From IMG/VR virus record IMGVR_UViG_3300048694_000652, positions 1 through 45,266 of that record: a stretch of 45,266 nucleotides of DNA. The stretch is one strand, 5' to 3'. Positions within the stretch are counted from its first letter, which is position 1; every line of letters starts with the position of its first letter. Below are positions 1-45,266 of this stretch, one piece after another. Under the pieces are notes generated by a model that made no database searches, was not told where the DNA came from, and worked only from the letters and a program-made list of their open reading frames with translations. The position numbers and the translations under genes are program-made. Source of the stretch: a virus.

Positions 1-210
1 GTTAAATATATTATTAAGGATTACATTTTAGCATTTAATGGAGATCAGTCATACTATAGTAAACCTAAAGTTGGTAGTCTCACTAATTTAGTTAAACAAA
101 AAGAAATCGTCATGTTTTTAAATGATGATATGTCATTCACAAAAGAGTTTCCAACTCCTGATAGTGAATATATTAACCAAAGTAATACTTTTGCGGATAT
201 GATGAAATGA
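1..210 (+). CDS. C-terminal end of an unrecognised protein (partial)
   Basis: An open frame runs from the window edge to a TGA at 208-210, giving about 69 residues of the end of a larger protein. The start lies outside the window. I recognise no domain; the visible part is mixed polar and hydrophobic and ends in a Met-Met-Lys tail. The stop overlaps the ATG of the cupin gene in an ATGA arrangement, which implies translational coupling and the same operon as the downstream tail-region genes. Coding is inferred from the open frame and this overlap only. Confidence 0.55.
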   Translation, partial: VKYIIKDYILAFNGDQSYYSKPKVGSLTNLVKQKEIVMFLNDDMSFTKEFPTPDSEYINQSNTFADMMK

Positions 211-857
211 TTATTAATAACCAAATTTTGGCTTTGGATACGATGTATCCATCGATTGGTGAAAAAGTTGTAAATGCCCTTTATCATACAAAACCATATT
301 CAACAATATATGGATATGTGATGAGCGGAGATGTAAAGTTTCCAAATGGTAGCGTTGCAGTAGAAGGACAATATTTTTGTTTTTGGTCTTTACAGAGTGA
401 ATCTATCGATACTTCTGGAGAAGTGTATATCTTTACTCGAATGGGATATAAAGGACAAAATACTATTGGTGGTCCAATAGAAAAGACTGGAAGATTGGTT
501 TATATTAATAACTGTAGTGATAGTTTATTAGTGTATCCTCCTAGAATGGGAGATCCATCACTAAACTTATTGCATTTTCCAAGTGGAGTAAAACAATCAT
601 ACCATATTCATCCAAGTATTAGACTTGGTATTGTAGTACGTGGTAGAGGTTATGCTTGTATAAAGAAATCATATGATGAAGAACAAATAGAATTAAAACA
701 AGGTGTAATGTTCTGTATAGAAGAACGAGAACAACATCGATTCATGACAAAAGATGAAGAGATGACAGTTATCGCTTTCCATCCAGATGGTGATTGGGGT
801 CCAACAGATCACAATCATACTATGTTAAACAGAACATACATCACACAAAAAGAATAA
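207..857 (+). CDS. Cupin-domain protein
   Basis: A 216-residue protein. Its C-terminal half looks like a single cupin barrel: a His-x-His pair (SYHIHPS, about residue 133), a Gly-rich turn (VVRGRGYA), then EEREQHRF and a late His in AFHPDGDWGPTDHNHT. These are the positions where cupins bind a metal. The first 90 residues may form a degenerate second barrel. Cupins are functionally diverse (dioxygenases, isomerases, sugar binding), so no substrate is proposed. The ATG overlaps the upstream stop, and the gene leads directly into virion-type genes. A sugar-modifying or sugar-binding role linked to host recognition is possible but is inference. Confidence 0.65.
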   Translation: MIINNQILALDTMYPSIGEKVVNALYHTKPYSTIYGYVMSGDVKFPNGSVAVEGQYFCFWSLQSESIDTSGEVYIFTRMGYKGQNTIGGPIEKTGRLVYINNCSDSLLVYPPRMGDPSLNLLHFPSGVKQSYHIHPSIRLGIVVRGRGYACIKKSYDEEQIELKQGVMFCIEEREQHRFMTKDEEMTVIAFHPDGDWGPTDHNHTMLNRTYITQKE

Positions 858-869
858 TCGGAGAAAAAG

Positions 870-1229
870 ATGTCTGCACCAAATATTGTTGCTGTTAGTA
901 ATATTACTGGTAAAACAGCTTATATTGCACCCACTACTACGCCTCAAGACTTTTTGGTAAATGCTGCTGCAAGTGGAAAATTATTGAAAGTCAATAGTAT
1001 TATTATAGCTAACATTAACGGCAGTGCAGCTGCGCAAATTACGGTATACATGTATAGAAACAACACTGAATATAGAATTGCTTCTACAATTTATGTTCCA
1101 GCCAATTCAACGCTTGTAGTGTTATCAAAAGATGCAGCTGTGTATATGGAAGAGGGTGATACACTTCGTATTGTTGCCTCTGCAAATAATTATCTTCATG
1201 CGACTTGTTCGTATGAAAGTATTATGTAA
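870..1229 (+). CDS. Small virion-associated protein, paralog of the gene at 6465
   Basis: A 119-residue, Ala/Thr/Ser-rich, beta-predicted protein with no cysteine-rich or catalytic motif. It shares its layout with the 113-residue protein at 6465-6806: an N-terminal VSNIT.KT segment, then a hydrophobic strand (SIIIANI in one, GLSLCNI in the other), then VPANSTLVVLSKD versus VAPKSSLRVINGG, then a closing strand. Both resemble short decoration or fibre-connector proteins common in fibre clusters of marine T4-like phages. A GGAGA ribosome site lies just upstream. The stop overlaps the next start (TAATG). The structural role is inferred from context. Confidence 0.6.
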   Translation: MSAPNIVAVSNITGKTAYIAPTTTPQDFLVNAAASGKLLKVNSIIIANINGSAAAQITVYMYRNNTEYRIASTIYVPANSTLVVLSKDAAVYMEEGDTLRIVASANNYLHATCSYESIM

Positions 1230-1861
1230 TGTCTCAATGGAACAAATTTCCAGGTAGTTATATCGGGTTTAACAGAGTTTCTGCTTCCGATGGAGCTAGT
1301 GGTGTTTGGAATTTGAAACAAGTATATACTGAAAATACTAATTATGAATGGATTAACCAATCGATTTATTATAATCCATGTGATAGTATGACAGGTTGGT
1401 CAAATAATGGAGTATATTCATCTAATGGAAATTTTTATGTTGGTGGTAATTCATATTGTTATATAGAACCAATTGCTGGACAAAATTTATTATATTCTAC
1501 TCTTTTATTTGATGTTTATATACCAACAAACAGTGCTGTTGCTGTTAATTTTATGTGCGCAACAACTGGCCAAGGACCATATTTAAAATTCGATACACGC
1601 GCAGGAAAATATACTGGTGTATCATACTCTAGAGGTTGGACACAAGTTGGCGGAGAGTTAACTTCAGGGCCTGTAACCCCAGTAAATACATGGTTTAATG
1701 TTAGAATTCGTATGTATAATTCTGCACGCATTGATTGGTTTACTGAAAATCAGTATAGAGATTTTCAACCTGTTCTTAATAATGGAACTAATATTGGATT
1801 TTGGGGTTATGGTTTGGGTGGATACATTGATAATGTTACTATTAAAAGAGGTATTATTTAA
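1229..1861 (+). CDS. Concanavalin/LamG-like tail protein
   Basis: A 210-residue aromatic- and Asn-rich beta protein. From about residue 45 the pattern suits a jelly-roll, LamG-like lectin fold: alternating strands, a WFNVRIRMYNSARIDWF segment and a closing GGYIDNVTIKRG strand typical of the last LamG strand. No catalytic residues are apparent. It sits between a small virion protein and a Gly-rich adhesin, with one-base stop/start overlaps on both sides. A glycan-binding or fibre-tip role is therefore likely but inferred from fold and context. Confidence 0.55.
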   Translation: MSQWNKFPGSYIGFNRVSASDGASGVWNLKQVYTENTNYEWINQSIYYNPCDSMTGWSNNGVYSSNGNFYVGGNSYCYIEPIAGQNLLYSTLLFDVYIPTNSAVAVNFMCATTGQGPYLKFDTRAGKYTGVSYSRGWTQVGGELTSGPVTPVNTWFNVRIRMYNSARIDWFTENQYRDFQPVLNNGTNIGFWGYGLGGYIDNVTIKRGII

Positions 1862-3060
1862 TGTATAATGGTGGAATAATTGGTAAAAAAAATCTACCAA
1901 CATATTTTAATGGTAATGGTATTAGAAATGCCAGAGAAGTTAGAAACTTCTTGGAAGATGGGTTATGGCATTTTGATGCTGCAGTGACTGCTAATGCATC
2001 GTCATATACAGAAGGCGATTCAATCTCAATATCAATTAATACTACTGGTTTACCCGATGGTACCAATCTGTATTGGACTGTTAATACGTTGAGTGGTACT
2101 ACACTTTCAACCGCTGACTTTACAGATAAAGTATTGGATGGAACAGCAAATATAGTTAATAATACTTATAATACTACAAAAAAATTCGTATCTGATAGAA
2201 TTCCAGATGGTAATAGACAGTGGACAGTAGTATTTAGAACAGAGTCTATTGCTGGACCAATTATTGCATCAACTCCTGTATTGGCTTTGAATGACTATGT
2301 ACGAGGAGGAGATGCAGTATTTGATCGTAACGGTTATCGCTATCATAAATTTACTTATTCAAATTGGATTTATACTGCTAAGAATGTTCCATGCGAAGTA
2401 TTAGTAGTTGCTGGTGGTGGAGGCGGCGGCGGTAATGGTGGTGGCGGTGGTGGAGCAGGCGGTTTAAGATGGGACAATGTAACTATTCCGGCTAATCTTA
2501 GTGGAAGATGGGTCCAAGTTGGTGGCGGTGGCTCATGGTCTGGCGGTGGCAATAATGGTTCTGACGGCGGAAGTTCATACATTGATGGTGTAATAGGATG
2601 CACTGGCGGTGGTGGTGGAGGTTCACGTGATGGTGGATCTGCGGGTCGTTATGGTGGTTCAGGCGGTGGCGGCGGTGGCGGTGGAGGCGGTAGAGCTGGC
2701 GCAGGTAATCCAGTTCCTGGTGAAGGTAATTGGGGTGGTAGTGGATATGATAATGGAACTTCTTCAGCTGGTGGGGGTGGAGGAGGAGCAGGAGGTGCAG
2801 GTGGTAATGCTGGATCACGCGCTGCTGGAAATGGTGGTCCTGGAAGAGGTATTGACTTTGCTCGCGATGGAACTACTGAATATTATGCTGGTGGGGGTGG
2901 AGCTGGTCGTACGTATTATGGTACTGCTGGCTCAGATGGTATTGGTCAAGGTACTAGTAGAGGTTCTGGAGGTCATGGCGAATCAGGAGGTACTGCATAT
3001 AGAGCAGGATCAAATGGAGATTCTGGAATTGTGTTTATTAGATATGTTATTCCAACATAA
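1861..3060 (+). CDS. Glycine-rich tail adhesin with N-terminal Calx-beta-like domain
   Basis: A 399-residue, two-part protein. After an N-terminal segment that may be a docking peptide, residues about 42-145 look like a Calx-beta/Ig-like domain of the type seen in viral fibres (SYTEGDSISISINTTGLP, then YWTVN, TADF and a closing LALNDY). From about residue 150 a W-x-x-P strand (VPCEVLVVAGGGG) opens a very Gly-rich domain with runs of GGGGG, ending in DSGIVFIRYVIP. This is the Gly_rich_2 type of layout, related in style to gp38-like adhesins whose polyglycine helices present receptor-binding loops. It likely forms a fibre tip. Long open frames on the other strand and in other frames here are by-products of Gly codons. 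Confidence 0.75.
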   Translation: MYNGGIIGKKNLPTYFNGNGIRNAREVRNFLEDGLWHFDAAVTANASSYTEGDSISISINTTGLPDGTNLYWTVNTLSGTTLSTADFTDKVLDGTANIVNNTYNTTKKFVSDRIPDGNRQWTVVFRTESIAGPIIASTPVLALNDYVRGGDAVFDRNGYRYHKFTYSNWIYTAKNVPCEVLVVAGGGGGGGNGGGGGGAGGLRWDNVTIPANLSGRWVQVGGGGSWSGGGNNGSDGGSSYIDGVIGCTGGGGGGSRDGGSAGRYGGSGGGGGGGGGGRAGAGNPVPGEGNWGGSGYDNGTSSAGGGGGGAGGAGGNAGSRAAGNGGPGRGIDFARDGTTEYYAGGGGAGRTYYGTAGSDGIGQGTSRGSGGHGESGGTAYRAGSNGDSGIVFIRYVIPT

Positions 3061-3068
3061 GGTTTAAT

Positions 3069-3440
3069 ATGGAAATTGGACATTACGCTAAGTTAGATGA
3101 TGATAATATTGTAATAGATGTTATTAAGTGTGCTGATAATGTGATTGATAGTGTTCCTGGAAGATGGATTAAAACTTCATACAACACTAAGAATGGAGTT
3201 CATATTAATGGAGGTACTCCATTAAGAGCAAACTTTGCAGGAATTGGTTTTAAGTATTATGAAGATTTAGATGCATTTATTCCTCCAAAGCCTGAACTTT
3301 ATCCTTCATGGGTTTTAAACACTACTACATTTTCATGGGAAGCTCCTATAATGTGTCCCAATATAGCTGATCATTATTATGAATGGGATGAAACTAATCA
3401 AAAATGGCTAGAATTTAGTTCTCCTCCAGAAGATGCCTGA
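3069..3440 (+). CDS. Conserved tail-region protein of aquatic T4-like phages, function unknown
   Basis: A 123-residue acidic protein with a recognisable pattern: MEIGHYAKLDDDNIVIDVI at the start, a TSYNTKNGVHINGG turn, then LRANFAGIGFKYYEDLDAFIPPKP, and W-rich SWVLNTTTFSWEAPI with a final YYEWDETNQKWLEF. Proteins of this pattern are common beside fibre genes in marine phages; I know of no assigned biochemical role. A small structural or fibre-assembly role is plausible. No further gene follows before the late promoter at 3452, so this gene probably ends its transcription unit. Confidence 0.6.
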   Translation: MEIGHYAKLDDDNIVIDVIKCADNVIDSVPGRWIKTSYNTKNGVHINGGTPLRANFAGIGFKYYEDLDAFIPPKPELYPSWVLNTTTFSWEAPIMCPNIADHYYEWDETNQKWLEFSSPPEDA

Positions 3441-3451
3441 ACAGAGAAACA

Positions 3452-3459
3452 TATAAATA
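3452..3459 (+). promoter_or_regulatory. T4-type late promoter (TATAAATA)
   Basis: An exact TATAAATA lies in a 51-base gap and would place the transcript start near 3465, giving a leader of about 27 bases before the ATG at 3492. This octamer is the known -10 element read by the gp55 late sigma factor, which is encoded at 38730 in this window. A T-run follows the octamer. Confidence 0.65.
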
Positions 3460-3491
3460 AAGCCAGAAATAACTTTTTTTGGATTTATTAA

Positions 3492-3830
3492 ATGTCTCAG
3501 TTAGTTAACTTAGTTGTCGATCAAGGTTCAGACTTTGTAGCTACTCTTGATGTACAAGACTCTATCGGTAATGCACTTGATTTGGCCCCATACAATGTAC
3601 GCGGCCAAGTTAGAAAAGCTTATGCATCTTTACAATCTACAAATATTGGCTGTGCAAAAACAACTAATAGAGGTGAAGTTAAATTAAGTTTAACAAACAC
3701 ACAAACATCTGCATTAAAAGATGGTCGTTATGTTTATGATATTGAAATTGTCCACGCAGAATTAGGCACAGTAATTCGCGTAGTTGAAGGACAGATAACA
3801 GTAACTCCTAGAGCAACTAGACCTTCATAA
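3492..3830 (+). CDS. Small baseplate/fibre-associated structural protein
   Basis: A 112-residue protein opening with LVVDQGSDFVATLDVQDSIG, followed by YNVRGQVRKAY and a C-terminal GRYVYDIEIVHAELGTVIRVVEGQITVTP. The pattern resembles the BppU-type N-terminal beta-sandwich used in baseplate upper proteins. It is a familiar member of marine T4-like fibre operons. It is the first gene after a late promoter, and a virion location is expected. The assignment rests on pattern and position. Confidence 0.6.
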   Translation: MSQLVNLVVDQGSDFVATLDVQDSIGNALDLAPYNVRGQVRKAYASLQSTNIGCAKTTNRGEVKLSLTNTQTSALKDGRYVYDIEIVHAELGTVIRVVEGQITVTPRATRPS

Positions 3831-3839
3831 GGATAACAG

Positions 3840-4067
3840 ATGTCAGTCGCATTAAAATCCAAAATTAGATTAGACACACCAGTTACAGTGCGTACATTCG
3901 CGCTTGGTATCACGTCTCTTAACTTGCTTGACTTAAACGATGTTGACGCAACCGAATTAGAAGACGGTGCGATGATGATTTATGATGCTGATACCGCAAA
4001 ATTCAAATTAACAGCTACGATAGATCATCCAAGATCAAAGACAAAGATTATCGGAGGAAAGTACTAA
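3840..4067 (+). CDS. Short fibre-linker-like protein
   Basis: A 75-residue protein with the segment LNLLDLNDVDATELEDGAMMIYDADTAKFKLTA. This matches the 'LNDV-L-DG-LVYD-TKF' motif found repeated in long phage fibre proteins, here standing alone as a small gene. A basic tail (RSKTKIIGGKY) closes it. It lies between a small structural protein and a 463-residue fibre, so it may be a fibre connector or a detached fibre segment. Function is inferred from motif only. Confidence 0.55.
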   Translation: MSVALKSKIRLDTPVTVRTFALGITSLNLLDLNDVDATELEDGAMMIYDADTAKFKLTATIDHPRSKTKIIGGKY

Positions 4068-4070
4068 GCC

Positions 4071-5462
4071 ATGGCAACAATCATCAAAATTAAAAACTCG
4101 GGCAATAGCGGCTCACCAAGTACGCTTGCTACAGGCGAGTTAGCGTATTCTTATTTACAACAATTACCTATTCAAGGTGTTGTATCAACTAATGGCGGTG
4201 ATCGTCTTTATATTGGTACTGGTACTGAAGTTGCTGGTGAAGCTACTGATATTGTACATATCGGTGGTAAGTATTATATGGATATGTTGGATCATGAAAA
4301 TGGTGTTCTAACAGGTAATTCAGCAATTATTACTGATTCTGAAAGTAAAATTAATGAATTAAACATTGATAATATTAATTTAAATAGTAATACAATTTCT
4401 ATTACTGAAACTAATGGAGATTTAATCCTTCAAGCTAACGGTACAGGTACTATTCGCTTTGAATCAGCCGTTGACTTAACATACATCAACGTTGATACAC
4501 TAGGTTCTACACGTACAGATGGAAACATCTTCATTGAACCAAGCGGAACCGGTTATGTACAGTTTTCTAGTCAAAACGCTATTCGCATGCCAGTTGGTAA
4601 TACATCATCACGTGATGCATCACCGCTTGCTGGTATGGTTCGTTTCAATAGTACACTCGGCATGTTTGAAGGTTATGATGGTCAAGCGTGGAACACATTA
4701 GGTGGTGCTAGAGTTCAAGACATTGATGGTAATACATACGTCTCTGCAGAAAATACTCCTGGCTCTAACAACAATCAACTGCGTATTTTTACTGACGGCT
4801 TAGAACGTCAGCGTGTTGACAATGATGGTTCTACATACTTCTCACAAGACTTAACAGCTGGAAGTCCAGTTGGTACAAGAATTATCAACAACAGAATTGA
4901 ATCAGTTGGTTCTGATATCCTTTATCTTGATCCTTCTTTTAGTAGCACAGATAATACTGGTTCTGTTGTTATTGAAGGTAACTTAACAATTAAAGGTGTT
5001 ACAACTACTGTTGATGCTGCATCTACAAAATCTAATGATCCAACTATTATCTTGGGTTATCAATCAGATGCACAAGGCAGTGAAACTTTATTAACAGCAC
5101 CAGATGGTCTTGATAAAGGTATTGAATTTAGATGGCATGATGGTTCATCCGCTAAATCAGGTTTCTTTGGTTATGACTCATCGGCTAATCGTTTTACATT
5201 CATTGAAGATGCAACTAATACAAATGATACATTCTCTGGTACTCCAGCAAATGTTCGTTTTGGTAATGCGTTATTAACAGATTTATCTTTCACAGTATTC
5301 ACTGCAAACTCAGTACCTTGGGTTGACGTGAATGGTGATACATCATTCATCACTGGAGATAATACTAGTGCTTATAATGGTGGAGATACAACAGGTCAAG
5401 TTCTTCAAATGAATTCATCTGGTTTACCAGTTTTTAGCCACATTGATTGTGGCACATATTAA
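4071..5462 (+). CDS. Tail fibre protein
   Basis: A 463-residue fibre protein. The N-terminus (IKIKNSGNSGSPSTLATGEL AYSY, followed by GGDRLYIGTG) is the characteristic attachment segment of many marine phage fibres. The middle has short beta repeats (LNIDNINLNSNTISI, DLILQANGTGTIRF). A PLAGMVRFNSTLGMFEGYD-QAW motif follows at about residue 185, as in trimeric fibre caps, and then WxxxDGSSAKSGFFGYDSSANRFTF. It ends in a short FSHIDCGTY tail with no S74 chaperone. Probably a trimeric fibre shaft; the partner that completes the tip is unknown. Confidence 0.75.
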   Translation: MATIIKIKNSGNSGSPSTLATGELAYSYLQQLPIQGVVSTNGGDRLYIGTGTEVAGEATDIVHIGGKYYMDMLDHENGVLTGNSAIITDSESKINELNIDNINLNSNTISITETNGDLILQANGTGTIRFESAVDLTYINVDTLGSTRTDGNIFIEPSGTGYVQFSSQNAIRMPVGNTSSRDASPLAGMVRFNSTLGMFEGYDGQAWNTLGGARVQDIDGNTYVSAENTPGSNNNQLRIFTDGLERQRVDNDGSTYFSQDLTAGSPVGTRIINNRIESVGSDILYLDPSFSSTDNTGSVVIEGNLTIKGVTTTVDAASTKSNDPTIILGYQSDAQGSETLLTAPDGLDKGIEFRWHDGSSAKSGFFGYDSSANRFTFIEDATNTNDTFSGTPANVRFGNALLTDLSFTVFTANSVPWVDVNGDTSFITGDNTSAYNGGDTTGQVLQMNSSGLPVFSHIDCGTY

Positions 5463-5481
5463 TTAATCATAGGACTATATT

Positions 5482-5685
5482 ATGTCAGATAAAGTTGAAG
5501 CTAGTCAAAATTTTGTTAATAAGTTTGTTGAAAGACAGCAAAGAGCAATTGCTGACATGATGAATAAGATCATCATGTTAGAGACGCAATTAGCGTTAGC
5601 CACTGAACGTGTTAAAGAACTTGAAGTAGAACAGAAAAAAGAAGACAGCAGCGCTGAATTCCAACCATCAGAAATTAAAGAGTAA
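5482..5685 (+). CDS. Small coiled-coil protein
   Basis: A 67-residue protein, almost entirely helical in pattern. Heptad-like Ile/Leu/Met spacing runs from FVNKFVERQQRAIADMMNK through LETQLALATERVKELEVE, followed by an acidic, disordered tail. It has no cysteine, signal peptide or membrane segment. It sits between fibre genes and its stop overlaps the next start (TAATG). A fibre chaperone or trimerisation helper would fit, but this is inference. Confidence 0.55.
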   Translation: MSDKVEASQNFVNKFVERQQRAIADMMNKIIMLETQLALATERVKELEVEQKKEDSSAEFQPSEIKE

Positions 5686-6158
5686 TGACTAACGGCACTA
5701 TTGTAACGCTAAAAAAGAATACTACGCATGATGTAGTGCCTTCTGCTGAAGCATTATATCAAGCAGAATTAGCTATTAATACTGCTGACGCTAATATCTT
5801 CACAAAGCGTGATGATGGTGTAGTTTTAACTCAATCGATTGGTACTGTAGTATCAAATTATGGCGAAACAAGTAATCTTGATAGTAATCAAGTGCTTGAT
5901 TCTACTGATGCTAGTGTTTATAGATCTGCTAAATATGTTATTCAGACAACTCATCCAGTTATTGGTTTTCAAACAATTGAAATATTAATAATGCATGATG
6001 GTTCTACTGCATATATCACTAGATATGGTTTAATGTATACATCATCTGAACTTGCAACATTTTCAGTTGATATAGTTGATAGTCAACTTCAACTATTAGT
6101 AACTCCTTTGGAAGAAAATGTTTCTTTTAAATGGACTAAGACACTAGTGCAAGCATAA
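5685..6158 (+). CDS. Virion beta-domain protein, paralog of the gene at 16229
   Basis: A 157-residue protein. The first ~45 residues follow the fibre-attachment style (ALYQAELAINTADANIFTK). The C-terminal ~95 residues form a beta domain: VYRSAKYVIQTTHPVIGFQTIEILIMHDGSTAYITRYG, followed by ATFSVDIVDSQLQLLVTP. The same C-terminal domain occurs in the 142-residue protein at 16229 (AKYTVICES..., DTFDITIVTNKDNTVYTVF, VEIDVQQDNSEVYLKIQ). The domain is widespread in marine phage fibre regions. Both copies lie next to long fibres, which suggests they cap or connect them. Confidence 0.6.
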   Translation: MTNGTIVTLKKNTTHDVVPSAEALYQAELAINTADANIFTKRDDGVVLTQSIGTVVSNYGETSNLDSNQVLDSTDASVYRSAKYVIQTTHPVIGFQTIEILIMHDGSTAYITRYGLMYTSSELATFSVDIVDSQLQLLVTPLEENVSFKWTKTLVQA

Positions 6159-6162
6159 GAGA

Positions 6163-6170
6163 TATAAATA
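6163..6170 (+). promoter_or_regulatory. Possible T4-type late promoter
   Basis: An exact TATAAATA lies in the 17-base gap between genes. T4 late transcripts start about six bases after the octamer, which here falls on the A of the ATG at 6176. The promoter would then give a leaderless message for that gene or serve mainly the genes from 6465 onward. The match is exact but the geometry is unusual, so confidence is lower than for the other late promoters. Confidence 0.45.
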
Positions 6171-6175
6171 GAGCT

Positions 6176-6457
6176 ATGGCTACAAAAGAACAAGCATTTA
6201 TAGTTAAAGATGACCTGGTTATCGATCAAAAACCAGGTCGTCAATTTGTTATTCCAACAGGTTTTGATGGAGATCGTCCTGGTACAGCAGGTCTTCCAGC
6301 AGCAATTCCAGGAACGATTCGTTTAAACTCAGATCGCGGAGTTGTTGAAATTTTTAATACGAACAATGAATGGCAATCAGCTGCACAAGCTGGTGATGCG
6401 GTCAATGCTTCAGGTGCTGAAGAAATTGCACTTGTACAAGCTATCATTTTTGGATAA
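6176..6457 (+). CDS. Small fibre-cap-like structural protein
   Basis: A 93-residue protein. Residues about 30-70 (FDGDRPGTAGLPAAIPGTIRLNSDRGVVEIFN, then NEWQSAA) match the 'P-G-x-x-R-x-N-x-x-x-G-x-x-E-x-[FY]-x-x-x-x-W' element that also occurs inside the 463-residue fibre at 4071. It therefore looks like a stand-alone copy of a fibre module. There is no clear Shine-Dalgarno site in the short gap upstream, consistent with leaderless or coupled translation. A virion role is inferred. Confidence 0.55.
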   Translation: MATKEQAFIVKDDLVIDQKPGRQFVIPTGFDGDRPGTAGLPAAIPGTIRLNSDRGVVEIFNTNNEWQSAAQAGDAVNASGAEEIALVQAIIFG

Positions 6458-6464
6458 TAAATAA

Positions 6465-6806
6465 ATGGCATCAGTAAGTAATATTACAAATAAAGTACAT
6501 CCAGATGTTGGTAGAACTCCAGTAGTTTTAGCATCAACTGCATCTAATCAAAAAGCTGCTTTAGTTGGTTTAAGTCTTTGCAACATTGTTGAGACAGGTG
6601 TATATGTTTCAGTTACAGTAGTTGATGCAGATGGTAATGAAGGTTATTTCATTAAAGATGTCTTAGTTGCACCTAAGAGTAGCTTAAGAGTTATTAATGG
6701 CGGAGAAAAATTACTTCTTGCGCCAAATAATACTATAAAGGTTGTGTCAAGTTGGGATGCTGGCATTGATGCACTTTTAAGTTTAGTTGTAATTACTTAC
6801 ACATAA
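6465..6806 (+). CDS. Small virion-associated protein, paralog of the gene at 870
   Basis: A 113-residue beta-predicted protein: VSNITNKVHPDVGRTPVVL, then AALVGLSLCNI, VYVSVTVVDADG, VAPKSSLRVINGGEKLLLAPNNTIKVVSS and a hydrophobic end. It follows the same strand order as the protein at 870. Two copies about 5.5 kb apart in one fibre cluster imply duplication with divergence. Probably a small virion decoration or connector; no enzymatic motif is seen. Confidence 0.6.
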   Translation: MASVSNITNKVHPDVGRTPVVLASTASNQKAALVGLSLCNIVETGVYVSVTVVDADGNEGYFIKDVLVAPKSSLRVINGGEKLLLAPNNTIKVVSSWDAGIDALLSLVVITYT

Positions 6807-6831
6807 AATAAGTAAAATAGGAAATTAAAAA

Positions 6832-7200
6832 ATGTCTCATGTAATTGGCGCTAGTGCTGAAGGTTTTGCAAACCTAGATGAAAGACCACGTTATTACTAT
6901 GGTCTTCGTCGTGATGAAGAGGGAACTCTTTGGCTAGGTTCAGCAGATATTAAGAATCCAAATGATACAGTTCGTTTGTATTCTGAACCTTTAACACGCG
7001 ATGGTGGATTTTCACCAATTCCATTTCATGAATTTTTTAATCAAAGAGAACTTTATGATACAGATGCTTCTAATCCAGAAGAGGCGTTATATTATCAACA
7101 GTGGCGTATTGATAGAGTTAAAATTTCGTACTACATCGACGAAAATGGCGAATTTGTAGCATCAGTTGGTGCTGACAGAAACTATCCAACCGATGTCTAA
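6832..7200 (+). CDS. Conserved virion-region protein of aquatic T4-like phages
   Basis: A 122-residue protein with a distinctive conserved start, GASAEGFANLDERPRYYYGLRRDEEGTLW, and end, YYQQWRIDRVKISYYIDENGEFVAS followed by NYPTDV. I know this pattern from fibre-proximal genes of marine T4-like phages; its function is not established. The gene directly precedes the 1124-residue fibre, so it is probably a virion component at the fibre base. An AT-rich gap with AATAAATA (one mismatch to the late octamer) follows it. Confidence 0.6.
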   Translation: MSHVIGASAEGFANLDERPRYYYGLRRDEEGTLWLGSADIKNPNDTVRLYSEPLTRDGGFSPIPFHEFFNQRELYDTDASNPEEALYYQQWRIDRVKISYYIDENGEFVASVGADRNYPTDV

Positions 7201-7234
7201 TAAATAAAATAATACAAGGTAACGAGGACCAAAC

Positions 7235-10200
7235 ATGGCAGAATTTAAACTTGGTAGACTAAAGTTCTGGTGGAAGGGCGAATGGCAAACTGGCCAAGCT
7301 TACGTTAAGGACGATGTAGTTCGTTTTGGCGGAAAGTCATATGTTTGTACAGGCGCACACACATCAGGTTCAAATGATGAGAGCTTTTATACTGCTCTCG
7401 AAACAGCTCCATTCAAATGGGAGTTGATGACTGATGGTATTTCATGGCAAGGACTATGGACAACTGGCACATACTACAAGGTAGGTGATGTAGTTAAGTT
7501 TGGTTCTGATTCATATATCTGTATTAATGGTAACACTGCTGGTGCAGATTTCTTAGCAGATCAAGATGTTGGTAATTGGGATAACTTTGTTAATGGTGTT
7601 GAATTAGAAGGCGATTGGTCTTCTTCAGCTGCGTATCAAGTAGGTGATATCGTTCGTTATGGTGGTTACACATATCTAGCTAAGCAAGATAATACTAATG
7701 CTTCTCCAGAAACAGATACTACATCTTGGGGTATCTTTGTATATGGATTGCGTCAACGCGGAGCTTGGTCATCATCAACAACATATCATCCAGGTGATGT
7801 AGTTAAGAAAGCATCTTCTTCTTATAGTGCTAAGCAAACACATACAAATCATGATCCTTCTAATGATATCTCTGAAACATATTGGCAAAATCTTGTTCAG
7901 GGTTCAGATTCATCAGTAATTACAACTAAAGGCGATTTACCAACATATGGTACTAGCGGAGCAGTTCGTTTACCAGTTGGTGGTAGTGATGCTGTTCTTC
8001 AAGTAGATAGTACTACTGGAATTCCAGCTTGGAAAACTAGTGTTAATATTCCAGGCGATTTAACAGTTAGCGGCAATGCTCATATTGTTCAAGGTGAAGT
8101 TTATCAGGGAAACAATGCACAAAGTTTAGAAGTAGACGTTGGCATTTACGATATCTCTACACAAATTACATCAGCATCTAAAACTCCTGGTGTATTGAAA
8201 TTTAATTATTCAGCTGGTTCACAATTAGCTAGTGCTGCAATTGGTTGGTCTGTCACTATCTCTGGTCTTCCAGATCCTAATACTGTTGCAAATAGTACTT
8301 TTACTATTGCAAGTATTAACACCACTTCTAGATTTATTACTATGAACGTGGCTGGTTTAACCGGCACATCTGCAGTATGGTTAGGTAATGCAGGTGATTT
8401 AAATGTTCAGTTAAGAACACCAACTGCATATAAAGGTATTACTAATGCATCTGGTGTATTCGTTAAAAATGCTGATGACTTCGTTCAATTCGCTCTTAAG
8501 AATACAAATAACGGTAGCGCAGCTTCTACTGACTTGATCGTTTATGCTGATAATGGTGATAATGAATCCGGTTGGATGGATATGGGTATCACATCTTCTG
8601 GTTATGGTTCTCCAGACTGGACAGTAACTAAGAATAATGATGGTTACTTATTCTGTAATGCTCCTGTTGGCACAACCGGTAATGGTGACTTAGTTATTGG
8701 TACCGGTGGTAATGGTGCTCATAATGATATTACATTCTTTACTGGTGGTTTTGATGCTTCGCAGATTAAGATGAAGCTTATTGGTACAGCTCGTCCAGAA
8801 ATTCAAGCATCTACTGGTATACCAACTGGTAAAACAATAGAACCAGGTGTTGAAATCTACCTAGATTCTGTTGCTGAAGCATATGATCAAGGAGCTTTAC
8901 GTATTACTGGTGGTCTTGGTGTTCAAGGTAACATCATTACTAAAGGTGATCTTCGCGCTGAAATGGGTATGATTACTCAGGGTTCGAATGCTAAGCGTTT
9001 AACCGAAGATAACTATTCATATACTGGTTATACTGGTATAACAAATGCATCTGCTATCATGACAGGCAATGCTAATGACTTTGTTCAGATGGCATTAAAG
9101 AATTTTAATACTGGTGCATCAGCTTCTACTGACTTGATCCTTTATTCGTCTAAGGGCGATAATACTTCAGGTTGGATTGATATGGGTATTTGTTCTGAGA
9201 ATTATAACGATCCAAGCTATGGAGTAACAAGCAAAGGCGACGGCTACATTTTTATGTCAGCTAAGGCTGGTTCTACAGATGAAAAAGGTAATTTATACTT
9301 ATCTACATCTGGTTATGGTACAATGAATGATATCGTGTTCTCAACGGGTGGTTTTGCTAATAGCTCATTTGAAAGAATGCGTATTATTGGTACATCACGC
9401 TCAGGACATCAACCTGGTGTTGAAATTTATTCAACAAGTCAATCAACAAGTACAACAACTGGTGCGTTACGTGTTCAAGGTGGTATCGGTCTACAAGGTA
9501 ATTTAAACGTTGGTGGTTCTGTTAATATTGTTGGTGATACAACAATTCAAGGTACGATTGTTATTGCTGGTGGTTCAACAACTGTTACATCACAAAACTT
9601 AGCTGTTTCTGATCCTCTTATCTTCTCAGGTGATGGTAACTCTTCAGATCTAGTTGATTTAGGCGCAGTTGGTTCTTATCGCGCAGCAGCAGATTCATAT
9701 ACATCTGCAGCACTATCCGGAGCCACTATTACTACTTCAGGAGCAACTGTAAACATCTATAAAGTTGGCCATGGTGCTCAATCTAAAGACACAATTACTA
9801 TTAGCGGTGTAACAAATCAAACATCATATAATGGTACATATACAACAATTACAATTGTTGATGCGAACAACATTACAGTAACAAAAGTTGGTGGAACATT
9901 TACTGGTGGTTTAATTGGTGGTACTGCTACATTAAATACATTTGTTAATGGTTTACGTTATGCTGGTTTAGCGCGTGATCACATTGATGGTCGTTATAAA
10001 CTATTTACAGCATATCAAGTATATAATAAACCAAGTACTACTATCACATTTGCTAACACAACAAAGGCTGTATTTGATTGCGGTGCAATTTATGCTGGTG
10101 GTTCAGTTACATCTACTGGTGCAGCAGTATTCAGTGGTACAGGTGCATCTTCCTTTGGTGGTGCAGGTAGTTTTGCTGGCGATGTAAGTTTAGGCTCTGG

Positions 10201-10609
10201 TACAGCAACATCAAGTTATACAACGGGTGCATTAAAGGTTTCTGGTGGTGTTGGTATTACTGGTGGTTTATATGTCCAGAACGCTTCATTCTTCGGTAAT
10301 GATATTACTGCTTGGTATTCTTCTGACCGCGATCTAAAAACTAATATTACACCTATCGCTGGTGCATTAGATAAGATTGCTCAGATTGGTGGTTACACAT
10401 TTAATTGGAAACCAGAAGCAGATAAAGGTGAAGCACACGATGTTGGTGTTATCGCTCAGGAAATTCAAGCTGTACAACCAGAAGTTGTTGTTAAGCGTGA
10501 TAATGGATATTTAGCAGTTAATTATGAAAAGCTTGTTCCTCTATTAATCCAAGGTATTAAGGAATTACAAGAGGAAGTTAAAGCTCTTCGTGCAAAAGTT
10601 GGAGCATAA
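7235..10609 (+). CDS. Long tail fibre with carbohydrate-binding-like repeats and C-terminal S74 chaperone
   Basis: A 1124-residue modular fibre. Residues about 12-230 hold four ~54-residue repeats of the type W-x-G-x-W-x5-Y-x2-(G/D)-D-V-V-x7-Y, resembling small chitin/carbohydrate-binding (CBM5/12-like) modules. Two ~120-residue modules follow (about 398-518 and 598-719), both starting GITNAS and ending IGT, so they are an internal duplication. Three GAL(R/K)-x-x-GG-x-G linkers punctuate the shaft. Residues about 1030-1124 are an S74 intramolecular chaperone: SDRDLKTNITPI, then YTFNWKPEA, HDVGVIAQEIQAVQPEVV, YEKLVPLLIQGIKELQ and a final coiled coil. S74 domains drive trimerisation and then cleave themselves off near the SD. 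The three adhesin genes follow at once, fitting a fibre with separate tip proteins. Confidence 0.88.
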   Translation: MAEFKLGRLKFWWKGEWQTGQAYVKDDVVRFGGKSYVCTGAHTSGSNDESFYTALETAPFKWELMTDGISWQGLWTTGTYYKVGDVVKFGSDSYICINGNTAGADFLADQDVGNWDNFVNGVELEGDWSSSAAYQVGDIVRYGGYTYLAKQDNTNASPETDTTSWGIFVYGLRQRGAWSSSTTYHPGDVVKKASSSYSAKQTHTNHDPSNDISETYWQNLVQGSDSSVITTKGDLPTYGTSGAVRLPVGGSDAVLQVDSTTGIPAWKTSVNIPGDLTVSGNAHIVQGEVYQGNNAQSLEVDVGIYDISTQITSASKTPGVLKFNYSAGSQLASAAIGWSVTISGLPDPNTVANSTFTIASINTTSRFITMNVAGLTGTSAVWLGNAGDLNVQLRTPTAYKGITNASGVFVKNADDFVQFALKNTNNGSAASTDLIVYADNGDNESGWMDMGITSSGYGSPDWTVTKNNDGYLFCNAPVGTTGNGDLVIGTGGNGAHNDITFFTGGFDASQIKMKLIGTARPEIQASTGIPTGKTIEPGVEIYLDSVAEAYDQGALRITGGLGVQGNIITKGDLRAEMGMITQGSNAKRLTEDNYSYTGYTGITNASAIMTGNANDFVQMALKNFNTGASASTDLILYSSKGDNTSGWIDMGICSENYNDPSYGVTSKGDGYIFMSAKAGSTDEKGNLYLSTSGYGTMNDIVFSTGGFANSSFERMRIIGTSRSGHQPGVEIYSTSQSTSTTTGALRVQGGIGLQGNLNVGGSVNIVGDTTIQGTIVIAGGSTTVTSQNLAVSDPLIFSGDGNSSDLVDLGAVGSYRAAADSYTSAALSGATITTSGATVNIYKVGHGAQSKDTITISGVTNQTSYNGTYTTITIVDANNITVTKVGGTFTGGLIGGTATLNTFVNGLRYAGLARDHIDGRYKLFTAYQVYNKPSTTITFANTTKAVFDCGAIYAGGSVTSTGAAVFSGTGASSFGGAGSFAGDVSLGSGTATSSYTTGALKVSGGVGITGGLYVQNASFFGNDITAWYSSDRDLKTNITPIAGALDKIAQIGGYTFNWKPEADKGEAHDVGVIAQEIQAVQPEVVVKRDNGYLAVNYEKLVPLLIQGIKELQEEVKALRAKVGA

Positions 10610-10611
10610 TA

Positions 10612-11283
10612 ATGACAGTTCGTTTAACACAAACTGGGGTTGAATACCCAGATGGTACAGTACAAATCCAGCGATTTGATTCGAACGATGATAGCGGTGG
10701 ATTATTACAAATTGCAACATATACTGGCAGTAGTACTTGGTATAAACCAGCTGGTACACGCCAGATTCGTGTATTAGTAGTTGGCGCAGGTGGAGGTGGT
10801 TGTGGTCACACTGAATCGGGCGGTGCTGGCGGATTCGCTGAAAAGTGGATTGATACTTCAGGTTGGGCAACTAATACAGCTGTATCAGTAAGTATTGGTT
10901 CTGCTGGTGATGGTCGTAACTATTTCCAGGGCTGTGGTAGTGGCGGAACATCGTCATTTGGTTCATATGTAAGTGCTTCCGGTGGTCAAGGTGCTAATAC
11001 AAACTGGGGTCATTCTGGCGGTCATGGCGGTGTAGGTTCCGGCGGAGATATTAACCTTCGTGGTGGTGGTGGTCATGGACATGATAATGAAGCTGCTTCA
11101 CAGGGTGGCACAGGATATTTTGGTGGTGGATCTTTTGGTAATCACCACAGCTATCGTCCGCACTACGCTGAAGGTACAAACCATACTGCACCTGGTGGTG
11201 GAGGAGCTGGTAATTGGATTACAAATCATGGACGCGGTGCTTATGGATCAGATGGCATGGTTGTTGTCTACAGTTACGCTTAA
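10612..11283 (+). CDS. Glycine-rich adhesin, copy 1 of 3
   Basis: A 223-residue protein, first of three tandem paralogs. A ~50-residue N-terminal part (MTVRLTQTGVEYPDGTVQ, then STWYKPAGTRQIRVLVVGAG) leads into a Gly/His-rich domain with GGHGGVGSGGDINLRGGGG shared by all three copies, and a closing RGAYGSDGMVVVYSYA. The W-x-x-P strand followed by a polyglycine array is the Gly_rich_2 style and recalls gp38-like tips of T4-type fibres. It starts two bases after the S74 fibre. The segment around residues 165-195 (GNHHSYRPHYAEG) is the least conserved, as expected for receptor contact. Confidence 0.72.
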   Translation: MTVRLTQTGVEYPDGTVQIQRFDSNDDSGGLLQIATYTGSSTWYKPAGTRQIRVLVVGAGGGGCGHTESGGAGGFAEKWIDTSGWATNTAVSVSIGSAGDGRNYFQGCGSGGTSSFGSYVSASGGQGANTNWGHSGGHGGVGSGGDINLRGGGGHGHDNEAASQGGTGYFGGGSFGNHHSYRPHYAEGTNHTAPGGGGAGNWITNHGRGAYGSDGMVVVYSYA

Positions 11284-11301
11284 TAATAGAAGAGGAATAA
11301 A

Positions 11302-11967
11302 ATGACAGTAAAATTAGGTCAAACTGGATTAACTTATAATGACTCTTCAGTACAAACTAGTAAATACGATACATCTTTAGACAAAGGTAAAATTCTAAGG
11401 GTTGACTTTTGGACTAGTAGTACTACTTGGAATAGACCAGCCGGTTGTAGAAGAATTTTAGTTCAAGTTATTGGTGGCGGTGGCGGCGGTTGTGGTCACT
11501 GTGAAGCTGGTGGTGGTGGTGGATTTGCTGAAAAAGTTATTGACGTTACAAACGTCACATCAGTAACAGTAACTATTGGTGGTGCTGGTGATGGTCGTGG
11601 TTATCATCAAGGTTGCGGCGGAGGAGGTACTACATCATTTGGTGGTTATCTATCTGCCTCTGGTGGCAATGGAGCTAATACTTGGGGTTCACATACCGGT
11701 GGTCATGGTGGTGTAGGTTCTGGTGGAGATATTAACTTACACGGTGGCGGTGGAAGATCACACGGAGATCAAGGACAATCAAAAGGTGGAGAAGGATATT
11801 TTGGTGGTGCTAATGTATCTGGTCACCATGGTGGAAATTTCTATTCGCATTGGTCAGAAGGTTTAAATCACTGTGCTCCAGGTACTGGAGGATCAGGAGA
11901 ATGGACATCACACTCTAGAGGTGCTTATGGTGTTCAAGGTTGCTGCATCGTATATAATTATAGTTAA
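11302..11967 (+). CDS. Glycine-rich adhesin, copy 2 of 3
   Basis: A 221-residue paralog of its neighbours. The layout is MTVKLGQTGLTYNDSSVQ, then STTWNRPAGCRRILVQVIGGGGGG, GGHGGVGSGGDINLHGGGG and RGAYGVQGCCIVYNYS. Cysteines are more frequent than in copy 1 (CGHCEAG, CGGGG, NHCAPG). The divergent loop here is GHHGGNFYSHWSEGLNH. An AGAGGA ribosome site precedes the ATG. As the middle of a tandem array it is probably expressed together with the others as a fibre-tip or tail-tip adhesin. Confidence 0.72.
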   Translation: MTVKLGQTGLTYNDSSVQTSKYDTSLDKGKILRVDFWTSSTTWNRPAGCRRILVQVIGGGGGGCGHCEAGGGGGFAEKVIDVTNVTSVTVTIGGAGDGRGYHQGCGGGGTTSFGGYLSASGGNGANTWGSHTGGHGGVGSGGDINLHGGGGRSHGDQGQSKGGEGYFGGANVSGHHGGNFYSHWSEGLNHCAPGTGGSGEWTSHSRGAYGVQGCCIVYNYS

Positions 11968-11979
11968 GAAGAGATTAAT

Positions 11980-12642
11980 ATGTCAGTAAAATTAGGTCAA
12001 ACAACTGTCACTTTTCCAAATTCATCAACTCAATCTACTAAATATGATTCGAATGATGATGTTGGTCAATTGATGAACATCCAAACATGGACTGGTAACG
12101 GAACATGGACAAAACAAGCAGGTTGTAGAAGTATACGTGTTATGCTTTGTGGCGGAGGCGGTGGTGGTAGTGGTCATGGTCAATCTGGCGGTGCTGGTGG
12201 ATATTCTGAAAAACGAATCGATGTATCTAGTTGGGCTGTAGGCACTAACGTTAGTATTACAATTGGTGGACAAGGTAGCGGAGCTCACTCAAACGACGGT
12301 GCCGGCACTGGTGGTACTACATCATTTGGCAGTTATTTGTCTGCCACTGGTGGTCAAGGTGCTAATAGTGTTTGGGGTCATTGTGGAGGTCACGGTGGTG
12401 TAGGTTCTGGTGGAGATATTAACCTTCGTGGCGGCGGTGCTTCAGGACATGATAACCGTGGAGGACGTGGTGGTGCATCATTCTTTGGTGGTTCTAAATT
12501 CTCAGGTTGGCCAAATCATCACTTCTCACATCAACATGAAGGACATGTTCCTCCAGGAGCTGGTGGCTGTGGTGAACACGTTAATCATTCACGCGGTGCA
12601 TATGGTGCATCTGGAATTTGTATAGTATATAACTATAATTAA
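11980..12642 (+). CDS. Glycine-rich adhesin, copy 3 of 3
   Basis: A 220-residue third paralog: MSVKLGQTTVTFPNSSTQ, NGTWTKQAGCRSIRVMLCGGGGGG, GGHGGVGSGGDINLRGGG, RGAYGASGICIVYNYN. Its variable loop is GWPNHHFSHQHEGH, with many His residues. The N- and C-terminal frames are nearly those of copy 2, so copies 2 and 3 may be the more recent duplicates. It is followed by an AT-rich weak hairpin with a T-run and then the halogenase gene. Confidence 0.72.
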   Translation: MSVKLGQTTVTFPNSSTQSTKYDSNDDVGQLMNIQTWTGNGTWTKQAGCRSIRVMLCGGGGGGSGHGQSGGAGGYSEKRIDVSSWAVGTNVSITIGGQGSGAHSNDGAGTGGTTSFGSYLSATGGQGANSVWGHCGGHGGVGSGGDINLRGGGASGHDNRGGRGGASFFGGSKFSGWPNHHFSHQHEGHVPPGAGGCGEHVNHSRGAYGASGICIVYNYN

Positions 12643-12654
12643 TTATTTTTTTTT
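12621..12654 (+). terminator. Weak AT-rich terminator-like element
   Basis: Two AT-only inverted repeats overlap the end of the third adhesin gene: TATAGT/ACTATA at 12621-12637, and the palindrome ATAATTAATTAT at 12635-12646. A run of nine T follows. The stem is weak, so at most partial termination between the adhesins and the halogenase is expected. Confidence 0.25.
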
Positions 12655-12674
12655 ATCATTGAAGGATTTTTGTA

Positions 12675-14297
12675 ATGCACATTAAAAGTGTTTTGATTGT
12701 TGGTGGTGGTAGTTCTGGTTGGATGACGGCAGCGGCCCTCAAAAAACAATTACCACATATCGATATTACTTTAGTTGAGTCTGATAGAGTTCCAACTATT
12801 GGAGTAGGAGAGTCTACTATCGGACAAATTAATAGCTATATGATGGCTATTGGTTTAAAAGATAAAGATCATGAATGGATGCCGCAATGTAATGCAACAT
12901 ATAAAACATCTATTCGCTTTACTGACTTTAGAGAAAAAAATGAAAAACCAAATACTTTTCACTATCCATTTGGAGTATTTGATTTAACTGATAAAGAGCG
13001 TGGAACAATGGATTGGTTCTATATGCAATTAGAAGACCAATCAATTCCACCAGAAAATTTTGCTGAATTTTATCATGATCATGTCATTATGGCAAATCAA
13101 TTGAAATTTACAAAAAATGAAGATCATGTAATTCGTGGATTTAATTTTAAGTTTGACACTGCATATCATATGGATGCGGCATTGTTTGGTCAATACTTAA
13201 AAAATAATATTTGTATACCTGAAGGTGTAAAGCATATAGTTGATGATGTAACAGGTGTTATACAAAATGAAGATGATTACGTAACAGGTGTAACAACTGC
13301 TACTAATGGTGTTTTAAAAGCCGATTTATACATTGATTGTACAGGTTTTAAATCGATGTTATTAGAAGGCGCAATGGGAGCAGAATTTGTTTCTTTTCAT
13401 GATACACTAATGAATGATAGCGCTATTGCAACTGTTATTCCTTATTTAGATAAAGATAAGGAAATGTCAAGCGTTACAAATTGTACTGGTATCGATGCTG
13501 GTTGGGTATGGAATATTCCATTATATAATAGAATCGGTACTGGTTATGTCTATTCTTCAAAGTTTGCAACTAAAGAAGAAGCAGAAGCGCAATTTCGAAA
13601 ACATTTAGCTTCAGATAGAATGGATTATGTTGGAGAAGGATCTAAAGAGCGTGCTGAACAAGCAGAATTTAGACATATAAAGATTAAACATGGATGTCAT
13701 AAACGTTCGTGGATTAAAAATGTAGTAGGTGTAGGTCTTGCTAATGGATTTATTGAACCATTAGAATCTACTGGATTAATGTTAACGCATGAAGCTATCA
13801 TGAAGTTAATTGATACACTTGATATGCGAGATGGTAAAGTTAATCAATATGATATCGATGCATTTAACTTTGCATTATTTGATCAAACTAAAGGATTTAA
13901 AGAATTTATTTCATTACATTATGCATTATCTGTTCGTGATGATACACCATACTGGAAGCATGTAACCCAAGAATTTACATATTCTCCAAGTATGATAGAA
14001 TGGCAAGCTTTAATTCGTAATCCATATGCTGACTTATCTTATAGAAATCTAGTTAATCATACATATGGACCGGATCAAGGTGGTATAATTTATATTGCTG
14101 CAGGGCATGGTTATAACCCTCTTTCCAAAAGATGGATTGATGATGAAGCGCAGCGTTTTAATATAAATAGAGGTTATAATTTAAAGAAAGTAAGAGAAGA
14201 TTGGGAAAATCACGTAAAAGAATTACAACTTTCACTTGATAAACTTCCAACTCATTATCAATGGTTAAAACAACATTATTACAATAATCAGGAGTAA
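12675..14297 (+). CDS. Flavin-dependent tryptophan-halogenase-like enzyme
   Basis: A 540-residue member of the tryptophan halogenase family, which uses reduced FAD, oxygen and halide to form hypohalous acid and halogenate aromatic substrates. Visible motifs are the FAD-binding GGGSSGW near residue 10 and a conserved GVGESTI. Also present are the catalytic lysine K77 in NATYKTSIRF, the halogenase signature W277-x-W279-x-I-P, and E364-S-T-G in FIEPLESTGLML, which binds halide and shapes the active site. Length is normal for the family. Such genes are known in marine T4-like phages; the enzyme of cyanophage Syn10 (VirX1) has been shown to iodinate substrates. No flavin reductase is seen nearby, so reduced FAD would come from the host. 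Substrate and halide are unknown. The location directly after the adhesins suggests a virion or surface target, which is inference. Confidence 0.88.
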   Translation: MHIKSVLIVGGGSSGWMTAAALKKQLPHIDITLVESDRVPTIGVGESTIGQINSYMMAIGLKDKDHEWMPQCNATYKTSIRFTDFREKNEKPNTFHYPFGVFDLTDKERGTMDWFYMQLEDQSIPPENFAEFYHDHVIMANQLKFTKNEDHVIRGFNFKFDTAYHMDAALFGQYLKNNICIPEGVKHIVDDVTGVIQNEDDYVTGVTTATNGVLKADLYIDCTGFKSMLLEGAMGAEFVSFHDTLMNDSAIATVIPYLDKDKEMSSVTNCTGIDAGWVWNIPLYNRIGTGYVYSSKFATKEEAEAQFRKHLASDRMDYVGEGSKERAEQAEFRHIKIKHGCHKRSWIKNVVGVGLANGFIEPLESTGLMLTHEAIMKLIDTLDMRDGKVNQYDIDAFNFALFDQTKGFKEFISLHYALSVRDDTPYWKHVTQEFTYSPSMIEWQALIRNPYADLSYRNLVNHTYGPDQGGIIYIAAGHGYNPLSKRWIDDEAQRFNINRGYNLKKVREDWENHVKELQLSLDKLPTHYQWLKQHYYNNQE

Positions 14298-14302
14298 TAA
14301 AC

Positions 14303-14830
14303 GTGAGTAAATTTGCATTAATTTTTAAAACAGAACCGCTGTCTCCAGATGGTTCACAGCGTGTTCATGAAGTAGTTGCATCAGTTGATGATTGCTTCGA
14401 AGTACACGAAAACTTTGAATGGATTGCATGTCCAGATGAAGTTGATTCACGTGATTGGAAACGAAATCCAGATACACGTGAATGGATTGCTCCAACAATT
14501 CCAGGTACTGAATATAATGTCGCACGTAGAGTTCACTATGGAGAAATCGGTGCGCAATTAGATCGTCTATATCATGCACAAAAATCTGGTGAACAAGATC
14601 CTTTGGCTATTTGGGCAAATGAACAAGAGAAAATTAAAGCTATTTTCCCTAAAGATGATCCAGACTATGTAAATGCATGTAATGCTGAAATCGTTCGTCG
14701 TTGTAAGCTTATCTTAGAAGAAGCTGAACGTCAAACTGGTGTATATGGTTCATATATTGATATGCGACAAATGGCATTAGATCTGCACGCTGATATTGAA
14801 GCTGGTAGATGGACAGTTCCAACAAAATAA
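14303..14830 (+). CDS. Tail-fibre-assembly/chaperone-like protein (GTG start)
   Basis: A 175-residue protein starting at GTG, with a good GGAG nine bases upstream. The N-terminal half (ALIFKTEPLS, then CFEVHENFEWIACPDEVDSRDW, NPDTREWIAP) resembles the small WEXX-rich proteins of marine fibre operons. The C-terminal half contains YGEIGAQLDRLYHAQKSGEQDPLAIW, the 'R-x-YP-x-I-x-D-Q-L-D-x-L' motif of phage tail-assembly chaperone-like proteins. It lies five bases after the halogenase stop and is followed by a strong terminator, so the two genes are co-transcribed. A role in fibre assembly is likely but not proven. Confidence 0.6.
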   Translation: MSKFALIFKTEPLSPDGSQRVHEVVASVDDCFEVHENFEWIACPDEVDSRDWKRNPDTREWIAPTIPGTEYNVARRVHYGEIGAQLDRLYHAQKSGEQDPLAIWANEQEKIKAIFPKDDPDYVNACNAEIVRRCKLILEEAERQTGVYGSYIDMRQMALDLHADIEAGRWTVPTK

Positions 14831-14852
14831 ATTAAAATTATAAAGCATATAT

Positions 14853-14884
14853 AAAGGGAGATTAGTAATCTCCCTTTATTTTTT
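14853..14884 (+). terminator. Rho-independent terminator
   Basis: An 11-bp perfect stem (AAAGGGAGATT at 14853-14863 pairs with AATCTCCCTTT at 14867-14877) has a three-base loop and is followed by ATTTTTT. It closes the transcription unit that includes the halogenase and the 175-residue gene. Confidence 0.88.
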
Positions 14885-14899
14885 GAACAAGGATTTAAC

Positions 14900-16186
14900 A
14901 TGAATTTTGATAAAATTATTTCATTTGGATATCCACAATTTACAGAAGATCCATCAATATATTATACTTATTTGAAAAATGCACATCCAAGATATCGTGC
15001 TGAAATAAGAGATTTATATTTTTCTATCCCATATCAATATACATGGAATGGAAAGAAATTTGCATATGGAGATGTTATGGGCGCAACATCTCCAGAATCT
15101 CATTTTGAATATATGATGAAAATTCAAAATGAATTTGGAATTGTGCTTTCTTTAACATTTAATGAAACATATCCAAATAAAGAATTATGCGGCGATAAAG
15201 ATGTATTAAATGGATTTATTAAGCATATCGGTAAATTTTATGATATGGGTATTAGATCATGTACAATTTCTCATACACATATGATGGCTATGGGAATTTT
15301 ACAAAAGAATTTTCCTGAAATGAAATGGAAAAATACTGTAAATCATATTATAACCAAGCCTCAACAAGTTGTTGATATGTATACGCTTGGTTATGATGTT
15401 ATCAATTTAGATCGATCATTAAATCGAGACATGGATGCTTTAAAGGCTATTCAGCCATTAAGAAAAAAATATCCTGAAATGGAATTAAGTTTATTAGTAA
15501 CTGAGGGCTGTATGCCTCATTGTCCATTTAAGGTTGAACATGACACAATGAATAAAGAACCAGAATTTCAATATTGGAAAAATCATGGTAATTTGACTTG
15601 TGGATTATGGCGTAATACTAAAACGAATGATCTTCCAAGACTTGGAACAGATATGGTTTGGGGTGATAAAGAAACCTTTTATCAATATGCTGAAATGATT
15701 GATTATTTTAAATTTTCTGGTAGAATGGGCAAAATTCCTAATAATGTTGATGCTGAAAAAGAAAAATTTGTTTGGTCTATTCTTAAACCCAATTCTAGAA
15801 GAAGATATGAATATGATCCATGGTTTTTAAATCATTTGGATGTTGGTACATATTCATCAGCCGATTGTCTACAAGATATTATTGAGAATGATCTTGGCCC
15901 TATTGCACCTTCCTGGCAATTTGGTAGAACTGTTGATAAAAATCATGAATGTAAAACTACTTGGAAATATATTGCAGATGTTATCAGTGAAAATATTTGG
16001 GCATCTAAAAAAGGCAAAGCTTTAAATCACGTACTTAAAAATTGTAAAAACGAATGTTGGGATTGTCATGCTTGTGAGAGAACATTTGGAGTTAATGATT
16101 TTGATTCATTAATTGAAGTTGATAGAGATGTTAGTGTATTACAAGGTCATTTGGAGCATTTTAAAGGCATTCCGATAGTTCAATAA
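14900..16186 (+). CDS. U32-peptidase-like TIM-barrel protein with cysteine clusters
   Basis: A 428-residue protein that resembles the peptidase U32 superfamily (UbiU/UbiV/RlhA-type TIM barrels). The similar part is a strand/helix series ending in NTVNHIITKPQQVVDMYTLG, DVINLDRSLNRDMDAL and ELSLLVTEGCMPHCPF, with C204 and C208. The C-terminus adds C382-x3-C386-x2-C389-x2-C392. Known U32 relatives bind a 4Fe-4S cluster and act in hydroxylation or modification of quinones or RNA; true peptidase activity is doubtful for the family. No radical-SAM CxxxCxxC motif is seen at the N-terminus. The gene is isolated between a strong terminator and a late promoter, so it may be read separately from the fibres. 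Family membership is moderately supported; the substrate is unknown. Confidence 0.5.
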   Translation: MNFDKIISFGYPQFTEDPSIYYTYLKNAHPRYRAEIRDLYFSIPYQYTWNGKKFAYGDVMGATSPESHFEYMMKIQNEFGIVLSLTFNETYPNKELCGDKDVLNGFIKHIGKFYDMGIRSCTISHTHMMAMGILQKNFPEMKWKNTVNHIITKPQQVVDMYTLGYDVINLDRSLNRDMDALKAIQPLRKKYPEMELSLLVTEGCMPHCPFKVEHDTMNKEPEFQYWKNHGNLTCGLWRNTKTNDLPRLGTDMVWGDKETFYQYAEMIDYFKFSGRMGKIPNNVDAEKEKFVWSILKPNSRRRYEYDPWFLNHLDVGTYSSADCLQDIIENDLGPIAPSWQFGRTVDKNHECKTTWKYIADVISENIWASKKGKALNHVLKNCKNECWDCHACERTFGVNDFDSLIEVDRDVSVLQGHLEHFKGIPIVQ

Positions 16187-16187
16187 T

Positions 16188-16195
16188 TATAAATA
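16188..16195 (+). promoter_or_regulatory. T4-type late promoter (TATAAATA)
   Basis: An exact octamer lies in the gap after the U32-like gene (context TTATAAATAG). The expected start near 16201 leaves a leader of about 28 bases before the ATG at 16229. It would drive the second fibre and neck block. Confidence 0.7.
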
Positions 16196-16228
16196 GATCA
16201 GTAACTAATCATCAATTAGGGCATATTC

Positions 16229-16657
16229 ATGGCTCATTGGCTAGAAAATTTTTTCTCTCGACGCACTGACGGAGGGTTAATCCTTCGCAATGGTTCTGCG
16301 TGTCACCATACAACATCTCAAGGCGCTTTTGTTTATCAAGACAGATATACTGTCTTAGATAGTTATTATTATGTAGAAACTATGGTTGCAAAATATACAG
16401 TAATATGTGAATCTCAAGCAACTCAACCACATAAAATTGACACTTTTGATATTACAATAGTAACCAATAAAGATAATACGGTCTATACAGTTTTTAATAG
16501 AGTTTATACTAATAGAAAACTAGTAGAAATTGATGTTCAACAAGATAATAGTGAAGTATATTTAAAAATACAAGAAATTACTTATGATGGTGAAGTATCA
16601 GATCGAGTGAAAGTATCTCTTATTAGAAATTACGTAACAGCTGGCGGAACTTCATAA
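16229..16657 (+). CDS. Virion beta-domain protein, paralog of the gene at 5685
   Basis: A 142-residue protein. Its C-terminal ~95 residues show the same beta-domain pattern as the 157-residue protein at 5685 (KYTVICES, DTFDITIVTNKDNTVYTVFNR, RKLVEIDVQQDNSEVYLKIQ). The N-terminus differs (LENFFSRRTDGGLILRNGSA). It is first in its late unit and ends one base before the 412-residue fibre. The repeated pairing of this domain with a fibre gene suggests it helps attach or cap the fibre. Confidence 0.55.
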   Translation: MAHWLENFFSRRTDGGLILRNGSACHHTTSQGAFVYQDRYTVLDSYYYVETMVAKYTVICESQATQPHKIDTFDITIVTNKDNTVYTVFNRVYTNRKLVEIDVQQDNSEVYLKIQEITYDGEVSDRVKVSLIRNYVTAGGTS

Positions 16658-16658
16658 A

Positions 16659-17897
16659 ATGACAACATCTGTAAGACAATTTTGTGAACTAGAAGAAGGT
16701 CTAATTATTGGACCAACTCACCTTCATGCAGATAATGGTAATATTATTTCTCCTGGCCATTTTGCATTTAATAATGCATCTGTAAATAATGGAGCTATCG
16801 TATTCCATTCTACTGGAGACGTTGATTTAACTGGTGAACTCAACGTTGATAAAAATTTCATTGTAAATGAAACTAAATTTATTGTTAATCATGATACTGG
16901 TAATGTATATGCACATGGTACATTAGAAGTACAAGAAGATGCATTATTTCATGGTCAAGCAACATTTAATAATCATCATATTAATACTGACAATGATACA
17001 TATTTTAATCTATTAATTTCTAATGTAAATGAAATTAGATTTGGACATGCAGCAACTAATATTACAATTGGTCATGACAGCGACGGTTCGTGGGTATATA
17101 CCAATTCCAACATGGAAGTTGGTAGAGAATTACATGTAACAACTAATGTTAGTATAGCTGATGGTAAAATAACATATGATCATACAGTAGGTGATCATGG
17201 AGCTACAAGCATATTAGGAACGCTTGAAGTAGGTCAATATACTCAAATACATGATAATTTAAAAGTTGATGCCTCACTTGAAGTTGGATATAATACAAAA
17301 ACTTGGGGCAACACTGAGTTGGTTGGATGGTTAAAGCTTTGGAATAATATTGATGTCAATAATGGTAAATTTACAGTTAATCATACAACAGGTAATATTA
17401 CATCAGCTGGATCATTGGTAATAGCTAGTGATTTTGCCATTAACACAAACAAATTTAATGTAACTAGTTCGAATGGTAATACAGCAATTGCTGGTACATT
17501 ATCTGTAACTGGAACATCTTCACATACTGGTAATGCAACATTTAGCGGAACACTTGGTGTAACAGGTAATACAAATGTTGGTGGAACACTTGATGTAACC
17601 GGTAATACAACACTAAGTGGAACACTAGCTTTAAATGGTACAACACTTTCTACTGTAAATAATAAGTTAAATGTTAATAAAAATATTGTAACTGATACAG
17701 TTGAAGTAAATACAGTTACATTACCTAATGCTAGTTTAACTAATAGAAACGTAACACTAGGTTTATGGACAATTCAACATGATACATCAACCAATTCATT
17801 ATTATTTAAATATAATGGAAATTTAGTTACATCACTAAGCTCTACTGGTGCGTTTACAACAGCAACTGATATTACTGCTTGGGGAACTCCAAGCTAA
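16659..17897 (+). CDS. Beta-repeat tail fibre ending at an S74 junction
   Basis: A 412-residue fibre made of short beta repeats, for example GTLEVQEDALFHGQATFNN and the run of (G)TLxVTGxTxxxG units at residues ~275-330, as in triple beta-helix shafts. It ends DITAWGTPS. The S74 fibre at 7235 has DITAW immediately before its SDRDLK chaperone start, and the two genes share 15 identical bases there (17868-17882 and 10301-10315). This fibre therefore looks as if an S74 domain was lost or is supplied in trans. There is no frameshifted S74 remnant downstream; the mini-ferritin gene follows at once. Confidence 0.75.
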   Translation: MTTSVRQFCELEEGLIIGPTHLHADNGNIISPGHFAFNNASVNNGAIVFHSTGDVDLTGELNVDKNFIVNETKFIVNHDTGNVYAHGTLEVQEDALFHGQATFNNHHINTDNDTYFNLLISNVNEIRFGHAATNITIGHDSDGSWVYTNSNMEVGRELHVTTNVSIADGKITYDHTVGDHGATSILGTLEVGQYTQIHDNLKVDASLEVGYNTKTWGNTELVGWLKLWNNIDVNNGKFTVNHTTGNITSAGSLVIASDFAINTNKFNVTSSNGNTAIAGTLSVTGTSSHTGNATFSGTLGVTGNTNVGGTLDVTGNTTLSGTLALNGTTLSTVNNKLNVNKNIVTDTVEVNTVTLPNASLTNRNVTLGLWTIQHDTSTNSLLFKYNGNLVTSLSSTGAFTTATDITAWGTPS

Positions 17898-17908
17898 AGG
17901 GAAAATAA

Positions 17909-18343
17909 ATGACAGATTTAGTACAAGCACTTCGTAAAGTTTTAACATCTAATTTTGTGTTATATCTAAAAACACATATGTTTCATTGGAATGTAGAGTC
18001 ACAAAATTTTGCAGAATATCATGGATTTTGGTCTGACGTATATGATGATCTTTGGGATCAAACAGATACATTAGCAGAATATATTCGTCAAGAGGGAGAA
18101 TATGCTCCAGGTGCTTTAAGTGTATATTCTAGTGAATCTGTTATTAAAGATGAAGATGGATTTCCATCTGCACAACAGATGTTTTCAAAATTTTTAACTG
18201 ATAATCAGACTATTATCAGTTTATATGAAGATCTTTATCATAAGGCTGAAGCAGCACATGCCCATCAAATTTCAAATTATTGTGCTGATAGACTTGGTCA
18301 ACATAAGAAATATGCTTGGATGGTTAAGTCATTCTTAAAATAA
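17909..18343 (+). CDS. Dps-like mini-ferritin
   Basis: A 144-residue four-helix ferritin-like protein of the Dps type. Ferroxidase ligands of the family are visible with correct spacing: H26 in HMFHWNV, H38 (12 later), D53 (27 later) and E57 (31 later, LAEYIR). The position normally held by a further Asp is Ser42, with Asp next to it. Dps proteins form 12-mers that oxidise and store iron and protect DNA from peroxide; some also bind DNA. There is no long basic N-terminal tail, so DNA binding would have to be by another route. It sits between a fibre and neck gene 13. Whether it is virion-borne or acts in the cell is not shown. Confidence 0.75.
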   Translation: MTDLVQALRKVLTSNFVLYLKTHMFHWNVESQNFAEYHGFWSDVYDDLWDQTDTLAEYIRQEGEYAPGALSVYSSESVIKDEDGFPSAQQMFSKFLTDNQTIISLYEDLYHKAEAAHAHQISNYCADRLGQHKKYAWMVKSFLK

Positions 18344-18355
18344 TAAAGGCAAAAA

Positions 18356-19093
18356 ATGGCAATTCCAACAAATAGACAAGAATTAAAGGATTATTGCTTA
18401 AGAGCATTGGGTTCTCCCGTGCTTGAAGTTAATATTGATGATGATCAGTTAGACGATCGTATTGATGAGGCGCTTCAAAAATATTATGACTATCATTATG
18501 ATGGACAACGAAGAGTTTATATCCCAGTTCAAGTAAGTGAAATTGATATAGCAAATGGCTATTTAACTTTATCAGACGATGTAATTTCTGTACAACGTAT
18601 TTTACCGTTAACTGCTGCATGGTCAAGCATTAATATGTTTAATATGAAGTATCAAATGTATATGAATGACTTTTATGCATTGTATCGTGCAGACTCAATG
18701 CAATATTATGTTGAAATGCAACAATATCTTTCAACATTAGATTCTTTATTAAATGGTGTTCAGACAGTTCAATACCAACGTCATGGTAACAGATTATACA
18801 TTGAGACTAAGTGGAGTGAAAAAGTCCAAGCAGGTCAATATATTATGGTTGAAGCATATCAACGTGTTAATAATCCAGAAGTGTGGAATGATTTCTGGTT
18901 AAAGCGCTATGCAACATCTCTAATTCAATTCCAATGGGGTGCAAACCTAGCTAAATTCGATGGTATGCAATTACCAGGTGGTGTTACAATTAATGCTCGT
19001 CAATATATCGATGATGCTGAAGGTGATATTCGTGATTTAGAGAAAGAATTAAGAGATACACATGAATTGCCAGTAGACTTTTTCTGCGGATAA
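18356..19093 (+). CDS. gp13: Neck protein gp13 (head completion)
   Basis: A 245-residue homolog of T4 gp13, which with gp14 completes the head-tail connector after DNA packaging. The recognisable start is TNRQELKDYCLRALGSPVLEVNIDDDQLDDRIDEALQ, followed by YYDYHYDG and a C-terminal WNDFWLKRYATSLIKFQWG-like segment with LPGGVTINARQ. It is shorter than T4 gp13 (about 309). It is followed 12 bases later by gene 14, the usual pair. Confidence 0.9.
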   Translation: MAIPTNRQELKDYCLRALGSPVLEVNIDDDQLDDRIDEALQKYYDYHYDGQRRVYIPVQVSEIDIANGYLTLSDDVISVQRILPLTAAWSSINMFNMKYQMYMNDFYALYRADSMQYYVEMQQYLSTLDSLLNGVQTVQYQRHGNRLYIETKWSEKVQAGQYIMVEAYQRVNNPEVWNDFWLKRYATSLIQFQWGANLAKFDGMQLPGGVTINARQYIDDAEGDIRDLEKELRDTHELPVDFFCG

Positions 19094-19105
19094 TAGAGTA
19101 GCGAT

Positions 19106-20146
19106 ATGCCAACCAATGTCTATTTTAACCCCGGTCAAATATCTGAACAACGTCTCTATGAGGATATGATCGAAGAGTCTTTGCGTATTTATGGTCAAGA
19201 CGTTTATTATATTCCTCGCAACATTCGTAATCTAGATAAGATCTTGGGTGACGCAACAGCATCAGAATATAACCAAGCTTATTTCATCGAAATGTATATC
19301 GATGAATCTGGTTATTCTGGTGAAGGAACAATCATGTCTAAGTTTGGTTTAGAAATTCGAGACCAAGCTAAGTTTGTTGTATCTCGCAGACGTTGGGAAA
19401 ACTTTATTGGTCGTGAAAATACTACTACAATTGGTGGTCGACCTAACGAAGGCGATTTAATTTATATCCCTCTTTCTGGTACGTTCTTTGAAATTAAGTT
19501 CGTTGAACACGAAGCTGCTTTCTATCAGTTGGCTAACGTTTTCGTTTATGAATTACATTGCGAAACATGGGAGTATTCTGGTGAGAAGATGAATACTGGA
19601 TATGAAGATATTGATAGTATTCAACTTACATTTGCACCATCTCAACGTTTAACACTTGGTGCTCACAATAATTTAAACTTCCACGCAATTGGTGAAGAAG
19701 TACAGCAATTTGTTGGATATGATGTAAACAATAAACCGATTTTTGTGCATGGAATATTAGCTAGTATTGAATTTATTGGTGGTTATGCTTCTGTTATTAC
19801 AGTAGATCAAATTCGTTCAAGCGATAATCAAGCTAGATATTTCCAGGCTTCTGGTATTGGAGAAGCATCTGTTGAACGCAGAATTATTGGTATGGAGTCA
19901 GGAGCTTCATATATTATTACAATTGCTGCAGATCCTATGCAACTTAATACTGATGCTGATGCACAGAATCAAGATTTCCAGAACGCAGTCGATGATATTC
20001 TTGATTTCTCTGAACATAATCCATTTGGGGAACCAGGTTCAACTGCAGCACAACAAACATTAACAGACTATCAACCGGGCGTTATTCGTCTGGATAACAA
20101 CATCCTTCGCTTTGATGAAAATACAGCAACATGGGATATGGTATAA
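19106..20146 (+). CDS. gp14: Neck protein gp14 (head completion)
   Basis: A 346-residue homolog of T4 gp14. The N-terminal part carries the family pattern: EQRLYEDMIEESLRIYGQDVYYIPR, then EYNQAYFIEMYIDESGY, GLEIRDQAKFVVSRRRWENF and RPNEGDLIYIPLSGTFFEIKFVE. It is longer than T4 gp14 (about 256), with extra material after residue ~190 that holds two beta-rich stretches and an acidic tail (FDENTATWDMV). It acts with gp13 at the neck. Confidence 0.9.
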   Translation: MPTNVYFNPGQISEQRLYEDMIEESLRIYGQDVYYIPRNIRNLDKILGDATASEYNQAYFIEMYIDESGYSGEGTIMSKFGLEIRDQAKFVVSRRRWENFIGRENTTTIGGRPNEGDLIYIPLSGTFFEIKFVEHEAAFYQLANVFVYELHCETWEYSGEKMNTGYEDIDSIQLTFAPSQRLTLGAHNNLNFHAIGEEVQQFVGYDVNNKPIFVHGILASIEFIGGYASVITVDQIRSSDNQARYFQASGIGEASVERRIIGMESGASYIITIAADPMQLNTDADAQNQDFQNAVDDILDFSEHNPFGEPGSTAAQQTLTDYQPGVIRLDNNILRFDENTATWDMV

Positions 20147-20161
20147 CAACAGGAAATAAAA

Positions 20162-22117
20162 ATGGCAAAGCAAATATTACAAGTTGGTACACACAATAAC
20201 GATAAGACAGGTGATACGCTTCGTGCCGGCGGCTTAAAAATCAAGGCAAACTTTGATGAGATATATGGTGCATTAGCTGCTGATGGTATGACGATTACCG
20301 GTGGTAATCTGTTAAAGTCTGGTAGTTGGAATGATATTAGAAATAAGCCTGATTTTAAATTAATTTCAACTACTGCAAGCTTTAATGATTTACTTGATAA
20401 ACCTGCATTAGTTACTGCGACTGCTAAACCTGATACATTGCTAGGATATCAAGGTCAACAAGCCGGTGAAATTGCATTTGATGGAAATAATTTATATGTT
20501 TCAGTTGCTGACTATGATGGTACTACTCTAATTTGGAAATATGTCCCATGGGGTGGAGGCGGCACAAGTCAAGGTTACACATATAGTCATAATCAAAATC
20601 CTTCCATTCAAGGTGGGTTTTCATTAGATCATAATGATCCATCTCAAGCTACTGTCATGTATATTTCAACACATGATGTTAATGGAAATAATATTCATGC
20701 ATTCTATCAATATATTTTTGATCAAGGATTATCGTTCTTATTAGAAGTTATTAATAGAACAAATCCAGACAATCGAGCAGTATTTTCTGTTAGTGGTTCT
20801 AGAGAGATGACTGCTAACAATGAAGAATATTATGAATTAGATATATCCTATGTCATGTCTACTAATGAAGTTCAAATTGATTCTGGTATGTGGGACCTTC
20901 ACTTTGACTTTACTGGTAGCGGTACTAGCAGAAAAACAACTACCGGTGATATTACATTAACTAATGACGGTGTATTAGATAGTCAATATGCTAGTGGAGA
21001 ATATACATTTGTTCATGCTGGATATAGCAATGATACTGATGTCATTGATACTGATGTAGCTTTAACTAGAGGAACACAGCTTGGTCTTTATAACCCATTA
21101 ACTGATAATGCTTATAATAATGGAGATACTGGCAATTTAGAATGGAACAATGAAGGTTGGGGAGATCTGAGTAATGTAACTACTAGATCATATACTAATT
21201 GGGTTACAGCTGTTGACAATTATCCTCCTCGTTCAGTGAATGCAGAATTAGTTATTCATGATACACTTCATAATAAGTATTACACAATAAAATTCTTAAG
21301 TTGGCAAACAGCTGGACAAGGCGGTGGATTTTCATATGTTCGTCGTCTAATTAATACTACACATTCTATTGTATTTAATAAAGAAGATAATGGTTCACAA
21401 GTAGATTATATTGACACAAATGTAGCCATCACTCGTAATAATGGCCAAGAAGGTCCATATAATCCATTAGTAGAAGAAGGATGGGACCACACTGTTTCAC
21501 CAGTAAATACATTATGGAATAAACAGGGTTGGGATGATCTGTCAAATGTTACTACAAGATCATATACTACATTTGATTCAGTTGGTAATGGTAATCCGAT
21601 TGAATGGATTGCTAATACTGAATTAGTAATGAAAGATACTGTTAATAACAAGTATTATAAAATTAAATTTAGTAAGTATAATGGTAATGGTAGCGGTATT
21701 ACATATACGAGAGAAGAGATTAATTTAATTAATCCAAATTCTGGTATTTTGTTTGACGATGGTACATCATTAAAAACTGGTAGAGTTAATGATATTCCTC
21801 AACACATCGCAGATAATAATACTAGTTATTATGTTAAAAGAGAAGATGCCGGTAAACACATTTATGTGAAAAGCGGTGGTACTGTTTATGTTCCCCCTAA
21901 TTCAGCTGTTTCATTCCCAATTGGAACGACGATTGTTATTGTAAGCGGAGATTTAAATACTTACATTTATAGAGATGATGGAAATACTACAATTTGGGGT
22001 GCAAGTTTAAATAATAGTAGTGGATCATTCTACATTCCTCCTCGTTCAATGGCGACTTTATTAAAGATAGAAGAAGACGGTTGGATGTTATCAGGCGCAG
22101 GATTAGGGATTGACTAA
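20162..22117 (+). CDS. Neck-region fibre/whisker-like structural protein
   Basis: A 651-residue structural protein. The start QVGTHNNDKTGDTLRAGG, followed by KIKANFDEIYGAL, is a common N-terminal motif of marine phage fibres and neck proteins. SWNDIRNKPDF and SFNDLLDKPAL repeats follow. Residues about 290-395 and 410-520 are two diverged copies of one module (ID-T-DVA-TR, YNPL, NLEWNNEGW/TLWNKQGW, DLSNVTTRSYT, ELV-DT-NKYY-IKF). The C-terminal part contains YVPPNSAVSFPIGTTIVI and a final YIPPRSMATLLKIEEDGW, seen in phage fibre ends. The position between genes 14 and 15 recalls the placement of whisker/collar proteins, but no fibritin coiled coil is evident. Confidence 0.6.
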   Translation: MAKQILQVGTHNNDKTGDTLRAGGLKIKANFDEIYGALAADGMTITGGNLLKSGSWNDIRNKPDFKLISTTASFNDLLDKPALVTATAKPDTLLGYQGQQAGEIAFDGNNLYVSVADYDGTTLIWKYVPWGGGGTSQGYTYSHNQNPSIQGGFSLDHNDPSQATVMYISTHDVNGNNIHAFYQYIFDQGLSFLLEVINRTNPDNRAVFSVSGSREMTANNEEYYELDISYVMSTNEVQIDSGMWDLHFDFTGSGTSRKTTTGDITLTNDGVLDSQYASGEYTFVHAGYSNDTDVIDTDVALTRGTQLGLYNPLTDNAYNNGDTGNLEWNNEGWGDLSNVTTRSYTNWVTAVDNYPPRSVNAELVIHDTLHNKYYTIKFLSWQTAGQGGGFSYVRRLINTTHSIVFNKEDNGSQVDYIDTNVAITRNNGQEGPYNPLVEEGWDHTVSPVNTLWNKQGWDDLSNVTTRSYTTFDSVGNGNPIEWIANTELVMKDTVNNKYYKIKFSKYNGNGSGITYTREEINLINPNSGILFDDGTSLKTGRVNDIPQHIADNNTSYYVKREDAGKHIYVKSGGTVYVPPNSAVSFPIGTTIVIVSGDLNTYIYRDDGNTTIWGASLNNSSGSFYIPPRSMATLLKIEEDGWMLSGAGLGID

Positions 22118-22836
22118 TGAGTATTATTGCAGCAGTTATTGCTAGTGCTGTTACTTCTAATGGTGGAGGTGGAGGTGGTGGATCGCCTATTCCAGCCGAT
22201 ATCAATTTTAATAGCGACAGTGGTTCTTGGACTGGATATGGTACAACATTAGGATATTCATCAACCACAGCTAGTCATGATTCATACACATATCCTGACA
22301 ATAGTCAAGGTATGGTTTATACATTTACTGGTAATCAAGAATTTTGGAGTCCTAATTTAGGAAATGCAAATGCATGGACTGCTAATTTAGGTTCAATAAC
22401 AATTGACTATTGGTTTTATCCTACTGCTGCTGGTATTCAATTATTAACTGAAGCTAATAGCCAACAATATCAAAGTTATCATTATTCTGTTTTAGAGATA
22501 AACTCTGATCTTACTATTCAAGCTAGATTCTGGGATGGGGCGGCAGCAACATCTTCTAATAACATTGTTTTAAATCAATGGAATCATATTTATTGGGCTT
22601 GTGATTGGAATGGTGGTCATTATTTTAGTGTTAATGGAGTAAATACTAATACAGGTTTATATTACACTAGATCAGGCCCAGGAAATACTAGTGAATATTT
22701 TGGAATAGGATATTACGATCTTACACACTTGGGTAATACCGGTCGTTTCCAAGGGAAAATTGGTGCGTTAAATATACACGATTCAGTTGTAGCATCTACA
22801 TTTGAATCAACTAAAGCTAAATATGGAATTCAATAA
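22117..22836 (+). CDS. LamG/concanavalin-like virion protein
   Basis: A 239-residue protein. A short hydrophobic N-terminus and a run of seven glycines (about residues 16-22) lead to a jelly-roll lectin domain. Its strands are typical of LamG_3: SITIDYWFYPT, YSVLEINSDLTIQARF, NQWNHIYWACDWNGGHYFSVNG, and a final KIGALNIHDS. The Gly run looks like a flexible linker rather than a signal peptide. It overlaps its neighbours by one base on each side. It probably decorates the neck fibre encoded just upstream and binds glycans; this is inferred. Confidence 0.65.
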   Translation: MSIIAAVIASAVTSNGGGGGGGSPIPADINFNSDSGSWTGYGTTLGYSSTTASHDSYTYPDNSQGMVYTFTGNQEFWSPNLGNANAWTANLGSITIDYWFYPTAAGIQLLTEANSQQYQSYHYSVLEINSDLTIQARFWDGAAATSSNNIVLNQWNHIYWACDWNGGHYFSVNGVNTNTGLYYTRSGPGNTSEYFGIGYYDLTHLGNTGRFQGKIGALNIHDSVVASTFESTKAKYGIQ

Positions 22837-23606
22837 TGTTTGGACAATATTTTTACCATCAGCATCTTAGAAAGTGTGTAGCTGTTTTTGGTTCATTGTT
22901 TAATAATATCAACATCACTAAAACCGATGTTGATAGTAATATATTAAGCACACAAAAAGTACCATTAGCATATGGTCCTAAACAGAAATTCTTAGCACGT
23001 TTAAGAGATGAACCAGATCTATTAGCTCCTAAAGTGGCGCTTAAGTTGCCACGAATGTCATTCGAAATTACATCATTTTCATTTGATACATCTGCTAAGA
23101 TTAATAAGAATAATCACATTTCTGCACCTAGTATTCGTGGTTCTAATACTATGCATCCTGGTGCTCCCTATATTTTAGGAGTACAATTGAATATTCTTGG
23201 CAAAACACAAGATGAAGTACTTCAAATTATGGAACAGATTTTACCATATTTTAATCCAAGTTATACAGTAACTATTAAAGAAAATATTGATTTAGATTTT
23301 TATAGAGATATTCCAGTAACATTGCAATCGGTGACTATGTCTGATGATTATGAAGGTGAATTTGAACAACGCCGTTCATTAATTATTACATTAGATTTTA
23401 CAATGAAAGTTAAATTCTATGGACCAGTTAAAGAAGTTGGTGTTATTAAAGATGCTACTGTTAATATTAGAGATTTGAGCAGTAATAGTAAAATTTCTAC
23501 TGTTAATGATCAAGTATCTCCATTTGCAGCAAATGAAAGCGACACATATAATATTATTCATACTACTATAGAATGGGATAATGATTATGGTTTTACAAGT
23601 GAGTGA
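22836..23606 (+). CDS. gp15: Tail sheath terminator gp15
   Basis: A 256-residue homolog of T4 gp15, the hexameric protein that caps the tail and joins sheath to head. Family features are the MFGQYFYHQHLRKCVAVFGSLFNNI start, the basic LAYGPKQKFLARLR stretch, LKLPRMSFEITSFSFD, and LGKTQDEVLQIMEQILPYFNPSYTVTI. Length is close to that of T4 gp15 (about 272). The stop overlaps the start region of gene 16. Confidence 0.9.
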   Translation: MFGQYFYHQHLRKCVAVFGSLFNNINITKTDVDSNILSTQKVPLAYGPKQKFLARLRDEPDLLAPKVALKLPRMSFEITSFSFDTSAKINKNNHISAPSIRGSNTMHPGAPYILGVQLNILGKTQDEVLQIMEQILPYFNPSYTVTIKENIDLDFYRDIPVTLQSVTMSDDYEGEFEQRRSLIITLDFTMKVKFYGPVKEVGVIKDATVNIRDLSSNSKISTVNDQVSPFAANESDTYNIIHTTIEWDNDYGFTSE

Positions 23607-23611
23607 ATATA

Positions 23612-24070
23612 ATGAAAGATATAGATAATATTGTAAGCAAGAAAGAGAAAATAGCAGAAGCCCTCTCTAAGAATTTGCCGATATCGGCAGCACCAGAATC
23701 TTCGCAACCGGTCGACGACCTGCAGGTCGACTATGAAGTGTCGAGAGAGACATATAAACAGCTTATTGAAAAGGGCGATCAAGCTATTGATCTAATGATG
23801 GAGTTAGCGAGAGATTCGCAACATCCTCGTGCTTTCGAAGTATTAGCTGGTCTATTAAAGACGCAGGCAGATAATACTGATAAGCTTGCAGATCTTCAGA
23901 AGAAGTTACAGTCCCTTCGTACACCTAAAGGGAAAAATGGTTCTTCTCCTGAAAAGATTACTAATAATAATGTGTTTGTAGGATCTACTACTGACCTACA
24001 ACGTTTTATTCTTTCTCAACAGAATAAGAGTAATGTGATTGATGTCAACAGCAACCCATCTAACGAATAA
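23612..24070 (+). CDS. gp16: Small terminase subunit gp16
   Basis: A 152-residue homolog of T4 gp16, which recognises DNA for packaging and stimulates the large subunit. The core helices are YEVSRETYKQLIEKGDQAIDLMMELARDSQHPRAFEVLAGLLKT and QADNTDKLADLQKKLQ; the conserved end is NNNVFVGSTTDLQRFILSQQ. I chose ATG 23612; a GTG at 23603 would add three residues and overlap the gp15 stop. The N-terminal third is locally GC-rich and holds two perfect 14-base palindromes. The 3' end overlaps gene 17 by 29 bases. Confidence 0.88.
   Translation: MKDIDNIVSKKEKIAEALSKNLPISAAPESSQPVDDLQVDYEVSRETYKQLIEKGDQAIDLMMELARDSQHPRAFEVLAGLLKTQADNTDKLADLQKKLQSLRTPKGKNGSSPEKITNNNVFVGSTTDLQRFILSQQNKSNVIDVNSNPSNE
23676..23729. 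repeat. Pair of 14-base perfect palindromes inside gene 16
   Basis: TGCCGATATCGGCA (23676-23689) and CGACCTGCAGGTCG (23716-23729) are both perfect palindromes, with centres exactly 40 bases apart. Both are GC-rich in an AT-rich genome. The second is flanked by GTCGAC at 23711-23716 and 23726-23731. They could form paired hairpins or a two-site protein target. Function is not known. Confidence 0.6.
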
Positions 24071-25694
24071 CGAATTTGGTTACCTTGGTAACCCGTTAGT
24101 TAAACGTGACGGTGTCGAGCAAACCTTTTCCCAAGAAGAACTATCAGAATACATTAAATGTATGAATGATCCTGCGTACTTTGCAACGAAGTACATTAAG
24201 ATCATTAACTTAGATAGAGGTCTTGTACCATTTGATTTATATCCCTATCAAGGACAAATGTTCGATCACTTCAATAGTAATCGTTTTTCTATTGTTCTTG
24301 CATGTCGTCAATCGGGTAAGTCTATCTCTTCTGTCGTATACATTCTTTGGTATGCGATCTTCAAACCAGAACAAACAATTGCTATATTAGCCAATAAAGG
24401 CGCAACTGCGCAAGAGATGCTAGGTCGTGTTACGCTTGCGCTTGAAAACTTACCATTCTTTCTGCAACCTGGTTGTAAGACATTAAATAAAAAATCTATT
24501 GAGTTCTCTAATAACTCTCGTATCGTTGCAGCTGCAACATCAGGTAACTCAATTCGTGGTATGTCTGTTAACTTACTATTCCTTGACGAATTTGCATTCG
24601 TTGAGAATGATGGTACATTCTATACATCTACATATCCTGTAATTACTTCAGGTAAAACTACTCGTGTTATTATTACATCAACTGCTAACGGTTTAGGCAA
24701 TACTTTCCATAAATTATGGGAAGGAGCAGTACAAGGTACTAATGACTTTAAACCATTTCGTGTTGACTGGTGGGATGTTCCTGGACGTGATGATGAATGG
24801 AAACGCCAAACAATTGCTAATACATCTGAACTACAATTCGATCAAGAATTTGCAAATAATTTCCATGGTACAGGTAATACATTAATTAATGCAAACACAC
24901 TGTTATCATTAAAATCACATGAACCAATGTATTCAATGAATAATGTTCATGTGTATGAAACACCAATTAAGAAAGATAGAGAATATCCAGATTCTCTAGA
25001 TCATCATTATATAATGTTAGTAGACGTAGCTAAGGGAAGAGGAAGAGATTATTCAACATTTAATATAATTGACATTTCAGTTACTCCATTTAAGCAAGTA
25101 GCTACATTTAGAGATAACTTAATATCTCCATTATTATTTCCAGATGTCATTTATAAATATGCTAATCTATACAACAAAGCTTTAGTAATCATTGAAAATA
25201 ATGATGCTGGTCAAGTTGTATGTAATGGCATTTTTTATGAATTAGAATATGATAATGTTTATACGTCTAATGGTGTTAAGGCTGACGCCATCGGTGTATA
25301 TATGGATAAGAAGACTAAAAAAATTGGATGTTCACACATCAAAGATCTTGTTGAACAGAAAAAGATTGATATTGTTGATGCGGAGACTATTGTTGAGATG
25401 TCAACATTTGTATCTAAGGGTCAATCATATGAAGCCATGGATGGAATGCATGATGATTTGATGATGAATTTAGTCATGTTTGGTTGGTTTGCTGCAACAC
25501 CTATGTTTGCAGAATCGATTGACGGTAGCATGCGAGAATACATATATGCTCAACAGATGAAAGAGATTGAGGATGATGTATTACCATTTGGGTTTAATGA
25601 TGATGGTAGAGAAGAATTAGAGAAAACACATATAGACGACGAAGGACAAGTTTGGAAGGAATTTACATTTCCTCCAGAACCGCACGAGAGATGA
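24042..25694 (+). CDS. gp17: Large terminase subunit gp17 (ATPase and nuclease)
   Basis: A 550-residue DNA-packaging motor. The N-terminal ATPase carries Walker A CRQSGKS (K93) and Walker B LLFLDEFA (D182, E183), followed by a coupling motif in RVIITSTANG. The C-terminal RNase-H-like nuclease has acidic residues in LVDVAKGRGRDYST (D328), IENNDAG (E385, D388) and MHDDLMM (D471/D472). It is somewhat shorter than T4 gp17 (about 610). I chose ATG 24042; a TTG three bases earlier is a worse start. The gene overlaps gene 16 upstream, and its TGA overlaps the next ATG (ATGA). Confidence 0.93.
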   Translation: MSTATHLTNNEFGYLGNPLVKRDGVEQTFSQEELSEYIKCMNDPAYFATKYIKIINLDRGLVPFDLYPYQGQMFDHFNSNRFSIVLACRQSGKSISSVVYILWYAIFKPEQTIAILANKGATAQEMLGRVTLALENLPFFLQPGCKTLNKKSIEFSNNSRIVAAATSGNSIRGMSVNLLFLDEFAFVENDGTFYTSTYPVITSGKTTRVIITSTANGLGNTFHKLWEGAVQGTNDFKPFRVDWWDVPGRDDEWKRQTIANTSELQFDQEFANNFHGTGNTLINANTLLSLKSHEPMYSMNNVHVYETPIKKDREYPDSLDHHYIMLVDVAKGRGRDYSTFNIIDISVTPFKQVATFRDNLISPLLFPDVIYKYANLYNKALVIIENNDAGQVVCNGIFYELEYDNVYTSNGVKADAIGVYMDKKTKKIGCSHIKDLVEQKKIDIVDAETIVEMSTFVSKGQSYEAMDGMHDDLMMNLVMFGWFAATPMFAESIDGSMREYIYAQQMKEIEDDVLPFGFNDDGREELEKTHIDDEGQVWKEFTFPPEPHER

Positions 25695-26767
25695 CATTCG
25701 CAGGCATACTATTTGCATCAGCTTTTTTAATTTCATCAGTAGCAGCGTATTATTCAGTTGCAGGATTAGTGGCGATATTTTCCTCTGCTGCGTATGCATC
25801 TATAATCATGGGTGGTGCATTAGAAGCTGCTAAACTAGTAGCTGCTTCATGGTTATATAGAAATTGGAAAGAAGCTCCAAAATTTCTAAAATATTATTTT
25901 ACATCAGCTGTTGTAATATTATCCATAATCACATCAATGGGTATTTTTGGATACTTATCAAAAGCACATCTAGATCAATCAGTTGTAATAGGTGATTCTG
26001 CAACTAAGCTTGCAGTTTATGATGAGAAGATTAAAACTGCAAAGGAAAATATAGATGCTAACCGTAAAGCGCTTAAACAATTGGATGAGGCAGTCGATCA
26101 AACAATGGGCCGCTCGGATTCAGAAACGGGTGCCGATAAAGCTATTGCGATCAGACGCTCTCAAGCCAAAGAACGTACTCGCTTACAAGCGGAAATCTCG
26201 ACCGAACAGAAAACAATTGCTGAGTTTAATGAAATTCGCGCTCCACTTTCAGCGGAAGTGCGCAAGATCGAGGCAGAAGTGGGTCCGATCAAATATGTAG
26301 CAGAATTAATTTATGGAGAATCTAGTGAAGAGATGATTGGTAAAGCTGTACGCTTAATGATCATTTTAATTATTTGTGTGTTTGATCCATTAGCTATCCT
26401 ATTGTTGATAGCTGCAAACATGGAATTAAAAAAGCGTAAACCTGTGGAGGAAGTAATTCCCGATAAGGTTGTTGTCAATGAAGTGATAGAACAAAAAGAG
26501 GAGGTGGATGCAATGGAAAAACCCTCTGCTGTGACACCAAGGAAACCAAAAAAACCTATAGCTCCTAAGAAACCAAAACCAAGTGTTCCTAAGAAGAAGC
26601 CTATAAAACCCAAAGTTCCTAAGAAAAAACCAAGCAAGCCGACTACACCTAAGAAACCAACGAGAACAAAACCAAAGAAACGTATTTCGATTGGTAGTGG
26701 AGAAGATGTATCTCAGGATGATCATATAACAATTAAAAAGAGCACGGTTTATAGGTTTGATGGCTAA
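25691..26767 (+). CDS. Multi-pass membrane protein with coiled coil and Lys/Pro-rich tail
   Basis: A 358-residue protein starting at the ATG that overlaps the terminase stop; a TTG at 25652 is less likely. Hydrophobic segments lie at about residues 2-22, 24-50 and 69-91. A charged coiled coil (about 95-215) and a fourth segment (LMIILIICVFDPLAILLLIA) follow. The last ~100 residues are a basic tail of PKKP/KPK repeats, like histone H1 or other nucleic-acid-binding tails. The part encoding the coiled coil (about 26,090-26,290) is more GC-rich than its surroundings. Similar genes beside gene 17 are known in marine T4-like phages, without function. It is not an obvious holin or spanin: too large, no lipobox. 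Membrane tethering of DNA or virion parts is speculation. Confidence 0.6.
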   Translation: MTFAGILFASAFLISSVAAYYSVAGLVAIFSSAAYASIIMGGALEAAKLVAASWLYRNWKEAPKFLKYYFTSAVVILSIITSMGIFGYLSKAHLDQSVVIGDSATKLAVYDEKIKTAKENIDANRKALKQLDEAVDQTMGRSDSETGADKAIAIRRSQAKERTRLQAEISTEQKTIAEFNEIRAPLSAEVRKIEAEVGPIKYVAELIYGESSEEMIGKAVRLMIILIICVFDPLAILLLIAANMELKKRKPVEEVIPDKVVVNEVIEQKEEVDAMEKPSAVTPRKPKKPIAPKKPKPSVPKKKPIKPKVPKKKPSKPTTPKKPTRTKPKKRISIGSGEDVSQDDHITIKKSTVYRFDG

Positions 26768-26779
26768 AAAGCTGTAACT

Positions 26780-26787
26780 TATAAATA
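26780..26787 (+). promoter_or_regulatory. T4-type late promoter (TATAAATA) for genes 18-19
   Basis: An exact octamer lies in a 102-base gap (context CTTATAAATATATG). The expected start near 26793 leaves a leader of about 77 bases before the sheath gene ATG, longer than at the other late promoters here. The sheath gene has a GAGG ribosome site. Confidence 0.75.
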
Positions 26788-26869
26788 TATGTTAGAAGTG
26801 AATAAATTCTTATTATGTCACATATCATGCTCTCAATAAACCATATTAAACGAATCGAGGTAGAGAAAA

Positions 26870-28558
26870 ATGGCTTTTCAAGTTTCTCCTGGCGTAGCAA
26901 TACGCGAAATCGATCTGACTAACGTTGTACCAGCAGTCTCTACTTCAATTGGGGCTGTAGTTATTACAGGTACGATGGGTCCTATCGAGGAGATTGTAAC
27001 CATTACTTCTGAGAAAGAATTGGCGGACAAGTTCGGTGTCCCAACTAATACAACAGCAGCTTATTTCTTTAATGCTGCAGCTTTTTTAAAGTACGGTAAC
27101 AATCTTAAGGTTGTACGTGCAGCTGGCACTGGCGCGAAAAACGCGACAGCGGGTACTAGCGGTGCAGGTACAGGTCTTTTAATCAAGAACAGAGATCATT
27201 ACGACATCAACTTTGCAAATGGTCAAGCGTCGCAAGGCACTTGGGCAGCACGCTCAGCTGGTGTATTAGGTAATGCAATTAAAGTTTCTTATGTAACAAG
27301 TGCAACTGCATTTGGTACTTGGGATTATGCTGGTCTATTTGACTCGGCTCCAGGTACTTCTGGATATGTTTCTGAAAAGAACGGTTCAGCCGATGAAATG
27401 CATATTGTAGTACTTGATGCAACTGGTGCTATCACCGGTGCAGCTAATACTATTTTAGAAAAATTTGCTTATGTATCACAGGCTAGTGATGCTAAGAAAT
27501 TTGATGGCACATCTAATTACTATAAGAACGTAATTAACAACACATCATCATATATTTGGTGGCTAGATCATCCAACAGAATTGACTAATGCTGGTCAAAC
27601 AGCAGGTCGTACATTTACAACATCAACAACCGTTCACACAGTTGAATTAGCTGGTGGCAATGATGGTGTAGATGTAGATGAGGGAGACATTGATTCAGCT
27701 TATCAATTATTCAATGATGCTGAAACAGTTGATGTTAATTTATTAATTGGAGCTCCAACGCTTGATGGTGAAGCTGGTGTAACACAAGCTAATAATCTAC
27801 TAGCAATTGCATCAAATCGTAATGATGTAATTGGATTTGTTTCTCCTCCAGTATCAGCAACTGCTGCATCTAATACTCCTAAAGAAGATGTACTTGCATT
27901 CTATAATCAAGTAGGATCTACATCTTATGGTTTCTCAGATTCAACAGCTCTTAAGATCTATGATAAATACAACGACGTATATCGCTGGATCCCTGCTGCT
28001 GGTCATATGGCTGGTCTATGTGCTAACACAGACAATGTTGCAGACGCATGGTTCTCACCAGGTGGTTTCACTCGCGGTCAATTATTAGGTATCACAAAGA
28101 TTGCTTTCAATCCTAAGAAAGCAGAACGTGATGACTTATATAAAAAACGTGTAAACCCAATTGTATCATTCCCAGGCGAAGGTACAGTATTGTTTGGTGA
28201 TAAGACTTTATTATCTAAACCATCAGCATTCGATCGTATTAACGTACGTCGCTTGTTTATCGTTTTAGAGAAGGCTATTTCTACAGCTGCTAAATACCAG
28301 TTGTTCGAGCTTAACGACGAATTCACACGTGCTATGTTCCGTAACATGACAGAACCTTTCCTTCGCGAAATTAAAGGTCGTCGTGGTATTACTGACTTCA
28401 AGGTTGTTTGTGACGAGACAAATAACACAGGTGAGATCATCGACAGCAATCAGTTTGTTGCAGATATCTACATCAAACCAGCACACTCAATTAACTTTAT
28501 TACTCTGAACTTCATCGCTACTCGTACGGGTGTTGACTTTGCAGAGATCGGAGGTTAA
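26870..28558 (+). CDS. gp18: Tail sheath protein gp18
   Basis: A 562-residue contractile sheath subunit. The start (FQVSPGVAIREIDLTNVVPAVSTSIGAVVI, then GPIEEIVTITSEKELADKFG) is the conserved sheath N-terminus. The conserved C-terminal core follows (NPIVSFPGEGTVLFGDKTLL, FDRINVRRLFIVLEKAI, FELNDEFTRAMFRNMTEPFLREIKGRRGI, ADIYIKPAHSINFITLNFIATRTG). It is shorter than T4 gp18 (about 659), probably through smaller outer domains. It is followed two bases later by the tube gene, as expected for a sheath/tube pair. Confidence 0.94.
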   Translation: MAFQVSPGVAIREIDLTNVVPAVSTSIGAVVITGTMGPIEEIVTITSEKELADKFGVPTNTTAAYFFNAAAFLKYGNNLKVVRAAGTGAKNATAGTSGAGTGLLIKNRDHYDINFANGQASQGTWAARSAGVLGNAIKVSYVTSATAFGTWDYAGLFDSAPGTSGYVSEKNGSADEMHIVVLDATGAITGAANTILEKFAYVSQASDAKKFDGTSNYYKNVINNTSSYIWWLDHPTELTNAGQTAGRTFTTSTTVHTVELAGGNDGVDVDEGDIDSAYQLFNDAETVDVNLLIGAPTLDGEAGVTQANNLLAIASNRNDVIGFVSPPVSATAASNTPKEDVLAFYNQVGSTSYGFSDSTALKIYDKYNDVYRWIPAAGHMAGLCANTDNVADAWFSPGGFTRGQLLGITKIAFNPKKAERDDLYKKRVNPIVSFPGEGTVLFGDKTLLSKPSAFDRINVRRLFIVLEKAISTAAKYQLFELNDEFTRAMFRNMTEPFLREIKGRRGITDFKVVCDETNNTGEIIDSNQFVADIYIKPAHSINFITLNFIATRTGVDFAEIGG

Positions 28559-28560
28559 TC

Positions 28561-29088
28561 ATGGCGATTCTAGGCGTAGATGATTTTAAATCGAAACTAG
28601 TTGGCGGTGGTGCACGTCCTAATTTATTCAAAGCTACAGTTAACTTCCCAGCTTTTGCTGGTGGTGAAGTAGAATTGACATCTTTCTTAATTAAAGGTGC
28701 TCAGCTTCCTGCTTCTACAATTGGTACCATTAACGTTCCATTCCGTGGACGTCAAGTATTAATTGCAGGTGACCGTACGTTTGAACCATGGACAATCACT
28801 GTCATTAATGATACTGATTTTAAAGTTCGCAATGCTTTTGAGCGTTGGATGAATGCTATTAATCAGCATCGTCAAAATACCGGTTTAACAAATCCGGTTG
28901 AATATCAAGCAGACATGCAAGTGGCTCAACTTGATAAGAGCGGTAATGAAGTTAAGGTGTACAACTTCCGTGGTACATTCCCAACTGCAGTTTCTGCAAT
29001 TGATGTATCATATGAATCTTCAGATGCTATTGAAGAATTTACAGTAGAACTACAAGTTCAATACTGGGAATCTGATACAACATCTTAA
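28561..29088 (+). CDS. gp19: Tail tube protein gp19
   Basis: A 175-residue tube subunit. Family features are FKSKLVGGGARPNLFKATVNFP near the start, then FLIKGAQLPASTIGTINVPFRGRQVLIAGDRTFEPWTITVINDTDF, FERWMNAINQHRQNTG, and the closing VSYESSDAIEEFTVELQVQYW. Length matches T4 gp19 (about 163). A hairpin lies after the stop. Confidence 0.93.
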   Translation: MAILGVDDFKSKLVGGGARPNLFKATVNFPAFAGGEVELTSFLIKGAQLPASTIGTINVPFRGRQVLIAGDRTFEPWTITVINDTDFKVRNAFERWMNAINQHRQNTGLTNPVEYQADMQVAQLDKSGNEVKVYNFRGTFPTAVSAIDVSYESSDAIEEFTVELQVQYWESDTTS

Positions 29089-29104
29089 TTTAGTGTTGGT
29101 AAAT

Positions 29105-29130
29105 AGGAGAGAGGAGCGATCTTCTCTCCT
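29105..29130 (+). terminator. Hairpin between tube and portal genes
   Basis: AGGAGAGA (29105-29112) pairs with TCTCTCCT (29123-29130) around a ten-base loop. No T-run follows (CTTCGTTATAAG), so it may act as a weak terminator, a processing site or an RNA-stabilising hairpin that sets the level of portal against tube. Confidence 0.45.
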
Positions 29131-29154
29131 CTTCGTTATAAGCAAAGGTTAAAA

Positions 29155-30762
29155 ATGGAATTATTCGGCTTCGAAATATCTCGTAAACAGGAAGAAAAAG
29201 AACAGGCTGCTAAGCAGTCTTTTGTCGCTCCTGATAAAGATGATGGTGCTACCGTTGTTGCAGAGGGTGGTTACTATGGTCAATATGTGGATATCGAGGG
29301 CACTAAGGCTAGAGATGATGTCGATCTAATTAAAAAATATAGAGAAGCAGCTTTTTATCCTGAGTGTGATGCAGCTATTACAGATATTGTTAATGAATCG
29401 ATTGTTACAGATGATGAAAAACAACCGATTACATTGAACACTGATGATTTACCATATAATGATAAAATTAAAAAATTAATCCAAGATGAATTTGATACGA
29501 TCGTTAAATTGTATCATTTTAATTCTCAAGCACATGATATTTTCCGTAAATGGTATATTGATGGAAGAGTTTACTATCATATTATTATTGATGAAAAGAA
29601 TCCTAAAAATGGTATCTTAGAGCTTAGACCTATTGATGCTATTAAGATGCGTAAAGTTCGTCAAGTCTTAGAAGATAAAGATCCTAAAACAGGAGCAAAA
29701 CTTGTAAAAGGATTTAATGAGTTTTACATTTATCAAGATACGATTTTATCTGGTGGTCCTGGTCCTGGCGGTGTTAATACAATGCGTAGTACACAAGGAC
29801 TTAAGATCGCTAAAGATTCAGTAATTTATGTTCCATCAGGTCTTATCGATAGCACATCGAAGAAGATGGTATCATATCTTTATAAAGCACTAAAGCCTGT
29901 TAATCAACTCCGCATGATGGAAGATTCTCTTGTCATCTATCGTATGGCACGTGCACCAGAACGTCGTATTTTCTATATTGACGTTGGTAATTTACCTAAA
30001 GGTAAAGCTGAAGCATATCTTCGTGATATCATGGCTAAGTATAAGAATAAGATTGTTTATGATGCATCTACAGGTGAAATTCGCGATGATCGTAAACACA
30101 TGGCCATGTTAGAAGATTTTTGGCTTCCACGTCGTGAAGGTGGTAAAGGTACTGAAATCTCTACATTACCTGGTGGTGAAAACCTTGGACAAATTGAAGA
30201 TATCATTTATTTCCAAAAGAAATTATATCGTTCATTAAATGTTCCTATGTCTCGTATGGAGACAGAGACTGGTTTTAACCTAGGTCGTTCTAATGAAATT
30301 TCTCGTGATGAACTTAAGTTTAGTAAATTTGTATCACGTTTACGTCGCAAGTTTTCTGATTTATTCTTACAAGCACTTCGTACACAATTAATCCTTAAAG
30401 GTGTTATCTCTCGTGAAGACTGGGATAACATGAAGGAAAATCTAAAGATTGACTTTAGAAAAGATAATTATTTCTCAGAATTAAAAGATGGTGAGATTCT
30501 TCGTGAAAGAATGACTACTTTACAATTGGTAGATCCATATGTTGGCAAGTATTTCTCTGCTATTTGGGTTCGTAAAAATATCCTTCAACAGACTGATGAA
30601 GAGATTGAAGAGATTAATGCAGAGATGGAAGAAGAAGCACCTCCTCCAGTACCAGAGGGTGTAGATGGACAAACGATGCAGCAAGATCAGCCTGTACAAC
30701 AGGAAGAACCATCTCCAGATAATCAGGTAGCTCCACCTATCCAAGGTGAAGTAAAACAATAA
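29155..30762 (+). CDS. gp20: Portal vertex protein gp20
   Basis: A 535-residue portal subunit forming the dodecamer through which DNA enters and leaves. Family features are DVDLIKKYREAAFYPECDAAITDIVNESIV, FDTIVKLYHFNSQAHDIFRKWYIDGRVYYHIIID, ELRPIDAIKMRKVR, VYVPSGLID, LRMMEDSLVIYRMARAPERRIFYIDVGNLPKGKAE and LPGGENLGQIEDIIYFQKKLYRSLNVP. Length matches T4 gp20 (about 524). The last ~50 residues are a Pro/Gln/Glu-rich disordered tail. Confidence 0.94.
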   Translation: MELFGFEISRKQEEKEQAAKQSFVAPDKDDGATVVAEGGYYGQYVDIEGTKARDDVDLIKKYREAAFYPECDAAITDIVNESIVTDDEKQPITLNTDDLPYNDKIKKLIQDEFDTIVKLYHFNSQAHDIFRKWYIDGRVYYHIIIDEKNPKNGILELRPIDAIKMRKVRQVLEDKDPKTGAKLVKGFNEFYIYQDTILSGGPGPGGVNTMRSTQGLKIAKDSVIYVPSGLIDSTSKKMVSYLYKALKPVNQLRMMEDSLVIYRMARAPERRIFYIDVGNLPKGKAEAYLRDIMAKYKNKIVYDASTGEIRDDRKHMAMLEDFWLPRREGGKGTEISTLPGGENLGQIEDIIYFQKKLYRSLNVPMSRMETETGFNLGRSNEISRDELKFSKFVSRLRRKFSDLFLQALRTQLILKGVISREDWDNMKENLKIDFRKDNYFSELKDGEILRERMTTLQLVDPYVGKYFSAIWVRKNILQQTDEEIEEINAEMEEEAPPPVPEGVDGQTMQQDQPVQQEEPSPDNQVAPPIQGEVKQ

Positions 30763-30782
30763 CGTGTTAAAAAACACATTCT

Positions 30783-30790
30783 TATAAATA
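30783..30790 (+). promoter_or_regulatory. T4-type late promoter (TATAAATA) for the head genes
   Basis: An exact octamer (context CTTATAAATATATTG) lies just after the portal gene, and the transcript is expected to start near 30796. It would drive the prohead core, protease, scaffold and capsid genes up to the terminator at 34408. Confidence 0.7.
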
Positions 30791-30808
30791 TATTGAAAGA
30801 AGGCAATG

Positions 30809-31039
30809 ATGAGTGAATTGGCTAATGATCTATTAGACGCTATAGCATCAGGTAATCAAGAGCAGGTAAAATCTGCATTTACTAATGCGATGAATGATAA
30901 GATTAATGATAGTCTTCAGGCTAGAAAGATTGAGCTTGCACAACGCATTTATGGTAATGTTGTGCAGGATGATTCTGCCTCTAATGATGCTAGTGAAACT
31001 GAAACTACGGTAGCATCTGATGGAACAGAAGAAGTTTAA
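30809..31039 (+). CDS. gp67: Prohead core protein gp67-like
   Basis: A 76-residue acidic protein. The first half (ANDLLDAIASGNQEQVKSAF, then ARKIELAQRIYG) matches the pattern of T4 gp67, an internal scaffold component cleaved in head maturation. The second half is acidic and disordered. The gene lies in the T4 order, after 20 and before 21. ATG 30809 is preferred over 30806 because of its distance from the AGAAGG ribosome site. Assignment rests on pattern plus position. Confidence 0.65.
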   Translation: MSELANDLLDAIASGNQEQVKSAFTNAMNDKINDSLQARKIELAQRIYGNVVQDDSASNDASETETTVASDGTEEV

Positions 31040-31220
31040 AAATTTTAGAACAGTCATCGTAGAAAGCTATGATGTTGGTTCTGATAAGATCCGAGTTGAA
31101 TCAAACTCGGGTCAATATATCGTTTATGTTAATAACGATATAGTTGAAGTTTTTAATACAAGAGCAGCTGCATTGAAGATTGCTGCAGAGACAGCAAAAG
31201 ATATAGGAACAAATAAATGA
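31020..31220 (+). CDS. Small head-region protein, possible gp68 analogue
   Basis: A 66-residue protein that overlaps the gp67-like gene by 20 bases and the protease gene by four (ATGA). It starts MEQKKFKNFRTVIVESYD, continues with a beta-type middle (IRVESNSGQYIVYVNNDIVEVF) and ends in an Ala-rich helix (TRAAALKIAAETAKDI). Position between 67 and 21 is that of T4 gene 68 (prohead core), but it is about half the length, and sequence similarity is not evident to me. Coding is supported by the tight couplings. Confidence 0.5.
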   Translation: MEQKKFKNFRTVIVESYDVGSDKIRVESNSGQYIVYVNNDIVEVFNTRAAALKIAAETAKDIGTNK

Positions 31221-31864
31221 AACTGATTACAGAAACACTTGATTCTGATATTCAAGTTATTACTGAAGCCAAACAGAATGGCTCTAAAGACTACTTTATT
31301 GAAGGTGTCTTTATGATGGCTGATATGCCTAATCGTAATAAGCGTGTATATGAATCTAGAGTTCTTCAACCTGCTGTTGAAAAATATATTGAAAGTCAAG
31401 TTAAAACTGGTCGAGCTGTTGGTGAATTAAATCATCCAGACGGTCCAACGATTAACTTGGACAAAGTTTCTCACTTAATCACAGACCTTCGTTTTGAAGG
31501 TGCTAATGTGGTTGGTAAGGCAAAAATCCTAAACACACCTATGGGTCAAATCGTAAAAGGTTTACTTGAAGGCGGTGTAAAATTAGGAGTATCATCTCGT
31601 GGTATGGGTAGTCTTGTGGAGAAAAACGGTGTTAACTATGTGAAGGATGACTTCCATTTAGCAACCGTAGATATCGTTCAAGATCCTTCAGCACCTGCTG
31701 CTTTCGTTAACGGAATCATGGAAGGTGTAGAATGGATTTGTGAGAATGGTATTTTCAAGCCGCAAGAAATTGAAAAGATTGAGACTGAAATTAAGAGAAC
31801 ACCAAAAGCTCAGCTTGCTGAAGCACAATCACGTGTTTTCCAACATTTCCTCTCTAAACTTTAA
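31217..31864 (+). CDS. gp21: Prohead maturation protease gp21
   Basis: A 215-residue serine protease that cleaves scaffold and capsid proteins during head maturation. Motifs are FIEGVFMMADMPNRNKRVY, the catalytic His in GELNHPDGP (H73), and the catalytic Ser in KLGVSSRGMGS (S126/S127), followed by DIVQDPSAPAAFV. Length equals T4 gp21 (about 212). The family cuts after (L/I)-x-E sites; one such site (ITE, residues 53-55) lies at the right place in the capsid protein encoded downstream. Confidence 0.93.
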   Translation: MKLITETLDSDIQVITEAKQNGSKDYFIEGVFMMADMPNRNKRVYESRVLQPAVEKYIESQVKTGRAVGELNHPDGPTINLDKVSHLITDLRFEGANVVGKAKILNTPMGQIVKGLLEGGVKLGVSSRGMGSLVEKNGVNYVKDDFHLATVDIVQDPSAPAAFVNGIMEGVEWICENGIFKPQEIEKIETEIKRTPKAQLAEAQSRVFQHFLSKL

Positions 31865-31882
31865 CACTAAGGAGTGATTTGA

Positions 31883-32971
31883 ATGTCACAAAAAGATCTT
31901 AAAAAAGATCAACTAGACGAACAGCTTAGTGATGTAACATCCGTTGAAGTTTCTGAGGAAACTTTGGCTGAAGGCGACGCAGCTGCTAGCATTGCACCTA
32001 AGGGTGATGCTAAATCTGCAGACTTCGGTCAAGGCGCTGACTTCCAAGACGACAAGAAGAAAACTCTTGCCGATTTAGGAGCAACAAAGACAGCTGAAGC
32101 ACCAAAGACTAAAGCGGGTATCATCGCATCTACAGTTGAAAAATTATCTAGCTTGAAAAAAGAAGATCTTCAAGCAATCTACGACAACCTTTTCAATGAA
32201 GAAAAAGTTGAAGAAGAGAAAGATCCAGCTGTTGCTATCGATGTAACTGAAGACTTAGCTGCTTTAGTTGCTGCTGATGCAAACCTTTCAGAAGAATTTA
32301 AAGAGAAATCTGCGATTCTATTTGAAGCAGCTCTAACTTCTCGCGTTGCAGTAGAGAAGGAAAAACTTGAAGAACAGTATCAATCTAAACTTGATGAGCA
32401 AGTTGAAGGTATCCGTACAGATCTAGTTGAAAAGATCGACGGCTATTTAAACTATGTTGTTGAACAATGGATGGAAGAAAATGAAGTTGCAGTTGAATCT
32501 GGCCTACGTGCTGAGATCGCTGAATCTTTCATTGATTCACTAAAACAAGTGTTCACTGAGCACTATGTTGAAGTTCCAGAAGGCAAAGCAGATTTAGTTG
32601 ATGGTTTATCTGCACAAGTTGAAGAACTTGAAGAGCAATTGCAAGTAGCTACTGAGAAATCAGTTAAGCTTGCTGAGTCAGTTGAACAACTAACTCGTGC
32701 AAAAATTGTTGCAGAAGCAACTGAAGGTATGATTGCAACTGAAGCTGAGAAGCTAAAGTCATTAGTTGAAGGTATTGATTTTGATGATCAAGAAGGTTTC
32801 GCTAAGAAAGTTTCTATCATTAAAGAAGCACACTTCACTAAAACAACTGTATCATCAACATCATCAACAGTAACTGAAGAAGCTGACGACGGTCAACAAA
32901 CTGAACAACAGACAACTTCTCCACGTATGGCAGCTTATATGGCAGCCATCTCCCGTACTACTAAAAAATAA
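31883..32971 (+). CDS. gp22: Prohead scaffold protein gp22
   Basis: A 362-residue, highly acidic, mostly helical protein: coiled-coil stretches from about residue 130 (EKEKLEEQYQSKLDEQVEGI, VDGLSAQVEELEEQLQVATE), many Glu/Lys/Ala and no cysteine. The C-terminal SPRMAAYMAAISRT is the conserved end of T4-type scaffold proteins. It is longer than T4 gp22 (about 269). Many L-x-E sites are available for gp21 cleavage. Position between 21 and 23 is decisive. Confidence 0.9.
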   Translation: MSQKDLKKDQLDEQLSDVTSVEVSEETLAEGDAAASIAPKGDAKSADFGQGADFQDDKKKTLADLGATKTAEAPKTKAGIIASTVEKLSSLKKEDLQAIYDNLFNEEKVEEEKDPAVAIDVTEDLAALVAADANLSEEFKEKSAILFEAALTSRVAVEKEKLEEQYQSKLDEQVEGIRTDLVEKIDGYLNYVVEQWMEENEVAVESGLRAEIAESFIDSLKQVFTEHYVEVPEGKADLVDGLSAQVEELEEQLQVATEKSVKLAESVEQLTRAKIVAEATEGMIATEAEKLKSLVEGIDFDDQEGFAKKVSIIKEAHFTKTTVSSTSSTVTEEADDGQQTEQQTTSPRMAAYMAAISRTTKK

Positions 32972-32987
32972 AAAAGGAAAACATAAA

Positions 32988-34373
32988 ATGTTTTTATCAG
33001 AACAAGCCCAATCTAAATGGGCAGAAGTCCTAGATCACGCAGATCTTCCTGCGATTAAGGATCCATACAAGCGTGCTGTTACAGCCGTTATCCTTGAGAA
33101 CCAAGAAAAAGCACTAGCTGAAGAGCGTGCTCAATCTGGTTACATCACTGAAACTGCTGCAACAAACAGCGTTTCTGCTGGTGGTGTTTCTAACTTCGAT
33201 CCAATCCTTATCAGCTTGGTTCGTCGTTCTATGCCTAACCTAATCGCTTATGACATCGCTGGTGTTCAGCCAATGTCTGGTCCAACTGGCTTGATCTTCG
33301 CAATGAAGTCACGCTACAAGGCAATGAATGGTACAGAAGCTCTTTATCAAGAAGCTGATACATCATTCTCTTCTTCTTCATTCAACGGTTCTACTGGTAC
33401 AGCTAAGAACGGTTCACATGGTGGTTCATCTGATTCTCTACCAGGTACAGACACAACAGTTAACGCTGGTGGTGCTGGTACAGCTGGTACTTCAGGTGCT
33501 GATACTGTTGCTGACCCATTCGGTGTTGGTGGTGGTATGACTACAGCTGAAGGTGAAGCATTAGGTGATTCATCTACAAACAGCTTCGCACAAATGGCAT
33601 TCAGCATCGAAAAAGCAACAGTGACTGCAAAGACACGTGCTTTGAAAGCTGAATACACAATGGAATTGGCACAAGACTTGAAAGCAGTTCATGGTCTTGA
33701 TGCTGAGACAGAATTGTCTAACATCCTTTCTGCTGAAATCTTAGCTGAAATTAACCGTGAAGTTATCCGTACAATCAACGTTAAAGCTAAGTTAGGTGCT
33801 CAAACAGCTAACTGCACATCAGCTGGTACATTCAACTTGTACACAGACGCTGACGGTCGTTGGTCAGTTGAGCGTTTCAAAGGCTTGATCGTTCAATTAG
33901 AACGTGAAGCTAACCAGATTGCTAAAGACACTCGTAGAGGTAAAGGTAACTTTATTCTTTGTTCATCAGACGTTGCTTCTGCATTAGCAGCTTCTGGTCT
34001 TTTAGTTTATAACCCAGCTATGTCTACAGACTTACAAGTTGACGACACAGGTAACACATTCGCTGGTGTTCTAAACGGCAAGATTAAAGTTTACATCGAT
34101 CCATATGCAACTGTTGATTATATCACTGTTGGCTATCGTGGTACAAACCCATATGACGCTGGTTTATTCTATGCTCCATATGTTCCACTAACAATGGTTC
34201 GTGCTGTTGATCAAGGTACATTCCAACCTAAGATCGGTTTCAAAACACGTTATGGTATGATTGCTAACCCATTCTCTAACCCAGGTTCTGCACCAGTTAG
34301 CGATGTTGGTTTAAACCGTACAAACGTTTACTTCCGTATCTTCAAGGTTACTGGCCTTCTAGACAACGCTTAA
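32988..34373 (+). CDS. gp23: Major capsid protein gp23
   Basis: A 461-residue HK97-fold capsid precursor. The expected cleavage site for gp21 is after E55 (GYITE). Conserved blocks follow: FDPILISLVRRSMPNLIAYDIAGVQPMSGPTGLIFAMKSRY, then TARALKAEYTMELAQDLKAVHGLDAETELSNILS-like helices and FYAPYVPLTMVRAVDQGTFQPKIGFKTRYGM. Residues about 125-205 are a long Gly/Ser/Thr/Ala-rich loop, probably surface-exposed. It is shorter than T4 gp23 (about 521). A strong AAGG ribosome site precedes it and a UUCG-loop terminator follows, as expected for the most abundant late protein. Confidence 0.95.
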   Translation: MFLSEQAQSKWAEVLDHADLPAIKDPYKRAVTAVILENQEKALAEERAQSGYITETAATNSVSAGGVSNFDPILISLVRRSMPNLIAYDIAGVQPMSGPTGLIFAMKSRYKAMNGTEALYQEADTSFSSSSFNGSTGTAKNGSHGGSSDSLPGTDTTVNAGGAGTAGTSGADTVADPFGVGGGMTTAEGEALGDSSTNSFAQMAFSIEKATVTAKTRALKAEYTMELAQDLKAVHGLDAETELSNILSAEILAEINREVIRTINVKAKLGAQTANCTSAGTFNLYTDADGRWSVERFKGLIVQLEREANQIAKDTRRGKGNFILCSSDVASALAASGLLVYNPAMSTDLQVDDTGNTFAGVLNGKIKVYIDPYATVDYITVGYRGTNPYDAGLFYAPYVPLTMVRAVDQGTFQPKIGFKTRYGMIANPFSNPGSAPVSDVGLNRTNVYFRIFKVTGLLDNA

Positions 34374-34407
34374 TCTTACACATAATAACAATTATAAGTA
34401 AGACTTC

Positions 34408-34434
34408 AAGAGGGACTTCGGTCCCTCTTTTTTA
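34408..34434 (+). terminator. Rho-independent terminator after the capsid gene
   Basis: A 9-bp stem (AAGAGGGAC at 34408-34416 pairs with GTCCCTCTT at 34421-34429) closes on an extra-stable TTCG loop and is followed by a T-run. It ends the head-gene transcript. Confidence 0.93.
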
Positions 34435-34445
34435 TTGGGTGAGAT

Positions 34446-34453
34446 TATAAATA
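34446..34453 (+). promoter_or_regulatory. T4-type late promoter (TATAAATA)
   Basis: An exact octamer (context GATTATAAATAG) lies 12 bases after the capsid terminator. The expected start near 34459 gives a leader of about 20 bases before the ATG at 34479, containing a TTTGGAG ribosome site. Confidence 0.75.
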
Positions 34454-34478
34454 GTCTTATATCCTTTGGAGATTTTAT

Positions 34479-34958
34479 ATGAATAAAGATTATTCAGTTG
34501 GTGCAGTTCCACCAGTAGTAACAACAAACAAAAATCCATTAATTACAACGGATGCGTTTAGATTCGTTTTTTCTCGCGCGCCAAATACTGCATACTTTGC
34601 ACAAAATTTTACACTACCTACAGTGGTAAATGGAGAAACTCGCATTTCTCGACCAACAGTTGATGCGTTTGTTCCAGGTCCAAAAACAGAATATGATGCA
34701 TTAAACATTACCATGTTATTAGCAGAGAATATGGAAAACTATATTGAAATTTTTAATTGGGTTGTTGCTGGTGACAATACAGATGATATGACTGTTTTTC
34801 TCATAAACAGTAAAAGTAATCCACATATTAAAGTAACATTTAAAAATGCATTTCCAATGTCTATTGGCTCTGTAAATTTTAATGCTCAAGATGCAGATAC
34901 AAATTATGGCACAGTAGATATTTCATTTAGATATGATTATTTTACAATTGAGACATAA
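34479..34958 (+). CDS. Tail-tube-fold structural protein, possibly gp3-like tail completion protein
   Basis: A 159-residue protein with the pattern of the tube/terminator fold: FRFVFSRAPNTAYFAQNFTLPTVV, then PTVDAFVPGPKTEYDALNITMLLAENMENYIEIFNWVVAG and a closing NYGTVDISFRYDYF. The 'P-G-x-x-x-x-Y-x-x-L-x-I-T' core is shared with gp19-type tube proteins. In related phages a tail completion gene (3) lies between gene 23 and uvsY, which fits this position. Exact gene assignment is uncertain; other tube-like baseplate proteins (gp48/gp54 type) are alternatives. Confidence 0.6.
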   Translation: MNKDYSVGAVPPVVTTNKNPLITTDAFRFVFSRAPNTAYFAQNFTLPTVVNGETRISRPTVDAFVPGPKTEYDALNITMLLAENMENYIEIFNWVVAGDNTDDMTVFLINSKSNPHIKVTFKNAFPMSIGSVNFNAQDADTNYGTVDISFRYDYFTIET

Positions 34959-34969
34959 TATGGTATAAT
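34941..34969 (+). promoter_or_regulatory. Sigma70-like promoter before uvsY
   Basis: TTTACA (34941-34946) and TATAAT (34964-34969) are separated by exactly 17 bases, with ATGG directly before the -10. The -35 lies inside the end of the preceding gene. It marks the change from late-promoter control to host-polymerase control for the recombination block. Confidence 0.7.
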
Positions 34970-34995
34970 AGTAGTAAAAACTGTGAGATTATAAC

Positions 34996-35445
34996 ATGCT
35001 AACACTTGAACAAATACTTGAACATTGGAAAAAAGACTGTGAGATCGATGACATGGAGCTCGACAAGTCTTCGCGTGAAACACCTAAATTACATGCAAAA
35101 TATGTAGAATTGCTTTCAACTGCTAAATTACAAAAACATCGTAAAGAGATGGAATTTAAAAAGCTCTTGAAAGATAAGTTTATGTGGTATAACGGTAAGA
35201 TGGATAAAACTACAATGGATGAAAAGGGTTGGGAATATGACCCATTTGATGGATTAAAACAACCGCTTAAGAGTGATATGGATTATTATTATGAAAGCGA
35301 TCCACATATTCAAGCAGTTCAATCACAGATTGAATATTGGAAAACAGTGATAGACACACTATCAGAAATTGTTTCTAATATAACGTGGCGCCATCAAACA
35401 ATTGGTAATATGATTAAGTGGCGTCAATTTACTTCTGGTGTTTAA
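34996..35445 (+). CDS. uvsY: Recombination mediator UvsY
   Basis: A 149-residue homolog of T4 UvsY, which loads the UvsX recombinase onto ssDNA covered by gp32. Visible are the N-terminal LEQILEHWKKDCEID, then TPKLHAKYVELLSTAKLQ, FMWYNGKMDK, and the C-terminal IQYWK-like and WRHQTIGNMIKWRQFTSG ends. Length is close to that of T4 UvsY (about 137). It is followed by a small oxygenase-like gene and then uvsW. Confidence 0.9.
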   Translation: MLTLEQILEHWKKDCEIDDMELDKSSRETPKLHAKYVELLSTAKLQKHRKEMEFKKLLKDKFMWYNGKMDKTTMDEKGWEYDPFDGLKQPLKSDMDYYYESDPHIQAVQSQIEYWKTVIDTLSEIVSNITWRHQTIGNMIKWRQFTSGV

Positions 35446-35447
35446 TT

Positions 35448-36080
35448 ATGTTACCTACAATAATAATTGATGATTTTTTTCCTAACCCAGATATAGTAAG
35501 AGAATATGCATTATCCATTACTGAGTGGCATTATGATGATGAATTGCGCTGGCCAGGAATTAGAACAAATTGTTTACACACATTCGCATTAGAAAAACAT
35601 AGTGAATTGGTTGCATCAATCTATAATTGTTTACCACGTAATATTATAATGCGATATTCTGCATTTACAAAATTTGATGCTATGTTTCAAATAGTAAACG
35701 AGAATTATAATGATGGTTGGATTCATGATGATGGAGCAGATTTACATTTTGCAGGTTTAATTTACTTGAATAAAGATCCTGCTGAGAATAGTGGCACATC
35801 TTTGTATCATCACGTAACAGAAACATTAGAATATTTTGGTGATACTGAACGAGAATTAAAAAAGAAATTTTTAGCTCATCCAGAATATAGAAAAGATTAT
35901 GAAGAATTAAAAAATAATAGACATTCACAATTCAAAGAAGTAACCACTATTGAGAATGTATATAATAGATGCATAATATATGATGCACATGCATGGCATA
36001 GAGCAAACAATTATTTTGGAAAAACAAAGGATGATTCTAGATTATCACTAGTTTTCTTTGGTAAATTTGATAATGGATAA
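35448..36080 (+). CDS. 2OG-Fe(II)-oxygenase-like protein (DUF6445 type)
   Basis: A 210-residue protein from ATG 35448; a GTG at 35418 would overlap uvsY and add an unlikely leader. The pattern fits a double-stranded beta-helix oxygenase: IIIDDFFPNPDIVREYAL at the start, an H-x-D pair in WIHDDGADLHFAGLIYLN, SGTSLYHH, and a distal IIYDAHAWHRANNYFG with DDSRLSLVFFG, where the second metal His and the 2OG-binding Arg would lie. The family is frequent in cyanophages and marine phages; substrates are unknown. It overlaps uvsW by eight bases. Confidence 0.6.
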   Translation: MLPTIIIDDFFPNPDIVREYALSITEWHYDDELRWPGIRTNCLHTFALEKHSELVASIYNCLPRNIIMRYSAFTKFDAMFQIVNENYNDGWIHDDGADLHFAGLIYLNKDPAENSGTSLYHHVTETLEYFGDTERELKKKFLAHPEYRKDYEELKNNRHSQFKEVTTIENVYNRCIIYDAHAWHRANNYFGKTKDDSRLSLVFFGKFDNG

Positions 36081-37551
36081 AATTGTTGTCAATAAAGTAA
36101 ATGATGTATTCTTAAGAGTAGATTGCGAAGGTGGTGTTAGACAAGAACTAGCAGACTATTTTACATTCTATGTACCTGGATACAAGTTTATGCCTGCATT
36201 TAAAAATAAAATGTGGGATGGCAAGATTAGATTATATGATCTTCGTACACATACTTTATATGTTGGTCTTTTAGATTATATTAAACGCTTTGCCGATGAG
36301 CGCGGATACAAACTTGAAATTAATTTCTCTGATCCAGTTACAAAAATAAATGAGGAAGATGTAAAGACGTATGTTGAAAAACATCTTCGTCTACCATTTA
36401 CACCGCACTCATATCAATATCAAGCAGTAACACACGCACTACGTAATAAGCGTTGCATATTGCTTTCTCCTACCGCTTCTGGTAAATCTCTAATAATTTA
36501 TCTCTTAATTCGTCACTACATGAATATAGTGAAGGATGGAAGACTCTTGCTTATTGTACCAACTACATCATTAGTTGAACAGATGGCATCTGACTTTTTA
36601 AACTATTCTCAGAATGATGATTCATTTAATGAGCAGATGATTCACAAGATTTATAGTGGAAAAGAAAAAGATACTCATGCTCCTATTGTAATTAGTACAT
36701 GGCAATCAATCTATAAACTACCTAAAGAATGGTTTAAAGATTTTAAGATGGTAGTTGGAGATGAAGCACACACATTCCAAGCTAAATCATTAACTACAAT
36801 TATGGAAAAATTATCAAATTGTCCATATAGATTTGGTTTAACTGGTACTTTAGATGGTACATTAACACATAGATTAGTTTTAGAAGGCGTATTTGGTACA
36901 GTCTATCAAGTTACAACTACTAAAGCATTAATGGATTCTGACAAACTTGCAAAATTAGATATCGCTTGTTTAGTGATGAAATATTCTGATGAAGAATGCA
37001 AAGCGATGAAAGATAAATCATATGCTGAAGAGATTGATTTTATTATTGCACATCAGAAACGAAATAATTTTATTAAGAATCTTGCAGTAGATCAGACTGG
37101 AAATACATTGGTTCTTTTTAATAGAGTAGAAAAACACGGTAAACCGTTATTTAAAATGATACGTGACAAAGTATCTGATGATCGTAAAGTTTTTTATGTA
37201 TCAGGTGAAACAGACGTAACAGATAGAGAGACAATTCGTTCCATTACAGAAAAAGAAAAGAATGCAATTATTGTTGCTTCTTTAGGTACGTTCTCTACTG
37301 GTATCAACATTAAGAACTTACATAATATTATCTTTGCTTCTCCGTCTAAATCTCAGATTAAAGTGCTACAGTCTATTGGTCGTGGTCTTCGTAAATCAGA
37401 TGATGGTAGAGATACCGTATTATATGATATCTCAGATGATCTGCATTGGAAAGCAAAGAAGAACTTTACTCTTGTACATGCCGGTATCAGGATTCAGATA
37501 TATAGTAAAGAACAGTTCAATTATAAAATACACGAGGTACCTCTAACATGA
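36073..37551 (+). CDS. uvsW: DNA helicase UvsW
   Basis: A 492-residue superfamily-2 helicase from ATG 36073 (the TTG at 36058 is less likely). An N-terminal UvsW-specific domain (FTFYVPGYKFMPAFKNKMWDGKIRLYD) precedes the motor: Walker A SPTASGKS (K138), Walker B GDEAH (D230), GLTGTLDGT, then ATP-coupling IVASLGTFSTGINIKNL and IGRGLRKSDDGRDTVLYDI. T4 UvsW drives branch migration and R-loop removal and shifts replication from origin to recombination mode. Length fits. Confidence 0.93.
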   Translation: MDKIVVNKVNDVFLRVDCEGGVRQELADYFTFYVPGYKFMPAFKNKMWDGKIRLYDLRTHTLYVGLLDYIKRFADERGYKLEINFSDPVTKINEEDVKTYVEKHLRLPFTPHSYQYQAVTHALRNKRCILLSPTASGKSLIIYLLIRHYMNIVKDGRLLLIVPTTSLVEQMASDFLNYSQNDDSFNEQMIHKIYSGKEKDTHAPIVISTWQSIYKLPKEWFKDFKMVVGDEAHTFQAKSLTTIMEKLSNCPYRFGLTGTLDGTLTHRLVLEGVFGTVYQVTTTKALMDSDKLAKLDIACLVMKYSDEECKAMKDKSYAEEIDFIIAHQKRNNFIKNLAVDQTGNTLVLFNRVEKHGKPLFKMIRDKVSDDRKVFYVSGETDVTDRETIRSITEKEKNAIIVASLGTFSTGINIKNLHNIIFASPSKSQIKVLQSIGRGLRKSDDGRDTVLYDISDDLHWKAKKNFTLVHAGIRIQIYSKEQFNYKIHEVPLT

Positions 37552-37943
37552 ACCTCTCAAGAGATATTCGTCAGATTAAATTAATCAATGGCGAAGAGAT
37601 CCTAACAGAAGTAGTCGGAGAAGATAGAGAAGAGATCTTGATCCGTAACCCATTAAAAGTACATCGCGAACGTCATCAGTTAGGTGATATTGCTCGCGAA
37701 GCTAATATGTTTACACGCTGGATGGGATTTGCTGATATTGATGAACATATGCTAAGTAGAAAAATGATTTTAATTGAATCGATAGTAAATGATGCAGTAG
37801 CTTTATACTATCATAAGATGACACACAACATTGAAGAAGATAGAGTAACCCCTATTCAAGACTCTTCTCAAGCTAAAGATCCAGATTTGGTTAAAGCACC
37901 AAACTTTATTACAAATGATGATGATGAACCAACTTACCACTAA
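37548..37943 (+). CDS. LSm/Hfq-like small protein
   Basis: A 131-residue protein. The first ~45 residues have the Sm1 pattern: IRQIKLINGEEILTEVVGED, then EEILIRNPLKVHRE, as in Sm-fold RNA-binding proteins. A second beta/helical part follows (MILIESIVNDAVALYYHKM). The acidic C-terminal tail (ITNDDDEP) is disordered. The ATG overlaps the uvsW stop (ATGA). Similar proteins accompany uvsW in marine T4-like phages. An RNA-binding role is possible, but Sm-like folds are also used for protein contacts. Confidence 0.5.
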   Translation: MNLSRDIRQIKLINGEEILTEVVGEDREEILIRNPLKVHRERHQLGDIAREANMFTRWMGFADIDEHMLSRKMILIESIVNDAVALYYHKMTHNIEEDRVTPIQDSSQAKDPDLVKAPNFITNDDDEPTYH

Positions 37944-37951
37944 GTGATAAT

Positions 37952-38584
37952 ATGAAATTTGATTATTCTACACATGAATTTAAATCTCCTGGTTATATAA
38001 CTGCACGAGTACCAGCAGATATAATGATACCATTCAATAATGCAATTAAAGAAATTCAAGGTACAGGCACAGGAGAAGACGTAGCATATAAATTAGCTGG
38101 CCATTTAGATGATCAAATCAATTTAATTGACAGACAAGATTGTGTTAATGCTATTACTCCATTTGTTTATGATCTAGCAGAACGTTATAATTTACATTTT
38201 GACTATATGCGTAGGTTCCAAACTCGAGAAGATGATCAACGTTTATATTTGCAAGGATTATGGTTAAATCTGCAGAAAAAATATGAATTTAATCCACTCC
38301 ATAAACATGGAGGAGTTTATTCATTTGTTATATGGCATACTATTCCATATAATATAGATGACGAGATTAAGATGTTTAAGACTAAACATTCTAAAGCATC
38401 GATGTTTGAATTTGGGTATGTAGATACGCTGGGTTTACAGCAATTTGAATCTATTCCAGTAGATAAATCATTTGAAGGTTTAATTTGTTTTTTCCCAGCA
38501 GTGTTACATCATGGAGTTTACCCATTCTATACATCTGATGATAGAAGAATAAGTATAGCTGGTAATATGTATTTTAAATCTTAG
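37952..38584 (+). CDS. Putative 2OG-Fe(II) oxygenase
   Basis: A 210-residue protein with the 2OG-FeII_Oxy_5-like pattern: LWLNLQKKYEFNPLHKHGG (first metal His), SFVIWHTIPYN, FEFGYVDTLG, FEGLICFFPAVLHHGVYPFYTSDDRRISIAGN, where the distal His and the 2OG-binding Arg stand. Enzymes of this class hydroxylate proteins, nucleic acids or small molecules; phage members are common and mostly unassigned. It is the last gene before a regulatory gap of about 145 bases. Confidence 0.7.
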   Translation: MKFDYSTHEFKSPGYITARVPADIMIPFNNAIKEIQGTGTGEDVAYKLAGHLDDQINLIDRQDCVNAITPFVYDLAERYNLHFDYMRRFQTREDDQRLYLQGLWLNLQKKYEFNPLHKHGGVYSFVIWHTIPYNIDDEIKMFKTKHSKASMFEFGYVDTLGLQQFESIPVDKSFEGLICFFPAVLHHGVYPFYTSDDRRISIAGNMYFKS

Positions 38585-38603
38585 ATTATTATTATCCTGG
38601 CCC

Positions 38604-38656
38604 CGGGGGGTAGATATATTTTATCATAAAAATATCCTGTTGTACATAGGCCCCCG
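38604..38656. promoter_or_regulatory. GC-rich element with an inverted TGTACA promoter motif
   Basis: The gap holds CCCCGGGGGG at 38601-38610 and CCCCCG at 38651-38656, which can pair as CGGGGG/CCCCCG around a ~40-base AT-rich loop with its own ATATTTT/AAAATAT stem. GTTGTACATAGGCCC (38639-38653) is the exact reverse complement of bases 42594-42608. Read on the - strand it gives TGTACA, a 17-base spacer, and TAAAAT (+ strand 38618-38623), a possible leftward promoter antisense to the oxygenase gene. Confidence 0.4.
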
Positions 38657-38665
38657 TAAAATAAT

Positions 38666-38694
38666 TTTACTTTTACTATAAAATGTGGTATAAT
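38666..38694 (+). promoter_or_regulatory. Sigma70-like promoter for gene 55
   Basis: TTTACT (38666-38671) and TATAAT (38689-38694) have a 17-base spacer. The -10 context AAATGTGGTATAATATA is shared with the promoters at 42.6 and 44.97 kb, including an extended GTGG. A GGAG ribosome site at 38717 leads to the gene 55 start. Confidence 0.75.
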
Positions 38695-38729
38695 ATAATG
38701 TGTCCTAAATTTAAATGGAGTGAATGAAC

Positions 38730-39338
38730 ATGACTGAACCTAAAGCTCGTCCGCATTACGTGGACAATAAGAAGTTCGGTAAAGCATTAGAAGAATACGC
38801 AGTATTAGTCAATAAAGCTAAAACCGAAAAAACAACAATCCCAATCGTACCAAACTATATTGCTGATTGCTTCCTCAAGATTGCGGAAGGTTTATCTCAT
38901 AAGGTAAACTTTATCAGATACACCTATCGTGAAGAGATGGTTATGGATGCAGTAGAAAATTGTCTACGCGCAATCACTAACTATAATCCAAATGCAGAGA
39001 CTAGAACAGGTACTCAAAATGCATTCTCTTACTTTACTCAAATATGTTTCTTTGCATTTCTTCGTAGAATTGAAAAAGAAAAGAAACAACAAGACATTAA
39101 ATTTAAATTCATCGAACAAAGTGGCATTGAAGAGTTTATCGCCTCTATTCAAGGTGATGATACACATCAAGAACAAGCATTCATTGATTCTCTAAGAGAG
39201 CGTATTGCTAGAGTAAAAGAGAAAGATACTAAGATTAAAGAATTTGCTAAAAAAGAAAAGAAAAACAAATCTTTAGAATTTTTTATGACAGACAGTGTAA
39301 TCCAGGAAATCATCAATGAAATGTGCGATCCTCAATGA
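38730..39338 (+). CDS. gp55: Late-transcription sigma factor gp55
   Basis: A 202-residue homolog of T4 gp55, the minimal sigma factor that directs host RNA polymerase to TATAAATA late promoters together with the sliding clamp and gp33. Family signatures are PHYVDNKKFGKALEEY, IPNYIADCFLKIAEGLSHK-like, FIRYTYREEMVMDAVENCLRAI and NAFSYFTQICFFAFLRRIEKEKKQQ, which correspond to sigma region 2. Start 38730 is chosen because GGAG lies nine bases upstream; ATG 38724 lies too close. The six exact TATAAATA sites between genes in this window are its likely targets. Confidence 0.92.
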   Translation: MTEPKARPHYVDNKKFGKALEEYAVLVNKAKTEKTTIPIVPNYIADCFLKIAEGLSHKVNFIRYTYREEMVMDAVENCLRAITNYNPNAETRTGTQNAFSYFTQICFFAFLRRIEKEKKQQDIKFKFIEQSGIEEFIASIQGDDTHQEQAFIDSLRERIARVKEKDTKIKEFAKKEKKNKSLEFFMTDSVIQEIINEMCDPQ

Positions 39339-40377
39339 TACTCACTGTGGAGCTCGTAACTCCTCAGACATTTTTATGGAGTATCAAGAGAAATTTTATA
39401 ACGACATCTTTTTTCCATACTTACTAGAAAATAACATTAATTACATTATTCACCTAGGTGATTATTATGAACATCGTAAGTATGTTAACTTCAAAGCATT
39501 AGAACACAATCGTCGTATTTTTCTTGATAAGTTGCGTGAATATGGTATTCGCATGCATATTATTCCAGGTAATCATGATGTATATTATAAAAACACAAAT
39601 GAACTGTGCTCATTAAAAGAATTAATGGGACATTATATGGATTGTGTAAAAATCTATATGGAACCATCAGTAGTAACGTATGGCGAACTAGATATTGCAT
39701 TAGTACCGTGGATCAATCCAGAAAATTATTCATCGACAATGGACTTCATTAATACATGTAGTGCAGATGTTGTTGCAGGACACTTTGAATTTTCTGGCTT
39801 TGAGATGTATAAGGGAATTCCAAATCCTCATGGAATGGACACACGAGACTTTAGTAGATTTGAAACAGTTTTATCTGGTCACTTTCATACGAAGTCTAGC
39901 AAAGATAATATTCACTATCTTGGATCTCAAATGGAATTTACGTGGGGAGATTGCGATGATCCAAAATTTTTCCATGTATTAGATACAGAAACTCGAGAGA
40001 TTACACCTATTCGTAATCCATATACTCTTCACACAAAAGTAGTGTACAACGATGAAAAAACAGATTATAATGGGTATGATGTAACTCATTTAGATCGTCA
40101 GTTTGTAAAAGTTGTGGTAGAGAAGAAGACAGACTATTTTTCATTTGATCGCTTCATCGATAGAATTCAACAACAACCAATTTATGAACTTAAAATTGCA
40201 GAATCATTTGCAGAATTTTTAGGTGATAATGTCGAAGACGAAGAGATTCAACTAGATGACACACAAGTCCTGTTAGACTCATATGTAGATGCAGTTGAGA
40301 CTGAAGCAGATAAAGAAAAATTAAAGACATTACTTCGTGGCTTATATGTAGAGGCACAGAATTTAGAAACGGTATAA
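39316..40377 (+). CDS. gp47: Recombination endonuclease subunit gp47 (SbcD/Mre11-like)
   Basis: A 353-residue metallophosphoesterase nuclease. The motifs are in order: LNDTHCG (D8, H10), HLGDYYEHRKYVNF, PGNHDVYYKN, AGHFEFSG and SGHFHTKS. With gp46 it processes DNA ends for recombination-dependent replication and degrades host DNA. It overlaps gene 55 by 23 bases, and its stop overlaps the gene 46 start by one base (TAATG), so the two subunits are made together. Length agrees with T4 gp47 (about 339). Confidence 0.94.
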   Translation: MKCAILNDTHCGARNSSDIFMEYQEKFYNDIFFPYLLENNINYIIHLGDYYEHRKYVNFKALEHNRRIFLDKLREYGIRMHIIPGNHDVYYKNTNELCSLKELMGHYMDCVKIYMEPSVVTYGELDIALVPWINPENYSSTMDFINTCSADVVAGHFEFSGFEMYKGIPNPHGMDTRDFSRFETVLSGHFHTKSSKDNIHYLGSQMEFTWGDCDDPKFFHVLDTETREITPIRNPYTLHTKVVYNDEKTDYNGYDVTHLDRQFVKVVVEKKTDYFSFDRFIDRIQQQPIYELKIAESFAEFLGDNVEDEEIQLDDTQVLLDSYVDAVETEADKEKLKTLLRGLYVEAQNLETV

Positions 40378-42107
40378 TGGCAGCTATTATTTTTAAGACT
40401 GTACGTTGGAAAAACTTCTTAAGTACAGGTGATCAATTTACAGAGATTGAACTTAACAAGAATGATTCCACACTAATCATTGGACAAAATGGTGCAGGAA
40501 AATCTACGTTATTGGATGCATTGTCGTTCGGTCTTTTTGGTAAACCATTTAGAAATATTCTTAAACCACAATTATTGAATTCAATCAATAATAAAGCAGC
40601 AGTAGTAGAGGTAGAATTTTCAGTTGGTGCTACAGAGTTTAAAATTGTTAGAGGTATTAAACCAAATACTTTTGAGATTTATCAGAATGGAACTCTGTTA
40701 AATCAACAAGCGAATACGCGAGACTATCAAGCATTCCTCGAACAGAATGTGTTGAAGCTTAACCACAAATCGTTTCATCAAGTCGTTGTAATTGGATCTG
40801 CTTCTTTTACTCCTTTCATGCAGCTTCCAACTGGCCAACGTAGGACGATCATTGAGGAATTGCTTGATATTCAAGTGTTCTCGCGAATGAACCAACTTCT
40901 TAAAGAGAAGATGGCAAGATTGAAGGAACAAATTGCAGATGCCAACACACAACTTGAAATCATTAGTGAAAAAATCAGATTACAAAACAAATATATTTCC
41001 GACGTCGAATCATTGGCAAAAGACCAGATTCGTGATAAGCAGACGACCATCTCAAACTCACAGACTAGCATACAAAATCTTCAGGCCAAAAATGCTCAGC
41101 TTTCAACACAGTTGGAGTTGCTTATTCAACGACAAAAGGATCTCAAAGTCGTTGCGAATAAGAAACAGAAATTGGCCGGATTTGGAATTAAATTTGAATC
41201 TTCCCTTAAGACGCTACAAGACAACAGAGCTTTCTTTGTGGAATCTACTAGTTGCCCAACCTGTTCTCAAGAAATATCTGCCGAAACAAGGCAAGAGCAT
41301 GTGCATCGATGCGATAGTAAGATCGGGGAAATTAATCAGGGTGTTGAGAAGCTCAAGGAAGAATTAAGTGTCGTTTTAGAAAAAGAAAATTCGTTACTTG
41401 AGGAAATAGAAAAGTTTCAACAAGCACAATTAGATATCGTTGCAAATAATGCATCTATCACTGCGCTTCAAAATAGTATAGATAGTTTAGAATCTGAAAT
41501 TCTCAAGATTGAAGGTACTGATGGAGACGTTAGTGTTGCAATAAATGAGTTAACAGATTTACAAAATAATAAAGAATCATTAGCAGATTTAAAGTTGAAC
41601 TATATAGATCAACAGAATTATAACAACATTGCTAACGAGATGTTAAAAGATACTGGTATTAAGACGAAGATTGTCAAACAATACTTACCTGTGATTAACA
41701 AACTTGTTAATCAATATCTGCAAATATTAGACTTCTTCGTCTTATTTAATTTAGATGAATCCTTTAACGAAACAATTAAGTCTCGTTACAGAGATGAGTT
41801 CACTTATGCTAGTTTCTCTGAAGGCGAGAAACAACGCATCGACCTTAGCTTATTGTTCACATGGCGTCAGATTGCTAAGATGAAGAATTCAGCTAATACA
41901 AACCTTCTTATCCTTGATGAGACGTTTGACTCATCGCTAGATAATGATGGAATTGATAACCTTATGAAGATCTTAGGATCTGTACAAGATACAAATGTAT
42001 TTGTTATCTCTCATAAGGGTGACGTGCTTGATTCTAAATTTAGAAACAAGATTGAATTTGTAAAAGAGAGAAACTTCTCAAGGATTAAAAATGCAACTAC
42101 AATATAA
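40377..42107 (+). CDS. gp46: Recombination endonuclease subunit gp46 (SbcC/Rad50-like)
   Basis: A 576-residue ABC-type ATPase. Walker A is GQNGAGKSTLLDALSFGLFG (K42). A long coiled coil (about 170-450) is folded at a zinc hook C293-P-T-C296. The signature SEGEKQRIDLS and Walker B NLLILDETFDSSLD (D514, E515) lie in the C-terminal lobe, followed by an ISHKGDV switch. It partners gp47. Size is close to that of T4 gp46 (about 560). It overlaps the deformylase gene by 17 bases. Confidence 0.94.
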   Translation: MAAIIFKTVRWKNFLSTGDQFTEIELNKNDSTLIIGQNGAGKSTLLDALSFGLFGKPFRNILKPQLLNSINNKAAVVEVEFSVGATEFKIVRGIKPNTFEIYQNGTLLNQQANTRDYQAFLEQNVLKLNHKSFHQVVVIGSASFTPFMQLPTGQRRTIIEELLDIQVFSRMNQLLKEKMARLKEQIADANTQLEIISEKIRLQNKYISDVESLAKDQIRDKQTTISNSQTSIQNLQAKNAQLSTQLELLIQRQKDLKVVANKKQKLAGFGIKFESSLKTLQDNRAFFVESTSCPTCSQEISAETRQEHVHRCDSKIGEINQGVEKLKEELSVVLEKENSLLEEIEKFQQAQLDIVANNASITALQNSIDSLESEILKIEGTDGDVSVAINELTDLQNNKESLADLKLNYIDQQNYNNIANEMLKDTGIKTKIVKQYLPVINKLVNQYLQILDFFVLFNLDESFNETIKSRYRDEFTYASFSEGEKQRIDLSLLFTWRQIAKMKNSANTNLLILDETFDSSLDNDGIDNLMKILGSVQDTNVFVISHKGDVLDSKFRNKIEFVKERNFSRIKNATTI

Positions 42108-42585
42108 ACTTATTCCATATGATGATCCATTGTTGACTAAGCCAATGGAATATAAAGATTTAGATAACAAAGAAGAATTTGCAAAGAATTTAGAAAGCGC
42201 AACTAGATTTTTAAACGGCATCGGTCTATCTGCAAATCAGGTTGGAATCGATAATCGTATCTTCTCAATTGTATATGGTGATTTTGCAGAGACATTCTTT
42301 GACCCAAAGATTATTGAATATTCTCCAGAAACAATCTTATTTGAAGAAGGTTGTCTATCACAACCAGGCGTTTTTATTTCTCTCAAGCGCCCACAAAAGA
42401 TTAAGATCGAATACACTACCAGAACAGGTGAACGCATCACAGCAGAATATGGTGGCATCACTGCTCGTATCATTCAGCATGAATATGATCATATGGAAGG
42501 TACAAACTTCTTAAACATGGCATCCCCATTGAAAAAAGCACTAGCTCTTAAGAAAGCAAAGAGTAAAAAGCGTTACAAATCATAG
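42091..42585 (+). CDS. def: Peptide deformylase
   Basis: A 164-residue enzyme that removes the N-formyl group from new proteins. All three family motifs are intact: G43-I-G-L-S-A-N-Q50, E86-G-C88-L-S, and H130-E-Y-D-H134, with Cys and both His as metal ligands and Glu as catalyst. The C-terminus is a short Lys-rich tail, shorter than in bacterial enzymes, as is usual for phage versions. Marine T4-like phages are known to carry active deformylases. It sits at the end of the 55-47-46 operon. Confidence 0.93.
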   Translation: MQLQYKLIPYDDPLLTKPMEYKDLDNKEEFAKNLESATRFLNGIGLSANQVGIDNRIFSIVYGDFAETFFDPKIIEYSPETILFEEGCLSQPGVFISLKRPQKIKIEYTTRTGERITAEYGGITARIIQHEYDHMEGTNFLNMASPLKKALALKKAKSKKRYKS

Positions 42586-42600
42586 ACTTGCAAGGGCCTA

Positions 42601-42629
42601 TGTACAACATGTTATTTTTGTGGTATAAT
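42601..42629 (+). promoter_or_regulatory. Sigma70-like promoter for the vWA gene
   Basis: TGTACA (42601-42606), a 17-base spacer, then TATAAT (42624-42629) preceded by GTGG. It shares CTATGTACAACATGT and GTGGTATAATATA with the promoter at 44.97 kb. An AAAGGA ribosome site at 42644 serves the ATG at 42656. Confidence 0.8.
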
Positions 42630-42655
42630 ATATACATATTAGCAAAGGAAATAAC

Positions 42656-44932
42656 ATGCAAGGTGTCCAACTTGATGCAATTTCGATCAACTTTGATCAA
42701 CAATCCACACTAGCTCGTCTACTAGCACGAGAAAATATTGCCGTAATTCACGGCGCATATAAAACCGCTTGGTTTGATCCAGAAAAACGTGTACTAGCTT
42801 TACCTATTTGGAAAAATAAAGGTAAAGCAGTATATGATATGCTTACAGGCCATGAAGTTGGTCATGCTCTTTACACTCCTGCTAAAGGTTGGCATGAAGC
42901 TGTAGATGATATTGGCGGTGCACCTAAAGCATATCTTAACATCCTTGAAGATGTACGTATTGAACGTAAAATTCAAGATCGTTATCCTGGCCTACGTTTT
43001 CAATTCCAAAAAGCATACAAACAACTTAGTGATGAAGACTTCTTTGGTCTAGTTTCATCACAAGTTGATATCAACACCGCAAAAGTAATTGATAAGATTA
43101 ATATTAAGTCAAAGCTTGGTCAACACATAGAAGTTGAGTTTGATAATATCGAACAAGAATTTTTTGATAAAGCATTCTTGACTGAAACGTTTGATGATGT
43201 GATTGCACTTGCTAAAGCAATCTATGCATATCAAAAACTATTAGACGATCAAAAACCAAAGTTTCCTCAGATAACTTTGCCATCATTGCCGCTAGAGTCT
43301 ATGGAAGACGATAGCAATGATTATGAAAAGCCTGATCCTCAAGAAGAATCAGAGCAGGAAGAAAAACAACAACCTCAACAAGAAGCTTCAGAGAAACCTG
43401 AAGAAGCTTCTGAGCCTAAACAAGATGATGGTAAAACTGGAATTGGTGGCAGAGACGATACAGTTAAGAAAGAACTTGCAAAAGATGATGTGAAAGATAC
43501 ACCAGATGAAAAAAAGTCTAGTGATATATCTGACTCTGCTCTTGAAGAAGCCATGACTGACAAGATTTTCCGTGATAAGGAAAAAGAATTAGTTGAAACT
43601 GGTCTCAAGAACACTGCAATCTATACAATCAATAAAGTTCGTCAACCTGATGTTGTGATTGACTACAAAGAATATTACAACTATTGGAAAACAAAGCTGA
43701 GTGATGCAACTGATTGGCATAAAGAACTGATTGCAGAAAGCAATACAAAGCTAGAGCCAGAATTTAAAAAGTTTAAGCATGACACAGAGACTGCAGCTGC
43801 ATATATGGCTAAGGAATTTGAGCTTCGTAAAGCTGCATATCAATACTCTCGTTCTTCTATTCAAAAGACTGGTGTTATCAATACAAATAAGTTGCATGCA
43901 TACAAGTATAGTGAAGACATCTTCTTAAAGTCAACGAAGTTAGCTAACTATAAAAATCATGGCATGATGCTATTCATTGACTTCTCTGGATCGATGTCAG
44001 AAAATATGGGTGCAACTATTCGTCAAATGTTAAATTTGGCTGAATTTTGTAGAGTGATTAATGTACCATTTGAAGTCTATGCGTTCACTACTAGAGTACG
44101 CGAGAGTAACGATGACACTGATCAAAACTTTATGTCATACAGTGATTGTGAAGTAATTGCTCAAAAGTTTAATCTGTTGACTTTAATATCTTCGCGTATG
44201 TCTCGTAGAGAATATAATGAAGCATTTCGTATGCAGTGGAACCTTTCCCAATGTTGGGACAATAAGTTCAATAATACGTATATCACAGAATGGAACCATT
44301 TGCATAGTACGCCATTGAATACATGTATTGTGTATGCTCATGAGCTGATTGAGAAATATAAACTAAAACACAACGTTGAGAAAATGACTGCAATGTTCTT
44401 GACAGATGGTGATTCAGATTCATTCCAAATTCGCATGACAGATCTTGGTAATGATAATCGTTTAACTGCTGAATCATACTATAGTTGGAGAGGCAAGAAA
44501 GCAATCATTCGCATGGAAGGCAAGAGCTTTAATGTTGACTCTGTATCTGGTTCAGACATGACAAAGCAGCTACTGCGTTCATTGAAACAATCTACTGGTT
44601 CAAGTGTACTTGGTTTCTTTATTAGCGAATATCGTAATCAAGCAGTAGCGAAGGCTGTTAGTGAAGCTCCTTCAGGTCATATGTACTCATATCGCGAGAA
44701 GTACACTACTCAACTAAACAAGAATCGTTGCTTGGTTGAAGATAACATCTTTGGATATGATCGCTACTTTGGTCTATGTACAAAGTATATGGACATCGTA
44801 GAGGATGAATTTGGCGAGATGGTAGAGGATGGTGCAAGCAAAGGCAAGATTAAAACAGCCTTTGCAAAGATGACTAAGGCAAAACGTGTTAACCGTATCT
44901 TGCTGAACGCGTTTGTTGATGCCATCGCATAA
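42656..44932 (+). CDS. vWA-domain protein with HExxH motif (CobT-like)
   Basis: A 758-residue protein. Near the N-terminus HEVGH (residues 66-70, in LTGHEVGHALYTP) is a zinc-metalloprotease-type motif. NILEDVRIERKIQDRYPG follows, as in phage 'peptidase/CobT' proteins. Residues about 215-310 are a low-complexity Glu/Gln/Lys linker. The C-terminal third is a von Willebrand A domain with MIDAS residues D442-F-S444-G-S446 and a later FLTDGDSDS. The next gene starts like phage CobS AAA+ ATPases, so the two probably form a MoxR/vWA-type chaperone pair. A cobalt-chelatase role, often given to such genes, is not shown here. Confidence 0.82.
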   Translation: MQGVQLDAISINFDQQSTLARLLARENIAVIHGAYKTAWFDPEKRVLALPIWKNKGKAVYDMLTGHEVGHALYTPAKGWHEAVDDIGGAPKAYLNILEDVRIERKIQDRYPGLRFQFQKAYKQLSDEDFFGLVSSQVDINTAKVIDKINIKSKLGQHIEVEFDNIEQEFFDKAFLTETFDDVIALAKAIYAYQKLLDDQKPKFPQITLPSLPLESMEDDSNDYEKPDPQEESEQEEKQQPQQEASEKPEEASEPKQDDGKTGIGGRDDTVKKELAKDDVKDTPDEKKSSDISDSALEEAMTDKIFRDKEKELVETGLKNTAIYTINKVRQPDVVIDYKEYYNYWKTKLSDATDWHKELIAESNTKLEPEFKKFKHDTETAAAYMAKEFELRKAAYQYSRSSIQKTGVINTNKLHAYKYSEDIFLKSTKLANYKNHGMMLFIDFSGSMSENMGATIRQMLNLAEFCRVINVPFEVYAFTTRVRESNDDTDQNFMSYSDCEVIAQKFNLLTLISSRMSRREYNEAFRMQWNLSQCWDNKFNNTYITEWNHLHSTPLNTCIVYAHELIEKYKLKHNVEKMTAMFLTDGDSDSFQIRMTDLGNDNRLTAESYYSWRGKKAIIRMEGKSFNVDSVSGSDMTKQLLRSLKQSTGSSVLGFFISEYRNQAVAKAVSEAPSGHMYSYREKYTTQLNKNRCLVEDNIFGYDRYFGLCTKYMDIVEDEFGEMVEDGASKGKIKTAFAKMTKAKRVNRILLNAFVDAIA

Positions 44933-44955
44933 GCCTGGTCTGATAAAATAGGCTA

Positions 44956-44984
44956 TGTACAACATGTAAAAAATGTGGTATAAT
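44956..44984 (+). promoter_or_regulatory. Sigma70-like promoter for the CobS-like gene
   Basis: TGTACA (44956-44961) and TATAAT (44979-44984) have a 17-base spacer and GTGG before the -10. It is nearly the same element as at 42601. Separate promoters on the vWA and CobS-like genes allow independent dosage. Confidence 0.8.
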
Positions 44985-45036
44985 ATACATATAACGATGC
45001 AATTTTTGTTATGTAACTTTTGAAAGGTGTCCAACC

Positions 45037-45266
45037 ATGAAACAAGAAATTAAGTCAGCATTCATCAAAACTCTTGGTGATAAATATCCTGGTCGTTCAG
45101 TGTTCGATGTAAAAGAACTTGTAGACCACGCTAATGATATGGGTTTAGGTTATCCTAACTTCATTACAAAAGCAGAGAATCGAGTAGGTCGAGGTAAATA
45201 TCAAATCTCGATGCTTGCTCCAGTTGTACAACTTAAACCTCGTACTTCACAATCAGAAGTTGAAAG
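45037..45266 (+). CDS. cobS: CobS-like AAA+ ATPase, N-terminal part (runs off the window)
   Basis: An open frame from ATG 45037, with GAAAGG nine bases upstream, continues past the window end; 76 residues are visible. The segment GLGYPNFITKAENRVGRGKYQI has the pattern of the small N-terminal domain of phage CobS-type AAA+ proteins, ahead of their Walker motifs. The ATPase core is not in the window, so assignment rests on this segment, on adjacency to the vWA gene, and on the shared promoter type. Confidence 0.6.
   Translation, partial: MKQEIKSAFIKTLGDKYPGRSVFDVKELVDHANDMGLGYPNFITKAENRVGRGKYQISMLAPVVQLKPRTSQSEVE

Follow-up and report, generated by a model that had tools for sequence, protein, structure and literature searches.

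A halogenase gene set among tail-fibre genes raises the question of what a phage would halogenate. According to published descriptions, no viral halogenase was known before VirX1 of cyanophage Syn10, which was also the first flavin-dependent halogenase with a preference for iodide, and the literature searched gives no native substrate for any viral halogenase. We address this question for a 45,266-base IMG/VR virus record, referred to here as the window. It contains a module of T4-like structural genes (for neck, sheath, portal, and major head protein), and its source is a virus of bacteria.

The halogenase gene and its fibre-gene setting

The plus-strand gene at 12675..14297 encodes a protein of 540 aa that, judged by its catalytic set and full-length similarity, is predicted to be a complete flavin-dependent halogenase of the VirX1 group. 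It matches Pfam Trp_halogenase (E=7e-107) and the tryptophan halogenase family phrog_2928 (6e-148), and its top PDB sequence match is VirX1 (6qgm, E=7e-145), with which it aligns along the full length (query residues 2-539 against 3-530). The protein is 44.9% identical to the Syn10 record, and identity is 37-51% for its longest matches among cultured phages. The preliminary description had credited the enzyme with a complete catalytic set, and we found every motif in place: the dinucleotide-binding GxGxxG motif as GGGSSGW (residues 10-16), the WxWxIP motif as WVWNIP (residues 277-282, W277-V-W279-N-I-P), E364-S-T-G, which can be read directly from the protein, and K77, which together with E364 aligns with the catalytic Lys and Glu of VirX1. 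Across 25 relatives, K77, W277, E364, G10-G12, and G15 are invariant and W279 is conserved in at least 90%. The further claim that no flavin reductase is encoded nearby was also confirmed, as PF01613 has no match among 16 records (the window and 15 relatives). When Trp halogenases are aligned with the window protein, most local alignments stop at query residue 429-442, before their C-terminal part. Three other records (G008, G009, and G016, containing loci L263, L267, and L066) have up to five halogenase matches each, several in tandem; in both G008 and G016, one pair of matches could come from one gene that was split in the reading. The window enzyme adds a member to a group that is already known, and what is new is its genomic setting.

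Upstream of the halogenase lies a large plus-strand tail-fibre gene (7235..10609, 1124 aa) with CBM_5_12 repeats and a C-terminal Peptidase_S74 chaperone domain; its matches are PF02839 (2e-21), PF13884 (2e-18), phrog_8215, and phrog_9851. Three paralogous Gly-rich adhesin genes follow on the same strand, immediately 5' of the halogenase (10612..11283, 223 aa; 11302..11967, 221 aa; 11980..12642, 220 aa), each matching PF21722 and phrog_863. Only 5 nt separate the halogenase from the start of the next plus-strand gene, referred to here as C1 (14303..14830, 175 aa, phrog_1787, 1.6e-16). A T4-type late-promoter-like motif, ATAAATA (7200..7206, plus strand, a consensus match only), lies 28 nt 5' of the fibre gene and occupies the same place in the relative L014. 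An intrinsic terminator-like hairpin with a 13 bp stem and a T run (14851..14879, plus strand) closes the unit in the window, and no such hairpin is found at the equivalent place in L014. Beyond it are the plus-strand gene C9 (14900..16186, 428 aa, phrog_1458), the next non-coding late-promoter-like motif (16189..16195, plus strand, 3' of C9), and the gene for neck protein gp13 (18356..19093, plus strand, phrog_211, 1e-41), which forms the downstream boundary of the fibre-tip region. From these motifs, the fibre, its tips, the halogenase, and C1 read as a single late unit in the window. Two further genes of the region are a Ferritin/Dps-like gene (17909-18343, PF00210, 7e-21) between the fibre-type genes and the neck gene, and another Gly-rich gene (1861-3060, 27% Gly, phrog_2295) 5' of the fibre genes. 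The window contains only two genes of oxygenase families, both far downstream (35418-36080 and 37952-38584).

The ATAAATA motif occurs 14 times in the window against 25.6 copies expected in shuffles, and 8 of its 12 plus-strand copies lie just 5' of gene starts. We surveyed the 70 nt upstream of genes in 94 non-redundant loci and found the motif before 80% of gp13 genes, 46% of C1 genes, 22% of adhesins, 8% of halogenases, and 2% of oxygenases, compared to 0.9% of random positions. This pattern fits an operon of the late class that is read from adhesin or C1 promoters, and such motifs would group the block with the genes of virion assembly.

Fold and composition of the adhesins and their partners

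The adhesins are predicted to have a receptor-binding fold. The AF2 model of adhesin 1 (pLDDT 87.6) matched the fibre of cyanophage Pam3 (7ypx, E=1.4e-8) and the Bxb1 tail tip in Foldseek, and among predicted viral structures gp38 of Syn9 is nearest to it; the adhesins thus combine a Gly-rich domain with the fold of a solved fibre, as Gly-rich receptor-binding fibre tips do. The tail fibre gp24 of Pam3 shares this Gly-rich domain fold; receptor recognition in Pam3 is attributed to the Gly-rich and TNF-like domains, with the small gp25 as chaperone (PMC9608196). Unlike the window, the Pam3 system has no described halogenase. The Gly-rich fibre-tip protein gp38 of S16 is of similar size to the window adhesins but belongs to the T4-type gp38 adhesin family (PF05268, Pfam GP38), for which the window adhesins, members of PF21722, have no match.

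Each window adhesin contains 10-12 His, 5 Trp, and 6-11 Tyr, and the preliminary description had emphasized Trp and Tyr. That emphasis did not survive comparison of the Gly-rich domain with that of Gly-rich proteins from halogenase-free loci: Trp is equal (1.1%) and Tyr similar (4.9 and 4.2%), whereas His reaches 4.8% in the adhesins against 0.7% in those proteins and 1.3%, about four times less, in S16 gp38. We rejected Trp/Tyr enrichment accordingly. We also rejected His richness as a general mark of halogenase neighbours, as non-adhesin Gly-rich proteins near halogenases were not significantly richer in His than those of halogenase-free loci (p=0.09); the enrichment belongs to the adhesin family. 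One locus (L119:4220-5290 and 8510-9580) has repeated Gly-rich genes that are His-rich (5-6%) with no adhesin-profile match, one of them ending 418 nt from a halogenase.

Near-invariant adhesin positions are E68, Y104, F116, H134, and H157, and window adhesin 3 has no Tyr at the Tyr104 position. The conserved His residues or Tyr104 are candidates for the modified residues. The adhesin His could equally serve metal binding, by analogy with the His residues that bind iron in the tip of T4 gp37 (PMC6957217). Since NO66 recognizes NHXH (PMC4556315), we checked the adhesins for NHxxH; co-variation of this motif with a JmjC-type oxygenase was rejected, since the overall correlation had exceptions in both directions (the motif alone in L105, the enzyme alone in L115).

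In 77 loci, C1 lies close to adhesins and halogenase. The description of C1 as assembly-chaperone-like fits its position and size only, as C1 proteins have no match in Pfam, NCBIfam, or PDB, and we rejected C1 as a chaperone recognizable by sequence. Pam3 gp25 (about 162 residues or more) and C1 are both small fibre partners of similar size and place, although the sequence of C1 matches no PDB chain. By position and size, C1 is a fibre-associated protein and possibly a fibre chaperone.

C9 resembles peptidase family U32 in a low-confidence TIM-barrel AF2 model (pLDDT 63), whose top Foldseek match is the U32 protein Mk0906 (5d88, E=5e-7, TM 0.36/0.59), likewise TIM-barrel-like with conserved Cys. 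The C9 family has seven invariant Cys in its C-terminal half, among other invariant residues (alignment A4). Unlike Mk0906, C9 has no Pfam or NCBIfam match, the curated U32 profiles included. Proteins of this type lie near the halogenase in 29 loci, several of which have no oxygenase array. U32 proteins can act as oxygen-independent hydroxylases. That activity is also the topic of PMC10470549, and for C9 as a hydroxylase in the window's clade it is a lead only. Both this U32-like protein and the wider 2OG-Fe(II) oxygenase array of relatives were absent from the preliminary description.

Linkage of halogenase, adhesins, and C1 across phages

We clustered the genes around 127 halogenase loci. 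Of the 210 Gly-rich adhesin genes, which are spread over 77 loci, 204 lie upstream, and one family of 2OG-Fe(II) oxygenases comprises 276 genes in 88 loci; further oxygenase families near halogenases include a JmjC_2 family. Among the 61 loci that remained after removing redundancy at 95% and requiring flanks of 4 kb or more on each side, 46 have an adhesin or C1 within 5 kb of the halogenase, typically as a tandem Gly-rich adhesin array with C1, 7 have another fibre family, and 8 (S-B64, S-MbCM25, and others) have no fibre neighbours. Oxygenases are present in 49 of the 61. In seven loci (L088, L095, L099, L104, L107, L110, and L117), the place of the Gly-rich adhesin beside the halogenase is taken by a C1q-like tandem adhesin; these loci form one halogenase clade, the adhesin lies on the opposite strand, and several share upstream fibre genes. 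In the near-identical contigs L024-L030, a VirX1-type halogenase has other surroundings, with no adhesin array.

The linkage also appears when the search does not start from the halogenase. A C1 scan, for which a closer C1 set was used because an alignment of all C1 proteins is too diverse, returned 80 loci, 78 with an adhesin upstream. A halogenase is present in all 65 viral contigs with C1 called and at least 2 kb downstream, representing 38 distinct halogenases at 95% identity and 21 at 80%. These label-based counts share the halogenase seed because the labelling profiles were built from halogenase loci; searches of phage records with adhesin and C1 queries are independent of those profiles. 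Against 50,697 phage records, the adhesin query matched 19 and the C1 query 20 cyanophage records, with a halogenase in 19/19 and 20/20, counts that come from comparing match lists in which several records duplicate one phage. The C1 query gave one extra short match, in a Methylophilales phage. VirX1-type halogenases occur without C1 in 6 of 26 records (Sf-CH11, Sf-CH1a, and S-B64/S-H35 records), where the neighbours are oxygenases and other fibre genes in Sf-CH11 (L292) and recombination genes in S-B64. A gp13-anchored scan alone says little on the link because adhesin and halogenase are both missing from most of its rows that include an upstream flank.

Gene order is not fixed: adhesin-C1-halogenase, adhesin-C1-C9-halogenase, adhesin-halogenase-C1-C9, and a halogenase converging on C1 and adhesin were all seen, so the linkage survives reordering and inversion. 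The adhesin-C1 neighbourhood is common to the window and Syn9 (L002), a close relative of the Syn10 of VirX1. In contrast to the VirX1 arrangement, the window halogenase precedes C1 rather than following it, its partner is the U32-like protein, and no oxygenase array comes directly after it. A psbA gene (PF00124) was not detected in 15 long halogenase-bearing contigs (L014, L015, L043, L078, L239, L267, and nine more), some possibly fragments; many hosts may therefore not be cyanobacteria. The record of L133 contains psbA and a fibre locus without a halogenase.

Isolates of S-RIM44 allow a comparison within one phage. From fibre to neck, KX349291 carries three adhesins, C1, two halogenases, C3, six oxygenases, and C5, while KX349292 has one oxygenase and none of the adhesins, C1, halogenases, C3, or C5. 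The neck-to-head blocks of the two are 94.8-98.3% identical, compared to 65-70% for the upstream fibre shaft. Neck identity of 97.2% is common to six records (KX349292, three more S-RIM44 isolates, and two Syn1 records), none of which had a C1, adhesin, or VirX1-type match in the phage-record searches. A distant PrnA-type halogenase elsewhere in the S-RIM44 genome is kept in both isolate types. The adhesins, C1, the two halogenases, and most neighbouring oxygenases are thus present or absent as one block; in this single but clean comparison, the enzymes go with the fibre tip and not with the rest of the genome. Whether relatives also place the halogenase by fibre genes had been set beforehand as the test of the preliminary description, which passed it strongly in the halogenase-, C1-, and adhesin-anchored searches and in S-RIM44.

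Possible targets of the halogenase

We consider it somewhat probable that the VirX1-type halogenase acts on a fibre-tip protein during or after its folding or assembly, a reading we favour because of the reverse searches, the S-RIM44 block swap, and the late-promoter motifs. The FADH2-dependent enzyme would be produced along with the tail-fibre tip in the late phase of infection, with FADH2 assumed to come from a host reductase. Its likeliest target would be the tandem Gly-rich adhesins, on which the 2OG-Fe(II) oxygenases of many relatives may act as well, and the modification may tune receptor binding or stability. Linkage, swap, and motifs suggest, and do not prove, that the adhesin is the substrate. 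The RiPP halogenases SrpI, MibH, and ChlH, likewise flavin-dependent, are reported to act on ribosomal peptides (PMC10858898, PMC12518702), so protein substrates are chemically feasible; their targets are small peptides of natural-product pathways, whereas the candidate here is a virion adhesin. More tentatively, halogenase and oxygenases could form a cassette that remodels fibre tips with halogenated and hydroxylated His/Tyr and is swapped together with the tip.

VirX1 reportedly iodinates a wide range of aromatics, small and bulky alike (PMC8407142), and up to five halogenase matches per record could mean several substrates. Both would suit an enzyme acting on a small molecule or on a compound that diffuses or lies on the host surface (lipid, polysaccharide phenol, signal, or hypohalite chemistry), with a link to fibres only because enzyme and fibre both define the phage-host encounter. 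We regard this as rather unlikely, given that we saw no other biosynthetic or transport genes in the cassette, that late-promoter motifs accompany it, and that it follows fibre-tip type within sister isolates. Proximity alone is another conceivable cause, the stretch between fibre and neck collecting cargo so that the halogenase merely accompanies the adhesin. Cyanomyoviruses do have a hyper-variable region between g15 and g18 (PMC2984593), and oxygenases occur between fibre and neck without a halogenase (S-RSM4 L211; L131). Such hitch-hiking is nonetheless improbable in our view: co-occurrence had no exception in the reverse searches, linkage was kept through changes of order and inversion, and many gp13-anchored loci without adhesins are also without a halogenase. 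A role as an auxiliary metabolic gene that targets free tryptophan for halogenation, for instance in antibiotic protection of the host, follows the family annotation and a suggestion in PMC2984593, repeated in PMC9964418, but PMC2984593 itself called this speculative, and the fibre-tip linkage and the ending of most Trp-halogenase alignments near residue 430 make it very improbable; the preliminary view that free tryptophan is not the target is accordingly plausible, as the open active site and broad substrates reported for VirX1 (PMC8407142) also suggest.

Modification of a fibre-tip protein thus remains the reading we prefer. Cyanophage 2OG-Fe(II) oxygenases, which occur in clusters, have been assigned to DNA repair and to 2-oxoglutarate/nitrogen metabolism (PMC3037559). 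No link of halogenases or oxygenases to fibre tips appeared in the literature searched, which included few subscription papers and preprints, and the fibre-tip cassette, robust in our data, is apparently undescribed there. The linkage unites the puzzles of VirX1 and of the oxygenases into one question, namely whether receptor-binding proteins are modified. If so, phage host recognition would have a post-translational layer that is invisible to sequence-based host prediction, and phages might grip their hosts with amino-acid chemistry outside the genetic code.
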